DNA of 32,967 bases. Origin: Chloroflexota bacterium. Its GTDB lineage: Bacteria; Chloroflexota; Dehalococcoidia; Lucifugimonadales; UBA3495. This document shows positions 1-32,967 of the stretch, one piece after another. Numbering within the stretch: position 1 is the first letter of the stretch; every line of letters starts with the position of its first letter. The position numbers and the translations under genes were made by a program. The stretch lies in the NCBI GenBank assembly GCA_028875055.1, contig JAPPGG010000022.1:1-32967 (forward strand), read 5' to 3'. A model generated the notes under the pieces. That model made no database searches. It worked only from the letters and a program-made list of their open reading frames with translations, and had not been told where the DNA came from.

Positions 1-25
1 AGCCCAGGGTGAACCTGATGTGAAA

Positions 26-77
26 GGTTCTTGATTTTGTCCAGCTTGGTGGGCCTGACTTGACGGTAGACAGTACC
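26..77. other. attL, left attachment site of the serine-recombinase element
   Basis: The site consists of arm A at 26-44, core 45-56 containing TGGTGGGCC at 47-55, and arm B at 57-77. Arm A is the exact reverse complement of 31487-31505 and arm B of 31454-31474 (40 of 40 bases), while the core is in the same orientation at both sites. Similarity stops abruptly at both outer edges. The site therefore looks like half attB (outer arm A) plus half attP (inner arm B). Each large serine integrase attachment site is normally an imperfect palindrome around a short non-palindromic crossover, which is what the reconstructed sites show. Confidence 0.9.
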
Positions 78-104
78 ATCTTCGAGATGTGGATGGGGTT
101 GTGA
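48..104 (+). other. Displaced 3' end of the element's own recombinase gene
   Basis: From GGT at 48-50 this stretch reads GGPDLTVDSTIFEMWMGL and stops at TGA 102-104. The frame and the first two codons match the GGT GGG of the recombinase gene at 31476-31481. If the element is excised and circularised through the core, the recombinase reads straight into this stretch and ends after 16 more residues, giving about 544 aa. A stop codon lies in the same frame just upstream, at 20-22, so the stretch is not part of a gene entering from the left. It is a gene fragment only in the integrated state. Confidence 0.8.
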
Positions 105-193
105 TCCCGCGAAGGAACTAGCAAACCTAATCGTTTCACTCAGTAGCCACCAAGACAGGCAACTCAAACATCCGTGGGGGTTCCGTTGAGTTA

Positions 194-1006
194 GTGTTGG
201 CGGCAAAACGGCCCCCCAGTTCTGCTAAACTTGGGAGGGACTTTAGCACAGGGGCGAACACTGACTCAACGAAACCGATTTGCCAGCACCCATCATGTGG
301 GCAACTGGCCAACACTGCCGGCTGGTGCGGTCTGCACTACGGCAGATTCCGTAGGTGCAAGGGTTTGGATGCTCCAACTTATAGCAAACCGTCAAATCCT
401 ATCTGCCAGTACCCGCCGTGCGGCCGCCCCAACGAAAAGGCCGGATGGTGCAATGCCCATTACCTGCGCAAGCGGCGGGGCAAGCCCATGGATACCCCTC
501 CCATCCGCAAAATAGTTGGCAAGAAAACCGGAACCTGCCCCCAGCCTGGATGTGAGAATCAGATAAGAGTCGGTGGATATTGTAGCGTTCACTACCGAAG
601 GCAACGAGAAGGCAGAAACATGGACGCTCCCGTAAGGGCTTCGTCGAAAAGAAAAGGCTTCGATCGCGTGGTGAACCACTTTGGCTACGTGGAAATTCGA
701 AAGCCCGGGCACTACGGCAAAGGGTTGGCCGGTGGGAAGGTGTGGTTTCTTGAACACCGTTACCTTATGGAAATCTATTTGGGGAGGCCATTGTGCGAGG
801 ACGAGAATGTTCACCACGTCAACGGAGATAAAACTGACAATCGTTTGGAAAATCTGGAACTTTGGACGAAACGCCAGCAGCCGTCTGGGCAACGGGTTAC
901 TGACCTGTTGGATTGGGCATACGCCCTGCGTGAACGCTATAAGAATGACCGGAACAAGGTTCTGGGCACCCAGATTGCCATGGCGTTAGAGGATAATGGG
1001 CAATGA
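194..1006 (+). CDS. HNH endonuclease-like protein with three CX4CX9CX2H zinc repeats
   Basis: This 270-aa protein starts at GTG 194. Three evenly spaced zinc-binding repeats with the exact pattern CX4CX9CX2H lie at residues 30-48, 71-89 and 115-133, each followed by a basic stretch and a conserved (G)xMDxP-like tail. The C-terminal half (about 160-228) is an HNH-type domain: GYVEIRKPGH, then WFLEHR, then NVHHVNGDKTDNRLENLEL, with the His pair at 207-208 and the Asn residues at 210 and 220 expected for the beta-beta-alpha-metal fold. HNH proteins of this kind nick or cut DNA and are common in phages and mobile elements; the zinc repeats probably bind DNA. The stop overlaps the start of the next, paralogous gene (ATGA), so the two are translationally coupled. 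The GTG start has only a weak upstream ribosome site. Confidence 0.85.
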   Translation: MLAAKRPPSSAKLGRDFSTGANTDSTKPICQHPSCGQLANTAGWCGLHYGRFRRCKGLDAPTYSKPSNPICQYPPCGRPNEKAGWCNAHYLRKRRGKPMDTPPIRKIVGKKTGTCPQPGCENQIRVGGYCSVHYRRQREGRNMDAPVRASSKRKGFDRVVNHFGYVEIRKPGHYGKGLAGGKVWFLEHRYLMEIYLGRPLCEDENVHHVNGDKTDNRLENLELWTKRQQPSGQRVTDLLDWAYALRERYKNDRNKVLGTQIAMALEDNGQ

Positions 1007-1689
1007 AGAGAGAAGTAAACTGTCAGCATCCATCTTGCGAACTTCCTGCTGCTGCTGCCGGCTGGTGCAATGCGCATTACCAAAGAATGAGACATGGCAA
1101 GGATATGGACACGCCGGTCCAGTACCGGAACAAGGGGAAGACTTGCTCCGTAGATGACTGCGAACGTCCCGCAGTAGCGAAAGGTTTATGCCATTTTCAC
1201 TGGCAGCGAAATCGGAAGGGTATCCCATTAGAGTCACCTATACTGCAACGGAACAAAGGCAAGTTTTGTGTTCAGAACGAATGTAGTAGAACGGCAATAG
1301 CAAAAGGTTTATGCCAACTGCATTGGCGTCGCAAGAGAAAGGGCAATCCTATGGACGCTCAAGGTTATAACGTTGGCCTTACCCGTAAAGTTTTAGACAC
1401 CGGCTATGTCCAGGTCAGACGCCGTGGCCACTTTGGCAAACAACAGGCCCGGGGAGCGGAGTGGTTTCTGGAACATCATTTCGTTCTGGAATGTCATTTA
1501 GGGCGTCCCTTACGCAAAGGTGAAAGCGTACATCACAGGAACGGAAAGAGAGATGACAACCGGCTTGAAAATCTTGAATTGTGGACCAGTTCCCAACCCG
1601 CAGGTCAACGGGTTATTGATTTGCTGAACTGGGCTGACCGCATCATCGCGCAGTACGAACCGGAACTGGAAAAACTGGGCACCGGGTAG
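1003..1689 (+). CDS. Second HNH endonuclease-like protein with three zinc repeats, paralogue of its neighbour
   Basis: This 228-aa protein starts at ATG 1003, inside the stop of the preceding gene (ATGA overlap). It repeats that gene's architecture: CX4CX9CX2H motifs at residues 7-25, 48-66 and 89-107, then an HNH domain with GYVQVRRRGHFG, EWFLEHHF and SVHHRNGKRDDNRLENLEL (His 177-178, Asn 180, Asn 190). Two of its zinc repeats share an RNKGK linker, so repeats have also duplicated within the gene. The shared C-terminus (LW, then QPxGQRV, DLL and WA) continues beyond the HNH motif. It is most likely a tandem duplicate that recognises a different DNA site, or a partner acting as a heterodimer. 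DNA cleavage is inferred from the family. Confidence 0.85.
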   Translation: MKREVNCQHPSCELPAAAAGWCNAHYQRMRHGKDMDTPVQYRNKGKTCSVDDCERPAVAKGLCHFHWQRNRKGIPLESPILQRNKGKFCVQNECSRTAIAKGLCQLHWRRKRKGNPMDAQGYNVGLTRKVLDTGYVQVRRRGHFGKQQARGAEWFLEHHFVLECHLGRPLRKGESVHHRNGKRDDNRLENLELWTSSQPAGQRVIDLLNWADRIIAQYEPELEKLGTG

Positions 1690-2003
1690 TTTTCAGCGGG
1701 AGTCAGAGCCTCTCGTCAGAAGGGAAGGGACTTGTTCGGATCTTCCTTAAGTACGACTTTAAACCAAAACCAAAGTGGAAGCTACATTTCCCGGGAATCA
1801 GGCTTGCCGCAGGTCGCTGTTCCGGTTAGGGGCGATTCGCGAATCGCCCCCACGTCCGACTGCCAGTCAAAATGCACATCCCATAGTGGCTTTAGTTTAG
1901 TTGGTCAACTTCCTCCTATCGATGGCCAAACTCGGCAAACCCGTCGTTTCCACGGAGGCAAGAAGGGCGTCCTGCATTCTTGCTGGCAGTTAGAGTCGCA
2001 GGA
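1690..2003. other. Convergent intergenic region with a REP-like palindrome
   Basis: This 314-base gap separates the plus-strand HNH pair from the minus-strand Ig-like gene. A short plus-strand reading frame (1732-2040) has no recognisable content and runs into the end of the Ig-like gene, so I do not call it. The only structure is the palindrome listed separately at 1829-1850. Confidence 0.6.
1829..1850. repeat. Perfect 22-base palindrome (REP-like element or bidirectional terminator)
   Basis: The half site GGGGCGATTCG is followed directly by its exact reverse complement, with no loop. Lying between two convergent genes, it could end transcription from both sides, but there is no T-run. The GGGGCG...CGCCCC form resembles dispersed repetitive extragenic palindromes found in many bacterial genomes. 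Only one copy is in the window, so the repeat status is inferred. Confidence 0.55.
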
Positions 2004-4355
2004 TCACCAGATGATCTGGTTCCAGCAGTTGCCCAGATAGCAGGAGAAGGCGCGGGGCCTGTTGTTGAGGTATACCTCCACGTCCCCTTTCACCTGAACC
2101 AGATAGGTCTGCCCGTCCCGCAGGTAATCCAGGTTCCCTCCATGCAGTCCGTCATAGAAGGTCCACCGCTTGCTGTCATTGTCGAAGTGCCAGACCACCT
2201 CCAGGTGGGGAGCCAAGTCCGCCAGCGCTTCGCCAACTTCCGTCGCGCCAGCGGTCACCAGGTCCGACTGGGTTACCCTGAAGGCGGCGGCGGCCACCGC
2301 GCCGTCCACCGTGACGGTGACCTGCTGCAGGCCGGTATCGATGCCAGGGACCACGAATCGGGTGCTGAAGACGCCGTGGGCGTCGGTGGCCGTTCCACCC
2401 CCGGGATTCACTTCCTCGCTCTCGAAGAGGACGGAACGTACCAGTGTGAATTCCCGGAAGCCCTCACCGGTGAGGGATACCACGGTCCCCGGCGGCCCGA
2501 TATTAGGCTCCAAGACAACCCTGGCCTGGATCACCCGGTGGTTGGCCTGGAGGGCCATTGTGCCGCCGTCATCGTCAAAGAACTCCACCGTCACAGTGCT
2601 CAGGGAACCCGGGTGGCTCTTGCGGGGCACCTCAATCTGGATGACGAATTGGCCCTGGTCGTCGGTCTCGGCGTGGGCGTGGGTTACCTGGTTGCCCGTC
2701 TCGTAGCTCACACTAATCTTGGTCCCGGAGGAACTGGCGCCGTAGGCCGGAAACCCGGTCCCCCTCACCTCCAGCATGCTGCCGGGCCTGCTCTCTTCCG
2801 GATGCAGCGTTATCTCCCTCTCGGGGATGCGTATCTCGGTTAAGCCGGTGCGGCCAGTGCTGTCGGTCACCAGGAGTTCGTGCAGGCCCGGGGTCAGGGT
2901 GCCTCGGGCGACGGGTACGGTGACCACCTGGGCGAAGGTCCCGGTATCAGTGATCGGTATGCGGCGGTTGCCGTTCCGCCCCATCGGCAATTCAACCGGA
3001 TGTCCTGAAATGCGCATCTCGGCGATGTGCGCCCCTCCCGCCGCGTGGAAACCGACGCCGGTGACCAGGATGCGGCCGTTGGCCGTGACAGTTCCAGGAT
3101 CGACGGTGACTTCGGTACGGCCGCTGGTGATGTCCACGATGGTCCTGGCGGTATATTCCTGGCCGTTGTCGGAGCGCACCAGGGTGACCTCCAACTGCTG
3201 GCGGCCGCTGCGCACTCCCTGGGGAACAGGCAGCTGGAAGTCCAGGTCACCCTCCGGGCCGACCCTCATTGGGTTCAGATCCGCAGGGATCTGACTGACG
3301 GTTACCTCCTCAACCGTTCCCTGGGGGAAGCTGGTCAGGTTGATGCTGATCTGCTCGCCGCGCCCCGGGTCCTGTCGGGCCTTGACCGTGCCCACCAGCT
3401 CCACCAGGTTGTCCAACTTGTAGACCTGGTTGGTTCCGGTACCGACGAGGACGGCGGTGGATCCCTCGCCGTCCCGCGCGTTGACCAGGTTGCAGGTTCG
3501 GGGAGCATTCAAGCACTGGCCGAAGCCGCCGGCAAAGGGTGGAGTGGTTATGAGAAAGGAGCAGTTGGCTTCGCCGCCCGTGTTGACTGCGCTCTGACAG
3601 AATTCTCTCTCGTCGGGGTCCACGGTGCCGTCGGCATCGGCGTCCCGCCAGAAGGTGATCGCCGTCCCGGGCCGGTACCCCCTGGCGGTGGCGCTGACCT
3701 CTTCTCCCCGGCCAATCTCCTGCTTGCTCAAAATGACCTCCCGGTCCACCAGCAGGCCCTCCGTCCCTTCGCCGGGCGCGGACCTGCTGAAGGCGGCGAT
3801 GACCTCCTGGTTGGGGTGGCGTGCAGCCTGCGGGGTCGTCTCCTCGCTGGTAGAAACCCTCCAGGGATAGGCTCCGCCCTCCTGGGGGTTCCTGATGCCT
3901 GCGGGCCCGAGAAGAGTGACCGTGACCCGCGCCCCGGCAGGAATCGGAATGTCTTGGTCGTTTGCCTCCACGTCCGGGATGACCGAGATGGTTGTGGGGG
4001 AATTGCGGGAGCGGCCCTGCTGTACCTCTACCCAACCGGCTTGGCCGGAGCCATAGTCGCTGCCCTTCCGGTAGCGTACCGTTACGCTGTTCCCGCTGAT
4101 GCCGGAGGGCACCCGGATCAGGTAGTCCAGTTCCAGGTATATCTCGCCGGTTAGGACTGGCAGTTCCTCGTTGGCGGTGAACTCCACCGTGTAGGTAGAC
4201 CCCTGACCCGAACTTCGCGATGCGGCGGTAACGGTGGGATTGGCCACGGACTCCGACTGGGCCTCGGCGGACCCATTGCCCAAGGCCACCATAGCCAGGA
4301 TCAGGAGCAGTACGGGGTTCACAAAAAAAGTGGCCCCGGCATTAGACGCCTTCAT
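2004..4355 (-). CDS. Large secreted protein with Ig-like/IPT-type repeats
   Basis: This 783-aa protein starts with a signal peptide (hydrophobic VLLLILAMVALG at about residues 14-26; likely cleavage after AEA at 30-32). The body is a string of beta-rich units with recurring phrases such as ITSGRTEVTVDPGTVTANG, ILVTGVGF, EVRGTGFPAYG and SLTGEGF, typical of IPT/TIG or other Ig-like folds. A possible calcium loop, DADADGTVDPDE, lies at residues 238-249. The C-terminal 70 residues (WHFDNDSKRWTFYDG... to GNCWNQIIW) look like a cell-surface module seen repeatedly in Chloroflexota exported proteins. It is probably an extracellular adhesin or surface-layer-associated protein, with no enzymatic domain visible. 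It stands alone, convergent with the HNH genes. Exact function unknown. Confidence 0.75.
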   Translation of the reverse strand: MKASNAGATFFVNPVLLLILAMVALGNGSAEAQSESVANPTVTAASRSSGQGSTYTVEFTANEELPVLTGEIYLELDYLIRVPSGISGNSVTVRYRKGSDYGSGQAGWVEVQQGRSRNSPTTISVIPDVEANDQDIPIPAGARVTVTLLGPAGIRNPQEGGAYPWRVSTSEETTPQAARHPNQEVIAAFSRSAPGEGTEGLLVDREVILSKQEIGRGEEVSATARGYRPGTAITFWRDADADGTVDPDEREFCQSAVNTGGEANCSFLITTPPFAGGFGQCLNAPRTCNLVNARDGEGSTAVLVGTGTNQVYKLDNLVELVGTVKARQDPGRGEQISINLTSFPQGTVEEVTVSQIPADLNPMRVGPEGDLDFQLPVPQGVRSGRQQLEVTLVRSDNGQEYTARTIVDITSGRTEVTVDPGTVTANGRILVTGVGFHAAGGAHIAEMRISGHPVELPMGRNGNRRIPITDTGTFAQVVTVPVARGTLTPGLHELLVTDSTGRTGLTEIRIPEREITLHPEESRPGSMLEVRGTGFPAYGASSSGTKISVSYETGNQVTHAHAETDDQGQFVIQIEVPRKSHPGSLSTVTVEFFDDDGGTMALQANHRVIQARVVLEPNIGPPGTVVSLTGEGFREFTLVRSVLFESEEVNPGGGTATDAHGVFSTRFVVPGIDTGLQQVTVTVDGAVAAAAFRVTQSDLVTAGATEVGEALADLAPHLEVVWHFDNDSKRWTFYDGLHGGNLDYLRDGQTYLVQVKGDVEVYLNNRPRAFSCYLGNCWNQIIW

Positions 4356-4778
4356 CGATCCCTTGCCTCTTTCGCTAGAGCCTTTCCTTGTGTCGGCACC
4401 TTGCGCTATCCCCTAACTTATCCTGAGCGGCATCTCGAGGATTCGTGGATTCCATGGCAGCCTCCCCCAAGACTGGCAAACCCGGTCCTGCGACCTCGCT
4501 TGTCTGGCGAAATCTTACGATTTTCGGAGCAACATTACGAAGCGATACATACTCACTCCAATAGGCCAACCGCACCACTGCGATTTGCCTTTTCTCCGAT
4601 GTCGCGAAGACGCCAAGATGCTCGAGTAGACTCAAACTGAATACTATTGCGACACCTACGAGTGGACCTGGTGCGGCAGGCCGTCGAGAGGTGGAGAGGG
4701 GCTTTCCCTCCTAATGCACTAACAAACTGAATTTTCCAGTTGCTCACCACACGAAGCTCAAACATTGGCGTTAATTCT
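4356..4778. other. Intergenic region, nothing recognised
   Basis: This 423-base region lies between the Ig-like gene and the STAS gene, both on the minus strand. Short frames exist on both strands, but none has a convincing protein composition. It probably holds the promoter of the Ig-like gene; I cannot point to specific boxes. Confidence 0.4.
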
Positions 4779-5120
4779 TTACATACCGAATTGCTCCAGG
4801 GCAACGAGTTCGGATTCGTAGATCGCCATTATTTTATCGAATCCGCTGATAGCAAAGACCTCCCTGACGGGATATTGCATGGAACAAAGGCATAATCTGG
4901 CGCCCCGCCTTTGCAAATCCTTGGACGCCATCAAAAGTGTGCGCAGGCCTGCACTGCTTATATAGGACACACGGTCAAAGTCTACAATTACCGTCAGGTC
5001 GGTCTTCTCTATTGCTGAGGAAAGAGCATTCTGAAACACGGAAGCATTGCTGCCGTCTATGTGACCCTCGGCAATCAGAGTCACCGTTGCGCCATTGCGC
5101 CGAACTTCAGCAATCACCAT
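4779..5120 (-). CDS. STAS-domain protein, anti-sigma factor antagonist family
   Basis: This 113-aa protein is essentially one STAS domain. Beta strands and the signature VIVDFDRVSYISSAGLRTLL (residues 44-63) match the SpoIIAA/RsbV family, in which a Ser just before the AGL/SGL helix is phosphorylated by an anti-sigma kinase; here Ser55 or Ser56. In that family the unphosphorylated protein binds the anti-sigma factor and frees the sigma factor. The start is supported by AGGAG at 5125-5129 on the minus strand, four bases before the ATG. No kinase, phosphatase or sigma gene is next to it, so its partner is elsewhere or it acts with host proteins. Confidence 0.85.
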   Translation of the reverse strand: MVIAEVRRNGATVTLIAEGHIDGSNASVFQNALSSAIEKTDLTVIVDFDRVSYISSAGLRTLLMASKDLQRRGARLCLCSMQYPVREVFAISGFDKIMAIYESELVALEQFGM

Positions 5121-5548
5121 TTAACTCCTGAGCCAAAGCAAACTACGAAGTACTTCTGGTCAATTGCGGTTGAAATTGCGGGAAAAGTCTAAATTTGTAC
5201 CCAAAATGCCAACAACTGTAGTCGAAGTTACGATGACTATACGGAGCTAAGGGGGATAGGTCAATAGGTGTCCAAACAAAAGGGAGTTACGACGTATGAG
5301 GATACCCCCGGATCCGGGTTGGTGGACTCCCAAGACGCGTCGTGAAGAGGTTCAGCCGGCCCCTGCCCCATTGCGCTGTAGCTGAACCACCTGCCTTCCT
5401 GCCAGTCCGACCGATTCCGTTCCATATGATGCTTCCCAGTTCTTGGATGTGCTTCCTGCGGCAAATCAATTCATTGCAATGAGCCTAATCGCCAATACGC
5501 CGGCACGTTACACCCACTCAAGGTTCGCGTGCCACTTCCGCTGGTCCA
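5121..5548. other. Intergenic region, nothing recognised
   Basis: This 428-base stretch lies between the lipoprotein and STAS genes. Short overlapping frames on the minus strand at 5261-5469 have no start signal or recognisable domain and are not called. No strong hairpin was noticed. Confidence 0.4.
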
Positions 5549-7744
5549 TCAGTCCGGCAGGTACTGGGCAACGATTCCGTCCTCCAGGTCCCTGGTCTCC
5601 TGCGGCCAGTACGCCCGGGATAAGGTCAATCCCTGGCCGCGGTGCGTGGCCGACGAAAGATGGACCTCGGGAAAGGCATCCCCCAACTCCTTGATGTACC
5701 TGACCGGCACCAACACGGCCAGGTGGTTGGGAGCAGCCCCGCCCGTCTCGGAAGCGGGCAGTGCGTAAACGTTCTTTTCCTTCAGCCAGGCGCGGATGGA
5801 AGAGATGGTGCCGGCGTCGGGAGCATTCATGCCCACCGCCACGCTATCATCCTTGATGAACATGGCGTACTGCGCGGCGCTCTCGGCGGGAACGCCGTTG
5901 TCCAATGCCGCAACCACCAAGCGCAGCGAGTCGTAGGGGCGAGTATTGATGGATGGTTCCTCCGAAACGGGCGCCGGCTCTATCTCCACCTCAAACACGT
6001 CGGGCCGTTGCACCACCGCCAACACCTGGCCGGTGGGCAGGTCCCACGTGTGGGACGCCACTTGCTCTCCCCTCAGGGATTCGATGAATTCCTCAAGGCC
6101 CGGGTTGATGTCAAATTCGGTGTAGGAACCGATGGAGACGGTTACCCTGTCCGGTACGGGAAGCCCCTCAGCCTGCATTTGCAACAGACCCCACAGGTAG
6201 GGGTCTATGTGCGTCGTGCCGGGGCCCGGGTCTATGATGACCCGTTGGCCTTGCCTTGATTGGCCGGCGCCTCCCTGGTCCGAAGGACCCGAGTCCTCCA
6301 ACCCACAGGTTTGGCTGGCACGGATGAATTTCGCCGGAGCCTCCCCCAGGCTGGCGCTCTGCATGGCCGCCACCAGTTCCGCCGGTCCGCCTAGCGCTTC
6401 CAGCAGGCAGACAGACCCGGCACGATCCCCAGGGGCCATCCCCAATCGCGGCGCATAGGTCTCCCATTCGGCGTCGTTCAGGCAGGACACGGAAACGGCG
6501 AGGGCGGCCATGCTCAGGGCCAGGGAGTTGGCGGGAGCCTGTCCGGCAACGGAGGGCGCCAGCAGCGCCCGCAGGTCCAGGGGTACGAATCCCTGACGGA
6601 TGCACGCGGCGGTTTCCATCTCGAAGGGCTCCACCTGCCCGACCAGTTGGGTCAGGAACAGCCGCAGCACCGTATCGGCCTGGAGGCAGTTGACGATGGC
6701 CGCCGTGACCTCCGGAGAGCCTCCGGGCGGCGGTACCGACAGCATCTCCAACTCGCGGGGTCCCATACCCTTGTCTTCGAGGCAGGAGCGTTCCCCGGGT
6801 GAAAGTTCAGCAAGGAATAGCTGCGGGTCGTCCAGTTCCACCGGGATCAGATCGTCCGGCGGCAACCCCTGGCTCTCAGCGCCTTCAGGCGCGGGAAAGC
6901 CGAACTCGGTCTCAATGCCGCATGCCCTTACCGCCTCCCCCAGCGCCGCGCTCTCTTCCATCGTCAACCCCGCTCCTGTCGCGTCCGCTCCCGAGAGGAC
7001 GGCGATGATGCGCTCGCCCGATGGCGTCCCTTCCAACTCACCGAGCAGGCACGCGATTTCGTCCGGGTTGGGAACCGGACCTTCACCGGCTGGCGTCAGC
7101 TTGGCAACCTCGTGGGTCGTCAGACACGATATAAGCCGCAGCGCCGTCGGTCCGCTCGCCACATCACCCGGCTGGGCAAATGCTTGGGTCAGTGCAGGGT
7201 CTGTCTCCAGGAGTTCAACTATGCACTGCTGGGTTTCGACGCTGAAGCCGCCGGCGGCTATCGACAACATCGAGATTCTCACAGCCGCCAGACGGTTTCC
7301 CGAAAGACAGCTCTCGGCCGGGGACAAGGTGCCGTCATCGCCCGCCAACAGGTCGCCCGCGCCGCCGGTAAGAGGATCATCCAGGAATATCTGATAGTCG
7401 TCGCCCAGCCAGGTCTCCAGGCACGCGGTTTCGTCGGAGGTGAGCAGAGCGGCGAAGTCCCGTCCCGTGGAGGCGCTGTCCAGTTCCCAGAAGACCGGGC
7501 CCGTCGAACCCTCTGTCTCAGGCCCGGGTTGGCTGGCCGTAATCGTCAACGCAACAGTCGCAGTCGGTCCAATCGTAGGAGCCTCCGTCGGCGCCGCCGC
7601 CCTGACTCCCGCGTCTATGGTGGCCTGGACGTGCGGTGTGGGGTCTGGATCGGATTCACTTCCGCAACCCAGAATCGCGCCTGCCAACAGGATGGCGGCT
7701 AAAACAAAAGCTATGGGTCGGAAAATAGTTGGTCCGGGGTCCAT
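5549..7744 (-). CDS. Lipoprotein with a Cys-containing helical repeat
   Basis: This 731-aa protein has an N-terminal lipoprotein signal: a hydrophobic stretch to residue 26, a lipobox-like AILGC and lipidated Cys27, followed by a Pro/Thr-rich linker. The middle (about 75-500) is built from imperfect repeats of 60-80 residues, each with a Cys-Leu near the start (ACLETWLG, ACLLGELEG, SCLEDKGMG, ACIRQGFVP, VCLLEALGG) and a second Cys later (QQCIVELLE, RACGIETEF, NCLQADTV, SCLNDAEW, QTCGLED). The paired Cys suggest disulphides outside the cytoplasm. The C-terminal 200 residues are a different, unrecognised domain. It is probably anchored on the outer face of the membrane; function unknown. It has its own intergenic regions on both sides. 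Confidence 0.7.
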   Translation of the reverse strand: MDPGPTIFRPIAFVLAAILLAGAILGCGSESDPDPTPHVQATIDAGVRAAAPTEAPTIGPTATVALTITASQPGPETEGSTGPVFWELDSASTGRDFAALLTSDETACLETWLGDDYQIFLDDPLTGGAGDLLAGDDGTLSPAESCLSGNRLAAVRISMLSIAAGGFSVETQQCIVELLETDPALTQAFAQPGDVASGPTALRLISCLTTHEVAKLTPAGEGPVPNPDEIACLLGELEGTPSGERIIAVLSGADATGAGLTMEESAALGEAVRACGIETEFGFPAPEGAESQGLPPDDLIPVELDDPQLFLAELSPGERSCLEDKGMGPRELEMLSVPPPGGSPEVTAAIVNCLQADTVLRLFLTQLVGQVEPFEMETAACIRQGFVPLDLRALLAPSVAGQAPANSLALSMAALAVSVSCLNDAEWETYAPRLGMAPGDRAGSVCLLEALGGPAELVAAMQSASLGEAPAKFIRASQTCGLEDSGPSDQGGAGQSRQGQRVIIDPGPGTTHIDPYLWGLLQMQAEGLPVPDRVTVSIGSYTEFDINPGLEEFIESLRGEQVASHTWDLPTGQVLAVVQRPDVFEVEIEPAPVSEEPSINTRPYDSLRLVVAALDNGVPAESAAQYAMFIKDDSVAVGMNAPDAGTISSIRAWLKEKNVYALPASETGGAAPNHLAVLVPVRYIKELGDAFPEVHLSSATHRGQGLTLSRAYWPQETRDLEDGIVAQYLPD

Positions 7745-8023
7745 TCATGTCCTCTTATTTCTGGTTCAACCGGCTCCAAGAGTTGGAACGACTTGAGGGT
7801 CAGCTACCACATGCCGGTATGGTATTGCGCCGATTTAGACTCGTTGGCTTTGAAATAGGCCAATCCGGTAGTCTGGGCTTACGTCTCACCACATAAACTG
7901 ACGAATGTCGTCTTTGTAAGGCTGGACTGTACAACAGTCATCTCGCACTCAAAAGAGGCCAAAGGCCATCCCAAGCACACGGACCTCCATTCGCGATTAC
8001 AGATTAACTGGATTGTCGCCAGC

Positions 8024-8458
8024 TCAGAGATATTCAGGAGGCGGCATCAGACGCTCGGACTCCGGATAGGGCGGGATGTTCCGTATCCCTTCGCATATGC
8101 GACACTCACATTCCGGGTCTTGGTCGGCAATCAGCCCGTGCAGCATGTTGATGTAGGCCAAAACCTTGCCCCGGTCCACGCCATCCAGGTAGAGTTCCTT
8201 CCTATCCTCCTGGCGAACCCAAGGCGCCGGTACATTCGACATATGCAGTGGTTGCCAACCACATTTGCCGCAACGGGCGTCGAAGTACTGGTGGCTTTCC
8301 TGGTCACGTCCCGTCACATATATCTCTCCGTCAGGTCCGGTCTCATACCTTTCCCCACTTCTCAGAAATTCTCTTTGGTCAGCCCCGCACCAAGCGCAAC
8401 CGATGGCAACCTTGTCTCCCGTGTTTTGCCCAGTATTCATGGCGTCCTCGGACATCAT
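8024..8458 (-). CDS. Small zinc-ribbon-like hypothetical protein
   Basis: This protein of at most 144 aa contains two CxxC pairs, CAWCGAD near residue 20 and CGKCGW near residue 62, enough for one zinc ribbon, and a further Cys cluster ECECRICEG near the C-terminus. A later start at the second Met (8440, MNTGQNTGDK) is also possible. It lies 154 bases downstream of hsdR on the same strand and may be read from the same transcript. The family is not recognised; a nucleic-acid or protein-binding role is a guess. Confidence 0.6.
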   Translation of the reverse strand: MMSEDAMNTGQNTGDKVAIGCAWCGADQREFLRSGERYETGPDGEIYVTGRDQESHQYFDARCGKCGWQPLHMSNVPAPWVRQEDRKELYLDGVDRGKVLAYINMLHGLIADQDPECECRICEGIRNIPPYPESERLMPPPEYL

Positions 8459-8612
8459 CGGAAATCACAAATTCGTAGCTTGCCAGTTCCGATGGAAGGA
8501 TAACGGGATTTCAATTGGACGCGGGCGTCGTCAGCGGTGAACACCAGTCTCCCCTATTACTCAACGGCTCGGCTGATCTTGTCGAACTACGGTTTGCCGC
8601 TCAAGTACAGAG

Positions 8613-11600
8613 TCAAGCTGGGTCAGGGCAAATCAACGCCCAACCTTCCGACAATACCTCCGCCTGTTCCAATACCGTTCGGGTCGCCTTTTCCTGCTTG
8701 TCGGGCGGATACCCGTGCTTGCGGAGGATGCGCCGGACCAGGACACGGAGCTGGGCGCGGACGTTCTCCCGCAGCGTCCAGTCAATTGTAACATTGCGCC
8801 GGACGGTCTCCACTAACTCGCGGGCGATGGCGCGGAGCGTTTCGTCGCCCAGCACCTGCACGGCGCTGTCGTTGGTTTCTAAAGCGTCGTAGAAGGCCAC
8901 CTCGTCATCCGTCAGGTCCAGCCTTTCGCCCCTGGCGGCGGCTTCCCGCATTTCCCTGGCCAACTGGATCAGTTCTTCAATCACCTGCGCCGCCTCAATC
9001 GCCCGGTTCTGGTAGCGGCGGAGGGTCTGTTCCAGCATCTCGGCGAAGGAGCGGGCCTGTGCTACGTTGGTGCGCCGGCGGTTCGCCACTTCACCCCGGA
9101 GCAGCTTTTGCAGCAACTCCACCGCCAGGTTGCGCTGAGGCATTCCTTGCACCTCGGCCAGGAAGTCTTCGGACAGCACTGAGATGTCCGGCTTGTCCAA
9201 CCCCGCTGCCGCGAAGATGTCCAGGACTCCTTCCGAAGCCACCGCCCGGGAAACTATCTGGCGTATCGCCAGGTTCGTCTCCTCGTCCGATTGCGTATCC
9301 GAAGGCGACGACTTGGACAACGCCGCCCGCACCGTCTGGAAGAAGCCCACGTCGTCACGGATGCGGTGGGTCTCCTCGTGGGGCACGGCCAGGGCAAAGG
9401 CCTGGGAGAGCTCGCGGACCGCCGTCATGCAGCGGTCTTTGCCGTTTTCTTGACCCAGGATATGTTCCTGAGCGGCCGGAAGAAGCCCCAACCGCTCCGC
9501 TGGCCCGCCGGACGTCCACTTCGACCAGTCGAAGCCGTGGAACAGGGCGCAGCACACTTCGTGCTTCTCCAGCATCACCGCCACCGCTTCTTCCTTGTCG
9601 ATGGCGGCGCGCCCGGTTCCTCCGCTCTCCGTGTACGTGGCCAATGCCCGCCGCAGGTCGTTGGCCAATCCCAGGTAGTCCACCACCAACCCGCCGGGCT
9701 TGTCCCGGAACACCCGGTTCACCCGGGCGATGGCCTGCATCAGCCCGTGTCCACGCATGGGCTTGTCCAGGTACATGGTGTGCAGGCTGGGCGCGTCGAA
9801 GCCGGTCAACCACATGTCCCGCACCAGCACAATGCGGAAAGGGTCTTCGGGGTCCCGAAAGCGATTGGCCAGGTTCTCCCTCCGGGCCTTGTTCCTCACG
9901 TGCCGCTGCCACTCGGTTGGGTCCGAGGCAGAGCCGGTCATCACCACCTTGATTGCGCCCTCGCCGTCGTTGTCTCCATGCCACTCCGGGCGCAGGCGAA
10001 CCAGTTCCTCGTACAGGTCAACGCAGATGCGGCGGCTCATGCAAACCACCATGGCCTTGCCGTCCAGCGCTTCCAACCGCTGCTCGAAGTGATCAACTAT
10101 GTCCTCGGCTATCTGCCTCACCCGGTCGGGAGCGCCGACGACGGCCTCCAGTTGCGCCCACTTGGTCTTCAGCCGCTCCCTTTGCTCGATTTCCTCGCCC
10201 TCGGTGGCTTCCTCAAAATCCGGGTCAATGGTGGGACGCTCCGCTTCCTTCAGTTCCAGCCTTGCCAGGCGGCTTTCGTAGTGGATGGGCACCGTGGCCC
10301 CGTCCTCCACGGAGCGCCGGATGTCGTAGATGCTGATGTAGTCGCCGAACACGGCCCGGGTGTTGGCATCCTCAAGTTCAATGGGCGTGCCGGTGAAGCC
10401 GACGAAGGAGGCGTTGGGCAGGGCGTCGCGCATGTGCCGGGCGTAGCCGTCGATGAAGTCGTACTGGCTGCGGTGAGCCTCGTCGGCGATGACCACGATG
10501 TTGCGCCGTTCCGATAGGGTGGGATGACTGTCGCCCCGCTCCTCGGGAAAGAACTTCTGGATGGTGGTGAACACCACGCCGCCGGCAGCCACCGATAACT
10601 TCCGCCGCAGGTCGGCCCGGCTTTCGGCCTGTATAGGCGGCTGGCGCAGCAGGTCCTGACAGCGGGAGAAGGTGCCGAAGAGCTGGTCGTCCAGGTCGTT
10701 GCGGTCCGTGAGCACTACGATGGTGGGGTTCTGCATGGTCGGCTCCCGGACAATGGCCCCGGCGTAGAAGGCCATGGTGAGGCTCTTGCCGGAACCCTGG
10801 GTGTGCCAGACCACCCCGATGCGCCGGTCGCCGGGTTCGCCGCCGGGACTGCGCCCCGACTCGTAACGGCCGCCTTCCTCGGCGACGTTCCGTTCCGCCT
10901 GCTGCAACTCCGCCGCGCGCAGGGTCTCCCCCACGGCGGCGCGGACGGCGTGGAACTGGTGGTAGCCGGCCAGCTTCTTCACCGGCTTGCCGCTGCCGTC
11001 GTCGTCAAACACGATGAAGTCCCGCAGCAGGGCCAGGAAGCGCTCCGGTTGGCACACGCCCTCCAGCATCACCTGCAACTCGGTCAGGCTGGAATCCGCC
11101 AGCGTTTCCCCGGTGGTGGTGCGCCAGGGCTTGAACCACTCCTGCCCTGCTCCCAGGGCGCCGACGCGGGCGGCCAGTCCGTCGGAGACCATCAGGACTC
11201 CGTTCATTGCGAACAGCGAAGGCAGTTCGGCCTGGTAGGTCTGTAACTGCTGCCAGGCGGTCCAGATGGTGGCGTCCGCGTCGGCGGGGTTCTTCAGTTC
11301 GATGACGCCCAGGGGCAGGCCGTTGAGCAACAGGACGACATCGGGGCGGCGGGTGTTCCGGTTCCCGCCCACTGTATCGGTGACCGTGAACTGGTTGACC
11401 GCCAGCCAGTCGTTGCTGCCCGGATTGCCGAAGTCGATGACCTGCGCCTGCTGGCCCCGTATGCCGCCGTCGCCGGCCCGGTACTCCACGTTGACGCCGT
11501 TGACCAGCATCCGGTGGAACTCCCGGTTGCGGGTTTCCAGGGCGGCCCCTTCGGGCCGGGTCAGCTTGCGGAGAGCATCGTCAACCGCCGAGTAGGGCAA

Positions 11601-11783
11601 TTCCGGGTTCAGCCGGGCCAGGGCATCCCGCAGCCGTCGTTCCAGGACCACTTGCCCGTAGTCGGCCCGCTCCGCGCTTGGTGTACCCGGGGCGATGTCC
11701 GGCCCATGGGCCGTCTGCCAGCCCAGAGCGGCAAGCCATTCCAGGGCGGCTTGTTCGACGTCGGTTTCGGTGAGGGTGGTCAT
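8613..11783 (-). CDS. hsdR: Type I restriction enzyme, HsdR (R) subunit
   Basis: This 1056-aa protein is of normal length for HsdR, the subunit that translocates and cuts unmethylated DNA in a complex with HsdM and HsdS. The N-terminal PD-(D/E)xK nuclease shows [11 protein letters not shown] and VIELKNP (Asp148, Glu162, Lys164). The superfamily 2 motor follows: Walker [11 protein letters not shown] at about 327-336, [12 protein letters not shown] (358-369), DEAH at 434-437 and GFTGTP at about 462-467. Later motor motifs include [20 protein letters not shown]. The C-terminal part is helical, as expected for contacts with the methyltransferase. It starts three bases after the DUF5615 gene and is the last of eight tightly packed genes. 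All visible motifs are intact, so it should be active. Confidence 0.96.
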
Positions 11784-11786
11784 GGG

Positions 11787-12140
11787 CTATTCCCGAATGC
11801 GGATACGAGAATCGTCAACGATCCAAAGTTGCCCCTGAAGAGAACTGCCGGACAAACTCGGCAACATCCGAGAAACTACTTCCAGCTGACGCCTGGGAGC
11901 CTGGCTACTGAGCCGCAGGACAATCAACCCAGGATAGAGATGCGGCGGGTAGGCTCTGACATCGGAGAAGTCCAAGTCGAGGGTAAGCAAGATTCTGCCT
12001 TCGTCCAGGCATACTGAAGCAACGTCAGGGTCCTCGGCTCCGGCCAATCCCTGCTCCGCAACGGTGGCTGCGTCGTGTCCGGCTTCTCTCAACAACCTGG
12101 CAATCGTCGGCGATAGATTCTCATCCAGCTTGAACCGCAT
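11787..12140 (-). CDS. DUF5615 PIN-like protein, probable toxin of a toxin-antitoxin pair
   Basis: This 117-aa protein begins MRFKLDENLSPTIARLLREA, the hallmark of DUF5615 PIN-like proteins, with acidic residues Asp6 and Glu7. The second acidic patch is LTLDLDFSD near residues 53-61. PIN-like proteins are usually ribonucleases that act as toxins. It lies eight bases downstream of a DUF433 gene, and DUF433/DUF5615 is a well-known pairing. The genes sit between the Mrr-like gene and hsdR, inside the restriction operon, so the pair may stabilise the operon or act as a backup killing device. RNase activity is inferred from the family. Confidence 0.9.
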   Translation of the reverse strand: MRFKLDENLSPTIARLLREAGHDAATVAEQGLAGAEDPDVASVCLDEGRILLTLDLDFSDVRAYPPHLYPGLIVLRLSSQAPRRQLEVVSRMLPSLSGSSLQGQLWIVDDSRIRIRE

Positions 12141-12148
12141 TGGAATGC

Positions 12149-12376
12149 CTATACGCCGAGCGGCAAAATGCGCTCCTTGGCCAACTCCGCGGCGTAGAGC
12201 AGGGACGCCTGAACCGCTTCCTCAGAAACCGAGGGGTAGTGCGCGGCGATTTCTTGAGCGCTCAGGCCAGCGGCCAGGCAGTCCAGGATGACCGTTACCA
12301 TGACTCGTGTGCCGGTGATGCAAGCCTTGCCGTGGCAGATCATTGGGTCAGATGATATGTAATCGCGCCAGTTCAT
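12149..12376 (-). CDS. DUF433 protein, probable antitoxin of the DUF5615 protein
   Basis: This 75-aa protein has the typical DUF433 sequence: YISSDPMICHGKACITGTR near the N-terminus, VTVILDCLAAGLSAQEIAAHYPSVSEEAVQ as the helix-turn-helix part, and ALLYAAELA-like ends. DUF433 proteins are small DNA-binding proteins found upstream of PIN-like DUF5615 toxins. The ribosome site GGAGGA lies seven bases before the ATG. It is about 97 bases downstream of the Mrr-like gene, the widest gap in the operon, so it may have its own promoter there and repress it, as antitoxins often do. Confidence 0.9.
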   Translation of the reverse strand: MNWRDYISSDPMICHGKACITGTRVMVTVILDCLAAGLSAQEIAAHYPSVSEEAVQASLLYAAELAKERILPLGV

Positions 12377-12473
12377 TGCTAATCCTCCGATTCAACGTCG
12401 GCTTCGGTGAACATTGGATTGATCAAGGGAAACCCCGCGTGAGATGCTCTTCTCTGGGACCCGCCGGCAGCGA

Positions 12474-13736
12474 TCAGTCCGAATAAAACGGAGCAGGTTC
12501 CTGGTTCCATGGACTGTAGAATTCCCATTCTTCGTCAACGTCACAGAACCTGAACCCTGAGCCTTTCAGTAGCTTCTTTACCCGCCTCGCGGTATCTGTT
12601 AGCTGTAGCACTTTTTGGTAGTCGCGCAGGTCAGGCACTTCGGTTCCCGCCTGCATGTATCCATCATGTTGGACAATCAGTGATGGCAAATCCATCACGA
12701 GTCCAGACCCAGCCGACTCCTTTAGCACGAGGCTGAACTTGTTGTACTGAATGGTGTATCCGCATCGGGCGTGCATTATTGTCTTCGGGTCTCGTCGGGC
12801 TCTGTTCAGGGCCCTTATCACCTCAGCTTCTGTGACTATGCGTTTCTTTACCTCGATGATGCCCGCACTCGCGTCGGCACACCATTTCCGCACGTCGTCC
12901 GACACGCGCAGTTCCATCTGCACATTATCACGACCGGCGAAATTCTTCGCAGACGGGAGATAGCGGGATGTGGTGACAAACATGCTATTGGCAGCGCCCT
13001 CAGCCTCCTTCACCCCATGCAGAGCTTGAACGGCCTGCAGTCCGATTGGGTTGTTCTTGCCGTGCTTCTTCACTTGCACCAACGTCAGTATATCCCCGAT
13101 AGGGTCGCGCTGGAGCAACCGTATATCTACTCCCCCGTCGGCGCCTCCTGGTCCGAGTTGGGTCTCGAACCCCTGGGCCTGCAATAACTCGGCGACCAAC
13201 ATCTCGAACTGCCGCCAATCCAGCTTGGTAAGCTGATCCGAATTCTTGCTGAAGTGCTCGTAGAGCTCGGAGTTCAGCGCATCGAAGTCACCCTGAATCA
13301 AGCTGCATATCCACTTCCACCTCATGTACTCCTTGAATCTCTGAAAGATGAGGCCATCTTTTCGCTCCATTGGGACGATATTGAGGCGGTCTACGTCAAA
13401 GGTTTCTCCGTAGAAGCCATGTCCTTCGATTAATCGCTGGCATTCGTCCGAGAGACGTTGCGCCTCCTGAGTATCATGGATAGCCCCAATTCCAGGATGG
13501 ATCACCAATTCGGCGAGGTCTCCCTCGCCACGTAGTGTGGTCACTGTCGGCGCGCCGGTTTCCAAATCAAAGCTCTTCACGACCCTCTGGAAGCATGCGT
13601 CGTACCAGAGATCGTTTTGCCTTGCCCACGTTTCTACGGCAACTTCAAGATTGTTGATTCGCTTTTCAAGTTGCTTATCGAAAAATGGCCGGGCGACGTT
13701 TTTGACACCCAATTGATACCTCTCTGGGACTCTCAT
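12474..13736 (-). CDS. Mrr-like restriction endonuclease domain protein
   Basis: This 420-aa protein has a central Mrr-type PD-(D/E)xK nuclease domain (about residues 170-270): LDWRQFEMLVAELLQAQGF, GADGGVDIRLL with Asp204, and LVQVKKHGKNNPIG with the Gln221-x-Lys223 of the QxK motif. The family usually cuts modified or foreign DNA. The first 165 residues and the last 130 are unrecognised; the latter may sense a target. It starts 35 bases after the MNT-HsdS gene and belongs to the restriction operon. An Mrr-type nuclease inside a type I operon could add attack on methylated DNA that HsdR ignores. That combined role is inference. Confidence 0.85.
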   Translation of the reverse strand: MRVPERYQLGVKNVARPFFDKQLEKRINNLEVAVETWARQNDLWYDACFQRVVKSFDLETGAPTVTTLRGEGDLAELVIHPGIGAIHDTQEAQRLSDECQRLIEGHGFYGETFDVDRLNIVPMERKDGLIFQRFKEYMRWKWICSLIQGDFDALNSELYEHFSKNSDQLTKLDWRQFEMLVAELLQAQGFETQLGPGGADGGVDIRLLQRDPIGDILTLVQVKKHGKNNPIGLQAVQALHGVKEAEGAANSMFVTTSRYLPSAKNFAGRDNVQMELRVSDDVRKWCADASAGIIEVKKRIVTEAEVIRALNRARRDPKTIMHARCGYTIQYNKFSLVLKESAGSGLVMDLPSLIVQHDGYMQAGTEVPDLRDYQKVLQLTDTARRVKKLLKGSGFRFCDVDEEWEFYSPWNQEPAPFYSD

Positions 13737-13771
13737 ACCAGCTCATTCCTACCTGGAAGAGGCGTTATGTA

Positions 13772-15389
<1,618 letters not shown>

Positions 15390-15397
<8 letters not shown>

Positions 15398-15812
15398 TGC
15401 GAGCTTCCAATGCCTGTAGGAACCGTTGCGCGTCGTGTGCAAACTCCCTCGTGGCCCTGTAGACCATCATGGCCCTCTCTTCGTCGTAAATGTGGGTGGT
15501 GGCGTTCCTCGCTTCATGGTGCTGCATCCACAGGTCCACGTCGGGAATGAGGCGGTTTTCGGCGGCAAGGCGAAACAGCTGACGTCTGGTAACGCCGTCT
15601 GCAACTTCAGGGTTGACGTAGGCACTCAGCCACCGAGCCATCAGCTTCCAGGAAAGTTCGTAAGTGACCTCGAAGTTCTGGATGACCCCTGAGCGGATTC
15701 CGTTCCGCTCGACATCGCTCAACTGCCCCATACGAGCGTCGTTCTCGCTCACCGCCAGCAGGTCCGTTAGCGCCTTTATGGAGTTTCGCAAGCTATCCAG
15801 TTCGAGCGGCAT
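15390..15812 (-). CDS. HEPN-family protein, partner of the nucleotidyltransferase domain (HepT/HI0074-like)
   Basis: This 140-aa all-helical protein matches the nucleotidyltransferase substrate-binding (HI0074-like) HEPN family: NFEVTYELSWKLMARWL at about 46-62 and HHEARNATTHIYDEE at 98-112. The latter contains RX4HXY: Arg102, His107 and Tyr109. In the HepT/MntA toxin-antitoxin systems the HEPN protein is an RNase toxin with this motif, and the MNT protein silences it by adding AMP to the Tyr. Here the MNT domain is the N-terminal part of the next gene, overlapping by eight bases. The start has GGAG five to seven bases upstream. Toxicity and AMPylation are inferred from motif agreement. Confidence 0.9.
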
Positions 15813-15826
15813 GATCTTCTCCGTTG

Positions 15827-16366
15827 CTAGTGGTCACGTTCCAGCCAATTGATCCAATCAAGTTGGGCTACATCCAATTCATGGCTACTCTCATTTGTTT
15901 TGCCACTCAGATCCTCATAGGTGATATGCGCAGTGAAACTACGGAGCGGCGGAGACGCCAACAGTGACGGTCCAATACCGAAGAACGATTGAATACGCTC
16001 ACCTTGAGGAAGCAAGTCTGTTCCTCTTCCGCCTGATTGATTCGTGAATGTTGACGACACATCATGAGCCGAAAAGTCATTCATATCCCCTTCAATCGTG
16101 AATTCAACATTCTTTGCTGGCCCACGCCCCACATTCGCCAGTACAAAATTGATGGTGTGCGGCTGTTGAGAGTCGGTTGCCAGATACGCAACGACCTTGG
16201 GCTCGCTGCCTGACTTTCGCATCAGACGATTTTCGTTCGCCAGGGTTTTTGTTAGCCATGCTGTGATGATGGCAAACACTGCAATGACGACCGTTGCGAC
16301 CGCCGAGATGAGCCCATGGTTGGCATTCAACCACTCAATCCAACTCATGTTCATCTCTAAGTCCAT
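15827..16366 (-). CDS. Membrane-anchored protein with a beta-sandwich-like domain, inside the restriction operon
   Basis: This 179-aa protein has one N-terminal transmembrane segment ([21 protein letters not shown], about 18-38), a short charged helix ([11 protein letters not shown]), then a beta-rich soluble domain ([20 protein letters not shown] and later strands to [13 protein letters not shown]). The [10 protein letters not shown] phrase is common in small anchored proteins of unknown function found beside restriction genes. Starting at 16366, GGGGAG lies four bases upstream; this start overlaps hsdM by 32 bases. It lies 14 bases before the HEPN gene, so it sits between the methyltransferase and the toxin. 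It may hold the complex at the membrane or sense it. The family is not named. Confidence 0.75.
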
Positions 16367-17972
16367 GAATCTCCCCGATTCGCACCAAACCCAGTCGCGT
16401 CAGGTTCTCCTCGATGGCCGCATCCAGCCGCCGGCCATCGGCCTGCTGCTCCCGCCATTGGGCGGTCAGGCGCGCCATCTTTTCCTCAAAGGGTTCGCCG
16501 TCGTCGGGCTGCGGCTCAGCGCCCACGTAGCGGCCAGGCGTGAGCACATGGCCGTGCCGGCGGATTTCCTCCGGCGATGCGCTCTTGCAGAACCCGGGTA
16601 CGTCGGCATAGTCGCCGTCTTCTGTGTCGCCCCGCCAGGCATGGTAGGTATCCGCAATGCGGGCGATGTCCTCGGCGGACAGGTTCCGGTGGGTGCGGTC
16701 GGTCATGTGGCCCAGCTTGCGGGCGTCGATGAAAAGCGCCTCTCCGGGATGTGCTTCCCCGGCCCTGCGACCCTTGCGCAGGAACCAGAGGCAGGCCGGT
16801 ATCTGGGTGGAGCGGAACAGTTGCCCCGGCAGGGCGATGATGCAGTCCACCAGTCCCGCCTCGACAATGCCCTTGCGGATTTCCCCCTCACCCGACTGGT
16901 TGGAGGACATGGAGCCGTTGGCCAGCACGAACCCCGCCACGCCCCGGGGCGCCAGGTGGTAGAGGAAGTGCTGCACCCAGGCGAAGTTGGCGTTGCCCAC
17001 CGGCGGCGCTCCATACTCCCACCGCTTATCGTCCCGCAGCCGGTCCCCTCCCCAATCAGAAACGTTGAACGGCGGGTTGGCCAGGATGTAGTCGGCTCGC
17101 AGGTCAGGGTGCCGGTCGTTGTGGAAGCTGTCTCCTTGGGCAATCTGACCCTCGATGCCCCGGATGGCCAGGTTCATCCGTGCCAGCCGCCAGGTGGTGT
17201 AGTTGGACTCCTGGCCGTAGATGGAGATGTCGCTCCTGGCCCGGCCGCCGTTGCCGTTGCCCGTGGCGTGGGCGCGTATGAAGTCCACCGACTGGACGAA
17301 CATCCCGGAGGAACCGCAACACGGGTCATAGACCCGGCCCTGGTACGGTTCCAGCATTTCCACCAGCAACCGCACAACCGAGCGGGGCGTGTAGAACTCG
17401 CCGCCCTTGCGTCCCTCGGCCAACGCGAACTGCTCCAGGAAGTACTCGTACACCTGCCCCAGCACGTCGTTGGCCTGGGCTTCGGCGCCGCCGACCCTGA
17501 TGTTGCTCACTAGGTCCACCACCTGGCCCAGCCTTTGCTTGTCCAGGGCGTCCCGGCCGTATTCCTTGGGCAGCACCTCCCTGAGCGCCGGGTTGTCCCG
17601 CTCAATGGCGGTCATGGCGTCATCCACCAGGCGGCCGATTGTGGGCTGGCGAGCCTGAGTTTGCAGCACAGGCCACCGGGCTTCGGGCGGCACCCAGAAG
17701 ATGCTCTGGGCGCGGTACTCGTCCGAGTCCTCCGGGTCGGCGCCCTGTTCCCGCTCGGCATCCAGCTTGGCATAGGCTTCCTCGAAAGCGTCGGAGATGT
17801 ACTTGAGGAAAATGAGCCCCAGGACCACGTGCTTGTACTCGGCGGCGTCCATGCTGCCCCGCAGGGCGTCGGCCATGCGCCAAAGCTCAGCGCGGTAGTC
17901 CGTCAAGGCGTCGCTGACGGATGATGCGGTCTCGGCCTTGGCGTCGTTTCGTTTACGTCTTGCAGTAGCCAT
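16335..17972 (-). CDS. hsdM: Type I DNA methyltransferase, HsdM (M) subunit
   Basis: This 545-aa protein is an N6-adenine methyltransferase. The N-terminal helical HsdM domain includes [20 protein letters not shown] and [29 protein letters not shown] is typical of type I M subunits. The SAM-binding motif is [14 protein letters not shown] (residues about 214-227) and the catalytic motif IV is NPPF (299-302). With HsdS it methylates the host's recognition sites and forms the core to which HsdR binds. It is the first gene of the eight-gene operon; the promoter is presumably in 17973-18163. The ATG start has no strong ribosome site. Confidence 0.96.
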
Positions 17973-18163
17973 AGTGATTTACTTTTCGACTTGCCTTTGG
18001 AACCTCAGCAGGCCATCCCACGCCTGAGGTTCCCGCCTTCGGAACCGTAGCCGTGTTGTACAGAAATCGGCGAGTACTCCCACATTCGTTGGGATCCTCA
18101 GCGATTGAAATAGTAAGAAGGAGCCCTGCGACTATCCGAATCACAAAGGACGTGAGCTAACCA

Positions 18164-18406
18164 CTATTCCTTGTCAAACAGCAGGTACAGAGTGGAGACG
18201 ACAAACCCGAAGCAAGTCAGCGCCCCACCCGCGAGAAAAACATGGAACAAGAGATCGGAGGCCCCACCATGCCGCGCCGATTCCAGGGTGATCCATAAGA
18301 CAACAATCCCGGAGAGATAAAGCACGGCGGCAAGTACGCCGATGAAGTCAAGGAATGTCACTTGCCGTTGATAGCTGAAAAACATATCGTCCTCTGGATT
18401 GGACAT
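18164..18406 (-). CDS. Small two-helix membrane protein
   Basis: From ATG 18406 this gives 80 aa (MSNPEDDMFFSYQRQVTFLD...). Two hydrophobic segments, IGVLAAVLYLSGIVVLWITL and FLAGGALTCFGFVVSTLYLLF, are joined by a short polar loop, and the protein ends in DKE. The frame is open for 61 more codons upstream, but that part is polar with no clear start. It lies upstream of hsdM on the same strand, about 190 bases away, so co-transcription is possible. Function unknown. Confidence 0.6.
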   Translation of the reverse strand: MSNPEDDMFFSYQRQVTFLDFIGVLAAVLYLSGIVVLWITLESARHGGASDLLFHVFLAGGALTCFGFVVSTLYLLFDKE

Positions 18407-18700
18407 CGCGCCGCAATTTTCGCCGTCTCTTTTTGGGCCTACGCGTTGGCGTGGCGCTAAATTCAGTTTACCAAGATCCGTTCGCAACGTCATCAGCATC
18501 ACGCTGTCCAGCTGCGCTTGCTGCGCCAACACCACGTTTCCCACATTGACGCTCACTGGTGCCGGGTAGGCCACTATTCCTGTTCTCAACTGGGAACATC
18601 GCCGCGTTCGTGGTCAGCCTCGGAGGTATCGACATCTTCGGTGCTTGACGACTCGTTCGCCCGCCGTCGTTCCAATTGCTGCTCACTGCAACCAGTTTCC
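18407..18700. other. Intergenic region, nothing recognised
   Basis: This stretch of about 290 bases lies between two small minus-strand genes. Frames here overlap in several phases without domain-like content. Confidence 0.35.
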
Positions 18701-18925
18701 TCAGCCCATCAACTCCGCCAACTGCCAGGTCTGGATTTCGCCGTCCCATTCCTCAGGATTTTCGCTGTTGCCCACTCCGCTTGCATCCCCAGAGTCCAGC
18801 AGCGCCTGCCGCATCCACCGCGAAACCTGCCGGATGCAGCAGCAGAAGGCCAGGGTGCGATAGTCCACTTCCGCTGAGTCGAATCGGCGGGAGGCCCTGA
18901 GCCAGTACGCTGACGCGGGCTGCAC
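18701..18925 (-). CDS. Small hypothetical protein with a Cys triplet
   Basis: This would be a 74-aa protein from GTG 18925. The composition looks protein-like: YWLRASRRFDSAEVDYRTLAF, then CCCIRQVSRWMRQALLD, an acidic stretch ENPEEWDGE, and a helix QTWQLAELMG. It competes with longer shadow frames in other phases, and there is no clear ribosome site, so it may be a fragment of a decayed gene. Confidence 0.35.
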   Translation of the reverse strand: MQPASAYWLRASRRFDSAEVDYRTLAFCCCIRQVSRWMRQALLDSGDASGVGNSENPEEWDGEIQTWQLAELMG

Positions 18926-19067
18926 GAGTTACACGGGGTATCGGGGACATTGTAGATTAGGACAGCTCCGGTTCCCACTGGTGACGCCCCTTTGGTCCGG
19001 CCCTATAAGGGGATGTCCCTCCGACCAAGGCCCGGAGAAACTTATTTGGAATAAAGGAGAACCAGCA

Positions 19068-19250
19068 ATGCCCACGCATCACTTTCAACCAAATAGCTCA
19101 CTCCAGGGCTCCCACGGTCTGCTGAAGGGAGGCGGCACCTCGCGCCGCCGGGGATTCAAAAACCTGTCCGGGGCAAGCCAGTGTGCTGGACTATTTCTAC
19201 TACACTATCGTCAGCACGGAGCTATACCTGACCTTCAACCTATTGGATAA
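19068..19250 (+). CDS. Possible small protein with a strong ribosome-binding site
   Basis: A 60-aa frame starts at ATG 19068, preceded by AAAGGAGA at 19053-19060 at good spacing. The product is basic and low in hydrophobics, with a Gly/Arg patch GGGTSRRRGFKN, and has no recognised domain. The coding evidence rests mainly on the ribosome site. A GC hairpin (GGCGGC 19131-19136, GCCGCC 19144-19149) lies inside it, so the stretch could instead be a structured transcript. Confidence 0.3.
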   Translation: MPTHHFQPNSSLQGSHGLLKGGGTSRRRGFKNLSGASQCAGLFLLHYRQHGAIPDLQPIG

Positions 19251-19386
19251 TGCGCCTGCCGCCCCGCGACTTCCCTGTCCGTCGGAGCGGCCTATGCTGC
19301 AATCCAAGGCAGGGGCTCGGCTACCAGACTGACAACCCGATTGTAGGGCCCGACCAAATGCACATCCCGCTTTGGTGCTGGTTCAG

Positions 19387-20418
19387 TTACTTTGGCCCAT
19401 CCTCGGTGAAAATGGGTAGCGCTTCTCCAGGCGGGGTTATGACGGATGCGTCCCCTGGGCCTATCTCGGCCAATACCTTCCCGTCGGCATCGCATATGTG
19501 ATGCCTCTTGTTCCCGTTTTCATCCTCCCCAGTGCAGACTTCCGGTTCGTCTTGATGGTGTATGACTTCCCACGTCTCGCTGTTCGCCTTTTTGACATGG
19601 ATTACCCAGGTATCTTCTGGAGCGGCCGGCAAGTCATCGTCCTTTCGCAGATGGGCCCTGTTGGTCTCTCTTACATCGTCTAGGAAGCCCATAACCCCGT
19701 CTAGCGTCGCCGAATGTTCCTCACTTTCCGGCACAGTGATTTCGGCGGCGGAGATCACCTCTTCCTCGAAGTTATGCCAATGGACCCGCACCTCGTCATG
19801 GGACTGAGTACCTGCCTTTTCGGCCACGCCGTCATAGAGCTTCTCGATAGCCATTGAGCGAGTCGCCAATGCGGGATATATGTTGTCCCAGTAGTGGTCT
19901 GCCCCGACGGAGTCAATGTATCCTTGAGTGTACCCGTCAAGCTCGCCGCGTTCGTAAGCTTCGCGCGCCCACTCTTTGCTCTCCTCCAGCTCCTCGTCGG
20001 TTACTTCGTGGCCGAGTTCCGTGGCTTTCTGATGTAGGACGTGTTCCTGTATCAAACTTGCCAGGGCAGCGTTCTCATCACCCCATTCGATGACCAGGTT
20101 GTGTCGGTCTTGAAGGTAATCGGTTGGCAGGTCAGCGTCCTCGCCCAATCCTTGCAGTTCCTTTTCTGCCATCTGCTTCATGTGTTGAAGATGCAGCACT
20201 GCTTGATGTAATTCCCGCGCGCTAATCGACATGTCTCCGGCGGTGGCGACCACCGAGTCGTCCTCACTCGATTCCGATGCCGTTGCCTGACCTCTCTGGT
20301 AGTCATCTGACCAAAAGGTGCCGGCGCCAACAGCCACGCCTCCGGTGATCAAGGCAGCGACCACGAGCAGTACCACCAAGGAAGTTCGTGTCGCTATCTT
20401 TAGCTTGAATATACTCAT
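19387..20418 (-). CDS. Membrane-anchored SurA-N-like protein lacking a visible isomerase domain
   Basis: This 343-aa protein has an N-terminal membrane anchor (TSLVVLLVVAALITGGVAVGAG, residues 13-34) and an acidic linker. Residues about 55-190 resemble the SurA/PrsA N-terminal chaperone fold: VVATAGDMSISARELHQAVLHLQ, LIQEHVLHQKATELGHEVTDEELEE, followed by helices. The parvulin-type isomerase signature normally found after it is missing; instead a mixed region ends in a Cys pair (EVCTGEDENGN, HICDADGK). In the family it would be an extracytoplasmic folding helper. A gene 48 bases upstream on the same strand may share its transcript. Exact role uncertain. Confidence 0.6.
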   Translation of the reverse strand: MSIFKLKIATRTSLVVLLVVAALITGGVAVGAGTFWSDDYQRGQATASESSEDDSVVATAGDMSISARELHQAVLHLQHMKQMAEKELQGLGEDADLPTDYLQDRHNLVIEWGDENAALASLIQEHVLHQKATELGHEVTDEELEESKEWAREAYERGELDGYTQGYIDSVGADHYWDNIYPALATRSMAIEKLYDGVAEKAGTQSHDEVRVHWHNFEEEVISAAEITVPESEEHSATLDGVMGFLDDVRETNRAHLRKDDDLPAAPEDTWVIHVKKANSETWEVIHHQDEPEVCTGEDENGNKRHHICDADGKVLAEIGPGDASVITPPGEALPIFTEDGPK

Positions 20419-20466
20419 AGCCCATAGCCCATAGCCCTTTCTTTTGCACTGGATAAGTGCCGGAAT

Positions 20467-21024
20467 CTACCAGAGTGTCCACTCAGATTCTAGGTTGACT
20501 CCTGAGGCGCAATGTCCCCCGGAGCATAACCGGAACCCGTAGGTGCCCTTCGCAGTCAAGTTCTTGCTGTTAACCACCACCCTTGTAATGTGGTTAACTC
20601 CACCCTTGCGATGCCATCCCTGGGGTATGAATGCGGAGTCTGGCCTAAACACCCCGTTCGGGATGCGGAACAGGAAATCGCCATCTTGATAATAGTAAAT
20701 GTTGGTAAACGGGTCGAAGACGTTACTCCCGTTGTCCCATATCATGTCGCTGCGGTGGTGGTTGATGGTATTGGCCGTTTCCGTACCCGTAGCCTCAGCC
20801 GAAACTCCGGGGGACTCGCGCGTTATCCAAGCGCTGGCACCCCAATAGTTTATGTTGTACCGCTGAGGCGCGGCGCCTGGTATCCCCGCAATGACGATCC
20901 TATCGATGTTTACCCGGGCGCTTCCAGCTTCCACCATTCCCACGGTCAAGCCGCAAACAAAAACAATGGCCACGGCACCGATAGCGGCCCAGATTTGGTT
21001 GGGCCATTTAATTAGCTCTCGCAT
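20467..21024 (-). CDS. Exported or membrane-anchored hypothetical protein
   Basis: From ATG 21024 this is 185 aa. The start is supported by AGGAAG at 21030-21035 on the minus strand; the open frame reaches to 21081 with a weaker start. Residues about 8-31 (IWAAIGAVAIVFVCGLTVGMVE) are a membrane anchor or signal. The rest is beta-rich and aromatic: VNIDRIVIAGIPGA, INYWGASAWITRES, NIYYYQDGDFLFRIPNG, VVVNSKNLTAKGTYGFRLCSGGHC, with two Cys near the end. No family is recognised. It lies just upstream of the SurA-N-like gene, which might act on it. Confidence 0.65.
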   Translation of the reverse strand: MRELIKWPNQIWAAIGAVAIVFVCGLTVGMVEAGSARVNIDRIVIAGIPGAAPQRYNINYWGASAWITRESPGVSAEATGTETANTINHHRSDMIWDNGSNVFDPFTNIYYYQDGDFLFRIPNGVFRPDSAFIPQGWHRKGGVNHITRVVVNSKNLTAKGTYGFRLCSGGHCASGVNLESEWTLW

Positions 21025-21088
21025 TGTGGCTTCCTGTTCCCTTGCGTCTTCGTGCGTGATCCGAGAATACGCCTCTTGCATCGCCCGG

Positions 21089-21352
21089 TCAATCTTCGAG
21101 GGACCTTCGACGAAAACGAGTTCTGATGATTTTGTGCCGCCTACTTTCTCGATATATCAGGGTCAAAATCGCCGCACCAAACTCGCGTGCTTGACCCGGC
21201 CCAACTTCCTCCCAGGCATTCAGCCAACAGCTGAGGCAAACGGCTCTCCCATCGTCAGCCATCTGGGTTTTCCTACCTGCGCACGGTGGACCGAGCCCGG
21301 TCCACTCGGTTGATGCTTTGCTCCCCTTTGGTCCGCAACTATCGCCATTCAA
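21089..21352 (-). CDS. Small hypothetical protein
   Basis: This frame of up to 87 aa may start at its first Met or at an internal Met at 21262. It has a plausible composition: Cys residues in GPPCAGRKTQ and CLSCW that could bind a metal, then LNAWEEVGPGQAREFGAAIL and TLIYRESRRHKIIRTRFRRR. It ends 64 bases before the start of the next minus-strand gene and could be the first gene of a short operon with it. No family recognised. Confidence 0.4.
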   Translation of the reverse strand: MNGDSCGPKGSKASTEWTGLGPPCAGRKTQMADDGRAVCLSCWLNAWEEVGPGQAREFGAAILTLIYRESRRHKIIRTRFRRRSLED

Positions 21353-21623
21353 CCACCAGAGCTGCCGAGTCGAAAGGTGTCAATCTGTTGCCGTCCAAAG
21401 ATTTTGTCCTATCAAATTTGGACCAAAAATATCTGGATGGCCAGATCAACACCCTTTGCGGCCCATTGAAGATACTGAACCACTACCGCTTCAGAAGTGG
21501 CCATTGCTGCCGGTCGATGTTCCGTTGGACATTGCACTATTGCTAGGTTGCTGGCGGAAGGGTAGCCACTTTACTGACACTTGGCCAATGACGGCGGCGG
21601 CTTCCGGCTGTTACGCTGGAATC
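21353..21623. other. Upstream region of the replication-relaxation-like gene
   Basis: About 270 bases lie between divergent genes. The downstream gene's frame stays open through most of it, but the encoded sequence (many Pro, Cys and Trp) is unlike the domain that begins at 21624. I therefore treat it as the promoter region for both directions, without definable boxes. Confidence 0.4.
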
Positions 21624-23336
21624 ATGGCCTTCTCACGAGAGCGCATCCTGGACGCCCTGGCCCGGCTGCCCTTCATCGACGCGGGGGAACTGGCACTGGT
21701 GTTGGGCGAACCGCTGGCGACGGTGCATCGCGCACTGGCCGTCCTGCTGAAAGACAGCCTGGCCCATCGGGTGAGCCACGGCACGGCCCACCTGCCTTCC
21801 AGCCACCGCTACCACCTCACGAAGAAGGGCATCACCGACGCTGCCGACGCCCTGGGCTACGACGCGCCCTCGGACTTCGTGCGGGCCTACCCGGTGTCCC
21901 GGCAATGGCTGGCGTTGCTCACCCGCCGCATGGACGCGGTTGCTTCCATCTATCGCCTGGCGGCAACGCTGTCCCCGGGCGTGGACGGACTGGAAACCCG
22001 GGTGGAGTTCCAGCGCCGGGGCCGGTTCGACGCGGTGATCACCCTCCACAATGGCCGCAGCTTCGGGGTGGTGCGCCAGGGATTGGCCCTGCGGCGCCGC
22101 TCCCTCTACGACCGGCTGCGTGCCATTGCCGAGTACCGCCACAACCGCCGACCCTCAATGGTACTGGTCCTGGTTCCCAGCCCCTGGGAACAGCGGCTCA
22201 CCGACGAGTTCTGCCTGAACGTGGAACTACGGGACTGCTACGTGGGCGTGGAGAACCGGGAGACCCTGGAAGGTTGGGAACGCCTGGACTGGATTTCCTC
22301 CAACTGGGTGGTGGGCCGGAGATACCGCACCCTGGAGCAGGTGGTCTCAGAGGCAGACGCCGTGACCCGGTTTCACCCGGAGGCGCCGGAGCGCAAGCGG
22401 GCCTCCCTGCCCGACCCGGAGTGGATGGTCAAGGCTGCACTGGCCTTCGGCCTCAGCCCGTCGGAAAAACGCGTTCTGGACCTGATCACCGACCATCCCA
22501 TGATCCCCCGGGAGCACCTGGCCCGCTGGCTGGGCGTCTCCGACGGGAGAGTCAGCCAGATGACCCGCAGCCTGGTGAATGATTGGAGGTTGGTGGAACA
22601 GCACGGCAAGCGGAACGACGTGCGCTACACCCTGTCCGACCGGGGAATCAGGTACATCACCCGCCGGGACAGGGCCCAACTGTCCACCACCATGGCAACC
22701 TGGAGCACCGAGCCTGCCGCCGACAATCACGGACAGACCCGTCCCCTGGGACACCGCATCCTCACCTGGCAGCGCCAGACCGGCCACGCCGACGGTATCA
22801 CCTGGTTCCTGTCCGAGCTGGCCGCTGAGGCCCGGGCCGAGGACGAAAGCGAACTGCAATGGTCCATCCCCACCGCCCGTTCCGACCGGACCTTCAACCG
22901 GGGCGAGGACGCCATCGCTCCCGACGCCGTGGGACACCTGCTTGTCAACGCCCTGCACGTGCCCTTCTACCTCGAGCACGAGCTGCGCGCCCGCCACCCC
23001 AGGGGAGTGGCTGCCCGGCTGCGCCCCTACATCCGCTACTACCGCTCCGACGCGCCCCGGGATGACCAGCCGCCCTTTCCGACCACGCTGTTCGTGGTGG
23101 ACACCGAGGAGGTGGCCGAGACCTACGCCAGCACGGCGTCCCGGATGACCGCCATGAAGCTGCCCATCCTGGTGTCCAGTAGGGAGCTTCTGTCCTATAG
23201 GGGGCTGCTGGGCCGGTCCTGGCGTACCCTGTGGGATGCTGAGCGTGCGCCGCTGGCGCTGCGGGAACTGGGAGAATACGAGTGGGACAAACTGCGCCGC
23301 CGGATGCGCCGGCAGGAGACACGTTATTCATGCTGA
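21624..23336 (+). CDS. Replication-relaxation-like protein with two winged-helix/nuclease-like units
   Basis: From ATG 21624 this is 570 aa; the frame is open further upstream (another ATG at 21588). Unit 1 is a winged helix (RERILDALARLPFIDAGELAL ... YHLTKKGI, about 4-75) followed by a restriction-like fold segment (RRGRFDAVITLHNGRSFGVV). Unit 2 is a second winged helix (SPSEKRVLDLITDHPMIPRE ... YTLSDRGIRYITRRD, about 275-350) followed by IAPDAVGHLLVNALHVPFYL, then EHELRARH and RLRPYIRYYRS, the pattern of replication-relaxation (PF13814-like) proteins. These occur on actinobacterial and Chloroflexota mobile elements and are thought to act in element replication or maintenance. The catalytic Lys of a typical nuclease is not evident in either unit. 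It is the only replication-related candidate in the element. Confidence 0.65.
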   Translation: MAFSRERILDALARLPFIDAGELALVLGEPLATVHRALAVLLKDSLAHRVSHGTAHLPSSHRYHLTKKGITDAADALGYDAPSDFVRAYPVSRQWLALLTRRMDAVASIYRLAATLSPGVDGLETRVEFQRRGRFDAVITLHNGRSFGVVRQGLALRRRSLYDRLRAIAEYRHNRRPSMVLVLVPSPWEQRLTDEFCLNVELRDCYVGVENRETLEGWERLDWISSNWVVGRRYRTLEQVVSEADAVTRFHPEAPERKRASLPDPEWMVKAALAFGLSPSEKRVLDLITDHPMIPREHLARWLGVSDGRVSQMTRSLVNDWRLVEQHGKRNDVRYTLSDRGIRYITRRDRAQLSTTMATWSTEPAADNHGQTRPLGHRILTWQRQTGHADGITWFLSELAAEARAEDESELQWSIPTARSDRTFNRGEDAIAPDAVGHLLVNALHVPFYLEHELRARHPRGVAARLRPYIRYYRSDAPRDDQPPFPTTLFVVDTEEVAETYASTASRMTAMKLPILVSSRELLSYRGLLGRSWRTLWDAERAPLALRELGEYEWDKLRRRMRRQETRYSC

Positions 23337-23570
23337 CACGGCATTATCTACCCGCTCTGTTGTCCGGGGGCGCAAACTGTCACCAACAGGCCGATTTAGG
23401 GGTTGGGTGGGAGGCCGCGATGTGTCAATGTCCCCTGGTTCCAAGTACGAAACGGGCTGCAATTCCCCTTGACCAATCAAAAATTGCATTCTTGCAAGTG
23501 TGAGAAACGGCGCTAAAACAACGAGGGTGATTTTGGCAAAAGTGCAATCGCCTGACGCATCGCCATTGAC
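23337..23570. other. Intergenic region, nothing recognised
   Basis: About 235 bases between two plus-strand genes. Short frames here overlap the end of the upstream gene. It likely holds the promoter of the small HTH/membrane gene. Confidence 0.35.
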
Positions 23571-23577
23571 GAGGTGA
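23571..23577 (+). promoter_or_regulatory. Ribosome-binding site that decides the start at 23583
   Basis: GAGGTGA ends five bases before ATG 23583. The upstream in-frame GTG at 23574 lies inside this site, so ATG 23583 is the better start. Confidence 0.7.
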
Positions 23578-23582
23578 TTTAC

Positions 23583-24038
23583 ATGTCAGATAAGGTCAAA
23601 GACGACGTCCACTGGGTGGACAAGGGGGAGGCGGCGCGGGAGTTGGAGGTATCGCTATCGACCCTGGACCGGATGATCCGCAAGGGTGAGGTGGAGGTGG
23701 GGCGGGAGGGCCGGCGGGTGTACGTGAAGCTGCCGGGACCCCGCTACCCCAGCGACCGGGAGTTGCTGCGGCAGTCCCGGGCCAGGGTTGAGCGGCTGGA
23801 GCGCACGGTGGGGGACCTGACCGAGAAAGCGGACCGGTTGGAGCAGGAGAGGGACCGGGCCAGGGCGGAGACGGACACCGCCATAGACGAGTACCGCAAG
23901 CTGGAAGAAGTGTTGCTGCGGGAGCAGGACGGCCACCAAAGGGCCAGACGCTGGGCCGCCCGGCTGGGCATCGCCGTCGCCGTGCTGGTGTTCCTGCTGG
24001 CCGTCACCGTCCTGGTGGCCTGGTGGCTGATCACCTAG
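23583..24038 (+). CDS. HTH-coiled coil-tail anchor protein
   Basis: This is a 151-aa protein. Residues about 10-50 form a MerR/excisionase-like helix-turn-helix (WVDKGEAARELEVSLSTLDR, MIRKGEVEVG, RRVYVKL). Residues about 60-118 are a charged coiled coil (RARVERLERTVGDLTEKADR, LEQERDRARAETDTAIDEYR). The C-terminus is one membrane helix (IAVAVLVFLLAVTVLVAWWL) ending in IT, a tail-anchored topology. Thus a DNA-binding head would be held at the membrane by a rod. Such proteins are known on actinobacterial and Chloroflexota elements; the role may be to tether the element's DNA or to regulate its genes. It lies 246 bases downstream of the replication-relaxation-like gene. Function inferred. Confidence 0.75.
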   Translation: MSDKVKDDVHWVDKGEAARELEVSLSTLDRMIRKGEVEVGREGRRVYVKLPGPRYPSDRELLRQSRARVERLERTVGDLTEKADRLEQERDRARAETDTAIDEYRKLEEVLLREQDGHQRARRWAARLGIAVAVLVFLLAVTVLVAWWLIT

Positions 24039-24126
24039 CGGTGCGGGTTCGTGTAAGGGCTTGGAACGCCGCGCTGACTGACGGGGCGCAATTAACGGTA
24101 ACCCTGGTATGAAGTCCGCGGGAGAT

Positions 24127-26706
24127 TTACAGACGCGGGTCAACCGGCTCGCTTTCCAGTGCCAGCACCGCGAAGGCGCACTCGTGGACTCGAAACAACG
24201 GCTCACGGTCAACGAAACGCTGCAGCCCCTCCAGGCCCAGCGCGAATTCCCGCAGCGCCAGCGACCGCTTGGTGGACAGTCCGCGCCCGCGCAGGCGTTC
24301 CAGGTTGCCGGGCAGGGTGTATTCGGGGCCGTAGATGATGCGCAGGTACTCTCCACCCCGGCACTTCATCCCCGGCTGCACCAGGCCGCACCTGCCGGCG
24401 GCTACGAAGTCGACCGGTTTCACCACCATTCCCTCGCCTCCTGTAGCGGTCAGCTCCTGCCACCAGCGAACGGCGTCCTCCTCCTCTTCGGGCGAGGCGA
24501 GGTCCACTACCCGGTGGCCCGTTGCCCGGAACAGTCCGGGATCGGCCAGTCGCAGGCGGTCCGCCATAGCCAGATGCCAGAGGTGGTCCTTGCCAGAATG
24601 GACGGCTCCCTCGCTGGCCAGCAGATGGAAGGGCGCGAGCCTGATGTCATCCAGGGAGGTCACTGGCCAGCAATACCTAGTGTAGGCGTCACGATAGAGT
24701 TCAGCCAGGCGAAGGCGCTCGTCGACCAACGCCAGGGTATCGCCGGTATCCACTCCACGCTCCGACGCTTCCCTCAACAGAGCTTGCCCCGCCGACAGCC
24801 CGGCACTCGCCGACGCCCCCACCGGCGCGTATTGCTCCAACACTAATTCCTGGGCCTTCATTGACCACGGCATCAGCTCACAGTCCAGCAGCGCCCAGTC
24901 GGTCTCCAAGTCCTCCCAAAGGCCGGATTCGCCGAAGGCTGCACGGACCCGTTCCAGAAACTGCGCCTCGATATTAATGTCCTCAAAGAACCTCCGCCCC
25001 GTCCGGGTGTAGCACGTTCCTGCGCTCTCGCTGGTGATGCCGAACCTTCGCTGGATGGCGTCGGCGCTGCGGCCCACCACGACCACGGCCCGTGACCCCA
25101 TGTGCTTTTCCTCGCAGACGACGCTGGAGACGCCATTGTTGCGGTAGTATGAGAAAACCTCGGCGGGGTGTTCCAGGAGGCCGGGAAGCCTGCTGGTTTC
25201 GCACGGGGAGATGGTGGGGGGCAGGTACACCAACCACCGGGGATCCAGGGCGAACCGGCTCATCACCTCCAGGGCAGCCGCAGCCTGTTCTTCCCTGACG
25301 GTGACGTTGCCCCGGAGCCGGGTCGACACCACCCGTTTTCCCATCACGTCGTCGATGTGCAGCAGATTCGATTGACGGTCATTGGTTGCAACAGTTCTGG
25401 GCTCTTCCTGCGGGCCGCCAACCAGGGGGCGCACCGCCTCGTAGTAGACCTGCGCCGCCGGAACCGACACCAGCTCGTTTTCGGGATAGCGGAGCGCGGT
25501 CAGACTTCCTCCGAAGACGCAGCCGGTATCGACGTTGATGGTCCGGTTCAACCACACGGGCTCCGCCACCGGCGTGTGCCCGTAGACCACCGTGGCCTTG
25601 CCGCGATAGCCGGCGGCCCAGTCGGCGCGCACGGGCAGGCCCCATTCGTCCGTCTCTCCGGTGGTTTCGCCGTACAGGCAGAAGTCCCTGACCCGCGCGG
25701 AGGCCCTCCCCTGGTACTCCTCCTTCATCCCGGCGTGGGCCACCACCAGGTTGCCGCCGTCCAGCACGTAATGGCTGATCAGGCCATCCATGAACTGCGT
25801 GGCCTGCTGTTGGAATTGCGGCGTTTCCAGTTCCAGTTGCTCCAGAGACTCCGCCAGTCCGTGGGAGACCTGGACGTTCCGACCCTTCAGCTTGCGGACC
25901 AGCTTGGACTCGTGGTTGCCGGCGACGCACAGCGCCGTACCATCCGTTACCATCGACATCACCAGCTTCAGCACGTTGGCCACGCCGGGGCCACGGTCCA
26001 CCAGGTCGCCGACGAAGACGGCCCTGCGTCCCTGGGGGTGGAACACCGAAAAGCCATCTTCTGCGCCGTGCTCGGCAGGCGGTTGCGTGACCTGGTATCC
26101 CAATCGCTCCAGCAGCAGGACCAGTTCATCGAAACAGCCGTGCACGTCTCCGATGATGTCGAAGGGACCCGTCTCATGCTGGCGATTGGTCCACGACGGC
26201 ACCCGCTGGATGCTGGCCGCCGCCACATCCTCGGGAGTATCGAGCACGTAGACGTAGCGGAAACCCTCGCGTTTCAGTCCCCGGATGGACCGGCGCAGCT
26301 GCTGCGCCTGCTGGCGGACGACGTGGGAGCCGAAGTTCCGGTCGTCCCGTTCCCGGTTGCGGGCAAGACAAAGGGACTCGGGCATGTTCAACACGATGGC
26401 CGCGGGCAGGCAGTCATGTTCCCGGGCCAGTTCAACCAGCGACCTGCGAGCCTGGGGCTGCACACTGGTGGCGTCAATGACGGTGAGGCGCCCGGCACGC
26501 AGGCGGGTGGATGTGATGTAATTCAGGAGGGCGAAGGCTTCCGGCGTGGCCGCCTGGTCGTTGGGATCGTCGGCCACCATGGCCCGGCAGGCGTCGGAGG
26601 ACACCACCTCGGTAGGCTTGAAATGCCGGGCGGCAAATGTGGACTTTCCCGAGCCGGACGGTCCAACCAGCGCGACCAGGCACAGTTCGGGGATTTCCAG
26701 TTTCAT
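24127..26706 (-). CDS. pnkp: Pnkp: RNA repair polynucleotide kinase, phosphatase and ligase
   Basis: This 859-aa protein starts at ATG 26706, which overlaps the hen1 stop by four bases (ATGA); the 44 codons open upstream lie within hen1. It has the three bacterial Pnkp domains. The kinase domain has P-loop GPSGSGKST at 15-23. The metallophosphatase domain has GDVHG 186-190, GDLVDRG 233-239, GNHE 263-266, AHAG 323-326 and GHTP 376-379. The ligase domain has the nucleotidyl-Lys motif KHMG with Lys534, and later EGMVVKP and QPGMKCRG. The enzyme trims the 2',3'-cyclic phosphate, phosphorylates the 5' end and, with Hen1, seals cut RNA such as tRNA broken by ribotoxins. All motifs look intact. Confidence 0.97.
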   Translation of the reverse strand: MKLEIPELCLVALVGPSGSGKSTFAARHFKPTEVVSSDACRAMVADDPNDQAATPEAFALLNYITSTRLRAGRLTVIDATSVQPQARRSLVELAREHDCLPAAIVLNMPESLCLARNRERDDRNFGSHVVRQQAQQLRRSIRGLKREGFRYVYVLDTPEDVAAASIQRVPSWTNRQHETGPFDIIGDVHGCFDELVLLLERLGYQVTQPPAEHGAEDGFSVFHPQGRRAVFVGDLVDRGPGVANVLKLVMSMVTDGTALCVAGNHESKLVRKLKGRNVQVSHGLAESLEQLELETPQFQQQATQFMDGLISHYVLDGGNLVVAHAGMKEEYQGRASARVRDFCLYGETTGETDEWGLPVRADWAAGYRGKATVVYGHTPVAEPVWLNRTINVDTGCVFGGSLTALRYPENELVSVPAAQVYYEAVRPLVGGPQEEPRTVATNDRQSNLLHIDDVMGKRVVSTRLRGNVTVREEQAAAALEVMSRFALDPRWLVYLPPTISPCETSRLPGLLEHPAEVFSYYRNNGVSSVVCEEKHMGSRAVVVVGRSADAIQRRFGITSESAGTCYTRTGRRFFEDINIEAQFLERVRAAFGESGLWEDLETDWALLDCELMPWSMKAQELVLEQYAPVGASASAGLSAGQALLREASERGVDTGDTLALVDERLRLAELYRDAYTRYCWPVTSLDDIRLAPFHLLASEGAVHSGKDHLWHLAMADRLRLADPGLFRATGHRVVDLASPEEEEDAVRWWQELTATGGEGMVVKPVDFVAAGRCGLVQPGMKCRGGEYLRIIYGPEYTLPGNLERLRGRGLSTKRSLALREFALGLEGLQRFVDREPLFRVHECAFAVLALESEPVDPRL

Positions 26707-28103
26707 TGTGTGAAGACCCCCATCTGGGTCGGCGCGCCGTATTCGGGATGTTCGGAGCCGATGCCGTGAAAACGAACGTCGTAAGCCCGGCGGTCGGCAA
26801 CCGCCTGGGCCCAATCCTGGAATTGCTCCCTTGTCCACTCGAAGCGGTGATCCCGGTGCCTGAACTCGCCGGGCGGCAGGTTTTCGAACAGGCAGTTGTA
26901 CTCGGAGTTGGGCGTGGTGATGACCACGGCGCCGGGTTGCGCCGCTCCAAAAACAGTGGATTCGAACGCTTCCAGCCGGTCCGGGTCGATGTGCTCGATT
27001 ACCTCCATTGCCACGGCGGCGTCGAATCCGGCCAAACGTTGATCCTGGTAGGTGAGGGACCCCTGGAGCAGCGCGATCCTTTCTCGCTGGGCGGCGGGCA
27101 GGTTGTCCAGACGCAGGCGGGCGTGGGCAGTCTCCAGGGCGCGGTGGGAAACGTCCACGCCGGTGATGGCGCGAAAGGCGGGTTCCTTGAGCAGCTCTCG
27201 CAACAGGTTCCCCTCGCCGCAGCCCAGGTCCAGCACGCGCGTCGCGCCCACCTCCCGCAGGGCGGTGAGCACCGCCTGCATCCGCTGCTCCCCCAACCGT
27301 AGCGGGGTTTCGAGACGCTCCTCATCGTGTTGCCCCCGCTCGGCGGCGACGTCGGGGGCGACCTGGCCGTCATCCGACAGCCGGTCCAACGCCTGTAGCA
27401 CCAGGCTGCGCTGCCGCTTCAGATATCGAGTGGAGATCAACGCCTGATGGGGATGATCGCTCAGCCAGCCCGCGCCGAACCGCAGCAGCTTGTCCACCTC
27501 GTCGTCGCCCACCCAGTAGTGCTTGGCGTCATCCAGCACGGGAAGCAGGACGTAGAGGTGGGCCAGCAGGTCCCGCAGCCTCACCACTCCCTTGAGTCCC
27601 ACACCAAAGCAGGGACTGGCTCCCCACTCGGGGAAGCCCGCATCCAGCGGGTGCTCTCGGATTTCAACGGAGTAGCCCAACGGCTCGAACAACTTGTCAA
27701 TGAGTTCCGGTCCCTCCCGGGACGGCAGGGTGGGCAGTTGGGCTTCCAATGGGATTGGCTGTTGCGCCAGCTCGGGCCGTTCCCTGCTGTTGCCGGCCAG
27801 TGCGCTGTTGAACACCGAAGCAATCGCCACGCTGAGGTGCGACGAAGCTACGTAGGGACGGTCGTTCACGTACTGCTGGAGCCAGCCCGCCGAGTTGTAC
27901 GCGCCGGTCTTAGGACGCACCAGGCCCACCGGGTCGATCTCCAGCAGGAGGGCGGCGGTGCAGCGGTCCACGTCAGCCACCGGATAGAAGACGTCCGCCC
28001 TTCCGAAGGGAAGCGGGAACGACTGGAATCGCCCGGGGTTCTTGTGCAGCAGGTATCCCAGGTCCGTGGCGGGGCGATATGTGGTGGAGATGGTGAGCAG
28101 CAT
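26703..28103 (-). CDS. hen1: Hen1: 3'-terminal RNA ribose 2'-O-methyltransferase, partner of Pnkp
   Basis: From ATG 28103 (MLLTISTTYRPATDLGYLLHKNP) this is 466 aa, matching the family's start; an ATG 15 codons upstream is less likely. The N-terminal half is the bacterial Hen1 domain that contacts and activates Pnkp ligase. The C-terminal half is the methyltransferase: VLDLGCGEGNLL at about 290-301 binds SAM, EVIEHI holds the metal ligands Glu367, Glu370 and His371, and HRDHRFEW (416-423) supplies the fourth, His419. It marks the repaired end with a 2'-O-methyl group before sealing, which prevents a second cut at the same site. The gene overlaps pnkp by four bases. No separate RNA-cutting toxin lies within this operon. 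Confidence 0.96.
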   Translation of the reverse strand: MLLTISTTYRPATDLGYLLHKNPGRFQSFPLPFGRADVFYPVADVDRCTAALLLEIDPVGLVRPKTGAYNSAGWLQQYVNDRPYVASSHLSVAIASVFNSALAGNSRERPELAQQPIPLEAQLPTLPSREGPELIDKLFEPLGYSVEIREHPLDAGFPEWGASPCFGVGLKGVVRLRDLLAHLYVLLPVLDDAKHYWVGDDEVDKLLRFGAGWLSDHPHQALISTRYLKRQRSLVLQALDRLSDDGQVAPDVAAERGQHDEERLETPLRLGEQRMQAVLTALREVGATRVLDLGCGEGNLLRELLKEPAFRAITGVDVSHRALETAHARLRLDNLPAAQRERIALLQGSLTYQDQRLAGFDAAVAMEVIEHIDPDRLEAFESTVFGAAQPGAVVITTPNSEYNCLFENLPPGEFRHRDHRFEWTREQFQDWAQAVADRRAYDVRFHGIGSEHPEYGAPTQMGVFTQ

Positions 28104-28359
28104 ACTCACAATGGTACGACACCCCCGACCGGCGGACAAGGCTAGCAACCAGTTACGCGTAAGGGAGATGGAGGTGGGGAAAAGGCCGACGCTCTTCGTA
28201 ATGATGCTCCCTCCAATCTACCGGCGAGCAATTTGGGAAATCCGGCGTGGAAAATGACAGTTGGGGGTTGCGCCCTGGGTATCCGATTCGATACCATAAG
28301 TGGCACACGGAAGCCGCACAGCAGCAAACCGGAATGCCTAGACCACCGGAGCCGTGATC
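28104..28359. other. Divergent intergenic region between hen1 and the broken antitoxin gene
   Basis: About 255 bases. A toxin gene would be expected directly upstream of this antitoxin type, but no frame here resembles one. A possible plus-strand promoter is TTGCGC followed 17 bases later by ATACCAT; this is a weak call. Confidence 0.35.
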
Positions 28360-28433
28360 ATGCCCGACGCCCGGCACCCCGGCAAAGATGAAATGGCCGC
28401 AGCCCTGAATCAGGCTCTGGCCGAAGGCGACAC

Positions 28434-28437
28434 CTAC
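28434..28437 (+). repeat. Target-site duplication (left copy, CTAC) of the IS5-family element
   Basis: CTAC here is repeated at 29633-29636 on the far side of the IS. Four-base duplications are usual for the IS5 subgroup. Confidence 0.75.
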
Positions 28438-29632
28438 GAATCCTCTGAACAAGTTGGGCTGATTATGGCAAAGTAAGGAGAACCGGGCAAGGGCCTACAT
28501 TGGGATGGGAATTCGATGGAGCAGCCGACTTTTTCCGATTTGGAGTATCAGGGCAAGAAGCGCAAGACCCGAAGGGAGTTGTTCCTGGAGCGGGTGGACG
28601 GGCTGATTCCCTGGCAGAAGCTGGAAGGCCGCATCCAACCCTTCTATCCCAAGGCCGGACGGGGCCGCCATCCCTACCCGCTGCCGGTGATGCTGCGAGT
28701 CCACTGCGTCCAACTCTTCTACAATCTCAGCGACCCCGGCATGGAGGATCTGCTCTACGAGTCCGACCCGGTCCGGCGGTTCGTGGGATTGAAGCTCACC
28801 GGCCCCCTGCCCGACGAGACCACCATCCTCAACTTCCGGCACCTGTTGGAGAAGCACCACCTGGGGCAGGGTCTCCTGGAGGAAATCAACGCCCACCTGG
28901 AACGCCAGGGGCTGAAGCTGCGGGAGGGAACCATCGTGGACGCCACCATCATTGAGGCGCCGTCGTCCACCAAGAACCGGAGCAAGGAGCGAGACCCGGA
29001 GATGCATTCTACCAAGAAGGGGAATCAGTGGCATTTCGGGATGAAGGCCCACATCGGAGTGGACTCGGAGACGGGGATAGTCCACAGCATGAGCACGACG
29101 GCGGCCAATGTCCACGACATCAGGGAGACGCCCAATCTGCTGCATGGGGGCGAGACGGTGGTGTGGGGAGATGCGGGGTATCAGGGGGTTCACAAGCGAG
29201 AGGAGAACCTGGAGTTGGAGGTGGAATGGCGGGTGGCGATGCGGCCAGGGCAGCGGAGGAAACTGGAGCCGGAGAGCGATGCGGCGGTGTGGGAGAAGGC
29301 CAAGGCGTCGGTGAGGGCCAAGGTGGAACATCCCTTCCTGAGACTGAAGCGGGTGTTTGGGTATGACAAGGTGCGCTACCGGGGATTGGCGAAGAACACA
29401 GAGCGGCTGGCGCTGCTCTTCGGGCTGGGCAACCTGCTTGCGGCGGAGGGACAACTGAGGGGGTAGTGGGCCCAGCGCCTGTCCTGTCCGGGCTTCCGCC
29501 AGCAAACGGCCCAATCTCAAGCGCGAAACGGAGGCACCCTGGTAACTCCGTCAGCCCAAGACTGGAGATTTCGTCCCATTACCGGCCACTCAGACGCAAT
29601 TCAGGCTATCCCGACCCTTGTTCAGAGTATCC
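28438..29632 (+). mobile_element. IS5-family insertion sequence, 1195 bp, apparently complete
   Basis: Terminal inverted repeats are GAATCCTCTGAACAAG at 28438-28453 and its near-complement at 29617-29632 (14 of 16 bases match). The inner GAACAAG is also shared with the ends of the classical IS5 as I recall them. The element is flanked by the four-base repeat CTAC and contains one transposase gene. Its length equals that of classical IS5. It has inserted into the antitoxin gene. The complete transposase and matching ends suggest a recent and possibly still mobile copy. Confidence 0.88.
28516..29466 (+). CDS. IS5-family DDE transposase
   Basis: This 316-aa protein starts MEQPTFSDLEYQGKKRKTRR. 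The N-terminal DNA-binding region (GRGRHPYPLPVMLRVHCVQL, FYNLSDPGMEDLLYES) is typical of the IS5 subgroup. The DDE catalytic residues are Asp in GTIVDATIIEAPSS, Asp in VVWGDAGYQGV and Glu in KVEHPFLRLKRVFG, with the usual spacing and the RVFG/KVRYRGL end. It cuts and joins the IS ends. It is full length and undamaged. About 80 bases of left end and 166 of right end surround it inside the IS. Confidence 0.95.
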   Translation: MEQPTFSDLEYQGKKRKTRRELFLERVDGLIPWQKLEGRIQPFYPKAGRGRHPYPLPVMLRVHCVQLFYNLSDPGMEDLLYESDPVRRFVGLKLTGPLPDETTILNFRHLLEKHHLGQGLLEEINAHLERQGLKLREGTIVDATIIEAPSSTKNRSKERDPEMHSTKKGNQWHFGMKAHIGVDSETGIVHSMSTTAANVHDIRETPNLLHGGETVVWGDAGYQGVHKREENLELEVEWRVAMRPGQRRKLEPESDAAVWEKAKASVRAKVEHPFLRLKRVFGYDKVRYRGLAKNTERLALLFGLGNLLAAEGQLRG

Positions 29633-29636
29633 CTAC
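29617..29636. repeat. Right inverted repeat of the IS and right target-site copy
   Basis: 29617-29632 is the right end of the IS, complementary to the left end at 14 of 16 positions. 29633-29636 (CTAC) is the second target copy. After it the antitoxin frame resumes with GAG TTG ATG. Confidence 0.8.
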
Positions 29637-29883
29637 GAGTTGATGGGCATCCTGGGCCGGATGGCCCGCGCCCACCGGATGCGCAGGTTAGCCCAGCAGA
29701 CCGGCCTGGGCGAGAAGAGTCTCTACAAGTCCATGCGGGCCGGAGCCAGGCCCGAGGTGGGCACTGTAATACGCGTGCTGGGCGCCCTGGGCTACCGGCT
29801 GCAGGTAATTCCTGTCGAAGATGAAGGCAACGAACGGTAGCTAACTGCCGCAGACGGCATGGACATGCCGATAATTCATTACC

Positions 29884-29889
29884 AGGAGG
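29884..29889 (+). promoter_or_regulatory. Ribosome-binding site of the recombinase gene
   Basis: A perfect AGGAGG lies eight bases before ATG 29898. It selects this start over the in-frame ATG at 29859, which encodes 13 extra residues with no place in the family. Confidence 0.85.
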
Positions 29890-29897
29890 CAACCCCC

Positions 29898-31829
29898 ATG
29901 AACCAGATAGCAGACCTCACCCCGGCGGCCCTCTACGCCCGGGTCTCCAGTGACCGCCAGGACGTGGACCTCTCCGTAGCCGCCCAGATGCGGGCCCTGC
30001 GGGACTACGCCGAGCGCAACGGCTACTCCGTAGCCCGCGAGTACGTGGACGAGGCCGAGAGCGGCAGAATCGCTGACCGGCCCCAGTTCAGGAAGATGCT
30101 GGACGAGGCCAGCAAGCCGGAGGCGCCTTTCAGCGAAATTCTTGTCTGGAAGTTTTCGAGATTCACCCGGAAGCGGGAGCACGCGGTGGCCTTCAAGTCC
30201 ATGCTCCGGCGCAAGGGAGTCCGCGTCGTCTCCATCACCGAACACGCCGACGACTCCCCCACCGGCAAGCTGATGGAGGCCATCATCGAGTCCGTGGACG
30301 AATTTTACTCAGAAAATCTTGCCGAAGAAGTTCGGCGGGGGATGCGGGAGGCAGCCTCTCGGGGCTTCTGGGTCGCCAGCCGCGTGCCCTACGGCTACCG
30401 CAAGCTGATGGTCCAGGACGGAGCGAAGAAGCGCCCCACCCTGGAGCCCAACCCGGACACCTCCCCGGTGGTCAAGCGCATCTTCGATATGGCAGAGTCG
30501 GGTAGGGGCATCCTGGACATCACCCGCACCCTGAACGACGAGGGCATCGCCAACCCCACCGGCAGGCCCTGGTCCAAGAACGGCGTCCACATCATCCTCC
30601 GAAACGAAGCCTACACCGGAACACTTCTCTGGGGCGGGGGCGCCAGGGACAAGGGAGAGCCGGTGCGGGTGGAGAAGGCTTTTCCCGGCATCGTTTCCAA
30701 GACCCAGTTCCGCAAGGTGAACAAGCAGATGAGCTCCCGCGCCCCCAGGAAGGCCCATCCCCGCCGGGTGGGAAGCTCCTATCTTCTCAGCGGGCTGGCC
30801 AAGTGCCGCGCCTGCCAGCGGGCCATGTCGGGCCAGGACTCCAAGGGCGGGCAGTTCGCCTACTACGTCTGCCAGTCCCTGATGAAGCGGGGCAGCGGGG
30901 CCTGCGACTGCCCCAGGCTGAACGCCCGCAGGTTCGAGGAGATGGTGGTCGGCAGGATTCGGGACAACATCCTCACCGAGTCCAACATCAGGGAACTGGT
31001 CAAGCTGGTGGACGAGGAGATGGACGGCATAGCCCGGGAGCAGCGCCAGCGGCTGGAGACCGCCGAGGCGGAACTGGCCGACGTGAAGCGGAGGCTGGAG
31101 CGGCTCTACAACCTGGCGGAGACCACCGACCTGGACATCGAGGACTTCAAGCCCCGCATCCGGGACCACCGGGAGCGTCAGGAGAAACTTGTGGCGACGG
31201 CGGAGGAGGCCAGGGTGCTGCTATCCCAGCGCCGGGTGGTGCTGGACGACGTGGAAACGATTACCGCCTACTGCGAGGACCTGAGCCGTTACCTGAACGA
31301 GAGCGAGCTTACCGAGCGACGAGCTTTCATCGAGTCCTTCGTCAGGGAGATCGTGGTGCAGCCCGGGGCCGCCGTGGTGCGCTACACAATCCCGATGCCG
31401 GATAATAGTCCGATAGGGGGAAAGGACGCCGAGGAACTGGCTTTGCACTCCCCGGTACTGTCTACCGTCAAGTCTGGTGGGCCGGACTGGACAAAATCAA
31501 GAACCGAGGCCGATTCCGACGTCACCCCGTCCTGGGGCATGGGGATGGTGTACGTCAGAACCGCCTCGTCCTCCACGATCTCGATGCCCTGCACGAAGTT
31601 GCGGATCAGGGCCTTCCGCTCCGGGAAAGTGCCGTCCTGGAAGAGTGCGCGGAAGTCCGCCACGTACCCCTTGATCTCCTTCGACGTGGGCAGCTCCGCC
31701 CGCCGCTGCTCCAACTGGAACTCGGCTTCCTCCCGCGCCGCCACAAGCTGGTCCTGGCGGCTCTTCAGGGACAGGATGCGGGGCGACAGGACCTCGATGG
31801 GCAACTGCTGGGTCTCCAGGGCCTGGTAG
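29898..31829 (+). CDS. Large serine recombinase (integrase) of the element; C-terminus altered by integration
   Basis: From ATG 29898 the frame gives 643 aa. The resolvase domain is at residues 8-150 with ALYARVSSDRQ (catalytic Ser17 region) and LVWKFSRFTRKREHAV. The recombinase domain follows (VPYGYRKL, RILNDEGI-type helices, HIILRNEAYTGTLLWGG), then the zinc ribbon (CRACQRAMSGQ, YYVCQ, ACDC) and a long coiled coil (RQRLETAEAELADVKRRLER). The family motif AVVRYTIPMP marks the true end region. The att core lies at codons 527-528 (GGT GGG); the 115 residues beyond are encoded by sequence outside the element, antisense to the resident recombinase, and are not family-like. Across the rejoined attP the protein would be about 544 aa. 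It catalyses integration and, with a directionality factor not seen here, excision. Confidence 0.93.
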   Translation: MNQIADLTPAALYARVSSDRQDVDLSVAAQMRALRDYAERNGYSVAREYVDEAESGRIADRPQFRKMLDEASKPEAPFSEILVWKFSRFTRKREHAVAFKSMLRRKGVRVVSITEHADDSPTGKLMEAIIESVDEFYSENLAEEVRRGMREAASRGFWVASRVPYGYRKLMVQDGAKKRPTLEPNPDTSPVVKRIFDMAESGRGILDITRTLNDEGIANPTGRPWSKNGVHIILRNEAYTGTLLWGGGARDKGEPVRVEKAFPGIVSKTQFRKVNKQMSSRAPRKAHPRRVGSSYLLSGLAKCRACQRAMSGQDSKGGQFAYYVCQSLMKRGSGACDCPRLNARRFEEMVVGRIRDNILTESNIRELVKLVDEEMDGIAREQRQRLETAEAELADVKRRLERLYNLAETTDLDIEDFKPRIRDHRERQEKLVATAEEARVLLSQRRVVLDDVETITAYCEDLSRYLNESELTERRAFIESFVREIVVQPGAAVVRYTIPMPDNSPIGGKDAEELALHSPVLSTVKSGGPDWTKSRTEADSDVTPSWGMGMVYVRTASSSTISMPCTKLRIRAFRSGKVPSWKSARKSATYPLISFDVGSSARRCSNWNSASSRAATSWSWRLFRDRMRGDRTSMGNCWVSRAW

Positions 31830-32967
31830 AGGTTCTCCAACCGGGTCTCCACGTCGGACAGCTCGCTGTTGATGGCGGTCAGCCTGCCGTTGACCTCGCC
31901 GGCCAAAGCATCAATCTCCTCGGCCACCAGGGTCACCAGCTCGGTGATGGTCTCCTCGGTGAGAATCCGCTCCCTGACCTTCTCGATCACCAGGTCCTCG
32001 ACTTTCGTGGCGTTCAGGTAGCGGGCGGTGCAGGCTCCGGCCCCTTCCCTGAACAGGCTGGAGCAGACGTAGTAGGCGAACTGGCCGCTCTTGGCGCCCT
32101 GGGCCGAGTAACTCCTGCCGCACACCCCGCAGCGCAGGAGGCCGCTCAGCAGGTACTGGCTGCCCACCCGCGCGGGCCGCTGCACCGTGGGCGCCCGCTG
32201 GTGAAGCCCCTGCTGCACCTGCTCGAACAGCTCCCTGGAAACCAGGGCGGGCCAGGCGTTCTCCACCCTTACCGGCTCCCCCGCCTTCTCGTCCTTGCTC
32301 TTGACTCCCCAGACGGCGGTGCCGGTGTAGGCTTCGTTGGTCAGCAGGTAGTGGATGACGTTCTTCTGCCAGCGTTTGCCCTTATGGGTGATGCCCCGCC
32401 CGTTCAGCTCCTTGCAGATTTCCGCGAGCCCGTTGCCCCGCTTGGAACTCTCGAATATCTCCTTGACTATCGGAGACGCCACCGGGTCCACCTCCAGGGT
32501 GGGACGCTCCTTCACCCCATCGCTGACCTTGACGCGGGTGTAGCCGAAGGGGGCCTTGGAACCCAGGAAGAACCCACGGGAAGCGGCCTCCCGCATTCCC
32601 CGCGTCACTTCTTGCCCAAGATTCTCGCTGTAGTATTCGTCCACGCTCTCGATGATGCCTTCCAGCAGCCGGCCGGTGGCGTTGTCCTCGGCCTGCTCGG
32701 TGATGGAGACCACGCGGATGCCCTTGCGCCGCAACTGGGCCTTGAAGGCCACGGCGTGCTCGCGCTTCCTGGTGAACCTGCTGAATTTCCAGACCAGAAT
32801 GACCTGGAAAGGGGCCTTTGGCCTGCCGCCCTCGTCGATCATCTTGCGGAACTGGGGCCGGTCGGCGATCCGGCCGCTCTCGGCCTCGTCCACGTACTCG
32901 CGGGCCACGGAATAGCCGTTGTTCTTGGCGTAGTCTCTCAAGGCCCGAAGCTGGGCCGCCACCGAGA
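31382..32967 (-). CDS. Resident large serine recombinase, the element's target gene (5' end beyond the window)
   Basis: The frame is open to the right edge; the first residues, including the catalytic Ser region, are cut off (it begins SVAAQLRALRDYA, equal to about residue 26 of the other recombinase). About 527 residues are visible: resolvase domain with LVWKFSRFTRKREHAVAFK, recombinase domain with HYLLTNEAYTGTAVWG, zinc ribbon CGVCGRSYSAQ, YYVCS and ACTARYL, coiled coil and the VLTYTIPMPQDG end. It is strongly similar to the element's own recombinase. Its last 33 codons (31480 down to 31382) now come from inside the element. Across the rebuilt attB it would instead read SGPPSWTKSRTFHIRFTLG and run on beyond the window. 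It probably belongs to a neighbouring, older element. Confidence 0.9.
   Translation of the reverse strand, partial: SVAAQLRALRDYAKNNGYSVAREYVDEAESGRIADRPQFRKMIDEGGRPKAPFQVILVWKFSRFTRKREHAVAFKAQLRRKGIRVVSITEQAEDNATGRLLEGIIESVDEYYSENLGQEVTRGMREAASRGFFLGSKAPFGYTRVKVSDGVKERPTLEVDPVASPIVKEIFESSKRGNGLAEICKELNGRGITHKGKRWQKNVIHYLLTNEAYTGTAVWGVKSKDEKAGEPVRVENAWPALVSRELFEQVQQGLHQRAPTVQRPARVGSQYLLSGLLRCGVCGRSYSAQGAKSGQFAYYVCSSLFREGAGACTARYLNATKVEDLVIEKVRERILTEETITELVTLVAEEIDALAGEVNGRLTAINSELSDVETRLENLYQALETQQLPIEVLSPRILSLKSRQDQLVAAREEAEFQLEQRRAELPTSKEIKGYVADFRALFQDGTFPERKALIRNFVQGIEIVEDEAVLTYTIPMPQDGVTSESASVLDFVQSGPPDLTVDSTGECKASSSASFPPIGLLSGIGIV
31454..31505. other. attR, right attachment site of the serine-recombinase element
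   Basis: The site consists of inner arm 31454-31474, core with TGGTGGGCC at 31475-31483, and outer arm 31487-31505. The inner arm is the exact reverse complement of 57-77 and the outer arm of 26-44. Joined with attL it rebuilds an attP with 24-base arms (one mismatch) and an attB with 24-base arms (three mismatches), both around TGGG and both centred on the same GG. It lies inside the overlapping 3' ends of two convergent recombinase genes, which is where the crossover occurs. Confidence 0.9.

Follow-up and report, generated by a model that had tools for sequence, protein, structure and literature searches.

A tandem pair of zinc-repeat HNH genes in a Chloroflexota genome, probably free-standing homing endonuclease genes with relatives in phages

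The stretch of DNA analysed here (the window, 32,967 nucleotides) is the entire contig C31 of a 3.75-Mb genome of 75 contigs. Close to its left end, two overlapping paralogous genes each encode three zinc repeats and an HNH domain. What would such a pair do, and how did it come to this place? The initial annotation had suggested that the repeats might be read like modules for DNA recognition and that the two proteins might form a paired nicking enzyme or a selfish homing-type device. Judged by their own features and by those of their relatives, the two genes, termed A and B, are probably a tandem pair of free-standing HNH homing endonuclease genes.

Gene pair A-B and its domains

The features of the locus are as follows.
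26-77, + strand: att-like repeat with left half GGTTCTTGATTTTRTCCAG and an inverted match in the window
194-1006, + strand: ORF A, GTG start, 270 aa, three CX4CX9CX2H repeats and an HNH_3 domain
281-337, 404-460 and 536-592, + strand: zinc repeats 1-3 of A, CX4CX9CX2H motif
752-865, + strand: HNH core of A (EHRY...VHHVNG...DNRLENLELW), HNH_3 match
1003-1689, + strand: ORF B, ATG start, 228 aa, three CX4CX9CX2H repeats and an HNH_3 domain
1021-1077, 1144-1200 and 1267-1323, + strand: zinc repeats 1-3 of B, CX4CX9CX2H motif, AlphaFold2 models
1471-1584, + strand: HNH core of B (EHHF...VHHRNG...DNRLENLELW), HNH_3 match, I-HmuI match over model residues 123-198
1690-1995, no strand: stretch after B without counterpart on the sister contig G003:C199
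1996-2003, no strand: right edge; 97% identity to the sister contig G003:C199 starts at 1996
2004-4355, - strand: TIG-domain gene by ORF call, 783 aa; the right edge lies eight bases outside it

ORF calls, motif counts and HNH_3 scores confirmed that A and B are tandem overlapping paralogues, each with three zinc repeats and an HNH domain. The HNH_3 (PF13392) scores of 38.9 bits for A and 35.3 bits for B both exceed the Pfam cut-off of 24.8; A and B are 44-46% identical to each other and are the sole HNH_3 matches in their own genome. The ATG of B overlaps the stop codon of A in the sequence ATGA, which suggests translational coupling of the two genes. The start of A is uncertain, its frame being open from 131 and similarity starting near 278. 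With a GC content of 54% (A) and 51% (B), compared to 64% for the TIG gene and 61% for the remainder, the pair lies in lower-GC and probably foreign DNA, with an integration-type site on one side and the 3' end of a chromosomal gene on the other. A search of 1-2100 for Rfam intron families up to E 1 returned none at threshold and one chance match, mir-4488, with 26 of 71 gathering bits. A and B are free-standing in that both are whole ORFs and no intron family was found in 1-2100.

The invariant repeat spacing that had been noted earlier holds within the CX4CX9CX2H motif for all repeats of A and B, and the distance from repeat to repeat is 41 and 41 residues in B and 41 and 44 in A. When each protein was shuffled 20,000 times by residue, two or more motifs never arose and a single motif was seen in 7 and 8 shuffles.

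A confident AlphaFold2 model of B (59 alignment rows; mean pLDDT 86.7, pTM 0.51) shows an HNH fold preceded by three small modules, each with a short helix at its end. The best solved fold for this predicted model is I-HmuI (PDB 1u3e; Z 6.4, 3.3 Å over 69 residues), a match that covers the HNH domain only and, with Z < 8, is moderate by the fold tool's own note; I-PpoI comes next with 4.5. Foldseek also ranked I-HmuI first (E 0.034, probability 0.99), with no structure at E ≤0.001, and phmmer of B against PDB chains gave no match up to E 10. A and B thus share the HNH_3 core of the I-HmuI-type HNH homing endonucleases (HNH_3, PF13392), the closest solved fold found, but differ from I-HmuI by three zinc modules ahead of the HNH domain and by the absence of an intron family from 1-2100. 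I-HmuI is a nicking enzyme, and we know of no comparable zinc array in it. Zinc and HNH residues are conserved across 59 aligned proteins, a result that is partly circular, the loci having been found by HNH patterns and the rows picked by motif. A loss of HNH metal-binding residues in close homologues, named at the outset as evidence against the idea, is not what is seen in these relatives, which were partly found or chosen by their HNH motif.

The zinc array modelled alone reached a pLDDT of 85.1. One of its modules resembles zinc finger 7 of A20 (PDB 3vuy; 1.1 Å over 31 residues, at a low Z of 4.2), and B scores 26.6 bits against Zf_WRKY19 (PF24906), just under the cut-off of 27; A has no PF24906 match. 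A20 fingers have four Cys ligands. The A20-type finger and Zf_WRKY19 are similar small zinc modules, from which the modules described here differ by a His as last ligand and from which no function is transferable. Foldseek of the array placed WT1 and other C2H2 arrays on top, weakly (best E 0.01, probability 0.47, rmsd 12.9 Å). At the level of models, these weak matches to A20 ZF7 and C2H2 arrays carry no information on function. Several PHROGs HNH families match the zinc repeats.

Distribution of the family and history of the pair

By sequence, A and B are members of a family that has one to five repeats, is patchily distributed and occurs largely in phages. With B as the query, tblastn detected a relative in 88 of 50,697 phage records, some of them duplicates; an earlier scan of viral contigs with B alone had found nothing. 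In assembled collections, 44 bacterial loci were obtained, together with the best 80 of 305 viral ones. Among bacteria, counted with the window's own genome, relatives occur in 3 of 99 genomes, in 7 of 400 genomes of the phylum and, using A at E 1e-12, in 5 of 393 genomes of the class, where some match the HNH part only. The neighbours of the relatives are varied and include head, tail, capsid, terminase, helicase, primase and lysis genes; a major head protein family lies upstream in at least 10 of the 77 loci scanned. In a separate observation, one relative (locus L004, 1039-3214, genome G036) has an HNH_3 domain with a single CX4CX10CX2H motif and is followed directly by an ORF that, by eye, resembles a DNA methyltransferase with an HNH-like C-terminus.

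A search for proteins with one to several such repeats joined to HNH, which had been recommended, was successful. Counted with 22 following residues, the 88 distinct among 95 motif ORFs (from scans whose viral loci are the best 80 of 305) carry one repeat in 21 cases, two in 34, three in 24, four in 8 and five in 1, the five-repeat ORF being one gene present twice (L009 and L032). The family consensus is C-x4-C-x9-C-x2-H-Y-x-R; Arg occupies motif position 22 in 153 of the 194 distinct repeats. In the short helix, positions 17, 18 and 21 have an entropy of 3.3-3.7 bits, compared to 3.5-3.9 bits in the linker. This variability and the range of one to five repeats would fit DNA recognition and, just as well, plain surface exposure. 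If the arrays do read DNA, they would represent a compact modular binder.

That the two genes form a unit is supported by the same pair in another genus. In G026, a genome of the same family, A' and B' lie side by side at an unrelated genomic place, and no DNA similarity to A-B extends beyond the genes. The HNH parts are 73% identical between A and A' and 68% between B and B', compared to 55-58% between A-type and B-type. Protein-level constraint is indicated by pS 0.80 and pN 0.27 for A/A' and by pS 0.82 and pN 0.22 for B/B', values at which synonymous sites are saturated. A tree of 89 rows and 117 columns, in which 40 of 85 inner branches are open and the bootstrap had not settled, supports A with A' (100/99), B with B' (99/92) and all four together (96/90). 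Since A pairs with A' and B with B', the duplication, as read from the tree, is older than the split, and the two genes have moved or persisted together as a unit. The G026 pair is broken: A' has its frame interrupted within zinc repeat 1, and in B' the HNH part is out of frame with the zinc part. As its sequence stands, this frameshifted copy gives no demonstration of two working genes there. Two motif-complete genes per locus were present only at the window, L049 and L095 among the loci scanned, a test that the broken G026 pair misses. The two genes of L049 are unresolved as sisters and those of L095 fall within one group of five.

Insertion polymorphism and replaced gene ends in phage relatives

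A comparison with nearest kin covered nine phage genes. Seven of them carry the exact CX4CX9CX2H motif, and those of UBSmoodge and Quaran19 have a longer middle spacing. For six of the nine, four with the exact motif, the kin have no HNH gene and the genes on either side of the place directly adjoin each other; the occupied/empty pairs are Kabocha/Hanem, UBSmoodge/ScarletRaider, Quaran19/Spelly, GiJojo/pSt2308, Weasels2/Grayson and Trax/Rabbitrun. In Belfort, the kin of SparkleGoddess, another small gene is found at the place, Magritte has no kin in the collection, and Jacko is the ninth. A common, nameless phage architecture of one to five zinc modules plus HNH would thereby be tied to a homing life style.

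Kabocha, Hanem and ChisanaKitsune (L179, L183 and L221) are closely related phages of Gordonia, with one and the same laboratory host strain on record. Between Kabocha and Hanem, the terminase genes have 15 codon differences (18 bases) over 494 codons; each is synonymous and falls within the last 19 codons, directly ahead of the HNH gene. On the 3' side of the Kabocha HNH gene, a 56-base copy is identical to the Hanem terminase end. The simplest account would be an insertion with a replaced terminase end, the displaced original now lying behind the HNH gene. ChisanaKitsune, which has no HNH gene at its terminase, follows Kabocha at the first six of these 15 codons and Hanem at the remaining nine. 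This mosaic end is most simply accounted for as the scar of an HNH gene loss, by recombination between the two ends, and it is possible that it is an ancestral mosaic instead. Selection for immunity is not demanded by the Kabocha end, because a donor phage with other codons explains it too; at the terminase C-terminus of ScarletRaider, the protein is identical and 8 synonymous codons differ from Hanem. Occupied, empty and apparently scarred alleles of one terminase gene in close phages amount to natural experiments, and the series opens target recognition, resistance by synonymous change and the loss of selfish genes to direct testing.

Two further loci display duplicated ends. In L096, a ten-codon end ahead of the HNH gene has a counterpart after it with the same ten residues and seven codons changed; which of the two is the original we can only infer, as L096 has no known empty relative. 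L011, from the window's class, is an HNH_3 relative without CX4CX9CX2H repeats whose duplicated gene end is nearly identical (33 of 38 residues), which shows, as far as its sequence goes, duplication and not recoding. A stop-anchored scan of gene ends at 94 loci (95 candidates including 14 hand-added, one dropped for short flanks) returned three clear cases, L011 with 182, Kabocha with 82 and L096 with 53, compared to 29 for the best of 470 cross-locus controls; the duplicated-end layout is therefore rare among the loci examined. When 90 items were scanned without an anchor, L011 (189), L031 (100) and Kabocha (82) exceeded the best of 360 controls (66) and L096 (53) did not; the L031 score arises from the A'-B' repeats themselves. 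The gene-end scan of the G026 pair was unconvincing, with 53 against 50 for the best of 30 shuffles.

Divergence next to the HNH gene is also raised, and not only at synonymous positions, at the 3' end of the GiJojo primase gene and at 5' ends in Trax, Weasels2 and SparkleGoddess. In Quaran19, the upstream gene has two synonymously changed codons, both at its very end, and the thioredoxin downstream is largely different. In UBSmoodge, by one pairwise comparison, the upstream end is unchanged and four codons are changed at the start of the downstream LysM gene, a 5'-end version that a start-anchored scan missed. Raised divergence at gene ends would fit co-conversion.

Some of these traits are already known: free-standing HNH genes from actinophages (PMC3706429) and the end-replacing layout from fungal mitochondria (PMC3630166). 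In Cluster J mycobacteriophages, HNH genes stand alone, there is a precise insertion where a close relative has none, one place is used by HNH genes that are unrelated, and Omega has a 35-bp loss next to lysin A (PMC3706429). They resemble the A-B family in being free-standing, in insertion polymorphism and in a new 3' end of the neighbour gene; section 25 of that paper makes no mention of CX4CX9CX2H repeats, of tandem pairs or of a synonymous gene end with a displaced original. In fungal mitochondria, mobile endonuclease ORFs bring a foreign C-terminal coding end that is fused in phase, the original being left behind (PMC3630166). This is the layout of Kabocha and L096, with the difference that phage HNH_3 genes and one repeat-less bacterial HNH_3 gene are concerned here instead of fungal organelles; the layout thus occurs in phages too, and no precedent there was found in the open-licence papers searched. 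The free-standing endonucleases of T4 (PMC2988022) and the HNH-3 genes of ICP1 (PMC10448857) are likewise intergenic selfish nucleases, often near essential genes and with an accessory zinc finger; the ICP1 genes described have HNH N-terminally and the zinc finger C-terminally, whereas here an array of several modules is N-terminal. The ShiLan element is a homing gene of the HNH type concealed within a phage methylase (PMC11855218). It also combines HNH with zinc fingers, and its authors compare it with I-HmuI, but its HNH is central between two CXX(X)C-pair fingers and it lies inside a gene, out of frame. As far as searches of open-licence literature reach, the zinc-repeat family, its conserved tandem pair and the terminase allele series are new.

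A more specific idea, which we regard as speculative and on balance unlikely, takes the zinc-repeat HNH genes for phage and bacterial 'cut and restore' elements. The nuclease gene would arrive at the end of a conserved gene and bring its own version of that end, different in synonymous codons; the new copy would keep the protein intact and render the site uncuttable, and later loss by recombination between the two ends would leave a protecting scar. A-B would be the version with two nucleases, the zinc arrays reading two neighbouring target segments.

The flanks of A-B and the competing explanations

Identity to the sister genome G003 amounts to 97% across 1996-5357 (3,365 columns). In place of A-B, the sister contig carries a different HNH gene with PF01844, PF14279 and Endonuclease_7 matches (L156, 3523-4038), so that, by these matches, both species carry an HNH gene, of a different family in each, behind the same chromosomal gene. 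An empty site for the insertion of A-B was not found, the G003 place being occupied by the PF01844-type gene and the left flank ending with the contig. The end of the TIG gene differs from the sister by 3 synonymous and 6 other changes, all in the last 34 codons of the last 98-codon row. An internal block of about 100 codons, in an otherwise nearly identical gene, is more diverged than the end and looks like gene conversion; given this block, the gene end speaks neither for nor against co-conversion beside B. Around A-B, no gene-end duplication was found (score 37, compared to up to 48 in 30 shuffles). The suggestion of a selfish homing device has good support from the relatives, with their I-HmuI-like fold, polymorphism and replaced ends; at A-B itself, neither an empty site nor an end duplication was found. 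Further observations on this side are a perfect palindrome, GGGGCGATTCGCGAATCGCCCC, at about 1827-1856 inside a repeat present in several genomes of the genus, a repeat of about 50 bases on the far side of the G003 HNH gene that is present at three places in the window's genome, and the many paralogues of the TIG-domain protein family.

On the left, the att-like repeat ends about 115 bp ahead of the GTG of A. It matches 31454-31505, inverted and 85% alike, near the 3' end of a serine-recombinase gene (31382-32962). The genome holds 15 copies of its half-site at up to one mismatch, compared to 0 for the reversed control; some lie at 3' ends of serine-recombinase genes and three directly abut tRNA genes (Val-gac, Val-tac and Lys-ttt). 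With the same half-site abutting the 3' ends of Val, Val and Lys tRNA genes, an att site seems to be part of the recombinase gene itself. The placement of A and B 'just inside attL' was therefore correct in that an att-like repeat adjoins A, but the contig begins at base 1 and the element cannot be delimited. At their 3' ends, large serine-recombinase genes carry GGTTCTTGATTTTRTCCAG and, after it, a GGCCCACCA-like core, which together make up a family of integration-type sites; five related genomes contain 33 half-site matches among those listed.

Could A and B be passengers or parts of a serine-recombinase element that ends at 26-77, with no homing of their own here? The nearby site, the half-site count against its control and the three tRNA genes speak for this reading, which we consider rather unlikely, since none of the 12 half-sites listed for G026 lies on C147, the contig of A'-B', DNA similarity between the pairs stops at the genes, and no other att copy in the own genome is accompanied by an HNH_3 gene (the genome has two HNH_3 genes only). 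The two genes might also be an obligate pair of heterodimeric nickases, each acting on one strand and jointly making a double-strand break, which would be compatible with homing. Such an arrangement would be in keeping with the HNH core and the full set of zinc ligands in each protein, with the ATGA overlap of the genes, with the occurrence of the pair in two genera and with the nicking by I-HmuI; a paper title also describes I-PfoP3I, an HNH enzyme from a phage intron, as nicking. Against obligate pairing, relatives are mostly single genes, two complete ones occurring at three of the loci scanned, and we hold it to be improbable.

A role in defence or restriction is very unlikely. It is brought up by the contents of the remaining contig, which holds a type I restriction system, an Mrr-type enzyme, a Pnkp/Hen1 RNA-repair pair, a Replic_Relax protein, a transposase and two serine recombinases, and by weak PADLOC matches to ZorE of Zorya (E 0.004-0.007); however, these matches span only 18-19 residues of the HNH core, and many relatives are phage genes beside capsid, terminase and tail genes. 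A packaging nuclease that assists terminase, as in the HK97 case discussed in PMC10448857, is suggested by the five-repeat member directly ahead of a terminase large subunit gene (L032, identical to L009) and by Kabocha gene 17 directly behind a terminase gene. The varied neighbours, the close phages that lack the gene and the absence of phage structural or packaging genes among the 20 window ORFs scanned with Pfam make this explanation extremely improbable.

The working of A-B is best read as that of homing endonucleases, judged from their architecture and from the behaviour of their relatives. The N-terminal array of three zinc-stabilised modules would provide a probable grip on DNA, and the I-HmuI-like HNH domain would cut or nick it. 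DNA without the gene, once cut, would be repaired from a gene-bearing copy, and the gene would spread in this way to intergenic places and gene ends. The pair would stem from an old duplication, its two overlapping genes being retained together as a unit and probably co-translated; homing by A and B, and any division of labour between them, we infer.

Elsewhere in the window, the Pnkp and Hen1 RNA-repair genes are adjacent (24127-28148), on the contig shared with the type I restriction system and the Mrr-type enzyme. At its right end (29859-32967; L029 and L030), two serine-recombinase ORFs are convergent and overlapping, and a 390-base stretch at their junction is identical at two other places in the genome, which suggests that it is part of a repeated mobile unit.
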